Below the pieces are notes generated by a model. That model made no database searches. It was not told where the DNA came from and saw nothing but the letters and a program-made list of their open reading frames with translations. A program made the translations under genes and the position numbers. From assembly GCA_022647575.1 (NCBI GenBank), contig JALCKY010000002.1:372001-436000 (forward strand): a DNA stretch of 64,000 bases. The letters run 5' to 3'. The stretch is from Lachnospiraceae bacterium (GTDB lineage Bacteria > Bacillota > Clostridia > Lachnospirales > Lachnospiraceae). The first letter of the stretch is position 1; every line of letters starts with the position of its first letter. Of the stretch, positions 1 to 64,000 are shown one piece after another.

Positions 1-1818
1 GGCTATACCTATTTTGATCCCGGCACGCAGAAAAAAGTGCATCTGAACAGGAAGACAGCGGCCGCCCTCGACAGCGAAGCCTTCTGCTTCTACAAGCCGC
101 TGCCGCTGAAATCCATTTCCGTACCGGACATCATGCTCTATATTTTCCGCTGTCTCTCGAAATCCGATTTCGTGCTCATCGCGGCAGCCGCCCTGGCCGC
201 TGCCCTGATCGGCCTGCTGATCCCGAAACTCAGCCAGATCATTTACGGCAATGTTGTTTCCGGCACGGATATGACGCTGTTTTATGCCGTCTTTTTCTTC
301 CTGGCTTCCGTCAGCATTACCATGCTCCTGATCAATACGGCAAAAACGCTCCTTACCGAAAGAGTGGAAACGAAAATGACCCTCGGCGTGGAAGCAGCCG
401 GCATGATGCGGATTCTCTCCCTGCCGGCGGATTTTTTCCGGGATTACAGTTCCGGCGAACTTTCCAACCGCATCGGCTATCTGAATACGCTGTGCACCTC
501 CCTGTCGCAGATTCTGCTGGCGACGGGACTGACTTCGGTCTTCTCACTGGTCTATATTGTACAGATGGTGCAGTTCGGACCCGGACTTGCGGTTCCGGGA
601 ATCCTTTTGATCCTGATTTCCGTCGCTTTCTCCGCCATCACATCCCTGGCCCAGATTTCCTATTATAAAAAGACCATGGAACTGACTGCCAAAGAAAGCG
701 GTCTTACCTATTCCCTGGTGGCCGGAGTCCAGAAGCTCCGTCTTTCCGGAGCCGAAAACCGTGCTTTTGCCCAATGGGCCAAATCCTATACGCCGATTGC
801 CCAGCGCACTTACGACCCGCCGGCCTTCCTGCGTTTAAGCGGTGTTTTCCTGTCCGGCATTTCCCTGATCGGCACGGTCGTCATTTATTATTTCTCGATC
901 ACCACCAAAGTCTCCCTGGCCAATTACTTTGCCTTCAATTCCGCCTATGCAACGGTCATGGGCGCCTTTTCCTCGCTTGTCGCAATGGCTTCCAGCATTG
1001 CTCAGATCCGTCCGATGATGGATATGCTGCGGCCGATCATCAAGACGCAGCCGGAGATTGCGGCAAATAAAGAAGTCGTTACCAATCTTCCGTCCGGCAT
1101 TTCCATCGATCACGTATCCTTCCGCTATTCGGAAACCTCGCCGTATATTTTCGACCAGCTTTCCCTGCAGATTCGTTCAGGAGAGTATCTGGCCATCGTC
1201 GGAAAGACCGGATGCGGCAAGTCGACCCTGGTGAGGATGCTGCTCGGATTTGAGACTCCTCAGAAAGGTGCCATCTATTACGGCGGCAAGGATCTCAGCA
1301 GCCTCGACCTGAAATCACTCCGCCGGCATATCGGCAGCGTCATGCAGAACGGCAGGCTCTTCCAGGGGGACATCTATTCCAATATCGTCATTACCGCTCC
1401 CTGGCTGACCATGGACGATGCCTGGGCCGCAGCTGAAAAAGCAGGCATGGCAGAGGATATCCGGCAGATGCCGATGGGCATGAACACGCTGATCGCGGAA
1501 GGCTCCGGCGGCATTTCCGGAGGACAGAAGCAGCGCCTGATGATTGCCCGTGCCCTCGCCCCGAATCCGAAAATCCTGATCTTCGACGAAGCAACAAGCG
1601 CTCTCGACAACCTGACGCAGAAAATCGTCACGGATTCGCTGAATAAAGAGAAATGTACCCGCATCGTCATTGCGCATCGTCTTTCCACCATCAGACAGTG
1701 CGACCGCATCGTCGTCCTTGCGGACGGAAAGATTGCCGAAGACGGGACCTATGACCAGCTGATAGCAAAGAACGGCCTGTTCGCGGAACTGGTGGAGCGT
1801 CAGCGCCTGGATGTCTGA
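1..1818 (+). CDS. NHLP-type bacteriocin ABC exporter, permease/ATPase (5' partial)
   Basis: The reading frame is open from base 1, so the start lies outside the window; the GTG at 37 is only an internal codon. The visible part has a short linker, a six-helix exporter membrane domain (nt ~160-1050) and a C-terminal ABC ATPase. The ATPase shows Walker A GKTGCGKST (nt ~1200), signature SGGQKQR (~1515), Walker B LIFDEATSALD and the switch His in AHRLSTI. The linker words CFYKPLPLKSIS and the overall layout resemble the ATP-binding exporter subunit of NHLM/NHLP leader-peptide systems (TIGR03797-like, from memory). Such proteins export modified peptides made from nitrile-hydratase-like or Nif11-like leaders. 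No precursor or modification gene is seen downstream, so the rest of the system would lie to the left. Confidence 0.78.
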   Translation, partial: GYTYFDPGTQKKVHLNRKTAAALDSEAFCFYKPLPLKSISVPDIMLYIFRCLSKSDFVLIAAAALAAALIGLLIPKLSQIIYGNVVSGTDMTLFYAVFFFLASVSITMLLINTAKTLLTERVETKMTLGVEAAGMMRILSLPADFFRDYSSGELSNRIGYLNTLCTSLSQILLATGLTSVFSLVYIVQMVQFGPGLAVPGILLILISVAFSAITSLAQISYYKKTMELTAKESGLTYSLVAGVQKLRLSGAENRAFAQWAKSYTPIAQRTYDPPAFLRLSGVFLSGISLIGTVVIYYFSITTKVSLANYFAFNSAYATVMGAFSSLVAMASSIAQIRPMMDMLRPIIKTQPEIAANKEVVTNLPSGISIDHVSFRYSETSPYIFDQLSLQIRSGEYLAIVGKTGCGKSTLVRMLLGFETPQKGAIYYGGKDLSSLDLKSLRRHIGSVMQNGRLFQGDIYSNIVITAPWLTMDDAWAAAEKAGMAEDIRQMPMGMNTLIAEGSGGISGGQKQRLMIARALAPNPKILIFDEATSALDNLTQKIVTDSLNKEKCTRIVIAHRLSTIRQCDRIVVLADGKIAEDGTYDQLIAKNGLFAELVERQRLDV

Positions 1819-1900
1819 TCCTTTTCCGCTGTCCGGAAATCAGCAGTGATTTTCTTTCCGCTGCCGGGAAATCAGCGGGAATGCCTTTCCTGGGGAATGA
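1819..1900. repeat. two imperfect ~30-bp direct repeats between convergent genes
   Basis: After the exporter stop, a block beginning TTTTCCGCTGTCCGGAAATC is followed by a variant beginning TTTCCGCTGCCGGGAAATC. The second copy can fold (CCGCTG with CAGCGG). It may help end transcription from both sides. No other feature is seen before the DUF5702 gene. Confidence 0.4.
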
Positions 1901-1923
1901 TCTGAAAAGAGCTTCGTATTTTT

Positions 1924-3423
1924 TTATTTTTTTTGAACGGCATCCCCGCAGATTTTCCGGTAACACATCGTTTTTTCCGTCGTAAATACCTTGCGCCCTT
2001 CGGCTTCTGCTTTCATTTCCACGGTAAGAGAATCAAAACAGCAGTCCAGACGGAAGTTCCCGCGGCCCGATTCACGGATCGTGCTTTCCGTCATGTCCAT
2101 GGCCCGGCTGACGCGTTCCTCTGCCGAAGTCAGATACAGGAAAATGCGCAGATAATCCTCATAGTCCGTCCCGGCCGCAGCCCGTCTCCGGAAGCTGTCC
2201 ATCCGGGAGGAAAAGCCGGGGACATCGCTCAGCTGAAGCTGCCAGTCCTGAAAAGTCTTGACCAGGGGAATATGGTCTCCGTCGAGCAGTCCTCTCACAT
2301 CGATCAGGCTTTCGCAGAAAGCCCAGCCGGCAGTCAGGATTGCCTGAATGGCCGGAGCGGCCTCCGGATTCAGGAGAATGGCTGCCAGGATTTCCGCAGT
2401 CGTTTCTGCCTGCAGACGGAGTTCGGAATTCGTCATGATCAGAAGGATGTTCACGCCTTCCCTCGTCAGCAGAAGCCGGCTGACCACATTTTCCAGATTT
2501 GCCGTGTCGCTGTCCTTTCCTGCAATCATGTATTCCGCCTGATAGGAAAGCCCGCTTTTTTCCGTCGGCTTCCGGTACGTTCCGTAATGGGTCAGAAGAT
2601 ATTCATCCAGCCAGAGGGAATTGACGGCATCCTCCGGCGAAACGGAAACGTCAATGACGCCCATGCCGCTTTCCTTCTGACGTCCGCTTAAAAGTTCAGA
2701 CGCCGCGGCCTGTTTTCCGGATACTTCCGAAACATCCTGACAGACAAGATTGAGGATGGAGGTTGCCTTTACCCTGATGATTTCGCCCATCGGATTTTTA
2801 AAATCCGGCGGAATTTCGACCGGCTTCTTTTTTTCCGCCGCTTCATTTTCCGTCTTCTCCCGGGCAGCCTGTGCCTCCAGCTCCGCATAATCCGCAGCAA
2901 GGTTTCCGCCGTCCGGATTTCCGCCGTCTGTTTCCTGCTGCTGAACGATCGAAGCGTTTTTACCAATTTCATCCTTTAAAAGGCGAATGCCCTGAATCCC
3001 TGCCGTCTGCGTCATATAATCGATTGCCTGTGCCGCAAACGCTGCCCCTGCGCAGTCTGTCGCAAGCGTATAGCCCGTGATGCTGCCTCCTGCTTCTTTG
3101 AGTGAGAAAAGATTCTTTCCGCCGGACAGATTTCCCTTATCGGGGCTGAGAAGATAACTCATCGAATCCGTCAGGCGGTCGTAGCATTTCCCGAGGGAAA
3201 GCTGCGAGGAGCCGCAGCTGCCGTCGACAAAAAAGACATCGTACCTGTCCAGGAGATCGCGGTCATACTGCGCAAACAGGGAAAACATTGCCTGGTCCGC
3301 TGCATTTGCCAGCTGCATCCGGCAGGCTGACACCTTCACCGAAAGGATGGAGGTGCAGATCAGCGAAATCATGACCGTGAGCATCAGGCTCAGATAAATG
3401 GTAATGCTTCCTTTACGGTTCAA
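1924..3423 (-). CDS. DUF5702 tad-locus protein (TadG-like)
   Basis: A 499-residue protein starting NRKGSITIYLSL, with one N-terminal membrane helix (about residues 8-30) and a large, probably extracellular, remainder. This matches the DUF5702 proteins found in Gram-positive tad loci; helix-plus-exterior resembles TadE/TadG pseudopilin-like proteins. The charged stretch around residues 180-210 looks like a flexible linker. The start codon is TTG at 3423, preceded by AAGGAGAG; an ATG five bases upstream is out of frame and stops at once. It lies 24 bp after the Flp pilin and probably shares its transcript. The tad assembly ATPase and membrane genes are 40 kb away, which is unusual. Confidence 0.75.
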   Translation of the reverse strand: MNRKGSITIYLSLMLTVMISLICTSILSVKVSACRMQLANAADQAMFSLFAQYDRDLLDRYDVFFVDGSCGSSQLSLGKCYDRLTDSMSYLLSPDKGNLSGGKNLFSLKEAGGSITGYTLATDCAGAAFAAQAIDYMTQTAGIQGIRLLKDEIGKNASIVQQQETDGGNPDGGNLAADYAELEAQAAREKTENEAAEKKKPVEIPPDFKNPMGEIIRVKATSILNLVCQDVSEVSGKQAAASELLSGRQKESGMGVIDVSVSPEDAVNSLWLDEYLLTHYGTYRKPTEKSGLSYQAEYMIAGKDSDTANLENVVSRLLLTREGVNILLIMTNSELRLQAETTAEILAAILLNPEAAPAIQAILTAGWAFCESLIDVRGLLDGDHIPLVKTFQDWQLQLSDVPGFSSRMDSFRRRAAAGTDYEDYLRIFLYLTSAEERVSRAMDMTESTIRESGRGNFRLDCCFDSLTVEMKAEAEGRKVFTTEKTMCYRKICGDAVQKK

Positions 3424-3447
3424 GGCATTCTCTCCTTATGGGATTCT

Positions 3448-3615
3448 CTAGACGCTTTCGCTTTGTGATGTGACTTTCCCGAGAATGGAATTGACAAGAC
3501 TGATCAGCTGCTTTTTAAAGATAAGCACTAAAGCGATCAAAACGAGTAAGACAAGGATTATCTCAATGGTAGTCACTCCGGACTCGTCCTGACAGAACGC
3601 ACGCAGTTCGTCCAT
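3448..3615 (-). CDS. Flp-type pilin, 55 residues
   Basis: Short gene running ATG (3615) to TAG (3448). The product begins MDELRAFCQDESG, followed by VTTIEIILVLLVLIALVLI, then a short basic/polar tail. Cutting after Gly13 would put Glu at position +5 of the mature protein, the hallmark of type IV and Flp pilins cut by an A24 prepilin peptidase; such a peptidase is encoded at 51287-51823. A near-perfect ribosome site (GGGAAAGGAGGTG) sits just upstream. The gene is followed 24 bp later by the DUF5702 gene. A strong hairpin (3726-3760) and a weak promoter (TTGAGC, 18 bp, TATGGT) precede it. The call rests on helix placement, +5 Glu and neighbourhood. Confidence 0.85.
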   Translation of the reverse strand: MDELRAFCQDESGVTTIEIILVLLVLIALVLIFKKQLISLVNSILGKVTSQSESV

Positions 3616-3725
3616 GCGCCTCACCTCCTTTCCCGTATGTTTTTCAAAAAGGGAATGTCTTTCAGAACTTCCAGATTTGATAAAGAAACCATACTCTCAA
3701 AGCCATGGATTGCTCAAGACGCAAA

Positions 3726-3760
3726 AATGCACGAATAATCGGCTGGATTATTCGTGCATT
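3726..3760 (-). terminator. 15-bp stem hairpin, copy 1 of a four-member family
   Basis: AATGCACGAATAATC pairs perfectly with GATTATTCGTGCATT across a five-base loop. On the minus strand the stem is followed by TTTTT, so it can end the amidohydrolase transcript. It also sits about ten bases upstream of the candidate flp promoter. Near-identical or co-varying copies occur at 11874, 48466 and 51959. Confidence 0.75.
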
Positions 3761-3810
3761 TCGATGAACATCATAAGGGGCTGTATGAAAAGGAATCGTT
3801 CCGGAAAAGC

Positions 3811-5205
3811 TTAACTGTTCTTCCAGATCTCAGGAAACCGGCTCCGCAGAACTTTTGAGCAGCAGGCTTCTGCATTCCCTGCTTCTTTTTCCTCATCGAT
3901 ACCGCAGAGGTGCCCGTCCTGATAAACGATTCTGCCGTTGACCATGGTCATATCCGCAGGTCCGGTAATCCCGCATTTTGCCAGAAGATTCTTCGGGTCG
4001 TGCAGAGTCCCTGCATATTCGATTTTTCCGGCATCAACAGAAAAGAGATCAGCTGCTTTTCCTTTTTCAAGAGATCCCAGATCCGTACGTCCGAGGGTTT
4101 TCGCCCCGTTCACGGTTGCCATCTTCAGGACATCGTAGCCGCTCAGTCCGTGTCCGCGTTCCTTTGCATAATAGGACTGCATCAGATAGGCCATCCGCAT
4201 GCTGTCCAGCAGATTGGAAGAGTCATTTGTAGCCGATCCGTCACAGCCGAGGCTGACATTGACACCGGCTTCTTTCATGTCTGCTATGTCAATAATCGGA
4301 TACCCGCCCAGAACGGCAGGTGCCGGGCAATGAGAAATCCCGGTTCCTTCTTTTCCTGCCCTCCGGTATTCCTCCGGTGTCAGTTCCCAGCAATGTGCGT
4401 AGAATACATCTTTCCCTGCAAAACCGACAGACTCGCAGAAATCCAGCGTTCTCATTCCGTATCGCTGCAGGATTCCCTCATTTTCACCTTCTCCCAGGTG
4501 GGTGTGAAGGAAGACTCCTTTGTCCCGTGCAAATCTGACGCTTTCTTCAAATGTCTCACGGAAGCAGTTGATCGGCTGACAGGGAGAGACCACGATCCTG
4601 CTCATGGAAAATGGATTCGGATCATCATACCTGTCAATCAGGCGTTCGCAGTCCTTCAGGAATTCGTCCGTCGTCTCCAGCATTTCTTCGGGAATGCTTC
4701 CGCCCTTGTCCCTGGGGAGGGTATTGCATCCTCTCCCGGCATGATAGCGGATGCCGAGTTTTGCCGCCGCTTCCATCTGGCGGTCTACCGGTCTTTTCCC
4801 CGTCTTTTCTGTGTAGCAGTACTGATGGTCGAAGGCACAGGTACAGCCGTGTTTCAGCAGATCGCCCATCGCTGTCAGTGACGAATAATAAATGACATCA
4901 TCATCGATTTCCTTGAAAATCCGGTAGATGCGGTCAATCCAGCTCATGACCGTCATATTCGGATAATCAATGGTCTCCAGGTTTCTGACAAATGTCTGAA
5001 AGAAATGATGATGCGTATTGATTAAGCCCGGGTAAATGATCTTCCCCGTCATATCCAGGATTTCCGCATCGGCCGATGCCTGGAGTCGGCTGCCGATCCC
5101 AGCTATCGAACGGTCTTTGATCAGAATATCCGCATTTTTATAAACCCGGTCTGTCTGATCGCAGCTCACAACAGCCGCTGCATTTTTCAGAAGGATTTCA
5201 CTCAT
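3811..5205 (-). CDS. 8-oxoguanine-deaminase-like amidohydrolase
   Basis: Metal-dependent aminohydrolase of the SsnA/ATZ/TRZ group. The metal and catalytic motifs are in order: NTHHHFFQT near residue 65, HTHLGEGENE mid-protein, HCWEL, and GCDGSATND with the catalytic Asp. This pattern is closest, from memory, to 8-oxoguanine and chlorotriazine-type deaminases acting on amino-substituted N-heterocycles. I start at the ATG at 5205 (MSEILLKN), preceded by GAGGTG; an upstream in-frame ATG at 5223 would place that ribosome site inside the gene. The start overlaps the end of the GH3 gene by 8 bp, suggesting coupled translation. The exact substrate cannot be read from sequence. It ends the sugar-transport/GH3 operon. 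Confidence 0.75.
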   Translation of the reverse strand: MSEILLKNAAAVVSCDQTDRVYKNADILIKDRSIAGIGSRLQASADAEILDMTGKIIYPGLINTHHHFFQTFVRNLETIDYPNMTVMSWIDRIYRIFKEIDDDVIYYSSLTAMGDLLKHGCTCAFDHQYCYTEKTGKRPVDRQMEAAAKLGIRYHAGRGCNTLPRDKGGSIPEEMLETTDEFLKDCERLIDRYDDPNPFSMSRIVVSPCQPINCFRETFEESVRFARDKGVFLHTHLGEGENEGILQRYGMRTLDFCESVGFAGKDVFYAHCWELTPEEYRRAGKEGTGISHCPAPAVLGGYPIIDIADMKEAGVNVSLGCDGSATNDSSNLLDSMRMAYLMQSYYAKERGHGLSGYDVLKMATVNGAKTLGRTDLGSLEKGKAADLFSVDAGKIEYAGTLHDPKNLLAKCGITGPADMTMVNGRIVYQDGHLCGIDEEKEAGNAEACCSKVLRSRFPEIWKNS

Positions 5206-7519
5206 GCTGATCGAGCACCTCATTCATTTGATAGATCAAATCATCGATTTCTTCATCGGAAACCATTCCGTGGCTGAACATGTCAAGATACGATCTGACA
5301 GACCAGAAAGAATTCGCAATGCTTTCCTGAACCTGCTTTGTAACCTGTTCCTTCGTGAGCAGGCCCCTGGCCTCCGCAAAATCAAAAAACATCTTCTTTG
5401 TGACTCTGTTGGAGAACATTTCATAGAACCCGCAGTCACCGTTCAGGTGATCGATCCGGAAATGATCCTTTTTCCGTCTGACCCTGAGTTTTTCACGGAT
5501 GTCCCTGCTCGACGAAGCAAACTCAATGTCATAAGATGCCGAATCGACTGTCCACTTATGGTTGACCGGATCAAAACAGCTGAAGTCTCTCCTGTCCAGT
5601 TCGAAAACCAGCGTTTTCTTCTGTCCGGGTTTCAGATTTACTTTTTCATAGCCTTTCAGTTCCCGGACCGGTCTGTCAAAGAAGCTGTTCCTGGGAGAAA
5701 CATAGAGTTCTGCCGTTTCTTTTCCTTCCCGCTCTCCGGTATTCTTGATATCAACAGCAACACGGACCTTGTCATCCGATTCACTCAGAAGCTGAGGTGC
5801 GGAATATTCGAACGAAGTATAGGAAAGACCGAACCCGAACGGGAAAAGAGGTTCGATTCCTTTTTTATCATAGTAGCGGTAGCCGACATAATAGCTCTCC
5901 CCGTACAGTTTATGAAAAGGATCGCTGTGGAACGTCAGATAGGCCGGAGCATCTTTTTCCTGTTTCGGGACTGTAACCGGCAGCTTTCCGCTCGGGCATG
6001 TACGGCCGAACAGGATGTTCGCAAGTGCCTTTCCCATGCCTTCCCCGCCGTACCATGTCTCAAAGACTGCATCCGTTTTGTCAATCCAAGGCATCTCGAT
6101 CACATCGCCCCCGGAAAGGATGACCGCGGTGTTTTCTGCTGTCCCCTGCAGTTCTTCAATCATTCTGCACTGTCCGGCATCCAAAGCCATATTCTTTCTG
6201 TTATACAGATCGGATTCGTTCGGAAGGGTTGTGCCGGCAAAAATCAGAGCAACATCGGCATCCTTTGCGGCTTTCTTCGCTTCGCTCAGCAGCTTCGGCG
6301 TCGTTCTGCCCTTTTCATCATAACCCGGTGCATAAACGATCACGGCATCATTTCCCGCTGCGGATTTGATTTCATCAAAAGGAATATCAATATTTTCGGA
6401 TCGGACAATGGCACATCCGCTTCCTACATACTGGGCCTCTTTTGCATAGCGTCCGATAACCGCGATCTTTTTCTTACCGTTCGGATCAAGCGGAAACAGA
6501 TGATTCTTATTTTTCAGGAGTACGATTGTTTCTTCCGCCGCCTCCTCACTCAGCTGATGTGCATAAACCGGATTGAACTTTTCATGGTCGGTGCAGGGCT
6601 TGGAATATTCAAAGACAAGACGAAGGATATGACGGACCCGTTCATCCACCAGCTTCTCGTCGATTTTTCCTTCTTTCACAAAGCGTTCAAGCTTTTCTGC
6701 ACTTGCCATTGAACAGGGCATCTGGAGATCCAGGCCTCCGACAGTTGCTTTTACGGAGTCCTTGACGGTTCCCCAGTCAGAAATCACTACTCCCTGATAT
6801 CCCCATTCTTTACGGAGAATATCCCGGAGCAGCATGGTGCTTTCGCTGATTTCCTCTCCGTTGATCTGATTGTATGCCGTCATGACCGTAGCGGGATGCG
6901 ACTTCTTTACGGCACGTTCAAAACCCGCAAGGTAGATTTCCCGCAGCGCTCTTTCGTCAACAGTCACATTGACCCTTGTTCTTCTGTCGTCTGAATTATG
7001 GCACAGAAAATGCTTGATGCTTGATCCGACGCCCATAGACTGAACGCCGCTGACCATTGCTGCCGCTGTTTCACCGCTCAGGCACGGATCTTCTGAATAA
7101 TATTCAAAATTCCGGGCCGTAAGCGGATGGCGGCGTATGTTCATGCCCGGGCCAAGCAGGACCCGGATGCCGAGCGCCCGGCATTCTAGTGCCAGATTCC
7201 TGCCCACTTCATTCATTAACTTTCTGTTCCACGCACAGGCCATTGCAGAACCTGATGGGTAGCAGGTTGCAGCATGTGTTTTTTCCATAGCTTCCGCGCT
7301 GTCGAAACTGCCGTGAATACAGTCGCGGAAATACGGCGGATCTTCCTCTTCGGAACCGGTCTGATAGCGGATTCCATTGGTTCCGTCACTTACATGGAGA
7401 GATGGTATGTGATACGGTTCAATTTCGTTCGTACGCCAGCTGTTTTTTCCCATGCACAGCTGAATTTTTTCATGTAAGCTGAGTTTTGAAATGATCTCAT
7501 CAATTTTTCTATTATTCAT
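5198..7519 (-). CDS. glycoside hydrolase family 3 beta-glycosidase
   Basis: A 773-residue GH3 enzyme. The N-terminal barrel contains the KHFLCHNSDDRR loop and the nucleophile motif VISDWG with Asp248. The second alpha/beta domain follows, then an Fn3-like domain around residues 590-680, and an unusual helical tail of roughly 80 residues. No signal peptide is seen, so it should act in the cytosol on oligosaccharides or glycosides brought in by the adjacent ABC importer. It lies 53 bp downstream of the binding-protein gene and overlaps the amidohydrolase gene. GH3 members release terminal beta-glucose, xylose, arabinose or N-acetylglucosamine; which one is not determined here. Confidence 0.9.
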   Translation of the reverse strand: MNNRKIDEIISKLSLHEKIQLCMGKNSWRTNEIEPYHIPSLHVSDGTNGIRYQTGSEEEDPPYFRDCIHGSFDSAEAMEKTHAATCYPSGSAMACAWNRKLMNEVGRNLALECRALGIRVLLGPGMNIRRHPLTARNFEYYSEDPCLSGETAAAMVSGVQSMGVGSSIKHFLCHNSDDRRTRVNVTVDERALREIYLAGFERAVKKSHPATVMTAYNQINGEEISESTMLLRDILRKEWGYQGVVISDWGTVKDSVKATVGGLDLQMPCSMASAEKLERFVKEGKIDEKLVDERVRHILRLVFEYSKPCTDHEKFNPVYAHQLSEEAAEETIVLLKNKNHLFPLDPNGKKKIAVIGRYAKEAQYVGSGCAIVRSENIDIPFDEIKSAAGNDAVIVYAPGYDEKGRTTPKLLSEAKKAAKDADVALIFAGTTLPNESDLYNRKNMALDAGQCRMIEELQGTAENTAVILSGGDVIEMPWIDKTDAVFETWYGGEGMGKALANILFGRTCPSGKLPVTVPKQEKDAPAYLTFHSDPFHKLYGESYYVGYRYYDKKGIEPLFPFGFGLSYTSFEYSAPQLLSESDDKVRVAVDIKNTGEREGKETAELYVSPRNSFFDRPVRELKGYEKVNLKPGQKKTLVFELDRRDFSCFDPVNHKWTVDSASYDIEFASSSRDIREKLRVRRKKDHFRIDHLNGDCGFYEMFSNRVTKKMFFDFAEARGLLTKEQVTKQVQESIANSFWSVRSYLDMFSHGMVSDEEIDDLIYQMNEVLDQHE

Positions 7520-7572
7520 GGTCCACCGTATTCCGCGTTTTCTGATCTTATGCTGCAGACACTGCTAAAGCA

Positions 7573-8964
7573 TTATCCGACAAGACTCTTCCACTCTGTC
7601 TGAATGGCATCCAGGAATTCATCTCTTGTTTCTTTTCCTGCGATGAACTTGCAGACTTCATTGCCTAAAGTTTCCAGTCCGCCATCCGGATAATAAGCAC
7701 TGTAGATACCGAGGACTTTTCCTTCCTCAACATACTTGGCGACATCTTTTCCAAGCGCGCCCATAGCACTGGTATCCGCGGAGAATGTTGAAAATCCCGG
7801 GATCAGCTGCAGCGTCGTCGTAATTCCCTTCTGTCCTTCAGCATCTTTTGCCAGCCAGTTCAGGAATTCCTTGACTTCCGGAAGCGCATCCGAATCCTTG
7901 TTAACGCCCCAGTAAGTGCCGCTGATGTAGATCTTATCGTTCTTGGAAGCATCGCTGAAAACAGGAACCGGCGTCAGTGCACAGTTGAGATTCGGGTCAA
8001 CTGCATCAAGTGTCGGCTGAGCCCAGTTGCCTCCGAAGGTCATGGCCGCCTGTCCGGATGCAAAATTCGAAGTCTGCGTATTGAAGTCTGTGGTTGTGGA
8101 ATTGTCGCAGAGCGTTGCTTCCAGCGTCAGGAAGTCTGCAAATTCCTGGAAGTACTTATTGTTCTTCAGGTCTGCAGTTCCTTCATTGAGCTGCTTGATC
8201 AAAGCCAGCGGATCATCCTGTGCGGCAAAAGCATAATTCAGGAAGAAGTTTGCCGGCTGGTAATACTCTGCATAATTTTCAATCAGCGGATAGGCGCAGA
8301 CATTGGCATCCTTGACTTTCTGAATCGCCGCTTTCAGCTCATCCGGTGTCGTCGGCATCGTCGTGACTCCTGCTTTTTCAAAATAGTCTTTGTTGTACAT
8401 ATAGGCGCTTCCTTCAACAGCAAGCGGGAACGCATAAATCTTGCCGTCGTCGGTCTGAATGATGCTTTTAGCAGCATCGAGCATGTCTCCTGTCCATGAC
8501 TCATCCGATAAATCCGCCAGATGACTCTGCCATGTCATTACATCCGAATAGCCCTGGATTGTAAAGAGATCCGGTGCACTGTCGCTTGCAAATTTTGCTT
8601 TTAATTCTCTGTATAGGAAATCATTTGATGTCGATTCGACTTCAAACTGAATGTTCGGATGTTCCTTTGTATAAGCTGCCGTTAATGTTTTCAGTCCTTC
8701 ATCGATTTCAACCTTATTGGAATAAATCTTGATTGTTTTTGTCTCTCCCGCATCGGCTGATGATGCCGCCGTGCTGGCTGCCGTCGATGCCGCTGTCGAT
8801 GCTGCTGCAGAAGCTGCCGTACTTGCCGCTGCCGAAGCTGCTTTCGATTCTGCCGTACTTGCTGCTGTTGACGCAGATGAAGACCCGCATGCCGAAAGTC
8901 CCGCTGCAAGAGAAGCCGCAAGCACGATTGCTGAAACCTGTTTCCATAGCCTGATTTTTTTCAT
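7573..8964 (-). CDS. ABC sugar-binding lipoprotein
   Basis: Extracytoplasmic solute-binding protein of the family-1 (MalE-like) type, 463 residues. A lipoprotein signal peptide ends at LSAC (Cys26). It is followed by a low-complexity Ser/Ala/Thr linker of about 40 residues built from AAST-like units, then the binding domain with motifs such as FPLAVEGSAYMYNKDYFEKAG. The linker probably spaces the domain from the membrane. A textbook ribosome site (AAGGAGGAAATT) precedes the ATG. It is the third gene of the operon, after two permeases. No ATPase gene is present, so a shared MsmK-type ATPase encoded elsewhere is likely. Confidence 0.93.
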   Translation of the reverse strand: MKKIRLWKQVSAIVLAASLAAGLSACGSSSASTAASTAESKAASAAASTAASAAASTAASTAASTAASSADAGETKTIKIYSNKVEIDEGLKTLTAAYTKEHPNIQFEVESTSNDFLYRELKAKFASDSAPDLFTIQGYSDVMTWQSHLADLSDESWTGDMLDAAKSIIQTDDGKIYAFPLAVEGSAYMYNKDYFEKAGVTTMPTTPDELKAAIQKVKDANVCAYPLIENYAEYYQPANFFLNYAFAAQDDPLALIKQLNEGTADLKNNKYFQEFADFLTLEATLCDNSTTTDFNTQTSNFASGQAAMTFGGNWAQPTLDAVDPNLNCALTPVPVFSDASKNDKIYISGTYWGVNKDSDALPEVKEFLNWLAKDAEGQKGITTTLQLIPGFSTFSADTSAMGALGKDVAKYVEEGKVLGIYSAYYPDGGLETLGNEVCKFIAGKETRDEFLDAIQTEWKSLVG

Positions 8965-8997
8965 AATTTCCTCCTTTATCTTCCCTTCCGTTTATCT

Positions 8998-9825
8998 CTA
9001 TCCCTTTACCGCTCCGGCTGTGATTCCGTCCACAATTCTCTTCTGCAGCACGATAAACACAACCAGAATAGGAATCAGGGTTATTACCAATGCAGGCAGC
9101 GCAATATCCCATTTGCTCGAATACTGGCCGAAAGGCTTGCTGATTGCCAGCTGAATGGTCGACATCTTGCCGTTATTCAGGGTAATCAGGGGAACCATAA
9201 AATCATTCCATATCCAGAAGATATCCATGACCGCTACCGTAGTAATCGCCGGTTTCAGCAGCGGCAGCACGATCTTAAAGAAGATGCCGATCCGTGAACA
9301 TCCGTCAATCATCGCCGATTCTTCCAGTTCAACCGGAAGTCCCTTGACGGCACTTTGAATAATAAAGAAAGCAAACGGAATTCCGATGCCCCAGTAGACA
9401 AGAATCGTTCCCGGCAGCGTATTGATCAGGCTGATCGTATGCAGCACCTGTATTTCCGGAATCATGATTGCGGCAAATGGCACAAGTGCCGAAAGGAGGA
9501 CAGCGCCATTGAAAATCCTTGAATATTTCGTCGGATGCCGGACGGTCCAGTATGCGGTCATGGAAGTCAGCATGATAATGCCTGCAAGGGAAAAGATGGT
9601 AATGACTGCCGTATTTCTGACAATCTTCGGGATGTCCATGATTCCCCATGTCTTCACATAATTGTCAAAATCAACTGAGCCGGGCAGTGAAAGCGGATTT
9701 GCGATGATTTCTTTCAGCGGCTTTACGGAATTAATGAAAACCAGAAACATCGGATAGATGAAAATAAGCGCCAGGATCAGAATGACTGCAAACTTGATCC
9801 ACATGACCGTCTTTTCGTGCTTCAT
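8998..9825 (-). CDS. carbohydrate ABC transporter permease, MalG type
   Basis: A 275-residue inner-membrane permease with six predicted helices. The cytoplasmic EAA loop, which docks the ATPase, is seen as ELEESAMIDGCSRIGIFFKIVLP. It belongs to the CUT1 family with the preceding permease. Its start overlaps the end of that gene by 4 bp (ATGA), a sign of translational coupling and of a one-to-one complex. The binding-protein gene starts 33 bp downstream. Substrate is inferred only from context as an oligosaccharide or glycoside. Confidence 0.92.
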   Translation of the reverse strand: MKHEKTVMWIKFAVILILALIFIYPMFLVFINSVKPLKEIIANPLSLPGSVDFDNYVKTWGIMDIPKIVRNTAVITIFSLAGIIMLTSMTAYWTVRHPTKYSRIFNGAVLLSALVPFAAIMIPEIQVLHTISLINTLPGTILVYWGIGIPFAFFIIQSAVKGLPVELEESAMIDGCSRIGIFFKIVLPLLKPAITTVAVMDIFWIWNDFMVPLITLNNGKMSTIQLAISKPFGQYSSKWDIALPALVITLIPILVVFIVLQKRIVDGITAGAVKG

Positions 9826-10721
9826 GCCTCAAACCTCCTCTCCTGTCTTCTGGAGAAGTAAAGCTGGATCACTGCCGCCGCCAGGACGATCAGGAAAAAG
9901 ATCAGGGATTCCGCCGTGGCAAGGCCGTATTTATTATTGGCAAATGCATCATTATAGATATTCAGAGCCATGGACGTCGTGGTTCCGTAAGGACCGCCTT
10001 TTGTCAGAGAATAATTCAGTTCAAACATTTTGAAGGCTGAAGACAGAGTCCAGAAAAGGCAGACCGTGATATACGGCATGACATTCGGAATCATGATTTT
10101 GCGGAAGATCTGGGAAGATGTCGCTCCGTCAATTCTTGCCGACTCGATCATATCCTGAGGAAGTCCGGTGAAGGCCGCCACCATAACCATCATGACATAG
10201 CCCATGCTCTGCCAGACGGAAACGACGATGATTGCCCAGAACGATCCCATTTCCGTTCCCAGCCATCCTTTTGAAAGGACCGCACTCTGCAGAAGCCTGC
10301 CGATGCTCGGGAGTCCGTTGACAAAAATAAACTGCCATATGAATCCCAGGATCAGTCCGCCGATGACATTCGGCAGATAGAAGATCAGACGGAATCCGTT
10401 ACGGAAGGGGAGCTTGCTGTACAGGGCTGCTGCCAGAAGAATTCCCAAAAGGTTAACCAGTGCGACATTGATCAGCGATACTTCCAGCGTAAAAACAAAA
10501 GACTGGAGAAAATCCGAATTACCTGTAAAGATATCAATGAAGTTCTTGAACCCGACCCACTTGATTTCGTTGCTGACGCCATTCCAGTCTGTAAACGAAT
10601 AGACGATGCTGATGATGAACGGGATCAGAATGACTATGCAGTATACGATACTGGCGGGTCCCAGGAAGAAAAGATGTTCATAGAACTTTGGCTTCAGTGC
10701 TTTACCGGTAGATTTATTCAT
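9822..10721 (-). CDS. carbohydrate ABC transporter permease, MalF type
   Basis: A 299-residue permease and the first gene of the operon. Six helices are visible, and the EAA loop reads DMIESARIDGATSSQIFRKIMIP. With the MalG-type partner it would form the channel of a CUT1 importer. It is divergent from an AraC regulator gene, and about 195 bp separate the two starts. A TATAAT box on the minus strand at 10775-10780 could be its -10 element, but no good -35 is seen at the right distance, which would fit activation by the AraC protein. Confidence 0.92.
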   Translation of the reverse strand: MNKSTGKALKPKFYEHLFFLGPASIVYCIVILIPFIISIVYSFTDWNGVSNEIKWVGFKNFIDIFTGNSDFLQSFVFTLEVSLINVALVNLLGILLAAALYSKLPFRNGFRLIFYLPNVIGGLILGFIWQFIFVNGLPSIGRLLQSAVLSKGWLGTEMGSFWAIIVVSVWQSMGYVMMVMVAAFTGLPQDMIESARIDGATSSQIFRKIMIPNVMPYITVCLFWTLSSAFKMFELNYSLTKGGPYGTTTSMALNIYNDAFANNKYGLATAESLIFFLIVLAAAVIQLYFSRRQERRFEA

Positions 10722-10858
10722 ATCTTATTCCCTCGACTGATAAATCTCGAAAACACATTGTTTGATTCTTGCTGATTATACACTGTATATCCATTTCAAT
10801 TCCTTTCATTTGAAAACTAAAAAATAGCAAAAACTTGATATTTTCCTTTCTTCCTGCA

Positions 10859-10887
10859 TTGACTGCCCTTTTATTTCTGCTTATACT
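10859..10887 (+). promoter_or_regulatory. sigma-70 promoter of the AraC gene
   Basis: TTGACT (10859-10864), 17-bp spacer, TATACT (10882-10887). The ribosome site AGGGAGG lies before the ATG at 10917. It faces the ABC operon, so the regulator has a good basal promoter while the operon promoter looks weak. Confidence 0.7.
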
Positions 10888-10916
10888 TTACTCTGTCAGA
10901 AGGGAGGGATTGATTC

Positions 10917-11837
10917 ATGCCGGAAAAACAGCAGGAAAAAGGCTACCATGAAATCATAAAAGTCCCGGCCAAAACACTGGCATGGGTTTATGTTCATTCC
11001 AAGAATGTCATTGATATCGTCCCCCCTCACTGGCACAGGGATCTGGAAATAACCTGCATGCTGAAAGGAAGCGCTGATTATCATATCAACGGCCGCCGCC
11101 AGATTCTGCATGCCGGAGACATTCTGATTATCAACGACGGTGTGATCCACAGCTGTACAATGGACACGACAAAAGATGATGCCATCAGCATTATTTTTCC
11201 GTATGATTTCATCACCCAGTTTCAGAAGAATACCGGTTATGTCTTTTTTGAACTCAATAAAAAAAGTGCTGCTTACCTGCGTCTCAAACAGTCTTTCGGA
11301 GAACTCTACCGGATTGTACTGAGGGAAAATGAAGATCCGTTTGCGCTTTTGGATGCCAATCAGGTTCTCTATGCAATTGCCTCTGTCCTTTTTCATGACT
11401 GCCGTTTTCTCGTACATCAGGCAGATACTTTCCGTACAGACAGGAATCAGAAACGGGCACAGGCCATGGCTGACTACATTGACGAGCACTATGCGGAAAA
11501 ACTCACTCTGAAGGATATGGCCGAAAGATATGCCATTACGAATGAACATTTCAGCAGGACCTTCTGCAACTATATGGGCATCAGCTTCAAGAATTATCTG
11601 ACCCGGATACGCATGCATCATGCATACCAGGATCTGATCAATACCGACTACAATATTCTGGAGATTGCCCTCAAAAACGGATTTTCAGACTCCCGCGCAT
11701 TTATCGCCAATTTCCACGAGGAATACGGTACAACGCCGAAACAGTATCGGAAGCTGAGGGAAAATCCCAAAAAGACCCTGGAAATCGCCGTAAAAAAAGA
11801 CCGGTTCCTGTTAGCCGATCCTTTTTCTCCCATCTGA
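10917..11837 (+). CDS. AraC-family regulator of the sugar/GH3 operon
   Basis: 306 residues: an N-terminal cupin-like sensing domain (PHWHRDLEI near residue 38, then GDILIINDGVIHS) and a C-terminal pair of helix-turn-helix motifs (TLKDMAERYAITNEHFSRTF; then ILEIALKNGFSDSRAFIANFHEEYGTTPKQYR). This is the usual layout of sugar-responsive AraC activators. It is divergent from the permease/binding-protein/GH3/amidohydrolase operon, so it most likely controls that operon, with the imported sugar or glycoside as effector. The effector is unknown. Confidence 0.9.
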   Translation: MPEKQQEKGYHEIIKVPAKTLAWVYVHSKNVIDIVPPHWHRDLEITCMLKGSADYHINGRRQILHAGDILIINDGVIHSCTMDTTKDDAISIIFPYDFITQFQKNTGYVFFELNKKSAAYLRLKQSFGELYRIVLRENEDPFALLDANQVLYAIASVLFHDCRFLVHQADTFRTDRNQKRAQAMADYIDEHYAEKLTLKDMAERYAITNEHFSRTFCNYMGISFKNYLTRIRMHHAYQDLINTDYNILEIALKNGFSDSRAFIANFHEEYGTTPKQYRKLRENPKKTLEIAVKKDRFLLADPFSPI

Positions 11838-11873
11838 TCCGTCTGACTCCTTAGAAAATTTTTGACTGCAAAA

Positions 11874-11906
11874 ATGCACGAATAATCGGCTGGATTATCC
11901 GTGCAT
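11874..11906 (-). terminator. hairpin, copy 2 of the four-member family
   Basis: ATGCACGAATAATC pairs with GATTATCCGTGCAT with one A-C mismatch. The left arm and loop are identical to the copy at 3726. It lies between the AraC gene and the 3' end of the toxin gene and has a T-run on the minus-strand side, so it can terminate the toxin-antitoxin transcript and perhaps act in both directions. Confidence 0.7.
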
Positions 11907-11929
11907 GGTGATGAAGCCTTTTTCACTCT

Positions 11930-12232
11930 TTATATATAATCAAATATACTCTGAATCGCGTCCGTGATATTCATTATTTCTTTCAGGGAGATACTGCCCG
12001 CTTTTTGGAAACCCCGCACGCGGAAATCCAGCATCCTCACCTGTTCGCACAGTACGATGCCCTCTATCGGTCCTGCCTCCAGTGCGATGTGCAGAGGATC
12101 AGGAGAAGCCGCTTTAACAACAGGACAGACAAAGGCCTCCTCAGAACGATTAAAGAAATTCTTGCTCACTACCAGAAGCGGATCAGGTATGCTTTCTGTT
12201 TTCAGGATTTCTCCCTGCTCAACTGTCCTCAT
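11930..12232 (-). CDS. MazF/PemK-type toxin
   Basis: A 100-residue protein resembling the MazF/PemK/CcdB-fold endoribonuclease toxins: an early Gly-Glu-Ile element (QGEILKTE), then VVSKNFFNRSEEAFVCPVV and GIVLCEQVRMLDFRVRG, the region that usually carries the conserved catalytic Arg. Its start overlaps the end of the antitoxin gene by 4 bp (ATGA), typical for type II pairs. The family cleaves mRNA at short motifs when the antitoxin is degraded. Recognition sequence and activity cannot be judged from this sequence. Confidence 0.8.
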   Translation of the reverse strand: MRTVEQGEILKTESIPDPLLVVSKNFFNRSEEAFVCPVVKAASPDPLHIALEAGPIEGIVLCEQVRMLDFRVRGFQKAGSISLKEIMNITDAIQSIFDYI

Positions 12233-12474
12233 TTCCAGTTCTCCCTGCCTCTGGATTCGCCCCAGTTATATTCCTGATACGGGCCGGATTTCTTTCCGCA
12301 CTCTCTTGCCCGTTCTTCCAGCGTCCTGTGTCTTTGAATCTTTTTCAGAAATACTCCTCCTTCAGAAATGGAAATGCTTAAATCATCCTCCTTGGTGATG
12401 CCTGCTTCCTGAAGAATTTCTTTGGGAATGCGAACTCCCTGACTGTTTCCCCAGTCCTTAATCTTTGTAATCAT
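12229..12474 (-). CDS. MazE/AbrB-type antitoxin
   Basis: 81 residues starting MITKIKDWGNSQGVRIPKEI, the classical SpoVT/AbrB swapped-hairpin DNA-binding motif of MazE antitoxins. The charged C-terminal half would wrap the toxin. The start is the ATG at 12474, preceded by GGAGG; an in-frame ATG at 12576 lies upstream of the promoter and is discounted. The gene precedes the toxin, as usual, and probably represses its own promoter through the dyad at 12487-12505. Confidence 0.85.
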   Translation of the reverse strand: MITKIKDWGNSQGVRIPKEILQEAGITKEDDLSISISEGGVFLKKIQRHRTLEERARECGKKSGPYQEYNWGESRGRENWK

Positions 12475-12486
12475 AAGCGTGCCTCC

Positions 12487-12525
12487 GGATATCCAAAGTA
12501 TATCCATCCATATGTTCCTTGTCAA
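12487..12525 (-). promoter_or_regulatory. toxin-antitoxin promoter with operator dyad
   Basis: On the minus strand: TTGACA (12520-12525), 17-bp spacer, TATACT (12497-12502), close to the ideal sigma-70 form. An inverted repeat GGATAT...ATATCC (12487-12505) overlaps the -10 box and extends to just before the ribosome site. This is the expected position for autorepression by the MazE-type antitoxin. Confidence 0.75.
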
Positions 12526-12593
12526 CGCTTTTAAGTCCCGATCGCAGCCGTTGTCGATGCCGCCCGGATGCATCATTTCTTTCCGTATGGATC

Positions 12594-13949
12594 TCAGATC
12601 GTCACGATTCCCAGGGCATTCAGAATCGAACTGATCAGGATAATGACCAGCAGGATCGGTGCCACATACTTTACCATCACGCGGTACATTTTCTTGGCCT
12701 TGAACGGCTGACTGTCAAATTCAGCCTCATCCTCAATATACTTCGATCCGACAAACCATCCGATCATCAGGCAGGTCAGGCATTCGACGAACGGCATCAG
12801 CACGCTGTTGCTGATGAAGTCGAAGAAGTCAAGGAAGGCAAAGCCGGCGATCTTGACGGCGGACCAGACATTGTATCCGAGCACGGACGGCACCGCAACG
12901 ATCATGCAAAGGATCGTAATGATGACTGTCGCCTGGACGCGCGTCAGCTTCGTTTTCTCGAGAGCGACCGCAACCAGCGCTTCCAGCAGGGAAATGGATG
13001 ACGTCAGCGCCGCAAAAATGACCAGCAGGAAAAACAGGATGCCGACCAGTCTTCCGAGCGGCATTGTCGCGAAGACCTTCGGCAGGGTCACGAACATCAA
13101 TCCGGCGCCCTGTGAAAGCTGCGACTTGTCGCCGTTGGAGAAAACGTACACAGCCGGCACGATAATCATGCCCGCGAGAAATGCAACCAGCGTGTCGAAA
13201 ACTTCGATCTGTCTTGCGGAGCTTTCGATGTTCACGTCTTTCTTCATATAAGAACCGTACGTGATCATGATGGCCATGCCAAGAGACAGGGAATAAAACA
13301 GCTGGCCGGTTGCTGCCACGACGGTTTCAAATTTAAATTCGGTAAAATCCGGTTTCAGATAGTACAGGATTCCTGCGCCGGCTCCCGGCATCGTGCAGAC
13401 ATAAACGGCAAGAATCACGGAAAGACCGATCAGAATCGGCATCAGGATCTTGCTGAACTTCTCGATTCCCTTTTCGACGCCGAGCGCCACGATCACGGCC
13501 GTAGCCCCGAGGAAAATCGCCGTGTAGATCAGCGGAGACACCGGTGCGCCGATAAAGTTCGAAAAGAAACTGCTGTCTGTCATTGCTTCATTTTCCCCGG
13601 CAATAAAACCGGCGAAATACTTCAGGACCCAACCGCCGACGACGCAGTAATACGGCGTAATGATGGCCGGCACCAGAAAGACCAGCGGGCCCAGGAAACG
13701 GAACTTTTTACTGACCGCGCCGTAGGCATTCAGGACAGACTTTCCCGTCCTGCGGCCGATGGCAACTTCCGTCACCATCAGCGTAAAACCGAACGTGACG
13801 GCCAGAATCAGATAAATCAGAAGGAATGTGCCGCCGCCGTATTTGGCAGCAAGGTATGGAAATCTCCAGAGATTTCCGAGACCGACTGCCGATGCGGCAG
13901 CCGCCATGACAAAACCGACTTTTCCTGTAAATGTACTCTTCTTTTCCAT
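12594..13949 (-). CDS. sodium-dependent transporter (NSS/SNF family)
   Basis: 451 residues of LeuT-fold membrane protein. The conserved helix-1 motif GLGNLWRFPYLAAKYGGG sits near residue 20, and about eleven to twelve helices are predicted. Bacterial members take up amino acids or related amines with sodium. The ribosome site AAGGGGAAGC precedes the ATG. It stands alone, with about 120 bp to the antitoxin promoter downstream. The substrate is not predictable; eleven-helix bacterial members such as MhsT-type tryptophan carriers are possible relatives. Confidence 0.9.
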   Translation of the reverse strand: MEKKSTFTGKVGFVMAAAASAVGLGNLWRFPYLAAKYGGGTFLLIYLILAVTFGFTLMVTEVAIGRRTGKSVLNAYGAVSKKFRFLGPLVFLVPAIITPYYCVVGGWVLKYFAGFIAGENEAMTDSSFFSNFIGAPVSPLIYTAIFLGATAVIVALGVEKGIEKFSKILMPILIGLSVILAVYVCTMPGAGAGILYYLKPDFTEFKFETVVAATGQLFYSLSLGMAIMITYGSYMKKDVNIESSARQIEVFDTLVAFLAGMIIVPAVYVFSNGDKSQLSQGAGLMFVTLPKVFATMPLGRLVGILFFLLVIFAALTSSISLLEALVAVALEKTKLTRVQATVIITILCMIVAVPSVLGYNVWSAVKIAGFAFLDFFDFISNSVLMPFVECLTCLMIGWFVGSKYIEDEAEFDSQPFKAKKMYRVMVKYVAPILLVIILISSILNALGIVTI

Positions 13950-14024
13950 TGCTTCCCCTTCAAAAAATGACGTGCGAGAATCATGATAACATACGTTTCA
14001 TGAAGGGTAAAGCAGAAACTGATA

Positions 14025-14678
14025 TCAGTCGCCTTCTTCAAAGATTTCTTCGATGATTTTCTCGCTCGCCTGCGGACTCAGAGGCGTGTCGACAAATTTT
14101 TCCTTGAAGACGACCTTCATGCTTGCCAGCTGTCCGGCCTCCGTCTTGTCGGAGATCAGCTTCCTGCGTTCATACCACACCAGGTCGCCGAATTCCCAGA
14201 TGAAGAACCAGAAAATCAGCGAAGAAAAATCAATGATTGCATCCGTCACATTGATTGCATTTAAAAACCAGAAGATCCCGAAAAACAGGATGCCCATGAC
14301 AAACAGGAAAATCGTCTTGTTCCGGTTGATCTTCAGGTCAATCTGCTTGTCCCCGAGCCGGAGCGCATAATAATCGGTGACAATCCGCTTGATCATTTCC
14401 TGCTGGCCGGCCGTAAAATTCGTCCCGCAGATTTCGAGGACGATCGGATACTCGACCGGAATATAATAGGCATTTTCCTCAATGAAATCGGCGAAGCTGG
14501 AATTGATGACTTCGTAGTTCTCCACGGAATACGGGTTGACGATGTCAAAAATTCCCTTTACATTGCAGGAAATGTACGCCAGTCCGTTTTCAATATAATA
14601 GTGGTTGACGAATTTCCCCAGATCCACTTCTTTTTTCCGGAAATATTTGATGTTGCTCTTGATCCTCTTCTCACGCAT
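14025..14678 (-). CDS. unknown membrane protein coupled to a GGDEF gene
   Basis: About 217 residues from the ATG at 14678 (MREKRIKSN). I do not recognise the family. The N-terminal half is soluble, mixed alpha/beta, with an acidic face (FADFIEENAYYIPVEYPIVLEICG). It is followed by two adjacent hydrophobic segments (FLFVMGILFFGIFWFL and IIDFSSLIFWFFIWEFGDLVW) and a charged tail. The start lies 8 bp inside the upstream GGDEF gene, so translation is likely coupled. It could be a membrane partner or output of the cyclase, but only the overlap supports that. Confidence 0.7.
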   Translation of the reverse strand: MREKRIKSNIKYFRKKEVDLGKFVNHYYIENGLAYISCNVKGIFDIVNPYSVENYEVINSSFADFIEENAYYIPVEYPIVLEICGTNFTAGQQEMIKRIVTDYYALRLGDKQIDLKINRNKTIFLFVMGILFFGIFWFLNAINVTDAIIDFSSLIFWFFIWEFGDLVWYERRKLISDKTEAGQLASMKVVFKEKFVDTPLSPQASEKIIEEIFEEGD

Positions 14679-15762
14679 CTGCCATGCACAGCCTCCCTGT
14701 TTTTTCATCTTTTGCCTTATAGAGGCATCTGTCCGCCGCGGCAAAATAATCTTCAAAGGTAGTTTTTTCCGAATCCGAAAAAGCGACGCCAATGCTGCAC
14801 CGTATCGGGAAAGGGAATCCTGTCAGCTGACTCAGCCGACTCAGCTTTTCCTGTACATCCTGCCGCGTTTGGTACTTCTTGATGAAAATGACGAATTCAT
14901 CCCCGCCGAACCGTCCTGCCATCCAGTTGGGGTCTTCATCAAGCAGCTCATGGATCTTCTTGGCAAATGCCTTCAGTACTTCGTCACCCGTACGGTGTCC
15001 GTACTGATCATTGATTTTTTTGAAGTCATCCATGTCGCAGATGACAAAGGCATGTCCGGCCCAGAGACAGCTGCGGAGATATTTCCTTACCAGGAATTCA
15101 AAGGTCGTCTTATTGCTGACGCCGGTCATCGCATCGGATTCACACATATTCTCCAAAGCCACCTGCGCATAATACGTCCGCATCTTATAGCTGACGATGC
15201 TGAACAGCGCAGCCCCCGAAATGCCGAGCGCGATGAAAATGCTGACCGCATCCAGGATAAACTCATAGCGGCTCTCCGTCCGGAAACAGCAGATCAGATA
15301 GACGGCGGAGGAAATGGTCGTTTCCAGAATCGGCCGGATCGGCCGTCTCGTATAAATCTGCGTCATCAGCACCAGGCAGAGCGGAAATAAGAAGGACGCC
15401 TCATCCGGAAAAACCGCAACTCCCAGGAATCCCGAGAGCCCGAGGATCTGCATGGCGAAAAGGGTAAGCATAAGATCCACCGCCCATACCGGCGGCGTCT
15501 TTCTGAGAAAGAAAACCGTCAGGGTATAGATAACATGCAGAATGGTGAAGATCTGCACGACGGTCGTCTGAAGCGGAATGTTCAGGATCGGACATATCAC
15601 AAAGAGATATACGCATACATAGACCAGGTAAAGGAGCGACATCGGGTGCAGAATCTCCCAGTTTCGCCCGCTGCTGATTTCTGCCGAATCCTTCATGAAT
15701 TTCCGGCAGTCCCTGATCCAGTGTTTAAGTGCTGCGCTGATCGGCTTTTCTGTCTTCCGCAT
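14671..15762 (-). CDS. membrane diguanylate cyclase (GGDEF)
   Basis: 363 residues: about six N-terminal membrane helices (residues ~40-210) and a C-terminal GGDEF domain with intact RFGGDEFVIF, plus substrate-site residues in FVICDMDDFKKINDQYGH. The product would be cyclic di-GMP from two GTP. The inhibitory I-site (RxxD five residues before GGDEF) is missing; the equivalent residues read DPNW, so product inhibition there is unlikely. No EAL domain is present. The gene overlaps the unknown membrane protein by 8 bp. A palindrome (15819-15846) lies upstream. Confidence 0.88.
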   Translation of the reverse strand: MRKTEKPISAALKHWIRDCRKFMKDSAEISSGRNWEILHPMSLLYLVYVCVYLFVICPILNIPLQTTVVQIFTILHVIYTLTVFFLRKTPPVWAVDLMLTLFAMQILGLSGFLGVAVFPDEASFLFPLCLVLMTQIYTRRPIRPILETTISSAVYLICCFRTESRYEFILDAVSIFIALGISGAALFSIVSYKMRTYYAQVALENMCESDAMTGVSNKTTFEFLVRKYLRSCLWAGHAFVICDMDDFKKINDQYGHRTGDEVLKAFAKKIHELLDEDPNWMAGRFGGDEFVIFIKKYQTRQDVQEKLSRLSQLTGFPFPIRCSIGVAFSDSEKTTFEDYFAAADRCLYKAKDEKTGRLCMADA

Positions 15763-15811
15763 ATCATCCTGCCTTTAAACCCGTTTATTTACCGTGGAAA
15801 ACATCTGATTC

Positions 15812-15846
15812 AGTATATCATATCCATGACCTTCCGTCATGGGATA
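15812..15846 (-). promoter_or_regulatory. candidate promoter with palindrome upstream of the GGDEF gene
   Basis: TATACT on the minus strand (15812-15817) is a good -10 box; the -35 is poor. Between the two positions lies an inverted repeat, ATATCCATGAC with GTCATGGGATAT (one bulge), around 15819-15846. This is where a repressor could sit. No cognate regulator is identified. Confidence 0.4.
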
Positions 15847-15882
15847 TCCCGGGAATCTGCTGTTTCCGGTCAGGATTTTTCA

Positions 15883-17049
15883 ATTCTTTTGGGTATTTTT
15901 AAGATAATGCGTGATAATGCTATGTGATGGTCGGAAGTGCCGCCCTGTCGGATATCTTTTTGGTTATCTTGACGCTGGTGCCTTTTGCGATATCAGCAAT
16001 CAATTGTGATACTACCTCGCTGTCAGGACCGTCATGCGTCGCTTTCCAGCAGGCAAAAGCGATATAACCGTTGGCATATTTCGAAGCGACGCCGCGAGTA
16101 TCTTTTTCCAGGAGGTCTTTGAGGTCATGGTGCAAAGCGTTTATCTTCTGGATATCATACGGGCCGCTCTTATGCTTCTTTGGCGGTATCTGATAGAGCG
16201 TAATGGACCTTGACGCCGAAAACCTGCGGTATACGGTAGCAGCGTCGCTGCACATTATGGAACCGGGAACGACCGCATCTCCGAAGGCGGCATCAAGCGT
16301 CTTGGCATCAATCTTGCCGGTATTCGTGATGAGCGCCTTCGCGTTCCCGTTGCTGTCCATCATACAAGGGACGCATACCTGACATTTAGACAACCCGGCG
16401 ACAGCCGCCTTCGAGATATGCCGCCTTGCAGGCCTCGGGAGCACGAACTTCTTGTGATTTCCCTTGAAATCATCAAGGATGAATGTCTCATCGGCTTCGA
16501 TTACGCCGGAAAGCGAGACATCTCCGTTGAGTTCCAGTAGGGCATCAAACACCTTCTGGCGCCAATAGAAGGCCGTCGTGACGCTTATCCCTGAAGCCTT
16601 GGCGATATCTTCGAGGGTATGGGAGTTCAGAAGCCCATCGAGGAATATCCGCCACGTCCCAGCGTCCTTCCGGGTCCCCTGCATGAACGTCCCTGTAAGG
16701 GAGGTGAAACGCTTCCCACACTTGGTACATCTGTAAGTCTGATGTCCGGAAGCGTTCCTGCCGTTCTTCACGGCACGTCCGCCGCAGTCAGGGCAGGCAT
16801 AGCCCCTGTTCTTCTTTGCATTGGATATGCTTTCGTCAATCGGGACCGCCGGGTTCAGCATCTCATAGACCCCGTTGTATATCAATCGTATCTCACTGTC
16901 CGGGAGCATCTTGATATCTGACATCACAGTTTTTGCGTCAATGGGTTTTGCCATGCTCGTTCCTCCAAGTTCAAGTATGGCCCTCAAGCCCCTAAAATAC
17001 AAGGAAAAGTTATAAAATCACGCATTTACTTTAAAATACCCATTCTTTT
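15883..17049. mobile_element. complete IS1595-family element with 8-bp target duplication
   Basis: The element spans 15891-17041 (1151 bp). Terminal inverted repeats begin GGGTATTTTTAAGATAATGC on the left and GGGTATTTTAAAGTAAATGC on the right (read inward), and continue with GTGAT. It is flanked on both sides by ATTCTTTT (15883-15890 and 17042-17049), the 8-bp duplication expected for IS1595. Ends, duplication and transposase are all intact, so it may still be mobile. It separates the GGDEF gene from the sensor-kinase gene and sits 84 bp upstream of the latter's start. Confidence 0.93.
15920..16954 (-). CDS. IS1595-family transposase
   Basis: 344 residues from the ATG at 16954 (MAKPIDAKTV), preceded by GGAGG. 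An N-terminal zinc ribbon is visible (CPDCGG...CTKCGKRF), then a helix-turn-helix (LEDIAKASGISVTTAFYWRQK), then an ISXO2-like DDE catalytic domain with SGVIEADETF and SIMCSDAATVYRR as the acidic positions. A longer reading from a TTG at 17002 is possible but has no better ribosome site. The gene fills the element and has no frameshift. Confidence 0.93.
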   Translation of the reverse strand: MAKPIDAKTVMSDIKMLPDSEIRLIYNGVYEMLNPAVPIDESISNAKKNRGYACPDCGGRAVKNGRNASGHQTYRCTKCGKRFTSLTGTFMQGTRKDAGTWRIFLDGLLNSHTLEDIAKASGISVTTAFYWRQKVFDALLELNGDVSLSGVIEADETFILDDFKGNHKKFVLPRPARRHISKAAVAGLSKCQVCVPCMMDSNGNAKALITNTGKIDAKTLDAAFGDAVVPGSIMCSDAATVYRRFSASRSITLYQIPPKKHKSGPYDIQKINALHHDLKDLLEKDTRGVASKYANGYIAFACWKATHDGPDSEVVSQLIADIAKGTSVKITKKISDRAALPTIT

Positions 17050-17133
17050 TGTTGTAGATTTGTTGCTGTTTGCTCCGTAATCTGATTATGGAGACAAGGC
17101 TGCTTCCGACAGCTGCTTCCTTCAGGAAAGATT

Positions 17134-19941
17134 ATGAAAAAGACACTCTGCTTTCTGACCGCCTTCATATGTTTCCTTTCTCTGCTTCCGTCAGCAGTCT
17201 TTGCATCGTCCGCCGGCGGCAGAGTGGTTCGTGTCGGCTTTTTTGCCTTCGACGGCTATCACATCCAGGATGAGAACGGCAGGCGCAGCGGCTACGGCTA
17301 CGATTTCCTTCAGGAACTTGCACGCTACGGAGACTGGACATACGAATACGACGGCTACGACAAAAGCTGGTCGGAAATGCAGGACATGCTGGAGAACGGC
17401 CAGATCGATCTTCTGACCTCCGCCCAGAAAACGCCGGAGCGCGAAGAGAAATTTGCTTTTTCAGACGAAGCCATCGGAACCAGTTCGGCCATTCTGACGG
17501 TAAAAAGCGGAGACTCCCGCTATACCATCGGAGACTATTCCACTTACAGCGGCATGCGCATCGGACTGATCAGGGACAACAGCCGCAATGAAAAATTAGC
17601 TGATTTCGCAGCTGAAAAAGGGTTTTCCTATACCCCTGTCTATTACACCTCCGTCAGTGAAATGGCAGCTGACCTTCAGACGGGCAGGAACATCGATGCC
17701 ATCTGTTCCAGCAACCTGCGTTCAATTCACGGGGAGTGGATTCTGGATGAATTCAACCCTTCTGATTTTTACGTCATGGTGCGTAAAAATGACACGGACC
17801 TTCTTGCCAAAATCAATCACGCCATCAGCATGATGGATTCCAATCAGACGGACTGGAGACATCGTCTGTGGGATAAATACTACACGGCGGATGCCAGCGG
17901 AGAAATTGCCTATTCAGCAGATGAAAAGGCGTTTATCCGGGAAATGCAGGACAGCGGTACTTCCATCCGCGCTGTCGTGGAGCCTGACCAGGCGCCCTAT
18001 TCCTATTTTGAAAACGGAACCGCAAAGGGAATCATTCCCGATTTATTTACCAGGGCTGCGGAAATGACCGGCCTGAATTTTGAGATTGTCGAAACAAAGA
18101 ACAGGGAGGATTATTTCAGTCTCCTGAACTCCGGCAGCGGCATCGACGTCCGCATCGATGCCTATGACGATTACTTCGATGCCGAACAGAAGGGATTCAA
18201 GCTGACTTCGGCCTATCTGACAGCCTCCGTTTCCACGGTCACGCGCAGGTCCGTTTCCGAGCCTTATGCATCCGCCGCCGTTGTAAAGACGGCCGACAGC
18301 ACTCCCTGCCGCACGGATCTTCTGAACAGCGGTTCGGAAATCCTGCAGTTTGATACGGTCCGGGAATGTCTCGATGCCGTAAAAAACGGAAAAGCGGCCG
18401 TGACCTGCGTACTTTCCTATACCGCCCAGCAGTATCTGAATACGAACGATCTGACCGGAACGATGCAGTCGGTCATTCTTCCGCAGTACAGCGTTCCGTT
18501 TGCCATCGGCGTATCCAACCAGGCCGATTACCGCCTGATGACCATCCTGGACAAGGCAGTGACCAATCTTTCCGACGATACTGTTGAGTCCGTGATCCTC
18601 ACCCATACGGAAAATGAAAAAAGCGATCTGACGATATGGCAGTTTTTCGTCATGAACCCGCTGCTTCTTTTCATAGCTGCGGCAGTCTTCACCATTCTTG
18701 CGGTGCTGATCGTCGCCCTCATTTACCGTCAGAAGAACCTGCAGCTGATTGAAATAAAAAACAGGGAGCTGCAGGCGGAAGCGCTGCGTGCCGATCAGGC
18801 CAGCGAGGCAAAATCACAGTTCCTTTCCAGCATGAGCCACGATATGCGCACACCTCTGAACGGCGTCATCAGTTTTACGGACTTCGCGCTGAAGGCAGAC
18901 TCGAAAGAAAAGAAACAGGAGTATATTGAAAAGACCCGCCGGTCCGCAAAGATTCTGATGAGCCTCATCAACGACACGCTGGAAGTCTCCCGCATCGAAA
19001 GCGGGAAGATGGAACTGCATCCGGAATGGACGGACTTCAAGGAACTCATCAGCGGCATTTCCCTCGTCATCGAAAACTCTGCCGCGGAGAAAAACATTTC
19101 CTTCACGGAATATGACAACCTTCCCGAAAAGGAACTCGTGCTGACCGATAAGCTCAAGATTCAGGACCTGATGATGAACCTCCTGTCCAATGCCGTGAAA
19201 TATACACCGGACGGCGGCAGCGTGCATTTCAGCGTCACGGAGAATACAGAAAGCGACGGCCGGAAAAATGCCGTCATTACCGTGTGCGACAGCGGCATCG
19301 GAATCTCGAAAGAATTCCTGCCGAACCTCTTCGAACCGTTTGCCCAGGAGCGCGACCCGTCAATGAAAGGCGTCGGGGGAACCGGTCTGGGACTGTATAT
19401 CGTGCATCGGATCGTTGCCCTGCTGAAAGGGACGATCCGGGTGGAGACCGAAAAAGGCAGCGGAACGAAATTCACGGTTTCCCTTCCGATTGAAGCCGGG
19501 AAAGGTCCGGACCGCGGGGCTCCCGAGACCGCAGCCGATTACGACTTCTCCGGAAAGAAAGTTCTCCTGTGCGAAGACAATTTCATCAATACGGAAATAG
19601 CCCGCACGATCCTGAGCGAAAAAGGAATTCTCGTGACCTGCGCTGAAAACGGAAAAGAAGGAGTCGAAACTTTTTCCGCTTCCGCAGAAGGCGAATTCGA
19701 TGCGATCCTGATGGATATCCACATGCCCGTTCTGGACGGCTACCGCGCAACCGGGGAAATCCGCGCCCTGAACCGTCCCGATGCCGCTTCCGTTCCGATC
19801 ATCGCCATGACGGCCGATGCCTATGAAGAAGACATCAGCCGCTGCCTGGCCGCCGGCATGAACGGCCATACGACGAAGCCGGTCGACCCGGACCATCTCT
19901 TTGCCGAACTTGGAAAATTCATGCATGCCTCTTTAAAATAA
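17134..19941 (+). CDS. hybrid sensor histidine kinase with two periplasmic-binding-type sensor domains
   Basis: 935 residues, BvgS/EvgS-like in plan. A signal peptide (1-25) is followed by two SBP_bac_3-type domains (about 30-250 and 270-490) outside the cell, one membrane helix (about 505-530), a HisKA domain with the phospho-acceptor His569 in SMSHDMRTPLNG, an HATPase domain (GVGGTGLGLYIV) and a C-terminal receiver with Asp861 in ILMDIHMPVLDG. No HPt domain and no neighbouring response regulator are seen, so phosphotransfer must go elsewhere. The ligands are probably amino acids or other small molecules. The IS1595 insertion 84 bp upstream may have altered its promoter. Confidence 0.92.
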   Translation: MKKTLCFLTAFICFLSLLPSAVFASSAGGRVVRVGFFAFDGYHIQDENGRRSGYGYDFLQELARYGDWTYEYDGYDKSWSEMQDMLENGQIDLLTSAQKTPEREEKFAFSDEAIGTSSAILTVKSGDSRYTIGDYSTYSGMRIGLIRDNSRNEKLADFAAEKGFSYTPVYYTSVSEMAADLQTGRNIDAICSSNLRSIHGEWILDEFNPSDFYVMVRKNDTDLLAKINHAISMMDSNQTDWRHRLWDKYYTADASGEIAYSADEKAFIREMQDSGTSIRAVVEPDQAPYSYFENGTAKGIIPDLFTRAAEMTGLNFEIVETKNREDYFSLLNSGSGIDVRIDAYDDYFDAEQKGFKLTSAYLTASVSTVTRRSVSEPYASAAVVKTADSTPCRTDLLNSGSEILQFDTVRECLDAVKNGKAAVTCVLSYTAQQYLNTNDLTGTMQSVILPQYSVPFAIGVSNQADYRLMTILDKAVTNLSDDTVESVILTHTENEKSDLTIWQFFVMNPLLLFIAAAVFTILAVLIVALIYRQKNLQLIEIKNRELQAEALRADQASEAKSQFLSSMSHDMRTPLNGVISFTDFALKADSKEKKQEYIEKTRRSAKILMSLINDTLEVSRIESGKMELHPEWTDFKELISGISLVIENSAAEKNISFTEYDNLPEKELVLTDKLKIQDLMMNLLSNAVKYTPDGGSVHFSVTENTESDGRKNAVITVCDSGIGISKEFLPNLFEPFAQERDPSMKGVGGTGLGLYIVHRIVALLKGTIRVETEKGSGTKFTVSLPIEAGKGPDRGAPETAADYDFSGKKVLLCEDNFINTEIARTILSEKGILVTCAENGKEGVETFSASAEGEFDAILMDIHMPVLDGYRATGEIRALNRPDAASVPIIAMTADAYEEDISRCLAAGMNGHTTKPVDPDHLFAELGKFMHASLK

Positions 19942-19960
19942 CCGGAAAGTGACTTATACT
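19932..19960 (+). promoter_or_regulatory. candidate promoter giving a leaderless MATE transcript
   Basis: TTTAAA (19932-19937), 17-bp spacer, TATACT (19955-19960). The -10 box ends six bases before the ATG at 19967, and no ribosome site is seen, so the transcript would start at or next to the start codon. The promoter overlaps the kinase stop codon. Confidence 0.5.
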
Positions 19961-19966
19961 GACGTT

Positions 19967-21361
19967 ATGTCGGATAACAATGCTTTTCTTCTAACAAAGG
20001 GACCGATCCTAAAACCGCTGATTGCTTTCAGCTTCCCGATCATGCTTACGAACATCCTTCAGCTGCTGTTCAATGCAGCTGATATTATTGTCGTGGGACA
20101 GTTTGTAGATGAAACCGCCGTAGCGGCCGTCGGATCGAATACCGCCCTCATCAACCTGCTCATCAACTTATTCGTAGGCATTTCCCTCGGCGCCACCGTT
20201 ACGATTTCCATCAAGATCGGGGCGAAGCAGGATTCGGAGCTCCCGGATATCGTGCATACGGCCGTGGCCATGGGCGTTCTTTTCGGAGTCGTAATGGCTG
20301 CTGTCGGATTCCTCGGTGCGCGCACCTTCCTGACCTGGATGTCCACGCCGTCAGACGTCATCGACCAGGCTTCCCTCTATCTGCAGATTTATTTCTGCGG
20401 AACGCCTGCCTTCATGATCTACACCTTCGGACGCTCAGTGCTGGTTCCGACCGGCGATACCAAACGGCCTCTTTTGTATCTGACCATTTCCGGAATCCTG
20501 AATGTCATCCTGAACCTGATCCTGGTCATCGTTTTCCATCTCGGAGTCGCAGGGGTCGCCATCGCGACCGTCGTTTCCCAGATTCTTTCTGCCGTCCTGA
20601 TGATGCGTGCGCTCTTCCGCCTGGAAGGCCCCTGCCGCATTTATCCTGAGAAAATCCGGATCCACAGAAAGCCTTTCTCGGCAATTGTCCGGCTCGGACT
20701 TCCTGCCGGCCTGCAGAGCGCTGTCTTCTCCATTTCCAACGTCATGATCCAGTCATCGGTCAACTCGCTCGGGACGGCCTACGTCGCAGGCAATTCCGCC
20801 GCCAACTCCCTGGAGGGCTTCGTCTATTCCTCGATGGATGCCTTCTCGCAGGGCTGCATGACTTTTTCCGGACAGAATTTCGGTGCCAGACGGTTTGACC
20901 GTCTCAACCGTGTCTACGGAATCAGCATCCTGTGCAACATCGTCATCGGCGCCGCGCTCGGCGGACTCACCTGTCTCTTCGCCGTGCCGCTGCTCCGGAT
21001 CTATCTGCCGGAAGCCCCGGCTGCCCTGACCGCCGGTACAGGCCGCCTCTTCATCATCGTCGCCTTCGACTTTATCTGCGGCTGCATGAACTGCACCACC
21101 AACATGCTGCGCGGAATGGGCAAGTCCGTCTTCCCGATGATCGCCACGATCGTCGGCTGCTGCGGACTGCGGATTGTCTGGATCTTCACCATTTTCCGCA
21201 GCGTCTTTGCGACGGGAAATAAAGCAGACGCCTATCACGCGCTGCTCATTTCCTATCCGGTTTCGTGGATTCTGTCCTTCGCCGCACTGTTCATCTTCTA
21301 TGCAGTTACAAAGAGAAAACTGGGTAAACCCGGCACCCGGATGCCGGAGGTTACGGATTGA
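19967..21361 (+). CDS. MATE-family multidrug/metabolite exporter
   Basis: 464 residues from MSDNNAFLLTKGPILKPLIAF, twelve helices in two six-helix bundles, with typical MATE words (NAADIIVVGQFV, MSTPSDV, GTAYVAGNSAANSLEGF). It exports cationic compounds using a sodium or proton gradient. A GTG at 19949 is in frame but has no ribosome site and would place the -10 box inside the gene, so the ATG is preferred. The 3' end overlaps the convergent AraC gene by 11 bp. Confidence 0.92.
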   Translation: MSDNNAFLLTKGPILKPLIAFSFPIMLTNILQLLFNAADIIVVGQFVDETAVAAVGSNTALINLLINLFVGISLGATVTISIKIGAKQDSELPDIVHTAVAMGVLFGVVMAAVGFLGARTFLTWMSTPSDVIDQASLYLQIYFCGTPAFMIYTFGRSVLVPTGDTKRPLLYLTISGILNVILNLILVIVFHLGVAGVAIATVVSQILSAVLMMRALFRLEGPCRIYPEKIRIHRKPFSAIVRLGLPAGLQSAVFSISNVMIQSSVNSLGTAYVAGNSAANSLEGFVYSSMDAFSQGCMTFSGQNFGARRFDRLNRVYGISILCNIVIGAALGGLTCLFAVPLLRIYLPEAPAALTAGTGRLFIIVAFDFICGCMNCTTNMLRGMGKSVFPMIATIVGCCGLRIVWIFTIFRSVFATGNKADAYHALLISYPVSWILSFAALFIFYAVTKRKLGKPGTRMPEVTD

Positions 21362-22298
21362 GATTTTCGTGATAGTAGGAAGACATGGGCGAACCTCCCG
21401 AATTCTTCCGGTACTCCTTCGGCGTACATCCCATTTCCTCGCGGAACGTCTTCCCGAAATAGCTGTTGGAGGAGAACCCGCAGTCGAGTCCGATATCCAG
21501 CACGCTGTCACCGGTCTTCAGAAGCCTCTCCGCCGACTTGCGGATCCGGAATTTATTCAGATAGTCGACCGGTGAAAGATTCATGCAGCTGCCGAAGCAG
21601 CGGCGGCATTCGCGTTCACTGATGCCGGCCGATTTTGCGATGTCGTCGATTGTGATCTTATCCCCGTAATGTTCCTCAATGAAATGCATCATGTCCTTGA
21701 TGCGCTGCGAATCCGTATCCGGCAGCTTCCGGTCCTCGCGGCGGATCTCCTCCGTCTCTTCCATCAGCATGCACCAGAAACGGCTCAGTTCATGGCGGAC
21801 CTCGAATTCCGATCCGAATCCGCCGGCCTTATCCAGATCACGGACTTTCAGGATCGAATCCAGCATTTCCAGACGGCGGCGGCTGTCCGGATGGATCGGA
21901 TACATCTGCAGGCTGCGGCAGTTCATGACCGGCCGCAGATAATTCTGCTCAAAAAGGCTGCTGTACATTCCCGAAAGGAAATGCATGTCAAATAAGAAAG
22001 CAACGATGCAGCAGTCTTTCGCCTGCCCGGCCGGACGGATAAAATGCAGGGTGTCGGAGTTGATGAACATCGCATCTCCCTTCTTCAGGGTAAAGGTCTC
22101 ATCCGGCGTCTGATAGATCAGCTCGCCTTCCGCGACGTAGCTGAGCTCCAGAAAGGAATGCCAGTGCCAGGGAATGATGCTGCCGATGCAGCGGTCCAGA
22201 TAGCGGTAGATACAGACAAAAGGATATTCCGCGGAATCGATCGGAACGATTTCTTCGTTATTGTCCTTGAGATTGAGAAGGGAATCCATTTCTTTCAT
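21351..22298 (-). CDS. AraC-family regulator with cupin domain
   Basis: 315 residues: N-terminal cupin with IIPWHWHSFLELSYVAEGEL and KKGDAMFINSDTLHF, and C-terminal double helix-turn-helix (TIDDIAKSAGISERECRRCFGS; VLDIGLDCGFSSNSYFGKTFREEMGCTPKEYRK). A GGAGGC ribosome site precedes the ATG. It converges on the MATE gene with a short overlap and is divergent from the HPr-like gene, either of which could be its target. The ligand is unknown. Confidence 0.9.
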   Translation of the reverse strand: MKEMDSLLNLKDNNEEIVPIDSAEYPFVCIYRYLDRCIGSIIPWHWHSFLELSYVAEGELIYQTPDETFTLKKGDAMFINSDTLHFIRPAGQAKDCCIVAFLFDMHFLSGMYSSLFEQNYLRPVMNCRSLQMYPIHPDSRRRLEMLDSILKVRDLDKAGGFGSEFEVRHELSRFWCMLMEETEEIRREDRKLPDTDSQRIKDMMHFIEEHYGDKITIDDIAKSAGISERECRRCFGSCMNLSPVDYLNKFRIRKSAERLLKTGDSVLDIGLDCGFSSNSYFGKTFREEMGCTPKEYRKNSGGSPMSSYYHENLNP

Positions 22299-22602
22299 GG
22301 GAATGCCTCCGATATATTAAAATGTTCCGGATACTGCCGGCATGGATGCTGAATCTCACCGGTATTTCACTTTTATTATAAACTGAATTCTGACATTCTG
22401 CCGGATTTTTATACTGCAGGGCCGATTAATTCAACGAAATGGCCTAAATTCCGGTTTATTTCCCGTATTTACGGGTTTTTCCGGTCCGATTATTTTCAGT
22501 TTCTGTCCGAATGCCGCAGGCTTTTATCCGTCCGATTTCTTATAATAAGACCATCAAAAGAAATCTTCACTGTATAGAACATCAGAAAGGGAGGATAAAA
22601 CC
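22299..22602. promoter_or_regulatory. divergent gap between AraC and HPr-like genes
   Basis: 304 bp without a gene. TATAAT boxes are present in both directions: 22375-22380 (minus, towards the AraC gene) and 22541-22546 (plus, towards the HPr-like gene). Neither has a convincing -35, which would suit activator control. A small dyad, CCCGT-ATTT-ACGGG followed by T5 (around 22463), may be an operator or weak terminator. The plus-strand ribosome site GGGAGG precedes 22603. Confidence 0.45.
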
Positions 22603-22866
22603 ATGATGACATACAGGATCCATCTGAACACGATTACCGATTACAGAAAGTATGCAGATCTTTTATCAGACTATTCATTCCGTGGAGAAGTCGCCGTCGC
22701 CGGAAAACAGATTCCTGCTTACGACATCATCAATGTCTTCTCTTACTGCCCGGCACCGGAGCTTTCACTGACCATCGAGACCGGAAATGAAAAGACGATG
22801 AAAGCAATCAACAAGTATCTCCTGAAGTCCGGACTGCTCGCTGCAGAAAAAGAAATGATCGCATAA
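22603..22866 (+). CDS. HPr-like protein lacking the phosphorylated His
   Basis: 87 residues. The pattern ITDYRKYADLLSDYSF, then GKQIPAYDIINVFSYCP, then ELSLTIET follows the HPr fold (active-site loop, KSIMGV-like helix, last strand). The His of the HPr active-site loop is absent, and the Ser46-like position reads YDI. Such degenerate HPr relatives are common in Clostridia and of unknown role; ligand binding or regulation is more likely than phosphotransfer. Strong terminator 30 bp downstream; monocistronic. Confidence 0.6.
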   Translation: MMTYRIHLNTITDYRKYADLLSDYSFRGEVAVAGKQIPAYDIINVFSYCPAPELSLTIETGNEKTMKAINKYLLKSGLLAAEKEMIA

Positions 22867-22897
22867 TCCTATAAATCTCCTAAGATAAAAACAGTGT

Positions 22898-22948
22898 AAA
22901 AAAGAGAAACGCACGAACCTCAATCCGGCCCGTGCGTTTCTCTTTTTT
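22898..22948 (+). terminator. strong intrinsic terminator
   Basis: AAAAAAGAGAAACGCACG pairs with CGTGCGTTTCTCTTTTTT, an 18-bp perfect stem ending in T6, with A6 on the other side. It follows the HPr-like gene and could stop transcription from either strand. Confidence 0.9.
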
Positions 22949-23017
22949 GCACGTCTTTTTTTTGCACGTCTCTTTTCTGAAAGCTGTTTCTTTTTACAAT
23001 CAAGCCGCTGTCTGTGC

Positions 23018-23030
23018 TATACTTTTTCCA
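23018..23030 (+). promoter_or_regulatory. extended -10 promoter placing the transcript start at the ATG
   Basis: TGCTATACT contains an extended -10 (TGn before TATACT, 23018-23023). The ATG at 23030 is only six bases further and has no ribosome site, so the message is predicted to be leaderless. The -35 is weak, as is usual for extended -10 promoters. Confidence 0.5.
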
Positions 23031-24301
23031 TGAAGACTGTCGCCCTGATTCTTTTCATTGCAACTTATGTTTTTATGCTGGTTCTGCCGAAGCGCCGCAT
23101 GATTGTGGTGATCATCTCAGCAGCACTTTTTCTAATGCTCGGAATCCTTCCTCTTTCGGAAGTTCCCGGCGTCATTGACTGGAACGTGCTTCTGATGCTG
23201 GCAGGCACGATGGGTGCGGTTCATTTCTTCATTGAATCCGGCATGCCGGCGCGCATGGCCGACATTCTCGTTGAACATATCCACAGCGTGAAATGGGTCT
23301 TCATTTCGCTCGCGCTTTTTGCCGGCATCATTTCCGCGTTCATCGACAACGTGGCGACAGTCCTTATGATTGCGCCGATCGGCCTGGCCATCGCGCACAA
23401 GTTCAAGGTTTCGCCGGTTCCGGTCGTCCTTTCCATTGCGGTCTCCTCGAATCTCCAGGGAGCCGCGACGCTTGTCGGCGACACGACTTCGATCATGCTC
23501 GGCAGCCACCTGGGAATGAGTTTTGCGGACTTCTTCGTGTACCACGGTCATCCCGGAATATTCTTTGTCGTGGAGGCAGGAGCCATCGCCACGATTCCGG
23601 TGCTGATGTTCATTTTCCGAAAAGAAAAAGGCACCGTGGAAAATGAAGAAATGACCGAGGTCACGGATCATTTTCCGTCCTTTACGCTCCTCGGCATCGT
23701 CGTCACTCTCATCGCTGCCTCCTTTATTCCGAATAAGCCGGAAATGACCAACGGCTTCATCTGCGCCGGGTATTTCCTGCTCGTCTTCCTGCATGCTCTT
23801 GTGAAAAATAAGAACCGCCGCCGGATCGCACAGGAGGCTCTTGCGTCCCTCGACATCGAAACGATCGTCCTGCTCGGCTGCCTTTTCATTGTCATCGCAG
23901 GCATCAGCCATGCCGGCCTCATCGATGACATCAGCAGTCTTTTCGTCCGCTTGGGCGGGAGCAGCCTTTTCCTGACCTATACGATCGTCGTCTGGTTCTC
24001 GGTGCTCTTCTCGGCCTTCATTGACAACATTCCCTACGTCGCCGCGATGCTTCCGGTCGTCGGCGCAATCGGGGCGACGCTGAACGTGCAGCCGGACGTC
24101 CTCTATTTCGGACTGCTGGCCGGCGCGACTCTCGGCGGCAACCTGACGCCGGTCGGCGCCTCCGCGAACATTGCCGCTTCCGGCATGCTGCGGCAGATGG
24201 GATATACGGTGAAAAATAAGGACTTCATGCGCATCGGGGTGCCGTTCACTCTCGTCGCGGTCCTCACCGGCTACCTGCTCATCTGGGTCTTCTACGCGTG
24301 A
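23030..24301 (+). CDS. SLC13/ArsB-NhaD-type permease
   Basis: 423 residues of ion-transporter superfamily protein with an internal duplication. The hallmark re-entrant-loop motif appears twice, SAFIDNVATVLMIAPIG (about residue 105) and SAFIDNIPYVAAMLPVV (about residue 330). Roughly eleven helices are predicted. Relatives carry arsenite, sodium/proton, dicarboxylates or sulfate; without an arsR neighbour, arsenite is not favoured. No ribosome site precedes the ATG; no better internal start is seen. It converges on the aminopeptidase gene across the repeat-rich gap. Confidence 0.85.
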   Translation: MKTVALILFIATYVFMLVLPKRRMIVVIISAALFLMLGILPLSEVPGVIDWNVLLMLAGTMGAVHFFIESGMPARMADILVEHIHSVKWVFISLALFAGIISAFIDNVATVLMIAPIGLAIAHKFKVSPVPVVLSIAVSSNLQGAATLVGDTTSIMLGSHLGMSFADFFVYHGHPGIFFVVEAGAIATIPVLMFIFRKEKGTVENEEMTEVTDHFPSFTLLGIVVTLIAASFIPNKPEMTNGFICAGYFLLVFLHALVKNKNRRRIAQEALASLDIETIVLLGCLFIVIAGISHAGLIDDISSLFVRLGGSSLFLTYTIVVWFSVLFSAFIDNIPYVAAMLPVVGAIGATLNVQPDVLYFGLLAGATLGGNLTPVGASANIAASGMLRQMGYTVKNKDFMRIGVPFTLVAVLTGYLLIWVFYA

Positions 24302-24377
24302 TGAAAATGCAGCAGCCCGCATCTGTAAAGACTGTGCTATAAAGATTCATGTCTCAGGGGACGGACAGGGCTGCACC

Positions 24378-24664
24378 AAATGGATACGGCTTCCGCGCCG
24401 GGAATCCCTTATAAGAAAGTATGAAAAATGCACCCGGCAAGGGGAATGGCTGCCCGAATCGGATACATCTGCACAAGCCGATGGAATCCCTTGACGTTTC
24501 TGAGAATACGAAAAAGCGGTTTCGAGGACTGTCTGAGCTCAAAGACTTCTGTCTTAAACTGAGCATCAAGGCGAGTTCCGCAGAAACCGCTTTGTTATCG
24601 TATTCGAAGAAATGTTTAGGGATTCCCGGCGCGGAAGCCGTATCCGATTCGGGCAGCCATTTCC
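24378..24664. repeat. long imperfect inverted repeat with an extra partial copy
   Basis: Arms 24441-24523 and 24583-24664 pair over about 80 nt; the outer 25 nt (GGCTGCCCGAATCGGATAC core) and the inner part (AAGCGGTTTC) match almost exactly. The apical ~60 nt can form its own small stems (GCTCA with TGAGC; AAGAC with GTCTT). A third partial copy, 24381-24409, is the near-exact inverse of 24617-24645. The unit fills the convergent gap between two genes. It may be a mobile miniature element, a bidirectional terminator or a structured RNA. Confidence 0.75.
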
Positions 24665-24704
24665 ATGCCGGAGGGCTTTTCCGTACGCCGCCGCACAGTA
24701 TTTC

Positions 24705-26498
24705 TCACAGTGTTTCCGTAATTTTGGCCAGCCACATTTTCTCGTCCTCATCCAGATACGGCGAAATCTTCTCGCGCACATCCTTCTGATATTCATTCAG
24801 CCACTCGATGTCTTTCGCATTCATCAGCGACACGTCCAGCACTTCCGGGTCGATCGGCGCAAAGGTCAGCGTCTCGAATCCGAGGAAACCTGTATGATCC
24901 GGATCCTCGCGGCACAGGATCATGTTTTCCGTGCGGATTCCGTATTCGCCGTTGATGTAGACGCCCGGCTCATCCGACGTGACCATGCCCGGTTCGAACG
25001 GGATGTCGCGCTTCGTGTCCGCACTCGGGCGGACGCGGACGGAAACAGGCATTTCGTGCACGTTGTTCAGGAAGCCAACGCCGTGGCCGGTCCCGTGATT
25101 GAAATCGACGCCGTACTGCCACATCGCTTCGCGGGCAAATGTATCCAGATTGATTCCCCGGATTCCTTTCGGGAAGACCGCGTGCAGAAGCCGCAGCATC
25201 CCGATCACCGTCAGCGTGAAATCACGTTTCTCCGCAGCCGTCGTCCCGCCCAGGGCAAAGGTTCTCGTAATGTCCGTCGTGCCGTCAAGATACTGCGCGC
25301 CGGAGTCCACCAGATAAAGGCCTTTCGCATGCATCTGCGCGGCCGTTTCCTTCTGCGCCATGTAATGGCACATCGCCGCATTCGATTCGTACGCGGAAAT
25401 CGTCGGGAAACTCAGCGACACATAATTTTTATCCGCCGCCCTCAGCGCATCGAGATGGTCCGACGCATCGACCTCGGTCAGCGTCCGTCCTTCTTTTTCC
25501 GCCGCGGCAATTTCCTTCTTCAGCCAGTACATGAACTTCGTCACGTACGCGCCGTCCCGCAGATGGCTCTTCTTCATGTGCCCGATCTCCGTCGGATTCT
25601 TGATGCATTTCAGGTAGGAAATGGGACTGAGCACGTCGACGATCTGGTTTTCATTTTTCGCATTCTGCCAGGTCTCGTAATCGGAGGCCGTAAGGTCCAT
25701 CAGGATCCGGCAGTCCTTCAGCTTCCGCACTTCTTCCATCCAGCTGTCGTACGCACAGAGCGTCAGGCCGTTTTCCGCGCAGTATTTCCGGACGCTGTCA
25801 TCCAGCGCGCCGTCCTGCACGAACAGCCGGCAGTCCTTTTCGGAGATCATCAGATAAGAAAGGAAGACCGGGTTGCATTCGATGTCGGAAGCCCGCAGGT
25901 TCGTGAGCCACGCCGTTTCATCGAGTGCCGAAGTGAGATAAATGCCGCAGTCCTCTTCCTTCATTTTCGCGCGCACCGCCGCAAGCTTATCCTGTACGGA
26001 TGCACCCGCAAATGCCTGTTCATGGATCCAGACGCGGCTCATGCTGCGTGCCGGACGGTCTTTCCAGACCGGTGCGATGAGATCTTCGTCCGTCCGGACG
26101 CTGACACCGTTTTTTTCCATCCGGGCAATCAGGCTCTGTCCGAAGCTGGCACCGAAGAGTCTAGCGGAAAATGCCAGCGTATCTCCTTTTTTTAAATGCT
26201 CCGCAAGAAAATCCGCAAGCGCCGGAACACCGGGCTCTCCGATTTTCATCAGGTCCACACCGCTGCCCTGAAGCTCTGCGGAAGCCTGGACAAAATACCG
26301 GCCGTCGGTCCACAGATATGCATTTTCCGGCATGACCAGAACCGTGCAGGAATCTCCCGTAAAGCCGCTCAGGAATTTCGTGCATTCGTCATGCGCGCCG
26401 ATGTATTCGCTTCCGTGTTCATCCGAACACGGCGAAAGCCACGCCGTGACCGATTTCTCCTTCATGATTTCCCGCAGTGCCGTCAATTGCTGTCTCAT
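24705..26498 (-). CDS. Xaa-Pro aminopeptidase (M24B, long form)
   Basis: 597 residues, the three-domain long form: two creatinase-N-like domains and a C-terminal pita-bread metallopeptidase. Metal-site words are LVDSGAQYLDGTTDITRT, FNHGTGHGVGFLNNVHEMP, TSDEPGVYINGEYGIRTENM. It removes N-terminal residues before proline, in the cytosol (no signal peptide). The initiation region has been tandem-copied about four times (26496-26602). It follows the small unknown gene and may be read from the same transcript. Confidence 0.92.
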   Translation of the reverse strand: MRQQLTALREIMKEKSVTAWLSPCSDEHGSEYIGAHDECTKFLSGFTGDSCTVLVMPENAYLWTDGRYFVQASAELQGSGVDLMKIGEPGVPALADFLAEHLKKGDTLAFSARLFGASFGQSLIARMEKNGVSVRTDEDLIAPVWKDRPARSMSRVWIHEQAFAGASVQDKLAAVRAKMKEEDCGIYLTSALDETAWLTNLRASDIECNPVFLSYLMISEKDCRLFVQDGALDDSVRKYCAENGLTLCAYDSWMEEVRKLKDCRILMDLTASDYETWQNAKNENQIVDVLSPISYLKCIKNPTEIGHMKKSHLRDGAYVTKFMYWLKKEIAAAEKEGRTLTEVDASDHLDALRAADKNYVSLSFPTISAYESNAAMCHYMAQKETAAQMHAKGLYLVDSGAQYLDGTTDITRTFALGGTTAAEKRDFTLTVIGMLRLLHAVFPKGIRGINLDTFAREAMWQYGVDFNHGTGHGVGFLNNVHEMPVSVRVRPSADTKRDIPFEPGMVTSDEPGVYINGEYGIRTENMILCREDPDHTGFLGFETLTFAPIDPEVLDVSLMNAKDIEWLNEYQKDVREKISPYLDEDEKMWLAKITETL

Positions 26499-26602
26499 TT
26501 CATAACCTTCTTTCCTGATTCATTTCATAAACTTTTTTCCGTGCTTCAATTCATGATCTTTCTTCCGTAATTCATTTCATCAGCTTTTCCCGTGCTGCTA
26601 TT
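26496..26602 (-). repeat. translation-initiation region repeated about four times
   Basis: On the minus strand four degenerate units of about 21-31 bp follow each other, each with a purine-rich ribosome-site-like stretch (GGAAAGAAGG, GGAAAAAAG, GGAAGAAAG, GGGAAAAG). Each has an ATG; three read ATGAAATGA or close to it. The last unit supplies the start of the aminopeptidase gene. The others are potential two-codon ORFs. Confidence 0.65.
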
Positions 26603-27116
26603 CGTCTTCTCCCGCTTCTTTCGGGACGGTCCATTTCATGGTGATATTCTTTTCAATGAAACCGCGCAGGTCGAATTTTCCGCTGTCGTCCAGAATGCTG
26701 ATGAGGACGAAGGTCTTCCCCTCGTTCGGCTCAAGCGAATAGAAGCGGCCCATGCTGCCCTTGAAGGCTTTCGCGCCGCCCTGGTAGACGACGCCCGACC
26801 AGGAAATGCCCTTCCAGGCATTCGTCGTACACGCGGCGTAGTCCTGGCCGTCAGCTGCCATGATGGCATCGCAGATATCTCCCTGCACGCTGTCCGGATT
26901 CGTGAAAGCCGCTTCACTGAGTGAAATGACAAGCGAGCGGCCGGCATTGTACAGAACCATTTCCCCGTCCGAATTCATTCCGTTCTTCATGCCGGATGGA
27001 ATTTTTACTTCGATGTCGCCGATGCCGTCCTTCGGTGCTTCCTGATCCGTCAGCTGCAGGATTCCGTCCTTCGATGCCGTCCGGATGATGCGGAAGGCCT
27101 CTTCTTTCTCTGCCAT
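26598..27116 (-). CDS. unknown 172-residue soluble protein
   Basis: Starts at the ATG at 27116 (MAEKEEAFRII), with GAGGGGG upstream; an ATG-like start six codons earlier lacks a spaced ribosome site. I do not recognise the family. No signal peptide or membrane segment is seen; predicted alpha/beta content, acidic, with the words DGEMVLYNAGRSLVISLSE and GRFYSLEPNEGKTFVLISILDD. It lies 18 bp downstream of the AMP-forming ligase gene, so it is probably co-transcribed with the ligase and acyl carrier protein. Confidence 0.65.
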   Translation of the reverse strand: MAEKEEAFRIIRTASKDGILQLTDQEAPKDGIGDIEVKIPSGMKNGMNSDGEMVLYNAGRSLVISLSEAAFTNPDSVQGDICDAIMAADGQDYAACTTNAWKGISWSGVVYQGGAKAFKGSMGRFYSLEPNEGKTFVLISILDDSGKFDLRGFIEKNITMKWTVPKEAGEDE

Positions 27117-27134
27117 GCTCAGCGTCCCCCTCAT

Positions 27135-28718
27135 TCAGTATTTCCGCTTGATTTTCTGCGTCGTGGTCTTTTCAAATTCCGTGTCTCTAAATTCAATGTT
27201 CGCGATCTGCTTGTAGCTGGGAAGGCCCTTGTTCATTTTCCGAATCTCGGCATCGATCTTTTCATGCGCACCTTCGACTTCCGGATCCGGATAGATCTCC
27301 GCAGAAATCTGTTCGTCCTTCCCGGTAACGAGGCATTCTTTCACGCCCTCGATGCGGTACAGTTTTTCCTCCAGTTCTTCCGGGGAAATGTTTTCGCCGT
27401 TCTTCAGGATGATCAGGTTCTTTATCCGCCCGGTAATCGTCAGGAAGCCTTCCTGATCAAGCTTCCCGAGGTCGCCTGTCTTCAGCCATTCGCCGTCGAA
27501 GGTTTCCTTCGTGGCATCCGGCCGATCCAGATAGCCGGCCATGACGTTGCTGCCCCTGACGCAGATTTCGCCGATGCCGTCCGCATCGGGATTCGAGATT
27601 CTGATCTCATTGCAGAAAAGCGGCTGGCCGACCGTGCCCGCCTTGATTTTGCCGAGGCGGTTGACCGACACGACTGGGGAGCATTCCGTGATGCCGTATC
27701 CGTTGATGATGTAAATGCCGAGGTCACGGAAGCCGCGGATATATTTTTCATCCAGGGCCGCACCGCCGCAGACGACTGTTTCCAGATTTCCGCCGACAGC
27801 GGCAAGGACGTCCTTGAAAAGTTTCCGGCGGATATCGATCCCGATTTTTGAAACGGCATTGCTCAGGGTCAGACCGAATTTCAGTTTCTTCGCCTGGCCG
27901 TTCTTCTCCGCCGTCCGCCAGATTGTCTTGTAAAGTCCTTCGACGATCAGCGGGACCAGGACGATGTGCTGGGGCTTGGCCAGCTGCAGGTCCCGGCTGA
28001 CATGACGCAGGCTGTCGTTGATATAAACGGGATATCCGTAAAGCATGACGGCCGTGACGCCGGTCGTAAAGGCCAGCATGTGGTGCAGCGGCAGGACCAT
28101 GACATTTCCGCCCTTGATACGGGCGGCGTCCGCCGAAGCACGGGCGTTCATGATCAGGTTTCGGTGCGTCAGCATGACGCCTTTGCTGATCCCCGTCGTG
28201 CCGGAGGTGTAGACGACCGCCGCGACATCGTCAGGTTCATTTTCCGCGGAAGGCTTTCCCGGATGTTCCGCGCCTTCTTTCATCCGCTCCGGAAGGTCGT
28301 TCATGCAGAGCAGCTGCAGTCCTTCAGTCTGAAACTCGGCCGCCTTCGCAGCAAAGATGCGTGAATAAATAAAAAGCTTCGCCCCGCTCATGGCGACCAG
28401 CTTCATCACGTCTTCCGGCTGCAGGTTGCGGTCGATCGGAACAGCTATATTTCCGCTCGTCGTAATCGCGAAATGCGAGACGATCCAGCTGTAGCTGTTT
28501 TCGCCGTACAGCGCGATCTTCACTCCGCGGAAATCCTGCGAAAGCAGATACCCTGCCAGCGCGCGGACGTCCTCGCGGAATTTGATGTAGGAAACATTGA
28601 CAACTTCTTTTCCGGTATAGTACTGGAAGGCTGTCCGGTCTTTGTGCTCTTCGGTGCAGAAATCAAGAAAGCCTTTCATATTCCGGATGGAATCAAAAGA
28701 AGAACTGGTAAAATCCAT
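27135..28718 (-). CDS. AMP-forming acyl-CoA/acyl-ACP ligase
   Basis: About 527 residues of ANL-superfamily enzyme. The P-loop-like motif YTSGTTGISKGVMLTHRN, the GYGITECSP motif, WLKTGDLGKLDQEGFLTITGR and a C-terminal lysine region (FEKTTTQKIKRKY) are intact. It would activate a carboxylic acid with ATP to an adenylate and pass it to CoA or to the phosphopantetheine of the acyl carrier protein encoded just upstream (18-25 bp gap). I prefer the ATG at 28718, spaced properly from AGGGG, over the one at 28724. Chain-length preference is unknown. Confidence 0.87.
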   Translation of the reverse strand: MDFTSSSFDSIRNMKGFLDFCTEEHKDRTAFQYYTGKEVVNVSYIKFREDVRALAGYLLSQDFRGVKIALYGENSYSWIVSHFAITTSGNIAVPIDRNLQPEDVMKLVAMSGAKLFIYSRIFAAKAAEFQTEGLQLLCMNDLPERMKEGAEHPGKPSAENEPDDVAAVVYTSGTTGISKGVMLTHRNLIMNARASADAARIKGGNVMVLPLHHMLAFTTGVTAVMLYGYPVYINDSLRHVSRDLQLAKPQHIVLVPLIVEGLYKTIWRTAEKNGQAKKLKFGLTLSNAVSKIGIDIRRKLFKDVLAAVGGNLETVVCGGAALDEKYIRGFRDLGIYIINGYGITECSPVVSVNRLGKIKAGTVGQPLFCNEIRISNPDADGIGEICVRGSNVMAGYLDRPDATKETFDGEWLKTGDLGKLDQEGFLTITGRIKNLIILKNGENISPEELEEKLYRIEGVKECLVTGKDEQISAEIYPDPEVEGAHEKIDAEIRKMNKGLPSYKQIANIEFRDTEFEKTTTQKIKRKY

Positions 28719-28742
28719 ATTCATTTCCCCTTTGCACGTGAA

Positions 28743-28967
28743 TTACTGATGAGCCTCGATGTAATCGACTATGTCCTGGACCTTCTGGAACTTCATGATG
28801 TCCTCGTCCTGAACCTCGATTCCGAACTCATCCTCCATCTCGCTGACCATGCTGAACACTTCAAAGGAATTCAGTTCCAGGTCGCTGACAAGGTCCGTGT
28901 CCGCCGTAATCTGCTCTTTCGGAAAATCCGTGTGATCCGCAAGTATGTCGATGACTCTTTCCAGCAT
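28743..28967 (-). CDS. acyl carrier protein
   Basis: 74 residues, acidic four-helix type. The phosphopantetheine Ser34 lies in LELNSFEVF, where Asp-Ser-Leu of fatty-acid ACPs is replaced by Asn-Ser-Phe. That difference and the adjacent ligase suggest a dedicated carrier rather than the housekeeping AcpP. The gene is followed by the ligase and preceded by a pair of 29-bp palindromes and butyrate kinase. Confidence 0.9.
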   Translation of the reverse strand: MLERVIDILADHTDFPKEQITADTDLVSDLELNSFEVFSMVSEMEDEFGIEVQDEDIMKFQKVQDIVDYIEAHQ

Positions 28968-28999
28968 TTTTCAAATACCTCGCTTATAAGATTTTTTTT

Positions 29000-29028
29000 G
29001 GAACCACCACCCCCGTCCCGGTGGTTCC
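29000..29028. repeat. 29-bp palindromic element, copy A
   Basis: GGAACCACC... ...GGTGGTTCC, 8-9 bp arms around a CCCCCGTCCC core. It forms an inverted pair with copy B, so together they can fold into a long hairpin between butyrate kinase and the acyl carrier protein. Confidence 0.85.
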
Positions 29029-29035
29029 TAGTTCC

Positions 29036-29064
29036 GGAACCACCGGGACGGGGGTGATGGTTCC
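29036..29064. repeat. 29-bp palindromic element, copy B (inverted)
   Basis: Opposite orientation to copy A (core GGGACGGGGGTG). It is followed by short TTCCATCG duplications. The A/B pair could act as a terminator or RNA-stability element. Confidence 0.85.
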
Positions 29065-29081
29065 ATCGTTCCATCGTTCCG

Positions 29082-30182
29082 TCAATCTTTGAATCCGTCC
29101 CACACCGGAATCCCGGTGTAGTGTTTCGCTTTTTCTTCGCCCCGGAGCACGCGCAGCGCGCCGAATGCCAGCGCCTCCTGCTCAAACTCGCCTTCGTAGG
29201 CCGTGACCGGTGCGATCCATCCGCAGGTCCGTCGGATTTCTTCTTCCACTTCCGGGAAACGGAGCAGCCGTCCGCCCAGAAGGATTCCGTCTACATTTCC
29301 CTGAAGGACCGCAGCCATCGCGCCGATGTATTTCTCGATCTGATAGATCATCGCGTTCCAGGTACGCGCCGCCTTGGTGTCGCCTTCTTCAATCCGCTCG
29401 TGCACTTTGTCGGAATCGGAAGTCCCCAGAAGGGAAACGAACCCGCCTGCCTCGATGCAGGTGCGGTAGACGTCGTCGAGGTTCTTTCCCCGGCAGTAAT
29501 CAATGGCATCCGTCAGGGCAAGCGTTCCGATCCGCGTGGGAGTCATCGGTCCTTCGCCGCCGGACGCATCATTTGCATCCACGATGCGGCCGTGCTCATG
29601 CGCCGTCACGGAAATGCCTCCGTCGATATGGCAGACGATGAAATTGCAGTCTTCGTATTTCCGGCCGATTGACTTTGCATGGCGGATAGCCATTTCCTTC
29701 AGGTTGAGGACATGCATCTTCGCCTTGCGGTAAACGCCGTCGAGTCCGGTCACCCGGGCAAGGTCGGACAGCTCGTCGACCACGGGAGGATTGACCGTGA
29801 ACATTTCCCCGCCGTAGCGGTCATGAACCAGCTTGGCCATCTGCACGCCGAGATTGGACGGATGATGCAGGCCGCTTCTGGCTGCCCTCGTATCCTCGAT
29901 CAGCTTCTCGTCGACGACATAGGTGCCGCTCTCCATCGGGTACGCTCCGCCGCCCCTGCCGACGACCGCGTCGAGCCCTCTCAGGTCAATGTGCTCTTTC
30001 TCGATCAGGTCATGGATATCCCTCATCCGGAAAGAAAGCTGGTCATTGATTTTTTCGAATTTCAGCAGTTCCTCCGAATAATGATTGACGCACGTCTCGA
30101 CGAGGCATGTCTCGTCCTCAAAGAGGGCCAGCTTCGTCGACGTGGAACCGGGATTGATTACAAAAATCCTGAACTTCTTCAT
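29082..30182 (-). CDS. buk: butyrate kinase
   Basis: 366 residues of the ASKHA acetate/butyrate kinase group: the phosphate-1 motif VINPGSTSTKLALFEDE at the start, VGRGGGAYPMESGTY, CHIDGGISVTAHEHGRIVDAND and GILLGGRLLRFPEV near the end. It converts butyryl phosphate and ADP to butyrate and ATP, the last step of one butyrate route. The ATG at 30182 follows GAGGTGG; a GTG nine bases upstream is less likely. The usual partner, phosphotransbutyrylase, is not in the window. Branched-chain acyl substrates are also possible in this family. Confidence 0.9.
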   Translation of the reverse strand: MKKFRIFVINPGSTSTKLALFEDETCLVETCVNHYSEELLKFEKINDQLSFRMRDIHDLIEKEHIDLRGLDAVVGRGGGAYPMESGTYVVDEKLIEDTRAARSGLHHPSNLGVQMAKLVHDRYGGEMFTVNPPVVDELSDLARVTGLDGVYRKAKMHVLNLKEMAIRHAKSIGRKYEDCNFIVCHIDGGISVTAHEHGRIVDANDASGGEGPMTPTRIGTLALTDAIDYCRGKNLDDVYRTCIEAGGFVSLLGTSDSDKVHERIEEGDTKAARTWNAMIYQIEKYIGAMAAVLQGNVDGILLGGRLLRFPEVEEEIRRTCGWIAPVTAYEGEFEQEALAFGALRVLRGEEKAKHYTGIPVWDGFKD

Positions 30183-30284
30183 TTCACCCACCTCGGCTTT
30201 ATTATAATATAAAATTCCGTTTTGTGGAGATACAATGCATGAGAAATGAATCAGAAAGTCTGCAGGCCCGGCATCCGCCTGAGC

Positions 30285-30314
30285 AAAAAAAATGGCACCC
30301 CCGGAAAGGGTGCC
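30285..30314 (-). terminator. intrinsic terminator of the ferredoxin-like gene
   Basis: On the minus strand GGCACCC pairs with GGGTGCC around an eight-base loop (30294-30314) and is followed by T8. It lies 50 bp past the stop of the 4Fe-4S gene. Confidence 0.88.
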
Positions 30315-30362
30315 TCAAAAGCTGCTGAATATCTGCCGCCTGCTGTAAAAAATGCTGCAGGT

Positions 30363-31145
30363 TTAATCCAGGATTTCTCCGTTCGTCGCCAGCGTTACGA
30401 CCTGCCACGGAATCATTTTGCCGCTGTTCTGGAGAGCCGTCTTGACGGCATATTCGATTCCGCCGCAGCACGGCACTTCCATGCGGACGACCGTGACGCT
30501 CTTGATCTCATTGTTTTTCAAAATCTCCGTCAGCTTTTCCGAATAGTCGACGGAATCCAGCTTCGGACATCCGATGAGCGTCACATGGTTCTTCATAAAG
30601 CGGTCGTGGAAATCTGCCCTTGAATAAGCCGTGCAGTCTGCCGCGATCAGCAGCTTTGCGCCTGAAAAATACGGAGCGTTGACCGGAGCCAGCTTGATCT
30701 GGACCGGCCACGTGGTCAGTTCGGAAATAACACCGGAGCCGGCCGCTGCACCATTTCCTGCAGCATTCCCAGCTGATGAAGAAGCTCCTGCCGTGCAGGA
30801 ATCTACTGCCGGGGCAGGCCTTTTCAGCATAGCCGCCCTGCTGCCCGGGCATCCGCCGAACGGCACGCCGGGCGCACGCCTGGCTTCATTTTCCGCAGCG
30901 GCCGCCTTGTTCAGCTTGTGCTCGATCACCGCTTCGGCACTGTATTCCGCCGCTTCGCGTTCCGTAAACGTAATGGCGCCGGTCGGGCAGGACGGAAGGC
31001 AGTCGCCGAGTCCGTCGCAGTAATCATCGCGCATCAGATGCGCCTTCCCGTTAACCATGGCAATGGCACCTTCATGGCAGGCCGCCGCACAGGCACCGCA
31101 GCCGCTGCATTTCTCTTCATTGATTTCAATAATTTTTCTCTGCAT
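30363..31145 (-). CDS. two-cluster 4Fe-4S ferredoxin-like protein
   Basis: 260 residues. The N-terminal 60 hold two 4Fe-4S motifs: CSGCGACAAAC with a following CHEG, and CDGLGDCLPSCPTG, where the second motif has an atypical spacing. A low-complexity Ala/Gly/Ser linker (residues ~105-140) leads to an alpha/beta domain with conserved Cys in CTAYSRADFHDRF, GCPKLD and MEVPCCGGIEYA. This fits proteins annotated as 4Fe-4S binding oxidoreductase next to Crp/Fnr regulators in Clostridia. Role: electron transfer or redox sensing, partner unknown. It is divergent from a Crp/Fnr gene that probably controls it. Confidence 0.78.
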   Translation of the reverse strand: MQRKIIEINEEKCSGCGACAAACHEGAIAMVNGKAHLMRDDYCDGLGDCLPSCPTGAITFTEREAAEYSAEAVIEHKLNKAAAAENEARRAPGVPFGGCPGSRAAMLKRPAPAVDSCTAGASSSAGNAAGNGAAAGSGVISELTTWPVQIKLAPVNAPYFSGAKLLIAADCTAYSRADFHDRFMKNHVTLIGCPKLDSVDYSEKLTEILKNNEIKSVTVVRMEVPCCGGIEYAVKTALQNSGKMIPWQVVTLATNGEILD

Positions 31146-31186
31146 GATGGAATCCTCCTGAATTTATCCGGTTCGTTTATGCTTAC

Positions 31187-31246
31187 TTGCTTGTTATGAC
31201 GGCATTGTACTATAATAGGTTGATTGAATATGTTGTATTTCCAACA
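31187..31246 (+). promoter_or_regulatory. Crp/Fnr gene promoter with downstream dyad
   Basis: TTGCTT (31187-31192), 18-bp spacer, TATAAT (31211-31216). An inverted repeat TGTTG-N6-CAACA (31231-31246) lies just downstream, over the expected early transcribed region, and before the ribosome site GGAGG. This is consistent with autorepression by the Crp/Fnr-type protein. Confidence 0.55.
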
Positions 31247-31258
31247 ATGGAGGCTCTC

Positions 31259-31990
31259 ATGGAAAAAGAAATTTCTGCAGCCCTGCAATCGGTTCTTTTT
31301 GCCGGCGTCAAAGAAGACGAGATCCGTTCCATGCTGAAATGTCTTTCCGCAAAAAAGAAGAAATATAAAAAAGGCGAATTCATCCTTCTATACGGAGACA
31401 GCATCCGCTCGATCGGCCTGCTTGTCAGCGGCACCGTCAATGTCATCAAGGAAGACTACTGGGGCAACAGCAACATCGTCGCCGCCATTCTTCCGGGTGA
31501 GACTTTCGCGGATGCCTATGCCTGCTCGCCGGACCACACGCTCGGCGTCAGCGTCGTGGCGGCCCGGGACTGCGAAGTCCTTTTTCTCGAAGTCGACCGG
31601 GTCCTGCACGTCTGTTCCTCCGCCTGCAGCTTCCATTCCCGCCTCATTCAGAACCTTGTCATGCTGCTGGCCTCCAAGGATCTGGCGATGAATGAAAAAC
31701 TTACGCACCTGACGCAGCGCACGACCCGTGAAAAACTGCTGTCCTATCTTTCCGCCCAGGCAATGCATCAGGACCGCTCTTCTTCCCATGCAGACGACGA
31801 TGATGAGCGCATGGACGATGACTCTGAAGAAGAAGTTTCCGGCAGCTTCGAGATTCCGTTTGACCGACAGCAGCTGGCCGATTATCTTTCGGTCGACCGC
31901 AGCGCACTCTCCGCCGAACTTTCCCGGATGGCCCGCGACGGAATCCTTGAATACAAGAAAAACCGGTTCAGACTTCTGAAGGAAGTCTGA
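31259..31990 (+). CDS. Crp/Fnr-family regulator with an acidic insertion
   Basis: 243 residues from the ATG at 31259, which follows GGAGG; an upstream TTG-initiated reading would run through the promoter. It has an N-terminal cyclic-nucleotide-type effector fold (FILLYGDSIRSIGLLVSGTVNVIKEDYWGN) and a C-terminal Crp-type helix-turn-helix (FDRQQLADYLSVDRSALSAELSRMARDG). Between them is an unusual run of about 14 mostly acidic residues (DDDDERMDDDSEEE). Fnr-type N-terminal cysteines are absent. HcpR-like nitrosative-stress regulators are the nearest plan. A 13-bp stem overlaps its stop codon. Confidence 0.87.
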   Translation: MEKEISAALQSVLFAGVKEDEIRSMLKCLSAKKKKYKKGEFILLYGDSIRSIGLLVSGTVNVIKEDYWGNSNIVAAILPGETFADAYACSPDHTLGVSVVAARDCEVLFLEVDRVLHVCSSACSFHSRLIQNLVMLLASKDLAMNEKLTHLTQRTTREKLLSYLSAQAMHQDRSSSHADDDDERMDDDSEEEVSGSFEIPFDRQQLADYLSVDRSALSAELSRMARDGILEYKKNRFRLLKEV

Positions 31991-31994
31991 ACCG
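31964..31994 (+). terminator. hairpin overlapping the Crp/Fnr stop codon
   Basis: CGGTTCAGACTTC (31964-31976) pairs with GAAGTCTGAACCG (31982-31994) across five bases. The stop codon lies in the second arm. Only a few T follow, so it may protect the 3' end or act with a factor rather than as a strong terminator. Confidence 0.6.
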
Positions 31995-32071
31995 ATTTAA
32001 AAGCCATACGCTTCCCCGGCTTTGGTCATTATATTCTGTGATCGGGACGCTCCCGCTCGCTCGTCGTGCAG

Positions 32072-32107
32072 CGGTACATCGGCTCGGAAGAACCTCGCCG
32101 TGTACCG
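32072..32107. repeat. hairpin in the Crp/Fnr-galT gap
   Basis: CGGTACATCGGC (32072-32083) pairs with GCCGTGTACCG (32097-32107) with one bulge. It lies in the 183-bp convergent gap. No T-run follows on either side. Function unclear. Confidence 0.4.
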
Positions 32108-32173
32108 GCCTCCTCGGACGCCCTCTCACAGAACACACTGACCGCAGCCGGAGAGTGCATGGTTTTATATCCG

Positions 32174-33709
32174 TCAGATGCTGTCCATAAACCTCAGGAA
32201 TGCAGCCTTCCCCTCTTCCGTGCGCTTAAAGACGCCCGCACATTCCAGCACCTTTCCGAAGACCAGTCCGACTTCCTTCCGGACGATTTCATCCACCATG
32301 TCCCCGGTGAAACTTCCGTACTTCTCCTTCAGTTCCCGCATCCAGACCGCATGCTTCTGAATCGTCTCGTTCTTTTCCGGGTCGTCTCCGGAAACGAGAT
32401 ATTCGCCGACGGTCTTCAGTTCCGTCTGCAGGCGTCCCGGCAGGATGGCCAAGCCCATGACTTCGATGAGTCCGATGTTCTCTTTCTTGATGTGATGCAG
32501 TTCCGCCCACGGATGATACAGGCCGTCCGGATGCTCCGGCGTCGTCAGGTTGTTGCGCAGCACCAGGTCTATTTCGAAAAGACCGTCCCGTTTTCTGGTA
32601 ATCGGCGTAATCGTATTGTGCGGCTCTCCGTCCGTCTCGGAAAAAATCATCGCGTCCGCATCCGTGTATGCGCGCCATTTCCCTAAAATCTTATCCGACA
32701 GATCGATCAGGTCATCCTTGTTTTCGCACTGCAGGCGGATGACGCTCATCGGCCATTTCACGATGCCGCCCCGGACGTTCGGATAGCCTTCAAAGGAAAG
32801 GGGCATCTCGATCTGCGCCTTCGCCATCGGGAAATCAAAGCGGCCGCCCTGGAAATGGTCGTGACTCAAAATGGAGCCGCCGACAATCGGCAGGTCCGCA
32901 TTCGATCCGAGGATGTAATGCGGGAACTGGGAAATGAAATCGAACAACTTGCCGAACGCCGCGCGCTCGATCTTCATCGGCGTATGCTTCCCGTTGAAGA
33001 CGATGCAGTGCTCGTTGAAATAGCTGTACGGCGAATACTGCAGGAACCAGTCGCTGTGATTAATCGTGATCGGAATGATGCGGTGGTTCTCCCGCGCCGG
33101 AAAATTCGTACGGCCCGCATAGCCTTCGCATTCCTTGCAGAGCAGGCATTTCGGATAGCCGGTCTGCTTCGCCAGCTTGGCCGCGGCAATCGCCTTCGGA
33201 TCTTTTTCCGGCTTGGAAAGATTAATCGTGATGTCAAGGTCGCCGTATTCCGTCTTCGTGCTCCATTTGATATCCTTCACGATGCGGTAGCGGCGGATGT
33301 AGTCCGAATCCTGTGAAAACTGATAGTACCAGTCGGTCGCCTTCTCCGGCGATTCCGCATAGAGGCTGCGGAATTTCCGTATGACATCCGACGGGCGCGG
33401 CATCAGGCAGTCCATGAGACGCGTGTCGAAAAGATCGCGCTCCGTAACGGTGTCGTCGATCAGCCCGCGTGCGCAGGCATCATCCAGAAGATCCTTCAGG
33501 ATGACTTCCAGCGGACGGGCCGGAGCTGCCTCCGCCGCTGCGTTTCCGTCAGACGGAACCACCACCCCCGTCCCCGTGGTTCCTTCTTCGTATTCATCGA
33601 GCTTCATGACGTCGAGGATGCGGTTGCGCGCATAGATGACGTCTTCTTTTCCGATAAGTTCTTTTTCCGCCCCGTAGGCGGTAAGTTCATCGATAACTCT
33701 GCTGATCAT
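32174..33709 (-). CDS. galT: galactose-1-phosphate uridylyltransferase, type 2
   Basis: 511 residues, the Firmicutes long form of GalT (similar to TIGR01239). It exchanges UMP between UDP-glucose and galactose-1-phosphate in the Leloir pathway. Recognisable blocks include MPRPSDVIRKFRSLY, CLLCKECEGYAGRTNFPARENHRIIPI, LGSNADLPIVGGSILSHDHFQGG (with the catalytic-type His block) and LVLRNNLTTPEHPDGLYHPW. Near residues 43-52 an in-frame 29-bp palindrome adds GTTGTGVVVP, which looks foreign to the fold. It sits 39 bp after galK in one operon. No galE or galM is present. Confidence 0.92.
   Translation of the reverse strand: MISRVIDELTAYGAEKELIGKEDVIYARNRILDVMKLDEYEEGTTGTGVVVPSDGNAAAEAAPARPLEVILKDLLDDACARGLIDDTVTERDLFDTRLMDCLMPRPSDVIRKFRSLYAESPEKATDWYYQFSQDSDYIRRYRIVKDIKWSTKTEYGDLDITINLSKPEKDPKAIAAAKLAKQTGYPKCLLCKECEGYAGRTNFPARENHRIIPITINHSDWFLQYSPYSYFNEHCIVFNGKHTPMKIERAAFGKLFDFISQFPHYILGSNADLPIVGGSILSHDHFQGGRFDFPMAKAQIEMPLSFEGYPNVRGGIVKWPMSVIRLQCENKDDLIDLSDKILGKWRAYTDADAMIFSETDGEPHNTITPITRKRDGLFEIDLVLRNNLTTPEHPDGLYHPWAELHHIKKENIGLIEVMGLAILPGRLQTELKTVGEYLVSGDDPEKNETIQKHAVWMRELKEKYGSFTGDMVDEIVRKEVGLVFGKVLECAGVFKRTEEGKAAFLRFMDSI
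33555..33583. repeat. 29-bp palindromic element, copy C, inside galT
   Basis: An exact member of the family (GGAACCACC...GTGGTTCC) embedded in the galT coding region. Read on the minus strand it supplies ten in-frame codons giving GTTGTGVVVP without a stop. It lies in a linker between N-terminal helices. Confidence 0.9.
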
Positions 33710-33748
33710 TTTCCCTCCGCTGTCTGATTCTCTGTCCGTACGGCCTGT

Positions 33749-35044
33749 TCAGCCGATTTCCTCGTTCACGCAGCACGAGCCGATCGGGCGGATGGCCATC
33801 CGGTAGGCGCAGCCTTCCCCGAGATGCTTTTCCATGTAGGAAATGTACTCGTCCGTGATTTCATTCGGGACGATTGCCAGGATGACCCCGGCAAAGCCGC
33901 CGCCGTGGACGCGGCAGGCGCCGCAGCCTTTCTTTTCCAGGAACAGTTCCGTCAGCGCCAGCGCGACCGTGATGCCCTGCTCCTGATAGTCATGGTTCGT
34001 GTAGCAGTTCTGCAGGTATTTCCAGGAAGAATTTCCGGAAGCGGTGATGCCCTTCAGGAATTCATTGAACCTTCCGCCTTCCAGGGCCTTCACGTCATTT
34101 TCCACGCGCTTGTTTTCCTCAAAGAAATGAATCGCACGCAAAATGGCGCGGTCTCCTGTCTTCTCCCGGATTTCCTGCAGGTGCGAGAGCATCTCCTCTT
34201 CGGACGTCTCGGAGAGATGCTGTTTCCCGAGGCATTCGGCGACCGCTTTCATTTCCTTCGGAATCGAGGAATAGTCTTCGGAAAGATCCGCATGCCCGCG
34301 TCCCGTCTGCACGATGATGACCGAATGGCCCGCGCTTTCAAAATCAAAATTCACCTTCCGCACATCCGGGTTCACCGGATCCGCGAAGTCGATCGTAATG
34401 AGTCCGCCGACGGCGCAGCACATCTGGTCCAGCAGGCCCGAAGCCTTGTCCCAGTAGACATTTTCGGAATATTTTCCAATCTGCGCATACATCGTCTTAT
34501 CGATTTTCCCATCGTTGAAAAACGTGTTGATGATCTGGCAGATGAGCGTTTCAAAGGCAGCGGAGGAGCTGACTCCCGCGCTGGAAATGACATTGCTCGT
34601 GATATAGGCATCGAAGCCGCCGATGGCATAGCCGTATTTCTTAAAGCCGGCCAGCATGCCTTTCACCAGGACTTCCGAGCCGGTCTTTGTCTCCCCGGGC
34701 TCCAGGTCATCGAGGCGGATCGTAAGCTGCTGATCGAAGCCTTCACTAAAAATGCGGACCGTGCCTGCATCATTTTTTCCGGCCGCCGACACGCAGTCCA
34801 GGTTGATGCTTCCGCCCAGCACTTTTCCATGATTGTGGTCGGTATGGTTTCCCGCGATTTCCGTCCTGCCCGGAGAAGAAAAAAGAAGGAAGTCCTCCTC
34901 TCCGTACATGGAAAGAAAACCGTCAATCACGCCTTCATAGCGTTTTCTCTGGGCCGCGGTTTCATCCGGACCGTAAAGCCTTGCAAAAAGACGATCTGCC
35001 GCAGCAGATGAAAGAAGTTTTTTCGTATCCCCGGCGTTCATCAT
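33749..35044 (-). CDS. galK: galactokinase
   Basis: 431 residues of GHMP kinase. The galactokinase signature near the N-terminus reads GRTEIAGNHTDHNHGKVLGGSI; the phosphate loop reads SSAGVSSSAAFE; the C-terminal motif is GAGRVHGGGFAG-like (GCGACRVHGGGFAGVILA). It phosphorylates galactose with ATP and feeds GalT downstream. The ribosome site GAGGGGG precedes two adjacent ATGs (35044 and 35041). The set galK-galT without galE suggests the epimerase gene is elsewhere. Confidence 0.94.
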   Translation of the reverse strand: MMNAGDTKKLLSSAAADRLFARLYGPDETAAQRKRYEGVIDGFLSMYGEEDFLLFSSPGRTEIAGNHTDHNHGKVLGGSINLDCVSAAGKNDAGTVRIFSEGFDQQLTIRLDDLEPGETKTGSEVLVKGMLAGFKKYGYAIGGFDAYITSNVISSAGVSSSAAFETLICQIINTFFNDGKIDKTMYAQIGKYSENVYWDKASGLLDQMCCAVGGLITIDFADPVNPDVRKVNFDFESAGHSVIIVQTGRGHADLSEDYSSIPKEMKAVAECLGKQHLSETSEEEMLSHLQEIREKTGDRAILRAIHFFEENKRVENDVKALEGGRFNEFLKGITASGNSSWKYLQNCYTNHDYQEQGITVALALTELFLEKKGCGACRVHGGGFAGVILAIVPNEITDEYISYMEKHLGEGCAYRMAIRPIGSCCVNEEIG

Positions 35045-35153
35045 TTCCCCCTCGGTAGACAGATTCTGAATCAGGTGTTCCTGCTAAACAGCATACCTTT
35101 TCCTCTGTCTGTTTTCAAGCGCCTGTTCGCCGATAAATGACGGAACTTTTTGG

Positions 35154-36062
35154 TTAAATATGCAGGACATAGCCTTCATCGAGGCGGCTGCGGATTTCCT
35201 TCCTGGCAGCCTTCGGGTCCAGGCGCTTCATCAGCAGAAGGCGTGCCTCCTCTGTCCTGTCCGCTTCTTCCGCGGTATAAAGCTCAGCGGAACATCCCGT
35301 GATCTCCCGCATTTCCTCCTCGAGGATGTCCTTCTTTTCCGTGAAGATCTCCCGGATGGCCGTCCGGAAGGAATTCCGGTATGTATTCACGTCCACGAGG
35401 CAGCCCGAACTTTCTTTCACGACAAATGGGACGCACAGAATCTGCTTTCCGAATTCCCTGCCGCCGCGCCGGTCTTCGAACCTCGTCCAGATGGCTTCCT
35501 TGCCGTCAATCATCTGCGACAGGGCGCTCTGCACAAAGTTAGCATGGTGCTTCTCATAAAGGTCCGCGTTCGGAATCTGCCTGGCGACCCAGACGTTTTC
35601 CTTCCCGCATTTTTCACCGAGGAATTTTTCAATATCCGTATGCATCCGGTCGGAAACCCGGAGTCCGCCGGCCGCCTCCGTCTGCGGGACATAGAAAAAG
35701 AATGCGCCTTCATGGAAGAGGCTGTGGTACTCCGGATGCTTTGCCCAGAGTCTTTCCGCATCGGCATCCGTCTGGAGCTTCGCATACGCCTTCTGCGTTT
35801 CCTCATCATTACCCTTCTTGTTTTCCGCACGCCACCGGATAAACTCCTCGTCGTACACAATGAAGCGGATCTTTCCCTTGACGTTTCCCATCCGCTTCTC
35901 GATCTTCCGCACGCGCTCCGAAAGATTGCGGATATCTTCATCATCATTTTTCACCGTGCCGGTATGCTTCAGGAAGGCATCGTTCCACGCCTCATAGGTA
36001 TAGATGCAGGAAAGAACATCAACCGTATTCAGGAGATTCTTTATTTTCTTCAGGACAGCCAT
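35154..36062 (-). CDS. unknown protein facing the OhrR-type operator
   Basis: 302 residues from the ATG at 36062 (MAVLKKIKNLLNTVDVLSC), with AGGTG upstream; the longer reading from 36158 would cross the divergent promoter. I do not recognise the family. It is soluble, rich in charged residues, with helical stretches (DIRNLSERVRKIEKRMGNV; ILEEEMREITGCSAEL) and a middle section with many aromatic residues (HSLFHEGAFFFYVPQTE). Its promoter region is shared with glutathione peroxidase and carries the OhrR-like palindrome, so peroxide control is plausible. Function unknown. Confidence 0.65.
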   Translation of the reverse strand: MAVLKKIKNLLNTVDVLSCIYTYEAWNDAFLKHTGTVKNDDEDIRNLSERVRKIEKRMGNVKGKIRFIVYDEEFIRWRAENKKGNDEETQKAYAKLQTDADAERLWAKHPEYHSLFHEGAFFFYVPQTEAAGGLRVSDRMHTDIEKFLGEKCGKENVWVARQIPNADLYEKHHANFVQSALSQMIDGKEAIWTRFEDRRGGREFGKQILCVPFVVKESSGCLVDVNTYRNSFRTAIREIFTEKKDILEEEMREITGCSAELYTAEEADRTEEARLLLMKRLDPKAARKEIRSRLDEGYVLHI

Positions 36063-36090
36063 GGAAATGCACCTGCCTTTCCGTTTGTTC

Positions 36091-36128
36091 TTGACATTCC
36101 ATTTATATTTGATACAATCTAATTGTAT
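36091..36128 (+). promoter_or_regulatory. glutathione peroxidase promoter with OhrR-like operator
   Basis: TTGACA (36091-36096), 16-bp spacer, TACAAT (36113-36118). A perfect palindrome ATACAAT-CTA-ATTGTAT (36112-36128) covers the -10 box. It closely matches the known Bacillus OhrR operator core TACAATT/AATTGTA. An OhrR-type gene lies 700 bp downstream. Binding would block the peroxidase gene and possibly the divergent unknown gene. Confidence 0.8.
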
Positions 36129-36189
36129 AAAACATTTATAGCACTGCTGAAATCCCAAGTCAAGAAAAACAGTCTCAGGAGGATTGAAT

Positions 36190-36732
36190 ATGAGCGTATA
36201 CGATTATTCCGTAAAAGATGCAAAAGGCAATGATGTTTCCCTGAAGGACTACGAAGGAAAAGTCCTTCTGATCGTGAACACCGCAACCGGCTGCGGCTTC
36301 ACTCCGCAGTACAAGGATCTGGAAGAATTATATGAGAAGTATCACGGCCGGGGTCTGGAAATTCTCGACATTCCCTGCAACCAGTTCCGCGGACAGGCAC
36401 CGGGCACGGATGAAGAAATCCATCAGTTCTGCACCCTGACCTATCATACGCAGTTCCCGCAGATGCATAAAAGCGAAGTCAACGGAGAAAACGAACTTCC
36501 TCTTTACACCTATCTCAAGAGCCAGAAAAGCTTCGAAGGCTTCGGCGACGGACCGATGGCGCCGCTGATGAACGACCTGCTTCAGTCCATTGACAAAGAC
36601 TATCAAAGTAACCCCGCCATCAAGTGGAACTTCACCAAGTTCCTGGTCAGCCGCAGCGGCAGCATCATTGCCCGCTTCGAGCCCACTTTCGATATGAAGG
36701 AAGTCGCAGTGCAGGTGGAAGCTGCCCTTTAA
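36190..36732 (+). CDS. glutathione peroxidase family thiol peroxidase
   Basis: 180 residues starting MSVYDYSVKDAKGNDVSL after AGGAGG; a TTG six bases upstream is less likely. The catalytic Cys35 lies in NTATGCGFTPQY (cysteine, not selenocysteine); the partner Gln is in CNQFRGQ and the Trp/Asn in KWNFTKFLV. Bacterial members reduce peroxides mostly with thioredoxin. The gene is preceded by an OhrR-like operator and followed by the regulator gene, which suggests an organic-peroxide defence unit. Confidence 0.92.
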   Translation: MSVYDYSVKDAKGNDVSLKDYEGKVLLIVNTATGCGFTPQYKDLEELYEKYHGRGLEILDIPCNQFRGQAPGTDEEIHQFCTLTYHTQFPQMHKSEVNGENELPLYTYLKSQKSFEGFGDGPMAPLMNDLLQSIDKDYQSNPAIKWNFTKFLVSRSGSIIARFEPTFDMKEVAVQVEAAL

Positions 36733-36754
36733 ATAACACTGCTGTTTTGTCAGC

Positions 36755-36810
36755 ACATGATCTGTCGTTTCATCAATACATGATCTGCCGTTTCATCAAT
36801 ACATGATCAT
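36755..36810. repeat. 23-bp tandem repeat upstream of the OhrR-type gene
   Basis: ACATGATCTG-YCG-TTTCATCAAT occurs twice in a row (36755-36777, 36778-36800; one base differs) and a third copy starts (36801-36810). It fills the space between the peroxidase stop and the regulator start and may affect leader folding or spacing. Confidence 0.85.
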
Positions 36811-36823
36811 CCGGGGAGAAATG

Positions 36824-37258
36824 ATGAGCAGTCGGTACGACGCCTTGAAACTCAGCAGCCAGCTTTGCTTTCCGCTCTATGCGGGTGCACGCAAAATCGT
36901 ACAGAAATATACGCCTTACCTCAATGAACTCGGCATTACCTACACGCAGTATGTGACCCTGATGGTGCTCTGGGAAAAGAAAAAAGCCACCGTCGGCGAA
37001 CTGACGGAGGCTCTGTATCTCGACACCGGGACCATGACGCCGCTTCTGAAAAAGATGCAGACCGGCGGACTGATTACAAAAAAGCGCAGTGAGCAGGACG
37101 AGCGGACCGTTGAAATCACGCTGACGGAAAAAGGAACCGCCCTCCGGGAAAAAGCCCTTTCCATTCCGAAGGAAATGCGGAAGTGCATCGACCTCTCCCC
37201 GGCGGAAGCCTCGGAGCTGTACCGCCTGCTCTACAGGATTCTGGATTCCTGTTCATAA
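36824..37258 (+). CDS. OhrR-type MarR-family peroxide sensor
   Basis: 144 residues from the ATG at 36824 (MSSRYDALKLSSQLC), spaced five bases after GGGGAG; ATGs at 36803 and 36821 are less well placed. The reactive Cys15 lies in QLCFPLYAG, the same position as in Bacillus OhrR. The winged helix follows (LTEALYLDTGTMTPLLKKMQTGGLITKKRSEQDERTVEITLTEKG). OhrR represses organic-hydroperoxide genes until the Cys is oxidised. The palindrome over the peroxidase promoter is its likely target. Confidence 0.88.
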   Translation: MSSRYDALKLSSQLCFPLYAGARKIVQKYTPYLNELGITYTQYVTLMVLWEKKKATVGELTEALYLDTGTMTPLLKKMQTGGLITKKRSEQDERTVEITLTEKGTALREKALSIPKEMRKCIDLSPAEASELYRLLYRILDSCS

Positions 37259-37331
37259 AAGATTTCCGGATTGCGGTTTCCCGACCCGGAAGAAGTCTCA
37301 GGATTCCGGTTTGACGACCTGTAATTTTTCT

Positions 37332-38186
37332 CTACGAGAACGATTTGAATCCCTCGCCGTGTACTTCGGTCGCACTGACCACGTAGGCAAAGGCATTCGG
37401 ATCGTTCTTTTTTATGGCATTCAAAGCCGCCGTCACGCCGCCCCGGCGGACGACGCAGGTCAGCACGGTCTTGCTGTCACCGGTATAGGCACCGGAAGCC
37501 TCATGCTTCGTGACGCCGCGGTCCGTGACATTCAGCAGGATTTCGGCAATTTCCTCGCCTTTGCCGGTGATCACGTAAATGACCTTTGCGTAATCGGCAC
37601 CCTGCAGGATTGCGTCGATGACCTTGCTGGAAACATAGATGGCGATGGCGGAATACATGGCGACATCGATATCCCGGAAAATCAGCATGGCGAAAATGAC
37701 TACGCCGCAGTCAATGCACAGGAGAATCGTGCCCGTATTGACTTCGCGGAATTTCCGCGAAACGATGAGGCTCAGAAGATCCGTGCCGCCCGTACTTAAG
37801 CCGCGCAGGAAAAGGAGCCCGAGTCCGGCTCCCGTCAGAGCTCCGCCGAATACGGCTGCAACCAGGACATTATTCGTATACACGGGCACGAACAGCGTAA
37901 ACCAGTCAAGAAAGACCGACAGCAGGACTGTCGCTATCAGCGTCTTGACAAGGGGCTTGAACCCCAGTTTCCGGAATGCCAGGATAAAAAGAGGGACATT
38001 CAGCATCAATGACCAGACGCCGACCGGAATCGGCGTAATTGATTTCAGTGCAGTCGCAAGACCGGTTACTCCTCCCGGTGCGATATTGTTCGGGACTGTA
38101 AAGATAACCATCGACAGGGCTGTTGCTGCCGTGCCGGCGATGATGCTTCCGAAATCGAGCAGTTCTGCTTTAAAATTGATTTTCAT
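37332..38186 (-). CDS. YitT-family membrane protein
   Basis: 284 residues: five to six membrane helices with the YitT words PNNIAPGGVTGLA and FLRGLSTGGTDLLSLIV, then a C-terminal DUF2179 domain (KVIYVITGKGEEIAEILL, TGDSKTVLTCVVRR). The family is widespread in Firmicutes and its role is not established. It stands alone, convergent with the OhrR-type gene and divergent from the TlpA operon. Confidence 0.9.
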   Translation of the reverse strand: MKINFKAELLDFGSIIAGTAATALSMVIFTVPNNIAPGGVTGLATALKSITPIPVGVWSLMLNVPLFILAFRKLGFKPLVKTLIATVLLSVFLDWFTLFVPVYTNNVLVAAVFGGALTGAGLGLLFLRGLSTGGTDLLSLIVSRKFREVNTGTILLCIDCGVVIFAMLIFRDIDVAMYSAIAIYVSSKVIDAILQGADYAKVIYVITGKGEEIAEILLNVTDRGVTKHEASGAYTGDSKTVLTCVVRRGGVTAALNAIKKNDPNAFAYVVSATEVHGEGFKSFS

Positions 38187-38305
38187 TTCCCGGATTCACT
38201 TTCCCATATCGTCTTCTGACGTTCTGGTTCTATTATATAGCGGGCCGGTCTTTTTGGACAGATGGAACCTGCGTCACGCAGATTCCTGAAATTTTCCTAA
38301 AGTAC

Positions 38306-38339
38306 TTGACGGTTTTATCTGTAATTGCTATAGTTACAG
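38306..38339 (+). promoter_or_regulatory. TlpA-operon promoter with dyad over the -10
   Basis: TTGACG (38306-38311), 17-bp spacer, TATAGT (38329-38334). The inverted repeat CTGTAA-N9-TTACAG (38319-38339) spans the -10 box. The last gene of the operon encodes an Rrf2 regulator, so autoregulation at this dyad is likely. Confidence 0.72.
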
Positions 38340-38376
38340 TTAGAAAATAACAACGCACCCCGAAAAGGAGAAAACC

Positions 38377-39087
38377 ATGTTCAGAAAAGCCATACTTCCC
38401 CTGGCACTTGCCGGTGCGCTTCTCATGACCGCATGCGGAGCCGCTTCACCAGCCGGTAATTCCACTGTCTCATTAAACAAGGTCCCTGACTCGTCCGTCA
38501 GTTCCGTCTCGGCGGACAGTGCCGCTGCCGCATCCGAAACGGATGTCATGACCTCAAAGGTCGGCGGCAGTTCCAAAACACCGGATACGAATTCAGGAAT
38601 GGAAGCTGCATCAGGCACCGTCAGCAAGGGCAATGCCGGATTCGGCGTACTGGATTCATTTTCCACGGAAGACCTTGCCGGAAACGCTGCCGACCAGAGT
38701 ATTCTGAAAAAAGCGAAGCTTACCATGATCAATGTCTGGGGCACCTTCTGCAGTCCCTGCATCAATGAGCTTCCGGAGCTTTCAAAGCTGAATGCGGAAT
38801 ATGCGGACCGCGGCTTCCAGGTCATCGGCATTCCGCTCGACACGATTTCATACGACGGCTCGATCGACTCCGCCCAGAAGGAAAAAGCTGCGCAGATCGT
38901 CGAACAGGTCGGAGCGGACTACACGCATCTGCTGCCGGAGGGAAATCTTCTGAAAATCGCGCAGCAGGTCATTTATTACCCGACCACGATGTTCGTCGAT
39001 GAAAACGGGAACCAGGTCGGCGATGTCTTCGTGGGAGCAAAATCAAAAGACGGCTGGGCTGCGGTCATTGAAGAATACCTGAAATAA
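38377..39087 (+). CDS. TlpA-like thioredoxin-fold lipoprotein
   Basis: 236 residues. A lipoprotein signal ends at MTAC (Cys20), followed by a Ser/Ala-rich linker to about residue 105 and a TlpA/ResA-type thioredoxin domain. The active-site pair is Cys125-Ser-Pro-Cys128 in WGTFCSPCINELPEL, with the cis-Pro region at YYPTTMFVDENG. It would reduce or isomerise disulfides outside the membrane. It heads an operon with a CXXC mini-protein, a polyferredoxin membrane protein and an Rrf2 regulator, suggesting a membrane redox relay. Confidence 0.9.
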   Translation: MFRKAILPLALAGALLMTACGAASPAGNSTVSLNKVPDSSVSSVSADSAAAASETDVMTSKVGGSSKTPDTNSGMEAASGTVSKGNAGFGVLDSFSTEDLAGNAADQSILKKAKLTMINVWGTFCSPCINELPELSKLNAEYADRGFQVIGIPLDTISYDGSIDSAQKEKAAQIVEQVGADYTHLLPEGNLLKIAQQVIYYPTTMFVDENGNQVGDVFVGAKSKDGWAAVIEEYLK

Positions 39088-39098
39088 TCCATCAAACA

Positions 39099-39127
39099 GA
39101 ACCACCACCCCCGTCCCCGTGGTTCTT
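39099..39127. repeat. 29-bp palindromic element, copy D
   Basis: First of two direct copies (GAACCACCACCCCC...GTGGTTCT) starting 11 bp after the TlpA stop. The flanking base pair is changed from G-C to A-T, keeping the stem. Confidence 0.85.
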
Positions 39128-39128
39128 C

Positions 39129-39157
39129 GGAACCACCACCCCCGTCCCCGTGGTTCT
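39129..39157. repeat. 29-bp palindromic element, copy E
   Basis: Second direct copy, one base after copy D. It ends at the ribosome site (TTGGAGG) of the next gene, so folding of this element could influence access to that site. Confidence 0.85.
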
Positions 39158-39173
39158 TTGGAGGCTGAAAGAT

Positions 39174-39332
39174 ATGCATGCTCTGATTCCTTTTTTGAAA
39201 AGAAATAAGGCAGCGGCCGTTCTTATGCTCTTCGGCATTCTTTTTATTCTCCTCGGCATCTTCCGCGGAGAAGCCGCAGCGGTCCTGAATAAGGCTGTCA
39301 ATATCTGCATGGAGTGTATCGGCCTTGGATAA
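39174..39332 (+). CDS. CD1871A-type CXXC mini-protein
   Basis: 52 residues starting MHALIPFLKRNKAAAVLML after TTGGAGG. One membrane helix (residues ~14-29) and a C-terminal CMECIGLG motif, matching the short CD1871A family CXXC proteins of Clostridia. The ending NICMECIGLG is the diagnostic part. Its role is unknown; the two Cys facing the same side as the TlpA active site would suit a redox partner. Its stop overlaps the next start by 8 bp. Confidence 0.78.
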   Translation: MHALIPFLKRNKAAAVLMLFGILFILLGIFRGEAAAVLNKAVNICMECIGLG

Positions 39333-40206
39333 ACTGCTGACTGCCGTAAAAAATCATATCCGTACCGTCGTGCAGATCCTGTTCACCGCACTGACGAACG
39401 GCTACGCAAGAGGGTTCGCGGAAGGCAGCATTTTCCGCGGGCCCTCGAAGGCTGTCTGCGTTCCGGGGCTGAACTGCTATTCCTGCCCCGGTGCTCTCGG
39501 CGCCTGCCCGATTGGTTCCCTGCAGGCCACGCTCGACAGCGGGAAATACCATATCGCCTTTTACGTCGCAGGTTTCCTTCTCTTCATCGGTGCGGTCTTC
39601 GGACGCTTCGTCTGCGGATGGCTCTGCCCATTCGGTCTCGTCCAGGATCTTCTTTATAAAATTCCGTTTGTCCGGAAAATGAAGAAGCTTCCCGGCGACC
39701 GTTTCCTGCGTTTCCTGAAATACGGAATTCTTGCCGGATTCGTCATTATCCTTCCGATGACTGTCCTGGACCTTGCAGGACAGGGACAGCCCTGGTTCTG
39801 CGAATACATCTGCCCTTCCGGAACGCTGTTTGCCGGAATTCCGCTGGTCGCGTCAACTCCGGTCCTGCAGTCGGCCCTCGGCTTTCTTTTTTCCTGGAAG
39901 CTGACGATCCTGATCGTGCTGCTGCTTCTCTCCATCCTCGTTTACCGGCCGTTCTGCAAATATCTCTGTCCGCTCGGCGCCATCTACGGATTTTTCAATC
40001 CGGTGGCCCTTTACCGTTTCCGTATTGAAGAAGATCAATGCACCAAATGCGGGCTGTGCCGGAAAGCCTGCGGCATGGATATTCCGGTCTATCAGAAACC
40101 GAACAGCTTTGAATGCATACGGTGCGGCGACTGCCGGAAAGCCTGCCCGCATCACGCCATTACGATTGTCAATCTGAAAAGGAGCAAAGAAAATCATGAC
40201 AGCTGA
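39325..40206 (+). CDS. NapH-like membrane 4Fe-4S protein
   Basis: 293 residues starting at a TTG (39325) inside the preceding gene, with GGAG ten bases upstream. Four to five helices alternate with Cys motifs: CYSCPGALGACPIG, GRFVCGWLCPFGLVQD, CEYICPSGT, CKYLCPLGAIYG, then two C-terminal 4Fe-4S motifs (CTKCGLCRKACGM; CIRCGDCRKACPHH). This is the NapH/CcoG/YccM-type polyferredoxin plan. It probably passes electrons from the cytosol across the membrane to the TlpA-like protein. The rare start and 8-bp overlap suggest coupled translation. Confidence 0.85.
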   Translation: MDKLLTAVKNHIRTVVQILFTALTNGYARGFAEGSIFRGPSKAVCVPGLNCYSCPGALGACPIGSLQATLDSGKYHIAFYVAGFLLFIGAVFGRFVCGWLCPFGLVQDLLYKIPFVRKMKKLPGDRFLRFLKYGILAGFVIILPMTVLDLAGQGQPWFCEYICPSGTLFAGIPLVASTPVLQSALGFLFSWKLTILIVLLLLSILVYRPFCKYLCPLGAIYGFFNPVALYRFRIEEDQCTKCGLCRKACGMDIPVYQKPNSFECIRCGDCRKACPHHAITIVNLKRSKENHDS

Positions 40207-40636
40207 ATTCTCTCTTGCCGTACACGCCCTTGTCTACTTAAGCGCGCAGAACCGTGAACTGACTTCGGAAGAACTGGCAGAAAACATCTGCACGAATTCT
40301 GCCCGGGTCCGCAAAATCATGCACAGTCTCAAGGCAGCCGGCCTGGTGACGACAAAAGAAGGAATCGGAGGAGGATACACCCTGAACGTTCCGGACAGCA
40401 GCATTTCCCTCAGAAGGATTGCGGAAGCAGCCGGCACGGATTTTGTGAAGGCCGGCTGGCGGTCCGGAAATGTCGATATGGACTGCGCCGTCGCTTCCGG
40501 AATTGCCGGCGTAATGGATGGAATTTACGGTGACCTGAACAGCTCCTGCCTGAATATGCTTTCGCAGATCACGGTCGCGGATATCCGGAAGAAACTGACT
40601 GCCGCAAAAAAAGAAAAGAAAAGCGGAAAATCTTAA
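40196..40636 (+). CDS. Rrf2-family regulator
   Basis: 146 residues with an N-terminal winged helix (MTAEFSLAVHALVYLSAQ; TSEELAENICTNSARVRKIMHSLKAAGLVTTKEGIGGGY) typical of Rrf2/IscR-type proteins. Two Cys (in DMDCAVASG and NSSCLNML) remain where three bind a cluster in IscR, so thiol-based rather than cluster-based sensing is possible. It overlaps the previous gene by 11 bp and closes the operon; the dyad at 38319-38339 is its likely target. Confidence 0.87.
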   Translation: MTAEFSLAVHALVYLSAQNRELTSEELAENICTNSARVRKIMHSLKAAGLVTTKEGIGGGYTLNVPDSSISLRRIAEAAGTDFVKAGWRSGNVDMDCAVASGIAGVMDGIYGDLNSSCLNMLSQITVADIRKKLTAAKKEKKSGKS

Positions 40637-40651
40637 GAGACAGAAATCATC

Positions 40652-41284
40652 CTACAAAAGCGCAAGGCATTCGCGCCACACCCTGCCGGCGGGAAGTCCG
40701 ACGACATTGCTGTAATCGCCGCGGATGCCGACAATGTATTTTGCAAATTCACCCTGAATCCCATAGCCGCCTGCCTTGTCAAAAGGCTCGCGGCTTTTAA
40801 TATATTCTTCTATTTCCCTGTCGCTCATCGGTGCGACGGTCACATCGGTCGTGTCGGCAAAAGAAATCTCTCCTCTGCCGGGCAGCTTCTGAGAATCGGG
40901 GAATGCACGGCTTTCGGGACCAAGGAGAACGGCGCAGACTCCCGTCAGGACCTGATGCGTCCGTCCGGAAAGAAGATGCAGCATCCTGGATGCATCTGCC
41001 TCATCCTTCGGCTTGCCGAGTATTTCACCCCCTGCCGCAACAACCGTATCGGCACCGAGCACCAGGACGGATTCCCGGCCTGCAGCGGACTTGTCTCCTG
41101 AAGATGACGCCAGGCGTGATGCAATATCGTACGCCTTGATTTTTGCATTTGTCAGGCAGACCTCCGCCGGGGAATTGCCGGTTTCCGTTTCCGCCTGGGC
41201 GGAAGCCATGACCGTAAAGGATACGCCGAGCTGGGTCAGAAGCCGGGCACGCCTGGGTGAGGCGGATGCAAGAATAATTTTCAT
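40652..41284 (-). CDS. Maf-family nucleoside triphosphate pyrophosphatase
   Basis: 210 residues. The Maf motifs SASPRRARLLTQLG (residues 6-19), LGADTVVAAGGEILGKPKDEADA and KAGGYGIQGEFAKYIVGIRGDYSNVVGLP are intact. These enzymes hydrolyse dTTP, UTP and modified pyrimidine nucleotides to monophosphates. An insert between residues 60-75 is slightly longer than usual. It overlaps the 3' end of the next minus-strand gene's product by 4 bp and is translated after it. Confidence 0.92.
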   Translation of the reverse strand: MKIILASASPRRARLLTQLGVSFTVMASAQAETETGNSPAEVCLTNAKIKAYDIASRLASSSGDKSAAGRESVLVLGADTVVAAGGEILGKPKDEADASRMLHLLSGRTHQVLTGVCAVLLGPESRAFPDSQKLPGRGEISFADTTDVTVAPMSDREIEEYIKSREPFDKAGGYGIQGEFAKYIVGIRGDYSNVVGLPAGRVWRECLALL

Positions 41285-41631
41285 TTTTTCTTCACTTCCG
41301 GATTCAGATCGATTCCCTGCGCCCGGTCGTAAAACGGGTACATGGCCTGGATCGTATTTTCAAGAATATAGTAATGGCGCAGATAGGCAGCCAAAAGGGC
41401 CATCAGAATCAGGGTAAAAACGGCGGAACCGAGATTCGGGCTTACAAACCATGACAGGAAGGCTGCCATCATGAAGACAGCGACAGACATCGTGACGATC
41501 AGATGCACCAGCCGCTCATGCTGGAAAATTCTGATCTGTTCCAGCATCTTCTGCGCAAGCTCCGGATTTCCTCCTTCCGGTATGTCCAGATTCTTCAGGT
41601 ATTCCATGTAGGCTTTCAGCCGTTTTTCCAT
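41281..41631 (-). CDS. small unknown two-helix membrane protein
   Basis: 116 residues. A soluble helical N-terminus (residues 1-42) is followed by two membrane helices (about 43-62 and 66-86) and a polar tail ending in Lys. I do not recognise a named family; similar small proteins are found upstream of maf in Clostridia. It is read before maf with a 4-bp overlap, so the two are probably co-translated. No ligand or partner can be named. Confidence 0.7.
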   Translation of the reverse strand: MEKRLKAYMEYLKNLDIPEGGNPELAQKMLEQIRIFQHERLVHLIVTMSVAVFMMAAFLSWFVSPNLGSAVFTLILMALLAAYLRHYYILENTIQAMYPFYDRAQGIDLNPEVKKK

Positions 41632-41804
41632 GACACGCCTCCTCCGGGAAATCTCCCTGCCGTATTGATTATAGCATAAGCAGACCCCGGAGAGATCCTG
41701 CTGTGAAATCCGGAAGCATTTCTGTTGTTAATTTGTTGTTAGTCTTCTGAGTATAATCAACGCAGAAAAGCTGATCAGCAGTCCGCACACAGAAGGAGCC
41801 GGTT

Positions 41805-43802
41805 ATGAAATCCAGAAAATCAGAAAGAAATCATCTGTCCGTCTGCATTTTTTCTTCCGTTCTTGCCCTGACGCTTGCTTTCCTGACCGGGACTTCGGCC
41901 GTCTGCGCAGAGACTTCCGCCGCATCGGTAAGTTCCGGTGCGTCCGGGGCATCGGTAAGTTCCGGTGCATCCGCCGCATCGGATAGTTCCGGCGCGTCCT
42001 CCGCGTCATCGGGGGATTCATCGTCCGCGCAGGAGGACGGAAAAATCCTCCTGCTGCACACGAACGACGTGCACTGCGCCGTGGATCAGACAAAAGACAG
42101 TTCTGGAAATGTCACCGGCCTTGGATACGCAGCGCTTGCTTCCTATAAGAAAAAAATGATTGCGGAATACGGCACGGAAAATGTCACACTTCTGGATGCC
42201 GGAGACTCCATCCAGGGCGGAAGCATCGGGACGCTTTCTTCCGGAAGCTGGATCATCAATATCATGAACCGGGTCGGCTACGATCTGGCCGTTCCCGGCA
42301 ATCATGAATTCGACTTCGGCCTCAGTCAGTTTCTCAATCTGACAAAAATGGCTTCATTTCCCTATCTGAGCTGCAATCTGACATCAAAAGCCGACGGAAA
42401 AAGGATCCTGGATGCATACAAGATTCTCAGTTACGGCGATACAAAAGTTGCCTATGTCGGCATCAGCACGCCGGAGAGCATTACGAAATCCACGCCTGCC
42501 TATTTTCAGGATGAAAACGGAAATTACCTGTACAGCTTTGCCGAAGATTCAGACGGGACCTCCCTTTACAAGGCGGTCCAGACCGCCGTGGATTCCGCAA
42601 AGGCGGAAGGGGCCGATTACGTCGTCGCCGTCGGACATCTGGGAGAAAAAGGCATCACTGACTTCTGGACCGGAACTTCGGTCATTGCAAATACGACCGG
42701 CATCGACATCCTGATCGACGGACATTCCCATGAGGAAATCGAGGACACGCTGGAAAATAAAGACGGAAAGAAAGTCGTCCATGCACAGACCGGCACCAAG
42801 CTGACGGATATCGGAAAAATCGTCATCGATACGAAAACCGGGAACATTTCACAGGAACTGGTAAAAGACTATACGGAACAGGATCCGGAAGTCCTGACCT
42901 ATATCAGCAGCATTGAAGACCAGTTCAAAGGTAAAATGGAAGAAAAGATCGGGAGCACGGACTATACGCTGACAACGAAGGACTCCGCCGGAAACCGTGC
43001 CGTCCGCACGGCAGAAACCAATCTCGGCGACCTGTGCGCGGATGCTTACCGTGAAGTGCTCGGAGGCGATATCGGATTATGCAACGGAGGCGGCATCCGC
43101 AGCGATCTTGAAGCCGGAGACATTTCCGTCGGCGACATCCTGAATGTCTATCCGTTCGGAAGCGATACCTGCATCATTTCCGCATCCGGACAGCAGATTC
43201 TGGATGCACTGGAATTATCGGCATGTGTCTATCCGAAAGAAAACGGCGGCTTCCTGCAGGTTTCAGGACTGACGTACACCATTGATGCCTCAGTGCCTTC
43301 TTCCGTAAAACGGTCTGACAGCCTCGACTTCCTCAGCGCGGACGGTCCGCGCCGGGTAAAAGACGTACAGGTAGGCGGAACGCCGATCGATGCCGCAAAA
43401 ATGTATAAAGTTGCGGGAAGCATCTACGGACTTCAGCAGGGCGGAGACGGATATTCCATGTTTAAGAACTGCGAAGTTATTTCCACAGCGACAATGAAGG
43501 ATTACGAGGCGCTGAAAAGTTATATTCAGACAAATCTCAACGGCTCCGTCGGAGCTGAATACAGCAGTCCTGAAGGACAGGGACGCATTGCTGTCCTCGG
43601 GACAGCCTCATCAGAACCGGCAGGAACAGCCTCAGCCGGAAGTTCCTATACCGTACAGAAAGGCGACTGGCTCTGCCGGATTGCCTCCTCTGTCTACGGA
43701 GACGGCAGCCTGTGGAAAAAAATATACGAGGCCAATACGGGGATCATTGCCGATCCGGACCTCATCTATGCCGGACAGGAACTGAAGATTCCGGCAGCAT
43801 AA
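41805..43802 (+). CDS. secreted 5'-nucleotidase with C-terminal LysM
   Basis: 665 residues. A signal peptide (to about residue 32) is followed by a Ser/Ala/Gly low-complexity linker (about 33-72). The calcineurin-like metallophosphatase has LLHTNDVHC, DAGDSIQGG, GNHEFDFG and DGHSHEE; then comes the 5'-nucleotidase C-terminal domain (NGGGIRSDLEAGDISVGDILNVYPFG), and a LysM domain (SYTVQKGDWLCRIASSVYGDG...). It would dephosphorylate nucleotides outside the cell while held on the wall by LysM. No LPXTG motif. Its stop is one base from the convergent TadC stop. Confidence 0.92.
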   Translation: MKSRKSERNHLSVCIFSSVLALTLAFLTGTSAVCAETSAASVSSGASGASVSSGASAASDSSGASSASSGDSSSAQEDGKILLLHTNDVHCAVDQTKDSSGNVTGLGYAALASYKKKMIAEYGTENVTLLDAGDSIQGGSIGTLSSGSWIINIMNRVGYDLAVPGNHEFDFGLSQFLNLTKMASFPYLSCNLTSKADGKRILDAYKILSYGDTKVAYVGISTPESITKSTPAYFQDENGNYLYSFAEDSDGTSLYKAVQTAVDSAKAEGADYVVAVGHLGEKGITDFWTGTSVIANTTGIDILIDGHSHEEIEDTLENKDGKKVVHAQTGTKLTDIGKIVIDTKTGNISQELVKDYTEQDPEVLTYISSIEDQFKGKMEEKIGSTDYTLTTKDSAGNRAVRTAETNLGDLCADAYREVLGGDIGLCNGGGIRSDLEAGDISVGDILNVYPFGSDTCIISASGQQILDALELSACVYPKENGGFLQVSGLTYTIDASVPSSVKRSDSLDFLSADGPRRVKDVQVGGTPIDAAKMYKVAGSIYGLQQGGDGYSMFKNCEVISTATMKDYEALKSYIQTNLNGSVGAEYSSPEGQGRIAVLGTASSEPAGTASAGSSYTVQKGDWLCRIASSVYGDGSLWKKIYEANTGIIADPDLIYAGQELKIPAA

Positions 43803-43803
43803 A

Positions 43804-45039
43804 CTACGTAAACTTCACAAAGGCCGGCACCATCAGAATGGCAATCACCACCAGCAGCATCAGGAACATCGGCAGAAGCAGTTTGGTGCCGGCTTCTTCA
43901 CCCAGCACGCGGGCCTGCTTTTTCCGCTCTTCAAAGGCTGCGGCCGCTTCCTGTTCCAGCAGGAGAATCAGTTCCCGGCTGCCTCTTTTCAGGTTCTGGA
44001 TCAGAATCGCAGAAAGCGTCCGGTACTTGACGAGAGGCGTACGGTTTCCGAGGTGTTCGTAAGCCTCTGCTTCCGGGATTCCTTTCTCCATTTCCAGATA
44101 AGTTCTGGCAATTTCTTCGAATCCTTCCCGCCTGCGTCCGCCTCTCTTCAGTGTACGGCGGTAGTCTTTTGTCATTTTCTCAAACGCCTTTCTCATGGAC
44201 ATGCCTGCATTGAGAAGAAGGGTCAGTTTGCTGATGATATGCGGATAATCCAGCATCATCTGCGCACGCTTCTTCTCTTCCGCCCTGCGGCTGCTTTCCT
44301 TCTGCGAAAACAGATAGGCAATGGCAGCGAAGATTCCGAGAGCGGCAATGGCAAGTCCCGAACTTCCGCCGGTGCCCGACCAGGAAACGCTCCGGCCGCC
44401 AATCGTCTCCGGGAGCGTCAGCTTCTCATCAGAAGCATCCTGCGATTCAACAGCTTTCCTGACTTCTTTCTGCAGGGCTTCCTCTTCCGTAAGTATCCGC
44501 GGAAAAACCGTCAGAACCAGCACCCGGTTCCGTATTTCCCCCTGGCAGGAAATCTCGGCTTCTGCCCGGACACGGGTACCTCCGTCCGGCACGTCATCCG
44601 CAATGGTCCCTTCATAGTCCATGATATCCGGCGGTGTCGTTACCCAGGAAATTTCTACAGGCAGGCCTTCCATTTCCGTCATCAGATTCAGATTCCGGTC
44701 GACATGGCCTGCCTTCGTTTCACCGAGCACGGCCTTTTCCAGCTTTCCGCACGCTTCCTCCAGAAACCCGGTCACTTCGCTGTCTGAATATTTCCGCGCG
44801 CCGACTTCGACTTCCACTTCCTTCTGCTCACCGCCGATGGCCGCATTCAGCGTTTCACTGTAACTGCCGCTGCCGTAATCCCCTCTTTCCAGGTATCCGG
44901 CCGATGCCGTGTCTTCCCGTTTTTCCATGACAAAAACCAGTCCGCCGATGATGAGAAATAAAACAGCAATCAAAAGGGAAGTCCGGAAATTTTTCTCCGA
45001 TGCCCCGATGGACTGAAGCAGTTTTCTGCCTTTTCTCAT
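43804..45039 (-). CDS. TadC-like type II secretion F-domain protein
   Basis: 411 residues from the ATG at 45039 (MRKGRKLLQS), with GGGGAGGTG upstream. One N-terminal helix (about 20-35), then an extracytoplasmic insert of about 170 residues rich in acidic and beta-type segments, then a helix and the T2SF domain (HIISKLTLLLNAGMSMRKAFEKM; LILLLEQEAAAAFEERKKQARVLGEEAG) and a final helix. The T2SF domain makes the inner-membrane platform of the Flp pilus with TadB. Last gene of the tad core operon. Confidence 0.83.
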   Translation of the reverse strand: MRKGRKLLQSIGASEKNFRTSLLIAVLFLIIGGLVFVMEKREDTASAGYLERGDYGSGSYSETLNAAIGGEQKEVEVEVGARKYSDSEVTGFLEEACGKLEKAVLGETKAGHVDRNLNLMTEMEGLPVEISWVTTPPDIMDYEGTIADDVPDGGTRVRAEAEISCQGEIRNRVLVLTVFPRILTEEEALQKEVRKAVESQDASDEKLTLPETIGGRSVSWSGTGGSSGLAIAALGIFAAIAYLFSQKESSRRAEEKKRAQMMLDYPHIISKLTLLLNAGMSMRKAFEKMTKDYRRTLKRGGRRREGFEEIARTYLEMEKGIPEAEAYEHLGNRTPLVKYRTLSAILIQNLKRGSRELILLLEQEAAAAFEERKKQARVLGEEAGTKLLLPMFLMLLVVIAILMVPAFVKFT

Positions 45040-45085
45040 TCTGCACCTCCCCGGTCCGATGCGTTTACTGTCCTGCCTGCCGCTT

Positions 45086-45877
45086 CTACACCTGAATGTC
45101 CACGATCCGGCTTCCCAATGCAAAAGCTCCCGCATAAACCATCAGGCAGCCGGTCATGACCGCCGCGCCGAAAGCCGTTCCGTATAGAATGCTCAGGAAG
45201 CCGGGAGAAGCAATCTGCATATACAGGATGATTGCACAGGGCATCGCCGACATGATTTTCTGCTCGAATTTCTGTGCAGCCAGAGCCGTATCGATTTCCC
45301 GCTCAACGTCAATCTTGTCTCCGATCGTCCTGGCTGTCGCCTGGATGATGTCGACCATGCTTCCGCCCATCCGTTTGGCAGAAGAAAAGACTGCAGCAAA
45401 ATTGCTGATATCTTCAAGTCCTGTCCGGTCCGCAAAATCAAACAGCAGCTCCTCTGCCGGCACGCTGACCCGGATCCGGCTGTTGAGATAGGCAATTTCC
45501 CTGGTCATCTGCGATTTCTTTCCGATGACTCTTGCAAGATCCTTCTCCGTTTCAAGAAAAGCATTCTCAACGGAATATCCTGCCCTGAGCGACACCGCAA
45601 GCGAATTGAGAGCCGTACGGAAATCGTACGTCAGCATTTTCAGACGTTTTTCCCCATACTGCTTTTTCCGGATCCGTATCCAGAAAAAGGAAAGCGGCGC
45701 CAGAAAGAAAAATGCCGCGGTGCTCTGATAAAAAAGATAATCGATTCCGCCGGTCAGTATCAGACATTCCGCAAGAACGCGGAGCCATTCCCTGACGGAA
45801 AACCGGTATACCGTGTAGTCTGTTCTCTCAATCCTGCACTCCGGAAGTTCTCTTTGCTTCACTGTCTCTTTTCTCAA
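45086..45877 (-). CDS. TadB-like type II secretion F-domain protein
   Basis: 264 residues, starting at a TTG (45877) that overlaps the CpaF stop as TTGA and lies seven bases after GGGAG; the frame is open further upstream but only inside cpaF. Helices near residues 35-65 and two at the C-terminus flank the T2SF domain (DFRTALNSLAVSLRAGYSVENAFLE; AAVFSSAKRMGGSMVDIIQATARTIGDKIDVE). It partners TadC in the pilus platform. Confidence 0.85.
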   Translation of the reverse strand: MRKETVKQRELPECRIERTDYTVYRFSVREWLRVLAECLILTGGIDYLFYQSTAAFFFLAPLSFFWIRIRKKQYGEKRLKMLTYDFRTALNSLAVSLRAGYSVENAFLETEKDLARVIGKKSQMTREIAYLNSRIRVSVPAEELLFDFADRTGLEDISNFAAVFSSAKRMGGSMVDIIQATARTIGDKIDVEREIDTALAAQKFEQKIMSAMPCAIILYMQIASPGFLSILYGTAFGAAVMTGCLMVYAGAFALGSRIVDIQV

Positions 45878-47067
45878 ATCACGACTCCCGTCCTTTCCAG
45901 CTTGCCGGTATGCTTCAGTTCGCCCATCTTCACAAGCGACTTTCTCCCGCCGTCCCATTCATAAAGCGGATGCAGAAGGATATTCTCATTTTCGTATCCG
46001 TCGATTTCCGCAATCTCCAGCACGCGGCGGCTTCTGTCTCTCAGACGTCCGAGATGCACCAGGATATCCACGCCGGAAGCAATCTGCCTGCGGATAGCCG
46101 GCAGCGGGAGGGCAAATGCCATCAGCACCATCGTCTCAAGGCGGGAAAGAGAGTCAGCCGCCGAGTTCGCATGAATCGTGCACAGGGATCCGTCATGTCC
46201 CGTATTAAATGCCTGCAGCATGTCGACCGCCTCTCCGCCCCTTACTTCGCCGACGATCACGCGGTCAGGCCTCATGCGGAGGGAGCTTTTGATCAGATCA
46301 CGGATCGTGATGTTTTCATTTCCCTCCATGTTCGCGCTCTTTGCTTCCAGCCGCACCAGGTTGTCGATTCCCTGGATCTGCAGTTCGGCGTTGTCTTCAA
46401 TCGTAATGATGCGCTCGTTCTTCGGAATATAATTTGACAGTGCATTGAGGAAGGTCGTCTTCCCGGCCGATGTGCCTCCGCTGATGATGATGGAATAGCC
46501 TGCCTCAACCAGCTTCTGCAGAAAATGAGACGCTTCTTCGGAAATGCTTCCGATGGCAATCAGCTTTTCCATGGTAATCGGCGTATCGGGGAAACGGCGG
46601 ATTGTCAGGATCGGACCGTCCAGGGCAATCGGGGAAATGACTGCATTTACCCTGGCCCCGTTGGAAAGTCTCGCATCGACAATCGGCTTGCGCTCATTGA
46701 CTACGCGGTTGCAATTTCCGACGATTTGCTGGACAACATCTTCAAGTTTTTCCCTGGAGGAAAAAGTCCTTTCCCACAGCCGCATCTGTCCGTTTTTTTC
46801 CACATAGATCCGCTCCGGACCGTTCACCATGATTTCCGTGACGTCTTTATCGTCGATCAGTTCCTGGAGGATATCCAGTTTCCGCACGGAACTGAAAAGT
46901 TCGCGGCTGAGCGTGTTCCTCTCGCTCACCGTCAGATAATTTTCATGGCTGAAGCCGAGAACGAGATCATCAATGATGCTTCTGATTTCTTCGTCGCTCA
47001 GTTCCCCCCGCTCATCCAGAGAGCTCATAAGAATTTTTCTCAGTTCCCTGTAATGTGCCGGTTCCAT
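45874..47067 (-). CDS. CpaF/TadA pilus-assembly ATPase
   Basis: 397 residues of secretion ATPase. Walker A GGTSAGKTTFLNAL near residue 200, Asp box ERIITIEDNAELQIQ, Walker B-type RPDRVIVGEVRGGEAVDMLQAFNTGHDGSLCTIHANSA. It powers pilin extraction and pilus growth at the cytoplasmic face. The ATG at 47067 is spaced six bases after GGAAGGGG and lies 27 bp inside the TadZ-like gene; its stop overlaps the TadB start. These overlaps indicate a tightly coupled operon. Confidence 0.94.
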   Translation of the reverse strand: MEPAHYRELRKILMSSLDERGELSDEEIRSIIDDLVLGFSHENYLTVSERNTLSRELFSSVRKLDILQELIDDKDVTEIMVNGPERIYVEKNGQMRLWERTFSSREKLEDVVQQIVGNCNRVVNERKPIVDARLSNGARVNAVISPIALDGPILTIRRFPDTPITMEKLIAIGSISEEASHFLQKLVEAGYSIIISGGTSAGKTTFLNALSNYIPKNERIITIEDNAELQIQGIDNLVRLEAKSANMEGNENITIRDLIKSSLRMRPDRVIVGEVRGGEAVDMLQAFNTGHDGSLCTIHANSAADSLSRLETMVLMAFALPLPAIRRQIASGVDILVHLGRLRDRSRRVLEIAEIDGYENENILLHPLYEWDGGRKSLVKMGELKHTGKLERTGVVI

Positions 47068-48275
47068 GGCATGCCCCTTCCTGCCTGCTTCCGGCTGCAG
47101 CCGTCCTGTGCCGGTGCACGGCGATATCCGTCCTTTTCCGTCACCCGGCTGTACCCGTTCTGTTCCGGCACACGGCCGTATCCTTCCCGCTCCGGCACAC
47201 GGCGGTATCCGTTTCTTCCCGGAGTCTCCCGCAGGAAACGGTTTCTTTCGGCACTGCTTCTGCCGAATCCTTCCCGTTCAATCTGCTGTCTTGTAAAATC
47301 ACCGAGCGGACCGAATTCCAGCTGTTCCGCATAGCGGTCGCATCGTTCGGTTCCCGGCTTGTACGGAATGTTTATTTTCCGGATTTTTTCCTTAAGGTCT
47401 TCACATTTCCACAGTCTGAGAAGCTCGCTGAACTGCGCCAGTTTTGCGTCAGCCAGGATGTCCTTCCGGACGGGCATGTAAATCAGGTCGCAGAACTGCA
47501 GCATTTCCTTCAGCCCGTTCATGGCGCTGCCGAAATCCAGAATCAGGATTTCATAATTCGTCCGTTCCTTCAGCAAATGAAGCAGCTGCATCCATTCCTC
47601 CGGGCTCGTATTCCACAGATCCTGCATCGAACGGACCGGCGGAAGATAATCAAGGTTACCGACGCTTTCAATCATCGCGTTGACCTTATCCGCCAGATTG
47701 GACTGCTCCTGCCGCAGGTAGTAGATCAGGTCGGAAAGATCCCGCTTATACGTTTTGTGAAAGAGCTCCGGAAAACCGGAACAGCTTTCAAAATTCAGAT
47801 AAAGCGCTGCCCTCTCCTTGCCGAGGAGTTCGCCCAGCGTAATGGCAAAAGAAGTTTTCAGGCATCTCCCGACAGGCGAATAAACACCGATGACTTCGGT
47901 ATTTTCCTTCATGACTGTGCCTTCCTCATGTTCAGCCTCCTCTTCCGCATAGTAGGAAAGGACCTCACGGATCAGCGACGAGGAAGGCTGGTATTTATTG
48001 ACGGAAGGATATTCTTCAAAATTCGGCTTATGGATTCCTTCTGAAAGAATAATCAGTTTCCCGATCGGATACTCCGAAACTTCCCTGCACATTGCCTGTT
48101 CGGAAATCAGCAGAAGTTCAACTCTGTGGTTTTCCAAAAAGACCTTAAGCTGTTCGATGCTCGTAAACGCATGTACCTCGAAAGGGACATTTCTCGATTT
48201 ACGGTTCACATACTCCATAAAATTTACGGCATAGGCAGTTTCAAGGTCGCACAGCGCCATGACATTTCTTCCCAT
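47040..48275 (-). CDS. TadZ/CpaE-like pilus-positioning protein with a C-terminal repeat tail
   Basis: 411 residues from the ATG at 48275 (six bases after AGGAGG; a second ATG at 48281 is too close). An N-terminal receiver-like domain (about 1-110) is followed by a MinD/ParA-type domain whose P-loop is altered (SPVGRCLKTSFA near residue 130), as in TadZ. The last ~60 residues are five 9-residue units of the type EREGYGRVP, encoded by 27-bp DNA repeats. TadZ proteins place the pilus machine at the pole. A promoter at 48429-48456 drives the operon. Confidence 0.83.
   Translation of the reverse strand: MGRNVMALCDLETAYAVNFMEYVNRKSRNVPFEVHAFTSIEQLKVFLENHRVELLLISEQAMCREVSEYPIGKLIILSEGIHKPNFEEYPSVNKYQPSSSLIREVLSYYAEEEAEHEEGTVMKENTEVIGVYSPVGRCLKTSFAITLGELLGKERAALYLNFESCSGFPELFHKTYKRDLSDLIYYLRQEQSNLADKVNAMIESVGNLDYLPPVRSMQDLWNTSPEEWMQLLHLLKERTNYEILILDFGSAMNGLKEMLQFCDLIYMPVRKDILADAKLAQFSELLRLWKCEDLKEKIRKINIPYKPGTERCDRYAEQLEFGPLGDFTRQQIEREGFGRSSAERNRFLRETPGRNGYRRVPEREGYGRVPEQNGYSRVTEKDGYRRAPAQDGCSRKQAGRGMPWNRHITGN
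47095..47222 (-). repeat. 27-bp coding tandem repeats in the TadZ-like gene
   Basis: About five units encoding [E/A]-x-x-GY-x-R-[V/A]-P. The arginine- and tyrosine-rich tail is probably disordered and positively charged. The number of units may vary between strains. Confidence 0.75.
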
Positions 48276-48428
48276 TTTCATCCTCCTGGTCTATCGTCAG
48301 CGGTATACGTAAAAAAGAGCGGCAGAAACTGAAGGGCACATCTTCTGCACCGAAAGAAAAGCTTCATTTTTCAATTCATGATTTTCTGAAAAATGCGGAC
48401 CGGAAAGGGCCCGTTCAGGATAGGTCAT

Positions 48429-48456
48429 AGTATATCAGAAAAATACAGAGAATCAA
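48429..48456 (-). promoter_or_regulatory. promoter of the TadZ-CpaF-TadB-TadC operon
   Basis: On the minus strand: TTGATT (48451-48456), 16-bp spacer, TATACT (48429-48434). Base for base it resembles the prepilin-peptidase promoter at 51920-51947 (shared TTATTGA...TTTTTCTG-TATACT), including the hairpin nine to eleven bases upstream. Confidence 0.7.
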
Positions 48457-48465
48457 TAACTGAAA

Positions 48466-48500
48466 AGTGCACGAAAAACCTTCCGGATTTTTCGTGCACT
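48466..48500 (-). terminator. hairpin, copy 3 of the four-member family
   Basis: AGTGCACGAAAAA (48466-48478) pairs with TTTTTCGTGCACT (48488-48500). A run of T follows on the minus strand. It lies after the original end of the coiled-coil gene (48541) and just upstream of the TadZ operon promoter. Confidence 0.72.
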
Positions 48501-48565
48501 GCGTCAAGCAAAATCATGATAATGAGGTTAAATCATAATTTCAGATTGTAATTTTCTCCAGCTTT

Positions 48566-50274
48566 GCGCTGTGATCAATGTCATTTAGTTAACCAATTTC
48601 AAATTAAAATCCAGTGGTTTTCTTTCAGAGAGAGCCACTGTTTTTTTTCGTCAAAAACTTAAAAAATATTACGAAAATAGTTGACAAGATAGCCAAAATA
48701 TGTTGCGCGAGCCTTGATTATAAACATTTTTCAAGGAGGCGCCCTATGGCTCAAAATTTTTTATCTGATTTAAAACTGACCCTCGACAACTGTATTGCAG
48801 ACCTTGATGAGATTCACTTCATGTTCTGCCAAAATCCGGAGGCTGATTTTACAAGAAATCGTAAACTCTCTTTCCATGATTATATTCAGCTCATGCTTCA
48901 AATGCAGAGTAAGTCTGTTTCAAATGAAATCCTGGATTTCTTCGAACATTCTCTTTCAGCTCCTACAAAATCTGCTTTTACACAGCAGCGATTCAAACTT
49001 CAACCAGAAGGATGGAATTTCCTGTTCCATATATTTGTGGAACAGTGCAGGGAACTGTCTGATCAGCTCTATTGCGGCTATCGCCTTTTAGCATGCGATG
49101 GTTCTGATGTCAACATAGCACGCAACCCAGAGGATGAAAGAACTTTTATCCATGAAGGTGAAAAAGGTTACAATGCAATTCACGTCAATGCACTTTATGA
49201 TATCACTAACCATACATACTGTGATTTTCTGGTTCAGGGCAAAAAGAAGCTTCATGAACGTGCTGCACTAAATTCCATGATTGACCGTTACTCCGATCCT
49301 GTACCAGCTATTTTAATGGCAGATCGGGGATATGAAAGCTTCAATGTCTTTGCTCACCTTATTCAAAAAGATATGAAATTTGTTATCCGTATGAAGGACA
49401 TCAACAGTAATGGCATCCTTTCCACTTACAGTCTTCCTGACAGTGAGTTTGATACCTATATAAGAACTACGCTTACCAGACGACATACGAAGGAAACACT
49501 CGAAAATCCGAATACGTATACCATTCTTCAGCCGATTACCGATTTTGATTTCTTTGATGATGGTTGTACTTATTTTGCTATTGAATTTCGCATTGTTCGT
49601 ATTCTTCTTGATAATGGAACTTACATTTGTATTGCAACCAATCTATCAGAAGAAGAATTTCCTTTGGAAGAGATTAAAAAGCTTTACAGAATGAGATGGA
49701 GCGTGGAAACAAGTTTTCGGGAACTGAAATATACGATTGGTCTCGTCAACTGGCACAGTAGCAAGTATGACGGAATTCTTCAAGAAATCAATGCGCGCAT
49801 GATACTTTATAACTTCTGCGAACTTGTAATCGCTCATGCTGTAGTAAAAACAAGGGACAACACGAAACATACGTATAAAATAAATTTCGCCACTGCAGTC
49901 AACATATGCAGAGCATATCTAAAACAGGGCAGTGACGAAATAAAGACCATGCTTCTCATACAAAATCATCTGACACCAGTCAGATGCAACCGTAAATATC
50001 CTATCAACCTCCGACCAAAGAGAAATAGGGATTTCATGTATCGAGCGGCTTAAATCTCGTTACCATTATACTTCCTTTTTAGGCAGATTTGCAATCTGTC
50101 TATTTGACATACGCCAATATATTTTTGAAACCGTCAGATTTGTTTTCCTGATTCAAATCTCAACCGTTTTCACATGCCTTTTCTTAACTAAACAGATTTT
50201 TCAGAGGCTTGTAACCTGTGAGATACCTTTCCTAACAGACGAAATGCTTATCTAAATGACATTGGCGCTGTGAT
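48566..50274. mobile_element. complete IS4-family element with 10-bp target duplication
   Basis: The element spans 48576-50264 (1689 bp). Ends are CAATGTCATTTAG... and ...CTAAATGACATTG, inverted repeats of 13 perfect bases with further weak matches inward. Both sides carry GCGCTGTGAT (48566-48575 and 50265-50274). The element is markedly more AT-rich than its surroundings, so it is a recent arrival. It was inserted into the last codons of the coiled-coil gene. Confidence 0.93.
48746..50053 (+). CDS. IS4-family transposase
   Basis: 435 residues from the ATG at 48746 (MAQNFLSDLKLTLDN), preceded by AAGGAGG. The catalytic triad fits ACDGSDVN, ILMADRGYES and the IS4 YREK box YRMRWSVETSFRELK. Intact frame, no frameshift. 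Codon use is AT-rich compared with its neighbours. A longer reading from 48614 has no ribosome site. Confidence 0.95.
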   Translation: MAQNFLSDLKLTLDNCIADLDEIHFMFCQNPEADFTRNRKLSFHDYIQLMLQMQSKSVSNEILDFFEHSLSAPTKSAFTQQRFKLQPEGWNFLFHIFVEQCRELSDQLYCGYRLLACDGSDVNIARNPEDERTFIHEGEKGYNAIHVNALYDITNHTYCDFLVQGKKKLHERAALNSMIDRYSDPVPAILMADRGYESFNVFAHLIQKDMKFVIRMKDINSNGILSTYSLPDSEFDTYIRTTLTRRHTKETLENPNTYTILQPITDFDFFDDGCTYFAIEFRIVRILLDNGTYICIATNLSEEEFPLEEIKKLYRMRWSVETSFRELKYTIGLVNWHSSKYDGILQEINARMILYNFCELVIAHAVVKTRDNTKHTYKINFATAVNICRAYLKQGSDEIKTMLLIQNHLTPVRCNRKYPINLRPKRNRDFMYRAA

Positions 50275-51145
50275 CCATCAGAACATGCTTCATGATTTCA
50301 ATGTCCGTCTGCATGGTCTCGATTTTATCTGCCTCCTGCAGAAACCGCTTCGCGGCAGGAACATAATTCTCAGCCAGAAGCTGAAGTGTCGGCTTAATAT
50401 CATTCTCCTGGGTAAATTCAATCCTCACGAGTCTTTGTTCCATGCTGTCCTGGCGCGTTATCAGACTCTTCTGATTGGCAGCCAGGCTCTTCTGATCTTC
50501 AGCCAGAGTCTTCTGATCTCCAGCCAGAGTCTCCAGACTTTCCGCCATGCTGTCCTGGCGCGCCATCAGACTCTTCTGATTGGCAGCCAGACTCTTCTGA
50601 TCTCCAGCCAAAGTCTCCAGACTTTCCGCCATGCTGTCCTGGCGCGCCATCAGACTCTTCTGATTGGCAGCCAGACTCTTCTGATCTCCAGCCAGGCTCT
50701 CCTGATTTCCAGCCAGGTTCTTCAGACTTTCCGCCATGCTGTCCTGGCGCGCTATCAGACTCTTCTGATTGGCAGCCAGACTCTTCTGATCTCCAGCCAG
50801 ACTCTCCTGATTTCCAGCCAGGTTCTTCAGACTTTCCGCCATGCTGTCCTGGCGCGCCATCAGACTCTTCTGATTGGCAGCCAGACTCTTCTGATCTCCA
50901 GCAAGACTCTTCTGATTGGCAGCCAGACTCTCCTGATTTCCAGCCAGGTTCTTCAGACTTTCCGCCATACTGTCCTGACGCGCAGACAGTTCCCCGAATT
51001 TTCTATCCATGCCGTCCAGCCGGCCATCAATCCCGTCCAGCCGGTTATAAATCGGATTCAGTTTCTCATCGAATTTCCGGTCCAGCTTTTCATCCAGTTT
51101 TTGATCCAGTAATTCTGCAATTGCAGACAGAGTTACTTTTTCCAT
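50252..51145 (-). CDS. heptad-repeat coiled-coil protein, C-terminus clipped by the IS4 element
   Basis: 297 residues from the ATG at 51145 (MEKVTLSAIAELL), six bases after GGAGGG. Residues 59-233 are 25 heptads such as SLAGDQK and SLAANQK, in five blocks, each starting SMAESL and ending ARQD or TRQD. A non-repeat domain follows (RIEFTQENDIKPTLQLLAEN). The last codons NVI and the stop come from the IS. Joining the two flanks at the target repeat restores DHSAKLEKITI and a stop at 48541. It has no signal peptide. It sits between the prepilin peptidase and TadZ-like genes. Confidence 0.85.
   Translation of the reverse strand: MEKVTLSAIAELLDQKLDEKLDRKFDEKLNPIYNRLDGIDGRLDGMDRKFGELSARQDSMAESLKNLAGNQESLAANQKSLAGDQKSLAANQKSLMARQDSMAESLKNLAGNQESLAGDQKSLAANQKSLIARQDSMAESLKNLAGNQESLAGDQKSLAANQKSLMARQDSMAESLETLAGDQKSLAANQKSLMARQDSMAESLETLAGDQKTLAEDQKSLAANQKSLITRQDSMEQRLVRIEFTQENDIKPTLQLLAENYVPAAKRFLQEADKIETMQTDIEIMKHVLMDHSANVI
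50447..50971 (-). repeat. array of 21-bp coding repeats in five blocks
   Basis: Twenty-five in-frame 21-bp units (seven codons) form blocks of 6, 5, 5, 4 and 5 heptads. Adjacent blocks are nearly identical at DNA level, so unit number can change by slippage or unequal recombination without loss of frame. Confidence 0.9.
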
Positions 51146-51286
51146 AACCAACCCTCCGTGTATCCATCATGTTATCAGTTTACCTGTTCCATTTCAAGAC
51201 AAAACAGCAGCCCGCTTTACCCGCCTGAAAAGAATGATTCCTGCCCGTGCAGAAGAGTTTTCCTGAGTCAGATCAGTCTTCCAGCG

Positions 51287-51823
51287 TCAGATCAGTCCTC
51301 CTGCATACAGCATGACGCTCATAAAAACAGCCACTGTAAAATGAATATTTTCCGGACGCTCTCCGGGAGTCAGATAGGGCCGTATCCGCATTCTCCCATC
51401 CCCGCCGCTGCTTTTGCACATCTGTACCGCGCTTTTCAGATAGCGGAAGAAATAAAGCATCCTCTCACCGGAAGAAGCGTCAAAGAGCAGAATCAGTACG
51501 GACAGCCCTGCACCGAAAACCAGTGTCCAGAGAAAGCACTGAAGAAAAGAGCTCAGCCCCATGATGCCTCCGAGTGCCGAAAGGAGCTTGATGTCTCCGC
51601 CGCCGATCATCCGGAAAATGAACAGCGGGAACAGGATAATCAGCGGGAACGCTGTTCCCGGCAGGAATTTCCAAAAGCCTGTCAGCCCGTTCAGATGCAG
51701 CTGCAGGGACAGTCCGGACAGATATAGAAACAGGATCCATTGATTAAAGACTTTTCCGCAGGATACGTCAGTGCACATGGCAGTGAGCGCTCCGAAGAGC
51801 GCAAAAATCCCCTGTAGCGTCAT
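51287..51823 (-). CDS. prepilin peptidase (A24, TadV/CpaA type)
   Basis: 178 residues with about five membrane helices. The two catalytic Asp sites are in TDVSCGKVFN (residue ~19) and GGGDIKLLSALG (residue ~75). It removes the leader of Flp pilin and pseudopilins; the Flp pilin gene lies 48 kb to the left. A stretch near residues 115-150 (FDASSGERMLYFF...GGDGRMRIRP) is soluble. It is first in line before the coiled-coil gene and TadZ operon and has its own promoter. Confidence 0.9.
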   Translation of the reverse strand: MTLQGIFALFGALTAMCTDVSCGKVFNQWILFLYLSGLSLQLHLNGLTGFWKFLPGTAFPLIILFPLFIFRMIGGGDIKLLSALGGIMGLSSFLQCFLWTLVFGAGLSVLILLFDASSGERMLYFFRYLKSAVQMCKSSGGDGRMRIRPYLTPGERPENIHFTVAVFMSVMLYAGGLI

Positions 51824-51919
51824 AGAAATGCCTCATTTTCATCTGAATTTTCACGGCTGGAGCTGCCCGGCAGAAAGACCGCAAGCGGAACCGGAAACGG
51901 TCCGCTGAAGATGTTTCAA

Positions 51920-51947
51920 AGTATAGCAGAAAAACGGAATCTTTCAA
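51920..51947 (-). promoter_or_regulatory. promoter of the prepilin peptidase gene
   Basis: On the minus strand: TTGAAA (51942-51947), 16-bp spacer, TATACT (51920-51925). The hairpin at 51959-51989 lies just upstream. The same hairpin-plus-promoter module precedes the TadZ operon. Confidence 0.7.
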
Positions 51948-51958
51948 TAACCGAAAAA

Positions 51959-51989
51959 TGCACGAAAAACCGGCTGGATTTTTCGTGCA
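51959..51989 (-). terminator. hairpin, copy 4 of the four-member family, in a divergent gap
   Basis: TGCACGAAAAA (51959-51969) pairs with TTTTTCGTGCA (51979-51989). This copy lies between two divergent genes, so there is no upstream transcript for it to end. It may be a regulatory site or a relic of a moved module rather than a terminator. The rest of this 301-bp gap holds the two promoters. Confidence 0.6.
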
Positions 51990-52036
51990 CTGTGCCGCTC
52001 AAAAACGCTTCCATGACTGCGAAACACCCAAATTCA

Positions 52037-52066
52037 TTGCACGTTCTTTCCGTAAAGGTTTACAAT
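52037..52066 (+). promoter_or_regulatory. promoter of the clostripain-type protease gene
   Basis: TTGCAC (52037-52042), 18-bp spacer, TACAAT (52061-52066), then a purine-rich ribosome site (AGGGGGAAAGGG) before the ATG at 52125. Confidence 0.6.
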
Positions 52067-52124
52067 AGAATAAATCTTACCAGAAACACAGGCGTGCATT
52101 TCCGCAGGGGGAAAGGGCAAAAAA

Positions 52125-54821
52125 ATGGATAGAACAAACAGGCCGGTCGGCCGTCAGGAACATGTCACATCCGGAAACGGAAACGTTGAGAAGCACGGCA
52201 GCGGTCTCGGCACCGGTCCCGTGGGAAATAAAGAAGGTTTCGGCGGACGTCCGGGCGGACATGAAAAACCCGAAGGGGACAAAGACGCTCCCGACCGAGA
52301 TCTGTCGTCGCTTCTGGGGGGAGCGACGGGCGGCAATGCCGCACAGAACATCGGAACCATCCTCGGAGGTCTTGAAAGCATGGCCCAGAACTCCGGTCAC
52401 AGCCAGGGAGATCTCGGTGCCGGCATCGGCGGGGGAAACGGAGGAGGCGGAAACAGCGGCGGCTCTTCAGGCGGTCTGTCCGGCGGAGGCGGCAATCGGA
52501 ATCCTCTTGCAAAACTCATCCCGATCATCCTCGTCATCATCGTCGCCATCGTGCTCTTTTCATGCATGCGCGGTGCATTTTCCTCCACGGGCGTTTCGCA
52601 GAACTCTTCTCTTCTCAATAACTACAAGCCCTACGGCGATTACGAAAGCGGCAGCAGCACTGTCTACAGTTCTGCCGATAAAGAAGATGACACCTATGAA
52701 AATACAGGCGGGACTTATACACAGGCTACCGGCGATGTGAACACCGGCACGCTGAACACTTCCGTCGCTTCCGGTGCCAGAGGGAAATACACCCAGCTCC
52801 TCGGCGGCGGAAAAGATACCGTTACCGTCATGGTCTATATGTGCGGCACCGATCTCGAGTCAAAATCCGGCATGGCGACTTCCGACCTTACGGAAATGAC
52901 CAAGGCTTCTATTTCCGACAATGTGAATCTCCTCGTCTATACCGGCGGATGCACGCAGTGGCAGAATTCCATCATCAGCAATTCCACAAACCAGATTTAC
53001 CAGGTCAAATCCGGCGGAGTCGAACTCAAAGAAGACAATCTCGGATCCAAACCGATGACCGATCCCGATACGCTCTCCTCCTTTATCAAATGGTGCCGGC
53101 AGAACTATGAGGCATCCCGCTATGAGCTCATCTGCTGGGATCACGGCGGCGGCACTCTTTCCGGCTACGGCTATGACGAAAAATATCCGAATGACGGTTC
53201 CATGACAATCGACAAAATCGGGGAAGCACTTCAGGCTGCAGATGTGCAGTTCGATTTCATCGGCTTTGACGCCTGCCTGATGGCCAATCTTTCAACAGCC
53301 CTTACCGTCGAACCGTATGCGGATTATTTCATCGCATCTGAGGAAACCGAACCGGGCTACGGCTGGTACTATACAGACTGGCTTACGGACCTTTCGGACA
53401 ACACTTCCATCAGTACGCTCGATCTCGGCAAAGTCATCTGCGACACTTTTACGTCCGATAATGCTTCCCGGACACGCGGCGACAGCACGACTCTTTCCGT
53501 CGTCGATCTTGCAGAGCTTTCTTCCACGGTTCCGGATGCTTTCTCCTCTTTCTCAAGCTCCCTTGATGCTGCCGTCAGCGGCAGCAATTACAATTCCGTC
53601 GCCTCTGCCAGAAGCTCCTGCCGGGAATTCGCAGCAGAAGAGGGAATCGACCAGATTGATCTCATCAACTTCTGCGACAATCTGAATACATCCGAAAGCA
53701 ATCAGCTTGCTTCCGTTCTCCGCAGTGCCGTCAAATACAACATGACGTCTTCCGATATGAATAACAGCTACGGCATGTCGGTTTATTTCCCGTATCAGAA
53801 GCTTTCGTACGTCAGCATCGTCCTGCAGATGTATAAGAACATCGGGATGGACAGCAATTACCAGAAAGCGGTCCGGTCATTTGCATCCCTGGAAACCGGA
53901 GGCCAGATTTCCGCAGGCGGCTCTTCCAGTCCGCTCGATCAGCTGCTCGGCGGCTACAGTTCATCCGGCAGCGATCAGTACAGTTCCTACGGAGGCTACA
54001 GCGGTTCCAACGGCGATTACAATACACTGGAGGATCTGCTCGGCTCCTTCCTCGGAAGCAGAAGCCTGGCAGACGGCAAGGTTCTGAACGGACTTACGGC
54101 AGATAATTCCGACTGGATCGACACGGATCTCATCAAGAATCAGGCAAAACAGGTTTCGCAGAATACCTTCAATACGCAGAATCTGAAATGGACGGATAAG
54201 AACGGCACGAAAGTGCTGAAACTGACGGAAGACCAGTGGAACCTGATCCAGAAAATCGAGCTCTCCGTTTTTTACGATGACGGAAACGGATTCATTGATC
54301 TCGGACTCGATAACCTGTATTCCTTTGACAGCGATCAGGACCTGATTGCGAAATGGGACGGCACCTGGATGGCACTGAACGGACAGATCGTGCCGTATTA
54401 CAATACCAGTGCCGTCAGCAGTTCCAACGGCTACACGATCATCGGACGCATTCCGGCCATGCTGAACAACGAGCAGGTCAACATCCTGGTGAAATTCACT
54501 GCCGATCAGCCGGACGGTACTGTACTCGGTGCACGCAGAGTCTATGATTCCGATACAGAAACCCAGACAAAGGCAAGGGGACTTATCGAAATCAAGGACG
54601 GCGATACCATTCAGCCGCTCTGTGACTATTACAGCTATGACGGAACCTATTCCGATTCCTATGAATTCGGCGACCCGATTACCGCAAGCGGCACCCTGAC
54701 CGTTTCCAACGTGGCCCTGACCAATGCCGATTCGTGCAGCGCAACCTACCGCCTGAGCGATATCTACAGCAACCGCTACTGGACACCGGAGATTCCTCAG
54801 GACGCTTCCTTCTCGAACTGA
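52125..54821 (+). CDS. membrane-anchored clostripain-type (C11) cysteine protease
   Basis: 898 residues. The first ~130 form a Gly/Asn/Ser-rich cytosolic segment without signal peptide; one helix follows (131-148, LIPIILVIIVAIVLFSCM), so the rest is outside. The C11 domain has the catalytic pair His340 (CWDHGGGTLSGYG) and Cys384 (GFDACLMAN), preceded by VTVMVYMCGTDLES. After it come a Ser/Gly/Tyr-rich stretch (about 600-640) and an unrecognised beta-rich C-terminal domain. C11 enzymes cut after Arg or Lys and often self-activate. It faces the tad genes but is transcribed away from them. Its last 25 bp overlap the convergent ABC gene. Confidence 0.88.
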   Translation: MDRTNRPVGRQEHVTSGNGNVEKHGSGLGTGPVGNKEGFGGRPGGHEKPEGDKDAPDRDLSSLLGGATGGNAAQNIGTILGGLESMAQNSGHSQGDLGAGIGGGNGGGGNSGGSSGGLSGGGGNRNPLAKLIPIILVIIVAIVLFSCMRGAFSSTGVSQNSSLLNNYKPYGDYESGSSTVYSSADKEDDTYENTGGTYTQATGDVNTGTLNTSVASGARGKYTQLLGGGKDTVTVMVYMCGTDLESKSGMATSDLTEMTKASISDNVNLLVYTGGCTQWQNSIISNSTNQIYQVKSGGVELKEDNLGSKPMTDPDTLSSFIKWCRQNYEASRYELICWDHGGGTLSGYGYDEKYPNDGSMTIDKIGEALQAADVQFDFIGFDACLMANLSTALTVEPYADYFIASEETEPGYGWYYTDWLTDLSDNTSISTLDLGKVICDTFTSDNASRTRGDSTTLSVVDLAELSSTVPDAFSSFSSSLDAAVSGSNYNSVASARSSCREFAAEEGIDQIDLINFCDNLNTSESNQLASVLRSAVKYNMTSSDMNNSYGMSVYFPYQKLSYVSIVLQMYKNIGMDSNYQKAVRSFASLETGGQISAGGSSSPLDQLLGGYSSSGSDQYSSYGGYSGSNGDYNTLEDLLGSFLGSRSLADGKVLNGLTADNSDWIDTDLIKNQAKQVSQNTFNTQNLKWTDKNGTKVLKLTEDQWNLIQKIELSVFYDDGNGFIDLGLDNLYSFDSDQDLIAKWDGTWMALNGQIVPYYNTSAVSSSNGYTIIGRIPAMLNNEQVNILVKFTADQPDGTVLGARRVYDSDTETQTKARGLIEIKDGDTIQPLCDYYSYDGTYSDSYEFGDPITASGTLTVSNVALTNADSCSATYRLSDIYSNRYWTPEIPQDASFSN

Positions 54822-56686
54822 CTGTTATACAGATTTGCGTAGAAGCCGCCCTCTGCCAGAAGTTCCTTATGGTTTCCGCTTTCAATGACATCGCCGTCCT
54901 TCATGACCAGGATCAGGTCTGCATCTTTAATCGTGGAAAGCCGATGGGCAATGACAAAGGAAGTCCGCCCTTCGGTCAGCTGATTCATGGCCTTCTGGAC
55001 CATGCGCTCCGTCCTTGTATCAACCGAGCTGGTCGCCTCATCCAGGATCAGCAGCGGAGCATTCTGGATCATGGCCCTGGCAATGGTCATCAGCTGTTTC
55101 TGTCCTTCCGACAGGCTGGCCTTGTCATTGAGGACGGTATCATAGCCGTCCGGCAGCGTCCGTATGAAATGATGCAGGCCGACGGTTCTGCAGGCCCGGA
55201 TGACATCCTCGTCAGAAACATTCTCTTTACTGTAAGTGATGTTTTCCTTAATCGTCCCTTCAAAGAGCCAGGTATCCTGCAGGACCATGCCGAACTGTGA
55301 ATGGACATCGGAACGCGGAACATCCTTTATCGGAGTTCCGTCAATGCGGATCTCCCCGCTGTCCGTTTCATAGAAGCGCATCAGCAGATTGACCATCGTC
55401 GTCTTGCCGGCACCCGTCGGACCGACGATGGCGATCTTCTGTCCCGGTTTCACTTCCGCAGAAAAATCATGGATGATCGTCTTCTCCGGAGTATAGCCGA
55501 ACTTCACATGATCGAAGGTAACTTCTCCCTGAATATCATGAAGGCGGGCAGTCTTGCCGTCTTCATTTTCCATCTCTTCTTCACCCAGGAATTCAAAAAC
55601 CCTTTCGCTGGCAGCTGCGGTACGCTGAAGATTATTGACTGCCTGCGCAATCTGTGACAGGGGCTGCGTAAAGAGGCGGATATACATCATGAAAGCGACA
55701 ATGACGCCGAACGTGATGGTTCCGTTCATCGCCAGGACCGCACCGATCACGCAGACTGCGACATAGCCCAGATTTCCCACAAAACTCATCAGCGGCATCA
55801 TCATCCCGGAAAGGAACTGTGATTTCCAGGCACTGGCATACAGTGCGCCGTTGCTTTCTTCGAAAACACGTTTTGCCTCAGCGGAACCGTTATAGACTTT
55901 TACGATATTGTGGCCGCTGTAATATTCCTCGATATATCCGTTGATGCATCCCAGTTCTGCCTGCTGACGGTCAAAGTATTTCTGCGAGCGCCCCGTAATC
56001 AGCATCATCAGGCCGAAGCCGATCACGCTTGCTGCGACAGCGGTCAGGGTAAGGATCCAGCTGTTGTAAAGCATCATGACCAGAGAACCGACCAGCATCG
56101 TCACCGAAGAAATCATCGTCCCGATGCTCTGGTTCAGCGACTGTCCGATCGTATCGACATCGTTCGTAACACGGCTTAAGACATCGCCCTTGCTGGTCCT
56201 GTCAAAATACCGGAGCGGAAGCCGGTTGATCTTTTCGGAAATATCCGTACGCATCCTTTTGGAAATGATCTGCGTGACCGTCGCCATGAGAAAGCTCTGC
56301 AGATAGTTCAGCAGGAAAGACACGCCGTAAATAATGACCAGAAACCAGGCTATCCGGGCAACCGCATCCATGTCAATGCTGCCGATGACCGGCTTGCCCT
56401 GCATCATCTGCGGAAGGCCTTTCATGATTTCATTTGTCAGATTCTTGAGGCGGTCCGGCCCGATGATCTGCAGGATCGTGCCGCCTGCCGCCGCAGTAAG
56501 CGCAATCAGGATGACGGCAAGATATCTCCGGCAGTATCCCAGGAGCATCCGCATGGTTGAACCGAAGTCCTTCGCCTTTTCCGTGCTGCCTCCGCCCATG
56601 TGTCCCCGTCCCATCGGGCCTCCTTGCATCGGACCGCGTCCGGCCGTTTTCTGCTGCATGCTGTTTCTTTCGCTGTTATGGCTCAT
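54797..56686 (-). CDS. ABC exporter half-transporter, catalytic subunit
   Basis: 629 residues from the ATG at 56686, overlapping the previous gene by 4 bp (ATGA). An N-terminal Gly/Met-rich tail (MQGGPMGRGHMGGG) is followed by six helices and an ABC domain: GPTGAGKTT, LSEGQKQLM, LLILDEATSSVD (catalytic Glu present), AHRLST. It pairs with the upstream-encoded half to make a TM287/288-type heterodimeric exporter. Substrate: probably lipophilic drugs or lipids, unproven. Confidence 0.92.
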   Translation of the reverse strand: MSHNSERNSMQQKTAGRGPMQGGPMGRGHMGGGSTEKAKDFGSTMRMLLGYCRRYLAVILIALTAAAGGTILQIIGPDRLKNLTNEIMKGLPQMMQGKPVIGSIDMDAVARIAWFLVIIYGVSFLLNYLQSFLMATVTQIISKRMRTDISEKINRLPLRYFDRTSKGDVLSRVTNDVDTIGQSLNQSIGTMISSVTMLVGSLVMMLYNSWILTLTAVAASVIGFGLMMLITGRSQKYFDRQQAELGCINGYIEEYYSGHNIVKVYNGSAEAKRVFEESNGALYASAWKSQFLSGMMMPLMSFVGNLGYVAVCVIGAVLAMNGTITFGVIVAFMMYIRLFTQPLSQIAQAVNNLQRTAAASERVFEFLGEEEMENEDGKTARLHDIQGEVTFDHVKFGYTPEKTIIHDFSAEVKPGQKIAIVGPTGAGKTTMVNLLMRFYETDSGEIRIDGTPIKDVPRSDVHSQFGMVLQDTWLFEGTIKENITYSKENVSDEDVIRACRTVGLHHFIRTLPDGYDTVLNDKASLSEGQKQLMTIARAMIQNAPLLILDEATSSVDTRTERMVQKAMNQLTEGRTSFVIAHRLSTIKDADLILVMKDGDVIESGNHKELLAEGGFYANLYNSQFEKEAS

Positions 56687-58443
56687 GATGCCAGTTCCTC
56701 CTCGCTCAGCTGGGACATTGCAATCTCCTTGTAGACGCTGCACGTCTTCAGCAGTTCTCTGTGCGTGCCGATGCCGGCAATTTTTCCGTCTTCCAGCACG
56801 ACGATCCGGTCCGCATCCATGATGGTGCCGATGCGCTGCGCCACGATCAGGGAGGTGACGCCGGCCGTCTCTTTCTTCAGGGCATTTCTCACTTCACGGT
56901 CTGTTTTATAATCGAGGGCAGAGAAGCTGTCATCGAAAATATAGAGTTCCGGCCTGCGGCAGACGGCCCTGGCAATTGCCAGCCTCTGCTTCTGCCCGCC
57001 GGATACATTCGTTCCGCCCTGGGCGATCTCCGCTTCAAAGCTGTCGTCCATTTTTTCAATGAAATCGGTGCTCCGGGCAATTTCCGCCGCCTTGCGGATC
57101 TCGTCATCCGAAGGCTTCCCTTTTCCGCTGTCTCCGTAGGAAATGTTGCTGCTGACGGTTCCGCGGAACAGGACGGCTCTCTGCGATACGTAGCCGATTC
57201 TGCTGTGCAGGGCTTCCTGCGTGTAATCCTTCACATTCACGCCGTCCACATAAATGCCGCCTTCCGTTGCATCATAAAATCTCGGAATCAGGCTGACCAG
57301 GGTGCTCTTTCCGCTTCCGGTCGAACCGATGAAGGCAATCGTTTCTCCCTTCCCGGCCGTGAAGCTGACATCCTCAAGAACATATTCGGAAGCACCCGGA
57401 TATTTGAAGCTGACATGCCGGAATTCCACCTCTCCTTCCATGTCTTTCTTTCCTTCTGTTTTCTCTCCGTCCAGAATGGTCGGTTTCGTATCCAGCACTT
57501 CATTGATTCTCTTTGCCGAAACGGAAGCCCTCGGCAGGAGAATGAATACCGCGATAAGCATCATGAACGACATGATGACCTGGATCGCATAGGAGGAAAA
57601 TACGACCATATTGGAGAAAATGGAAAGACGGTCCATGGCCCCGGCATCATTGATCAGATAAGCGCCGATCCAATAAATCGCCAGTGACAGTCCGCTCATC
57701 AGCGCCGTCATCATCGGCATCATGATGGCCATGCCGCGGTTCGTAAAGAGCTGCGTCTTCGTAAGTTCGTCATTGGCCGTCTCGAATTTTCTCTCCTGAT
57801 ACGCTTCTGCGTTATAGGCGCGGACGACGCGAAGTCCGCTTAAGTTTTCACGAGTGACCCGGTTCAGGTTGTCCGTCAGCGTCTGCATCTGCCTGAATTT
57901 CGGCAGGACAAAAATCATCATGACAGCAAGTACCATAATCAGAATGAGAACCGCAACGCCCGTCGCCTCCGTCCATTCAATTCCCTTGCCCGCGATCTTG
58001 ATGATGGCCCAGACTGCCGTGATCGGAGCCTTGATGATCATCTGCAGTCCCAGCGTGATCAGCAGCTGAATCTGCGTGATATCATTGGTAGACCGCGTAA
58101 TCAGGCTGTCTGTCGAAAACCGGCTGATTTCCTCCATGGAAAAAGAATCCACTTTGGAAAAAAGCGAGCTTCTCAGGCTTCGCGAGAAAGAAGCAGCGAT
58201 CCTGGCTGCAAAGAACCCGACCGCAATGGAAGAGGCGAGGCTGCCCAGCGCACAGAGGAGCATCTTCCCGCCGGCAATCCAGATATCCGACATAGCCGAC
58301 CCTTCCGTCTGGGAAAGCGTCGTGATCTCCGACATATAATCCGGCAGCTTCAGATCCAGCCAGACCTGGACGACGATGAATCCAAGGCTTATGACGGCCT
58401 GAATCCACTCCGTCCTGCTCATTCTTCTCAGTAATTTCAGCAT
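56683..58443 (-). CDS. ABC exporter half-transporter with non-canonical Walker B
   Basis: 586 residues, six helices plus ABC domain: GSTGSGKST, VSGGQKQRL, and Walker B LYIFDDSFSALDY, where the catalytic Glu is Asp. The switch His is replaced (VAQRIGT). One of the two ATP sites of the pair is therefore likely degenerate, as in asymmetric heterodimeric exporters. It is the first exporter gene after marR and precedes the catalytic half. Confidence 0.92.
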   Translation of the reverse strand: MLKLLRRMSRTEWIQAVISLGFIVVQVWLDLKLPDYMSEITTLSQTEGSAMSDIWIAGGKMLLCALGSLASSIAVGFFAARIAASFSRSLRSSLFSKVDSFSMEEISRFSTDSLITRSTNDITQIQLLITLGLQMIIKAPITAVWAIIKIAGKGIEWTEATGVAVLILIMVLAVMMIFVLPKFRQMQTLTDNLNRVTRENLSGLRVVRAYNAEAYQERKFETANDELTKTQLFTNRGMAIMMPMMTALMSGLSLAIYWIGAYLINDAGAMDRLSIFSNMVVFSSYAIQVIMSFMMLIAVFILLPRASVSAKRINEVLDTKPTILDGEKTEGKKDMEGEVEFRHVSFKYPGASEYVLEDVSFTAGKGETIAFIGSTGSGKSTLVSLIPRFYDATEGGIYVDGVNVKDYTQEALHSRIGYVSQRAVLFRGTVSSNISYGDSGKGKPSDDEIRKAAEIARSTDFIEKMDDSFEAEIAQGGTNVSGGQKQRLAIARAVCRRPELYIFDDSFSALDYKTDREVRNALKKETAGVTSLIVAQRIGTIMDADRIVVLEDGKIAGIGTHRELLKTCSVYKEIAMSQLSEEELAS

Positions 58444-58477
58444 GCAGTTTTCTCCTTTTTGTTAATGTTATTTGTTT

Positions 58478-58490
58478 CTAATACTATTAG
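58478..58490. promoter_or_regulatory. 13-bp palindrome between marR and the ABC genes
   Basis: CTAATACTATTAG, perfect, 35 bp upstream of the exporter start. AT-rich palindromes of this size are typical MarR operators. The MarR gene is just upstream. Confidence 0.55.
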
Positions 58491-58564
58491 GTATATGGGC
58501 TGTGATAAGCAGCCCGAACTGCAGGCTGCCTGATTTGATTCAGCGGAATTTATTCTGCCTGAAC

Positions 58565-58993
58565 CTATTTAAAAGCATCCGGGGAAACTTCCGAGAGTCT
58601 TTTCATGATCCTCACAAGTTCTTTTGCATCGTGCTCCCCGAGATATCTCATCATATTTGCGGTAGTCGTTTTGATTTCCCGCTTATGCTTCTCTACTTCC
58701 GTGCGGCCGCTTTCCGTCAGGTCTACAAGAATCCTTCTCCGGTCATCCGTATCGATTCTCCGCGTAATGAATCCTTTTTCTTCAAGACTGTTCAGGGCTG
58801 CTGCGATTCTCGCGGAGCTGATGCACATCTCCCTGCCGATCTCAGACGGGATGACACTGCTTGTGTGGGCAGAAAGGAAAAAAAGAATAAACTGTTCCCC
58901 ATGCATGGAGTCCGTAACTTTCTTCCGTTCTTTCTGTCTTTCCATCCTTCCGAAAAGCTTAACGAATTCTTCGGCAAGTTTCTCATAGTCCAT
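58565..58993 (-). CDS. MarR-family regulator of the ABC exporter
   Basis: 142 residues with a winged helix: SEIGREMCISSARIAAALNSLEEKGFITRRIDTDDRRRILVDLTESG. It has no Cys in the N-terminal sensing position, so small-molecule sensing is likelier than peroxide sensing. Transcribed in the same direction just before the two exporter genes (121-bp gap with a palindrome). It probably represses itself and the exporter until a ligand appears. Confidence 0.9.
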   Translation of the reverse strand: MDYEKLAEEFVKLFGRMERQKERKKVTDSMHGEQFILFFLSAHTSSVIPSEIGREMCISSARIAAALNSLEEKGFITRRIDTDDRRRILVDLTESGRTEVEKHKREIKTTTANMMRYLGEHDAKELVRIMKRLSEVSPDAFK

Positions 58994-59045
58994 GGCAGAT
59001 CCTTCTTTTATTTCTCAGTCATTCTGTCTGAGAGTCATTTTGGCT

Positions 59046-59104
59046 GACAGTTATTTTATCTGTCAGCTATTTTATCTAACAGCTATTTTATCTAATGCTG
59101 TTAG
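59046..59104 (-). repeat. three 16-bp tandem repeats in the MarR promoter region
   Basis: The unit [G/A][A/T]CAG[T/C]TATTTTATCT occurs three times (59046-59061, 59062-59077, 59078-59093). On the minus strand each has a TAAAAT -10-like box. With the flanking TAACAGC and GCTGTTA words they make an inverted repeat as well, a good MarR-binding candidate. Confidence 0.6.
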
Positions 59105-59146
59105 TTATAAATCGTACGGCCTTTTTTGTCAAGTGCCGGTTTTCTT

Positions 59147-60019
59147 TCAAAAGAGAGATTTCTGCCATGCAGCGATTATTCTCGACTGAAGCGGAGCCGG
59201 AAGAAAATGCATCATGTGACGGAATGCCCTGTAGTCTGCATCCGGAATAATAATCAGTTTTCCTTCCTGCATGCCGATAAATCCGGCCTCAGCAACTTCT
59301 CCGGGATCCTTTGCAATCTTCGCGTCTGCCTTGCCGGCATTTGCCGCCCAGCCCGTCTTTGTCGGTCCCGGGCAGAGAGCCGATACGGTAACGCCTGTGC
59401 CCTGCAGTTCCCCGTACATAGCTTCCGAGAGGAACAGCTCATATGCTTTTGTCGGACCGTATACATTAAAATACGGATCCGGGATAAAAGCTCCCATGGA
59501 GGATACATTCAGGATCCTGCCCCGGTGTCTTCCGACCATATCCTTTCCGAACAAGCGGCACAGGACCGTCAGATTCGTGACATTCAGATGGATCAGGTTC
59601 CTCATGGCTTCCGGATCGGCATCCACGACCCTGTCCTGTTTCCCCGCTCCCGCATTATTGACAAGCTGATCAACCGTAATTCCTTCCTTACCGACTTCGT
59701 CATAGATTTCCTGCGCCGCGTTCTCATCCGAAAGATCCTTGGATAACAGATAAACTCTGACGCCGCAGCTTTCCTCCAGTTCTTTCTTCAGCTCTTCCAG
59801 CTTTTGAAGATTCCGGGCGACAAGAACAAGGTCGAAATGATGCTTTGCAAACACGAAAGCCATTTCACGTCCGATACCGCCGGAAGCACCTGTGATGAGC
59901 ACGGTCCTGCCCGTCCCATCCGTGTTCTCTGCCTTGCTCTTCCTGACACGGCTGCAGATATATGCCGACGCAGCTGCCCCTCCCGCAATTCCGACGCCTG
60001 TCATTAATTTCTTATTCAT
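59147..60019 (-). CDS. short-chain dehydrogenase with N-terminal helix
   Basis: 290 residues. A short hydrophobic N-terminus (VGIAGGAAASAYICSRV) precedes a classical SDR: NAD(P)-binding TGASGGIGREMAFVFAK, NNAG, the active Ser in VSSMGAF and YxxxK in VYGPTKAYE. A basic residue after the first beta strand region (VARNLQKLEELKKEL) points to NADPH. Substrate unknown. Last gene of the ArsR-MBL-nitroreductase-SDR run. Confidence 0.88.
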   Translation of the reverse strand: MNKKLMTGVGIAGGAAASAYICSRVRKSKAENTDGTGRTVLITGASGGIGREMAFVFAKHHFDLVLVARNLQKLEELKKELEESCGVRVYLLSKDLSDENAAQEIYDEVGKEGITVDQLVNNAGAGKQDRVVDADPEAMRNLIHLNVTNLTVLCRLFGKDMVGRHRGRILNVSSMGAFIPDPYFNVYGPTKAYELFLSEAMYGELQGTGVTVSALCPGPTKTGWAANAGKADAKIAKDPGEVAEAGFIGMQEGKLIIIPDADYRAFRHMMHFLPAPLQSRIIAAWQKSLF

Positions 60020-60025
60020 TTCCGT

Positions 60026-60697
60026 TCACACAGCCTTTCTTCCGGAGCCGATCTCAAAATGATACTTTACGATTCCCAGGTCTATTTTAGAGTAGAAGCC
60101 GCCTAATGATTCAGCCTTTGCCGTATCGCCTGACAGCGTGATCCTGAACTTCTGCTGATTCATGGCCGTAGGGGCAAGCATCGCCGCTTCCATGCCGGAC
60201 TTAAACCAGTCCGGCATCTGTCCGTCTGCCGTGCTGAGTTCTGCCATCGGTTTTGATTTATGGGCAGCCCCTTTTGTCGCTCCATAGCCGAGCGCGATGA
60301 CGACAGTCAGTTTTTCACCTGCCTTGATTTCCAGGTTCTTCTTTGCGGCCCCTTTGGAAAATGTCAGCGCCACCCAGCAGGAATTCAGTCCTGCTGCCTG
60401 AGCCAGAAGTACAATCCTCTCTCCGTAATAGCCGCATCTTTCTTCAAGGTCACTGCTCTTTTCTCCGATCAGTGCAAGGTAATTGCGTACGCCGCTGAAT
60501 TTTCCGTAATGCGCCATCGTGCCGCTGAAGGCCTCCGGTTCATTTGTGACAAGCTGAATATGCAAATGTCCCTCTTTATTGCACGCATCAATTTCATTCT
60601 TCAGTGAAGACAGAATGCTCTCTTCAATCGGTCTGTCCTCAAACTGACGGACGGAATGACGTGCCTGCATAGCTTCCAATGTATTCATGGTATTCAT
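60026..60697 (-). CDS. nitroreductase-family protein
   Basis: 223 residues starting MNTMNTLEAMQARHSVRQFEDRPI after GGAGG. The FMN-binding RHSVRQF start, PTAMNQQKFRITL and GYGATKGAAHKSKP fit the nitroreductase fold, though the mid-region is shorter than in the classical enzymes. It would reduce nitro or quinone compounds or other flavin-dependent substrates with NAD(P)H. It lies between the MBL hydrolase and the SDR (6-10 bp gaps), so all are one operon. Confidence 0.87.
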   Translation of the reverse strand: MNTMNTLEAMQARHSVRQFEDRPIEESILSSLKNEIDACNKEGHLHIQLVTNEPEAFSGTMAHYGKFSGVRNYLALIGEKSSDLEERCGYYGERIVLLAQAAGLNSCWVALTFSKGAAKKNLEIKAGEKLTVVIALGYGATKGAAHKSKPMAELSTADGQMPDWFKSGMEAAMLAPTAMNQQKFRITLSGDTAKAESLGGFYSKIDLGIVKYHFEIGSGRKAV

Positions 60698-60707
60698 AAA
60701 CTGCCTC

Positions 60708-61493
60708 CTATAATTCTATTGTTCCTGATCTGAATTCTCTGTCGTGGGTCATGAGGATTGCTTTGCATCCCGGATCTTTTCCGTAAGCCTGCAGCTTTTC
60801 AAGCGATGAGAGCGCCAGCTTCCGGTTCCATGTTATCCCCGGCAGAACAAGATCCTGCCAGGACTTACGGGCATAGCCGCAGTCGCCTGCAATCATGCAG
60901 AATTCCCTGTTCCCGGTCACCTTGACTCCTGTCATGCCTGCGGAATGTCCCGGGAAAGGAATGAGCCGGATGCTTCCGTCCCCCAGCAGGTCCGTTTCCT
61001 CATTTGGAAAACCTTCAATCGGAATGTTTTTCCACAGACGTCTGAGATATCTTGGATTGACCTTTCCCGCTGCCTCGAGCTCGGCCTTGCTTGCCAGTAT
61101 CTTTTTCGCGTCGCGGACAAGCCGGATGCCGCCTGCATGGTCGATGTCCATATGCGTAAGCACGCAGTAATCCAGGTCGGAAGCCTTGAATCCAAGCCGT
61201 GTTAAATGCTCCGTCACTGCCTTGCCCGGAGGCAGCACGCCGGGAGATGCGAAATAATTGAAGAATCCTTCATATTGGCGGACATTGTCACGTATCATCG
61301 TATCCCATCCCGTATCAACAAGCACCAGGGCATCCGGATGCTCAATCAGATAGGCCGTTACAGGCACTTCAATCTGATGCTTTTTCTTTCTGCCGATCCC
61401 GGTAAAAGCAAGAGGATTCCCCGAACGGTCTGACAGGGGCAGCGCTTCATCCACAAAAGTACTGCCGCAGTCAAGGATATGAATCTTAATCAT
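60708..61493 (-). CDS. MBL-fold hydrolase, lactonase-like
   Basis: 261 residues from the ATG at 61493 (MIKIHILDCGSTFVDEAL), with AGGAGAAG upstream, overlapping arsR by 8 bp. Metal motifs: LTHMDIDHAGG, PFPGHSAGMTGV, GDCGYAR. This is the layout of N-acyl-homoserine-lactonase-like hydrolases, but the family is wide (lactonases, thioesterases, esterases). The substrate is not known; quorum quenching is possible, not shown. Confidence 0.85.
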   Translation of the reverse strand: MIKIHILDCGSTFVDEALPLSDRSGNPLAFTGIGRKKKHQIEVPVTAYLIEHPDALVLVDTGWDTMIRDNVRQYEGFFNYFASPGVLPPGKAVTEHLTRLGFKASDLDYCVLTHMDIDHAGGIRLVRDAKKILASKAELEAAGKVNPRYLRRLWKNIPIEGFPNEETDLLGDGSIRLIPFPGHSAGMTGVKVTGNREFCMIAGDCGYARKSWQDLVLPGITWNRKLALSSLEKLQAYGKDPGCKAILMTHDREFRSGTIEL

Positions 61494-61842
61494 CTTCACT
61501 TCTCCTGTCCGGAAGCTTCTGCATAACAGCCGCAGCATGTCCGATCAGCGCAAGCAGGCGGTTCATTGCTTCCGTATCCGAATCAAACCTGTAATAATTC
61601 TTCGTTCCTTCCTTCCGTCTTTTCAGGATGCCGGCATCCTTCAGAATCTGAATATGGTGCGAAACGGCAGGACGGGATAAATGACTCTTCTCAGCCACAT
61701 CCACGACCCGTACTCCGCTGCAGTCACCCATCTGCATCATTTCCAGAATGATATGCTGCCTGTTTTCATCGCCCAAAGCGATCAGCAGTTTCTGGCAGGC
61801 TTCAAACTCATGCGCGAGCTGTTCGATTACTTCCTTATCCAC
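61486..61842 (-). CDS. ArsR-family regulator
   Basis: 118 residues starting at a GTG (61842) after GAGGAG. Winged helix: CSGVRVVDVAEKSHLSRPAVSHHIQILKDAGILKRRKEGTKNYYRF. The CxC metal motif of ArsR/SmtB is absent (one Cys in MGDCSGV), so the signal may be non-metal. It heads the operon with the MBL hydrolase, nitroreductase and SDR and probably represses it; a palindromic AAGTACTT lies 20 bp upstream (about 61863). Confidence 0.9.
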   Translation of the reverse strand: MDKEVIEQLAHEFEACQKLLIALGDENRQHIILEMMQMGDCSGVRVVDVAEKSHLSRPAVSHHIQILKDAGILKRRKEGTKNYYRFDSDTEAMNRLLALIGHAAAVMQKLPDRRSEDD

Positions 61843-61857
61843 GGGATTGCTCCTCTC

Positions 61858-61878
61858 TGTTCAAGTACTTAAGCAAAT
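61858..61878. promoter_or_regulatory. candidate ArsR operator
   Basis: TGTTCAAGTACTTAAGCAAAT contains AAGTACTT and CTTAAG palindromes just upstream of the arsR ribosome site. This is the usual position of an ArsR operator. Not a strict long dyad. Confidence 0.4.
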
Positions 61879-61934
61879 ATACCATAAATAGAATCTGATG
61901 ACTCATCTGTAAAGAAAATCGAGACCATAAAAAT

Positions 61935-61953
61935 GCCGGTCGCATCGACCGGC
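61935..61953 (-). terminator. terminator of the TetR gene
   Basis: GCCGGTCG-CAT-CGACCGGC, a perfect 8-bp stem, followed by TTTTT on the minus strand. It lies 60 bp past the TetR stop. Confidence 0.82.
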
Positions 61954-62012
61954 ACGCAAAGCCCATTTTAAACCTTCAGCTGAATCAATTTTCACGCAGA
62001 AGAAGTACCCGC

Positions 62013-62546
62013 TTATACAGGTTTCAGATTCACGCAGCGGCAGATGATGCCGGCGATTTCCTTCGGCGGCAGCTGGGGCCTTGCCGTAAGCCAGTATTGA
62101 ATAACGCCGAAAATCGCATTCGCCGTCATGACGGACTGATATTTCAGCAATACGGCATCTTCCTTCCCGCCGGACAGCCGCTGCCGGCAGTACCCGGCCA
62201 TGGTTCCTTTCATGATTTCCTGAATTGCAAGAGATCCGCGGGGCGACATCAGGCCTCTCAGCAAAGCATCCTTCTTTTCAAGGAGCGTAAAAAGGTCCGT
62301 GAAATAGTCATAGTCCAAAGTTCCGTGTGATGACTGCAGGGCAAGGATTTCCCTGCTCAGCATGGCCTGATACTCCTGCACCAGTTCGATTTTATCCTGA
62401 TAATGGTTATAGAAAGTCTTCCGCGTCACATGGGCTTCCCTGATGATGTCGCTCACGGTGATGCGTTCAAATTCTTTTTCTTTCAGAAGACCGGCCAGTG
62501 CCTGATACAGGGCCTGCCTTGTTTTTACGATTCTTTGATCTTCCAT
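62013..62546 (-). CDS. TetR/AcrR-family regulator
   Basis: 177 residues. Helix-turn-helix at residues 25-46 (ITVSDIIREAHVTRKTFYNHYQDK); the C-terminal domain resembles the short TetR_C type. Divergent from the HXXEE membrane gene across 142 bp with two palindromes, so it most likely controls that gene and itself. The ligand is unknown. Confidence 0.9.
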   Translation of the reverse strand: MEDQRIVKTRQALYQALAGLLKEKEFERITVSDIIREAHVTRKTFYNHYQDKIELVQEYQAMLSREILALQSSHGTLDYDYFTDLFTLLEKKDALLRGLMSPRGSLAIQEIMKGTMAGYCRQRLSGGKEDAVLLKYQSVMTANAIFGVIQYWLTARPQLPPKEIAGIICRCVNLKPV

Positions 62547-62579
62547 CTCATTTCTCCCGGAATTATGACTGCAGATAGA

Positions 62580-62648
62580 CGGATTGTGTGGAAAAACGCA
62601 AACAATCCGATAGATAAAATCAGCTGTTTATGCTAGATATACTATATC
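62580..62648. promoter_or_regulatory. candidate TetR operators in the divergent gap
   Basis: CGGATTGT-N14-ACAATCCG (62580-62609) and the perfect 13-bp palindrome GATATACTATATC (62636-62648) lie between the TetR and HXXEE genes. Either could be the operator; the second contains TATACT and may overlap a promoter. Confidence 0.55.
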
Positions 62649-62688
62649 AGAAAGTAAACATACTGTGTAATAAAATGAGGGAAGAAAA

Positions 62689-63348
62689 ATGAGATTCCTG
62701 AGAAACCACTGGTATGATATCGGCCTCGTGCCCATGACGGCCGCCGTCATCTGCATGATTGTCTTCTGGTCAAAGATGGAAATGCTGCAGCGCCTGGCAT
62801 TGATGAATTTTGCCGTCATCTTCTGGCATCAGTTTGAAGAATACCGTTTCCCGGGAGGCGAGCCGGCGATCACGAATCTGGCCCTGCAGCCGTCCGGTGA
62901 CGGACCGGCCGACAGATATCCCCTGAATCAGAACAATGCCATGGTCATCAATGTGACCGCATCCTACACGGCATATTTATTTCCCGTGCTGTTTCCGAAT
63001 GTCCTATGGCTGGGATTCATGCCGGTCGTATTCGGGATCAGCCAGATCATCATCCACGGCTTCATCACGCCGAAGAAGATCGGAAACCGGATCTACTCGC
63101 CGGGATTCTGTGCGGTATTATTCGGACATGTTCCCGTGGGCATCTGGTGGTTCTTCTATACCCTGTCGCATGGCCTGCTCAGGATATGGGACGTACTTCT
63201 CGGCCTGCTCTGCCTGTTTCTGTTCATTGCGGTCTTCATGCTGAAAATCGGATACGGAGTCCTGAAGGACCCGAACTCCGAATATCCTTTTCCGAAGGCA
63301 GAATTTGAAAGAGGCGGCTATGCCCGCTTTTTACGCCGGTTGTCCTGA
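62689..63348 (+). CDS. HXXEE-domain membrane protein
   Basis: 219 residues with five to six helices. The motif HQFEEYRFPGG gives the domain name, and further conserved His are in IIIHGFITPK and YTLSHGL. HXXEE proteins are thought to be membrane enzymes or carriers, but none is well defined. A GAGGGAAG ribosome site precedes the ATG. It is divergent from the TetR gene and overlaps the convergent LysR gene by 18 bp. Confidence 0.85.
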   Translation: MRFLRNHWYDIGLVPMTAAVICMIVFWSKMEMLQRLALMNFAVIFWHQFEEYRFPGGEPAITNLALQPSGDGPADRYPLNQNNAMVINVTASYTAYLFPVLFPNVLWLGFMPVVFGISQIIIHGFITPKKIGNRIYSPGFCAVLFGHVPVGIWWFFYTLSHGLLRIWDVLLGLLCLFLFIAVFMLKIGYGVLKDPNSEYPFPKAEFERGGYARFLRRLS

Positions 63349-64000
63349 CCGGCTGTTTTTTATGATTTCCATCAGAGCATTCAGCAGCGGGCTGCCGCTG
63401 TGCCAGGCCAGCAGGATGGAAGTCGTCAGTTCTTTTTCATCTATCACGGAAACGGGCAGTCCGTTCTGACTTCCGGCAATCGTCAGCGGAACAATGGCAG
63501 CTGCCATTCCCTGACCGGCAAGACTGATGGCGGTTCTTGCGTCATCGCATTCGCAGACCATATTGAAGGACAGGCTCTGCCTGTCAAAAGCGGCCTGGAT
63601 CAGGGCTTCATAGCGCCGGTAAATGATCAGGGACTGATCCGAAAGCTCCTTCAGTGAAACAGCGGCAGGACCTTTCTTCCGCTTCGGATAGATCACGGCC
63701 ATCGGCTCATCCAGAATGTTCAGGAATCTGCATCCCTGAAGGCTGATGGGCGTGCGGATGACTGCCGCGTCCAGGGTACCGTCATCCAGGGACTCCTTCA
63801 GATGATAGGTATTGCCTTCATGCAGCTCAAGCAGAATGTTCCCGCCTTCCGTCTTCAGTCGGCAGAGGAACGGGGCAATCACGGGGACTACCGTCGGCGT
63901 AACGCCGATCCGGAAAGTCTTTCTTTCCGTAAGCGAGCTGACTTCCCGCATGGCGGAATTTGCCCGTGCGAGAATATCCTGGGAATGCAGATAGAAAACC
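63331..64000 (-). CDS. LysR-family regulator, 3' part (5' end outside window)
   Basis: The frame is open to the window edge; the ATG at 63951 is internal. Visible is the LysR effector-binding domain: RIGVTPTVVPVIAPFLCRL, LELHEGNTYHLKESLDDGTLDAAVIRTP, then YPKRKKGP and ISLAGQGMAAAIVPLTIAG. The helix-turn-helix lies to the right, outside. The target and ligand are unknown. It overlaps the HXXEE gene's 3' end by 18 bp. Confidence 0.87.
   Translation of the reverse strand, partial: VFYLHSQDILARANSAMREVSSLTERKTFRIGVTPTVVPVIAPFLCRLKTEGGNILLELHEGNTYHLKESLDDGTLDAAVIRTPISLQGCRFLNILDEPMAVIYPKRKKGPAAVSLKELSDQSLIIYRRYEALIQAAFDRQSLSFNMVCECDDARTAISLAGQGMAAAIVPLTIAGSQNGLPVSVIDEKELTTSILLAWHSGSPLLNALMEIIKNSRSGQPA

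Follow-up and report, generated by a model that had tools for sequence, protein, structure and literature searches.

In-frame copies of a REP-like palindrome in galT and other genes of a Lachnospiraceae bacterium, with a candidate Y1 transposase

The galT gene of a Lachnospiraceae bacterium contains, within its reading frame, a 29-bp palindrome that recurs between genes nearby. Has an intergenic repeat been inserted into the gene of a conserved enzyme, and if so, by what route? An earlier note on the window (the whole stretch of 64,000 nucleotides that was analysed) had proposed such an insertion, in the style of the Rickettsia palindromic elements. The features that bear on the question are listed in Table 1.

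The galT palindrome and its family

The palindrome reads GGAACCACCACCCCCGTCCCCGTGGTTCC (33555-33583), and minus-strand translation confirms that it is read in frame in galT, giving GTTGTGVVVP at residues 43-52 and no stop. It had been called an exact copy of four intergenic repeats, which is true only of the copy at 39129, identical over 28 bp; the copies at 39098 and 29000 have one mismatch each, and that at 29037, on the minus strand, has two. The 28-mer occurs five times in the window at up to three mismatches (100 shuffles: mean 0.00, largest count 0). The insert in galT consists of two units, the second of them decayed, and spans about residues 43-63. The protein is matched in Pfam by both GalT domains, and matches to galT come mainly from records of Lachnospiraceae, Oscillospiraceae and other Clostridia, a few others being labelled Treponema.

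Table 1. Features at galT, copies of the repeat in the window and in genes, and the Y1 transposase gene. Unprefixed positions are those of the window; G000 is the host genome.
Feature	Position	Strand	Remarks
galT, galactose-1-phosphate uridylyltransferase	32174..33709	-	511 aa, intact frame; repeat internal
REP-like unit 1 inside galT	33555..33583	-	minus-strand reading GTTGTGVVVP, residues 43-52
Spacer between units 1 and 2 in galT	33548-33554		7 bp
Decayed second REP-like unit in galT	33522..33547	-	about residues 56-63, NAAAEAAP
54-bp block common to galT and hydratase gene	33529..33582	-	
Galactokinase gene	33749..35044	-	upstream neighbour of galT, same strand
Intergenic copy, arm 1 of inverted pair	29000..29027	+	1 mismatch to galT copy
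Intergenic copy, arm 2 of inverted pair	29037..29064	-	2 mismatches to galT copy
Intergenic copy, first of direct pair	39098..39125	+	31-bp step; 1 mismatch to galT copy
Intergenic copy, second of direct pair	39129..39156	+	identical to galT copy over 28 bp
DUF512 radical-SAM protein			internal, two units
Fused EcfA ATPase			internal, two units, between ATPase domains (matches end at 271 and begin at 302)
PRK11413-type hydratase	near G000:C2:326330-326366		internal, two units
cobU			internal copy
MBL-fold protein			internal, three units
Thr/Asp/Gly-rich repeat protein	L171:14285-15280 (G000:C3)		internal, one unit; no Pfam/NCBIfam match
purN			C-terminal tail, two units, at or past the end of the part aligned to solved structures
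EamA transporter			N-terminus; doubtful
Xylulokinase-like (xylB-like) gene			N-terminus, called start within repeat; doubtful
Y1 (HUH, IS200-like) transposase	G000:C2:309177-309938		254 residues

Across the 3.03-Mb genome (11 contigs, 94.3% completeness) the family has 67 copies in 38 clusters. This total comprises 64 matches to a 19-mer core at no more than two mismatches, for which the pattern read backwards gave 0, and three copies from a looser search. The units stand in many unlike flanks, and in several cases a few bp at most separate an intergenic copy from the end of a neighbouring gene. Each strand of the repeat is predicted to form a hairpin with a stem of 8 bp, at -6.0 and -6.4 kcal/mol when folded as DNA. 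The consensus is free of stops in every frame, which helps but is not special, because the sequence is short and G+C-rich. Searches of 41 congeners, allowing two mismatches, and of 24 order relatives, allowing one, found no 19-mer core. No target-site duplication was established. A phage origin was rejected, the exact 19-mer being absent from viral_contigs, as was a plasmid origin, the galT start region having no match in plasmids.

Neither the peptide nor the DNA core was present in any of 109 GalT homologs, and among the alignment rows listed residues 43-52 align to a gap in a linker of variable length. The linker has 23 residues here; in the 107 of the 109 homologs with enough N-terminus the median is 8 and the range 6-58, with at least 23 residues in 12 of them. 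Since linker length varies anyway, the gap alone is weak evidence, and it is the DNA identity with dispersed non-coding copies that carries the case for an intergenic repeat inserted into a living gene, as the earlier note had supposed. The insertion event itself is not seen, because no near-identical strain with an empty site was found and the closest galT aligned is 66% identical. No PDB homolog of GalT was found at E 0.001. In an AlphaFold2 model of GalT (30 sequences), residues 44-63 have no predicted secondary structure, lie between helices 21-34 and 67-80 and make up the longest of five segments with pLDDT below 50.

Copies inside genes and a dimer common to two of them

A search for the motif in other genes of the same genome also found in-frame copies. 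Sixteen of the 67 copies, in 10 clusters, lie within 10 predicted genes without breaking the frame, the genes being called by a simple script that scored a fraction of 0.888 of the scanned regions as coding. Excluding the two doubtful N-terminal cases (the xylB-like and EamA genes), whose start calls may be wrong, leaves 14 copies in eight genes. The insert sites are length-variable loops, linkers or tails, and they would tolerate insertion because length varies in their families. The genic copies use three of the six reading frames, which argues for an origin as DNA.

Homologs of three more of these genes were compared. The core is absent from all 29 hydratase loci, with identities up to 78%, and the repeat-encoded stretch aligns to gaps or unlike residues. 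It is also absent from 29 DUF512 loci, where gaps or unrelated residues stand opposite the stretch (one of the 29 rows has no sequence in the region), and from 26 MBL loci, 12 of which were aligned. For cobU, PDB alignments pass through the repeat-encoded stretch without a gap, which leaves this case uncertain. In one hydratase homolog (locus L215, genome G031) the same loop contains GTTGSAG but no DNA core; a different sequence is duplicated in tandem there, so the loop can lengthen in more than one way.

The arrangement of neighbouring units depends on where they lie. All six genic pairs are direct and none is inverted, while 18 of 23 intergenic pairs are inverted (Fisher p 0.00097); among direct pairs, the step is a multiple of three in all six genic cases and in one of five intergenic ones (p 0.015). 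These tests have small numbers and treat pairs as independent, and two of the six genic pairs come from a single gene. The direct, frame-keeping pairs within genes, set against the mostly inverted pairs between them, can be read as a trace of selection.

The galT dimer has a close counterpart in the hydratase gene, about 79 kb away on the same strand of contig C2. A 54-bp block of the two genes has four mismatches, with the first 39 bp identical, and passes the CCGTCTGACGG junction into the second, decayed unit. The part of the block beyond unit 1 scores above all 2000 shuffles, and the genome has no exact match to a 17-mer across the junction beyond these two. The exact shared junction indicates that one gene received its dimer from the other, or that both dimers have a common source. 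The direct dimer would be a unit of copying.

A Y1 transposase and related repeats in other genomes

Searching the genome with the PF01797 profile revealed one gene, encoding a Y1 transposase. Repeat copies flank this gene, one on one side and two of opposite orientation on the other. The encoded protein gives a match to NF047646 (REP_Tyr_transpos) at E 2.3e-20 and 72.9 bits, under the cut-off of 80. It has HVH and RYIAYNPVKAG stretches that resemble those of relatives, and a helix-turn-helix-like C-terminal region with a weak HTH_28 match below cut-off (E 0.0034). With a single Y1 gene and copies on both sides of it, the repeat looks REP-type with a cognate RAYT/TIRYT-like enzyme, which probably moves it. 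Among 22 related transposase loci, one had no match in the script and the remaining 21 include fragments; GGGGACRG lies on both sides of six of the 21 and on at least one side of nine, and shuffled flanks gave means of no more than 0.16 matches per locus.

The reading that we favour, at a probability of about 0.8, is that a REP-like non-autonomous mobile repeat, with this Y1 transposase as likely cognate enzyme, has been copied into and between genes. Units and direct dimers would enter genes as well as intergenic sites. An insert would persist if it added a multiple of three bases overall, if its neighbouring units stood head-to-tail and not inverted, and if it fell in a flexible loop, linker or tail. 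The galT linker between the two predicted helices would have received a dimer, of which unit 1 stayed intact and unit 2 decayed. GalT and the other host proteins are presumably made and still work.

A related core, GGGGACRGTYC, is abundant (at least 30 matches and at least four times the control) in 13 of 36 congeners, with counts such as 537 against 8, 403 against 3 and 183 against 0 in the control, and also in genomes G039 and G048 of the order. Repeats with this core reach tens to hundreds of copies in G001, G011, G016, G029, G032, G039 and others. It is not enriched in the host genome (3 against 6), where the variant differs. Matches to the transposase were obtained in six of 36 congeners, in five of 24 order relatives and in the host. 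Four of the 13 repeat-rich congeners have one and nine have none, so repeat and enzyme do not seem simply paired, with the reservation that these genomes are drafts. In G048, of 2.0 Mb, there are eight matches to the RAYT-like protein, and in G011 many copies of GGGGACRGTYC stand in tandem plus inverted arrays with steps of about 20 bp.

Because of the nine repeat-rich congeners with no match to the enzyme, weight was moved from the transposase reading to another, in which copies spread by recombination or template switching between repeats (gene conversion), without a transposase. Such a process would also fit the dimer with one and the same junction in two genes about 79 kb apart on the same strand. 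It remains unlikely, as it would need insertion into unrelated sequence to put units into so many unlike flanks, and as copies flank the transposase gene.

Among the relatives, GGGGACRGTYC lay inside the matched gene at none of 113 loci of four genes, with 12 occurrences outside. In G011, the loci of the first 30 of 183 matches held 31 distinct copies, 29 of them intergenic and two of them lone 11-mers in genes. Within this sample, then, gene invasion is not a general feature of these families. The genus may offer a natural series in which to study the origin of such repeats and the reasons why some invade genes.

Function, convergence and known systems

The hairpin on both strands, with its 8-bp stem, and the intergenic copies placed within a few bp of gene ends would suit an explanation in which the genic copies are kept for function, the hairpin acting on mRNA or the peptide changing the protein. 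We consider this improbable. The host genes serve unrelated functions, unit 2 in galT has decayed, the inserts lie in variable loops or tails and none of the six genic pairs is inverted. That selection or slippage produced a Gly/Thr/Val-rich linker at the naturally variable galT site (6-58 residues in 107 homologs), with the DNA match secondary, is hardly credible and largely refuted by the non-coding copies, given 28 bp identical to one of them where none is expected by chance, the same DNA read in three frames in different genes and a peptide found in 0 of 109 homologs.

Copying of a mobile REP-like repeat into genes has published counterparts. The GTAG and CGTC REPs are short palindromes, mostly intergenic, some of whose copies are read in frame within unrelated genes (Di Nocera et al. 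2013, PMC3733652), and the repeat described here behaves likewise. More than half of those intragenic inserts occur as dimers or in groups and encode 20-30 residues, and loops or linkers were proposed as tolerated insertion sites (PMC3733652). In-frame intragenic REPs have accordingly been published already, from other phyla (PMC3733652); neither the word Firmicutes nor Clostridi- occurs in the main text of that paper. The present repeat differs in that its genic pairs are all direct and in having neither a GTAG nor a terminal CGTC tag. Assignment as a CGTC REP was rejected, as CGTC lies in the predicted hairpin loop and not unpaired at one end with a CCA-like tail, and so was assignment as a canonical GTAG REP, there being no conserved GTRG just outside the 8-bp stem.

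RAYT genes are flanked by inverted REPs (BIMEs, REPINs), and inverted pairs lie between genes (PMC2817692, PMC3116915). The system described here resembles a RAYT/REP system (REPtron) in its Y1 gene flanked by copies in inverted orientation and in its many dispersed copies. It is unlike one in lacking a GT[AG]G foot and in its NF047646 score under the cut-off, and unlike RAYTs, BIMEs and REPINs, as described in the available text, in that whether a pair is direct or inverted goes with its genic or intergenic position. RayT transposases are tabulated in two Geobacillus genome papers (PMC4847372, PMC9693769), so RAYT genes in Firmicutes are already in print. REPs inside transposase genes themselves have also been reported (PMC6006769).

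A further comparison is with the TIRYT group (TnpA-Y1 subclass 2.1), in which a Y1 transposase carries a C-terminal HTH-like region and the flanking inverted repeats mostly have GGGG[AT][CG]A[CG], the GGGGWSAS core (PMC6006769). The element here has GGGGACGG, one base off that core, and its Y1 transposase has the weak HTH_28 match together with the HVH and NPVKAG stretches. Moderately abundant dispersed TIR families have been reported (PMC3733652), and REP-like sequences were not found near subclass 2.1 genes (PMC6006769). Genic insertion of TIR repeats is not described in the available parts of these two papers, whereas genic copies are present here. A more specific statement, that a TIRYT-type transposase drives a short repeat copied from gene to gene as direct, frame-keeping dimers, generating protein linkers in a Firmicute, is tentative and on balance doubtful.

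The likeness to Rickettsia palindromic elements drawn by the earlier note extends to a palindromic repeat present in frame inside unrelated genes (PMC3733652, PMC10969869). It ends at the length, 29 bp here against about 150 bp in the first report as given in the review PMC10969869, and at the copies flanking a RAYT/TIRYT-like transposase gene; the elements are set apart by their description in the available text.

A search of the open-access literature found no Firmicute case of in-frame REPs, which is not proof of absence. What appears new, as far as the literature seen extends, is a combination of four features: in-frame genic copies in a Firmicute, copies of that repeat on both sides of a gene for a TIRYT-like enzyme, genic pairs that are direct and keep the frame, and one dimer junction common to two genes. 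The idea that mobile DNA can lengthen conserved enzymes can be put to the test in this genome, which also encodes a candidate enzyme; orthologs up to 78% identical lack the insert.

The window holds a further repetitive stretch at 50440-50983, a long array of 21-bp-based tandem repeats with periods of 21, 84, 105, 126 and 189.
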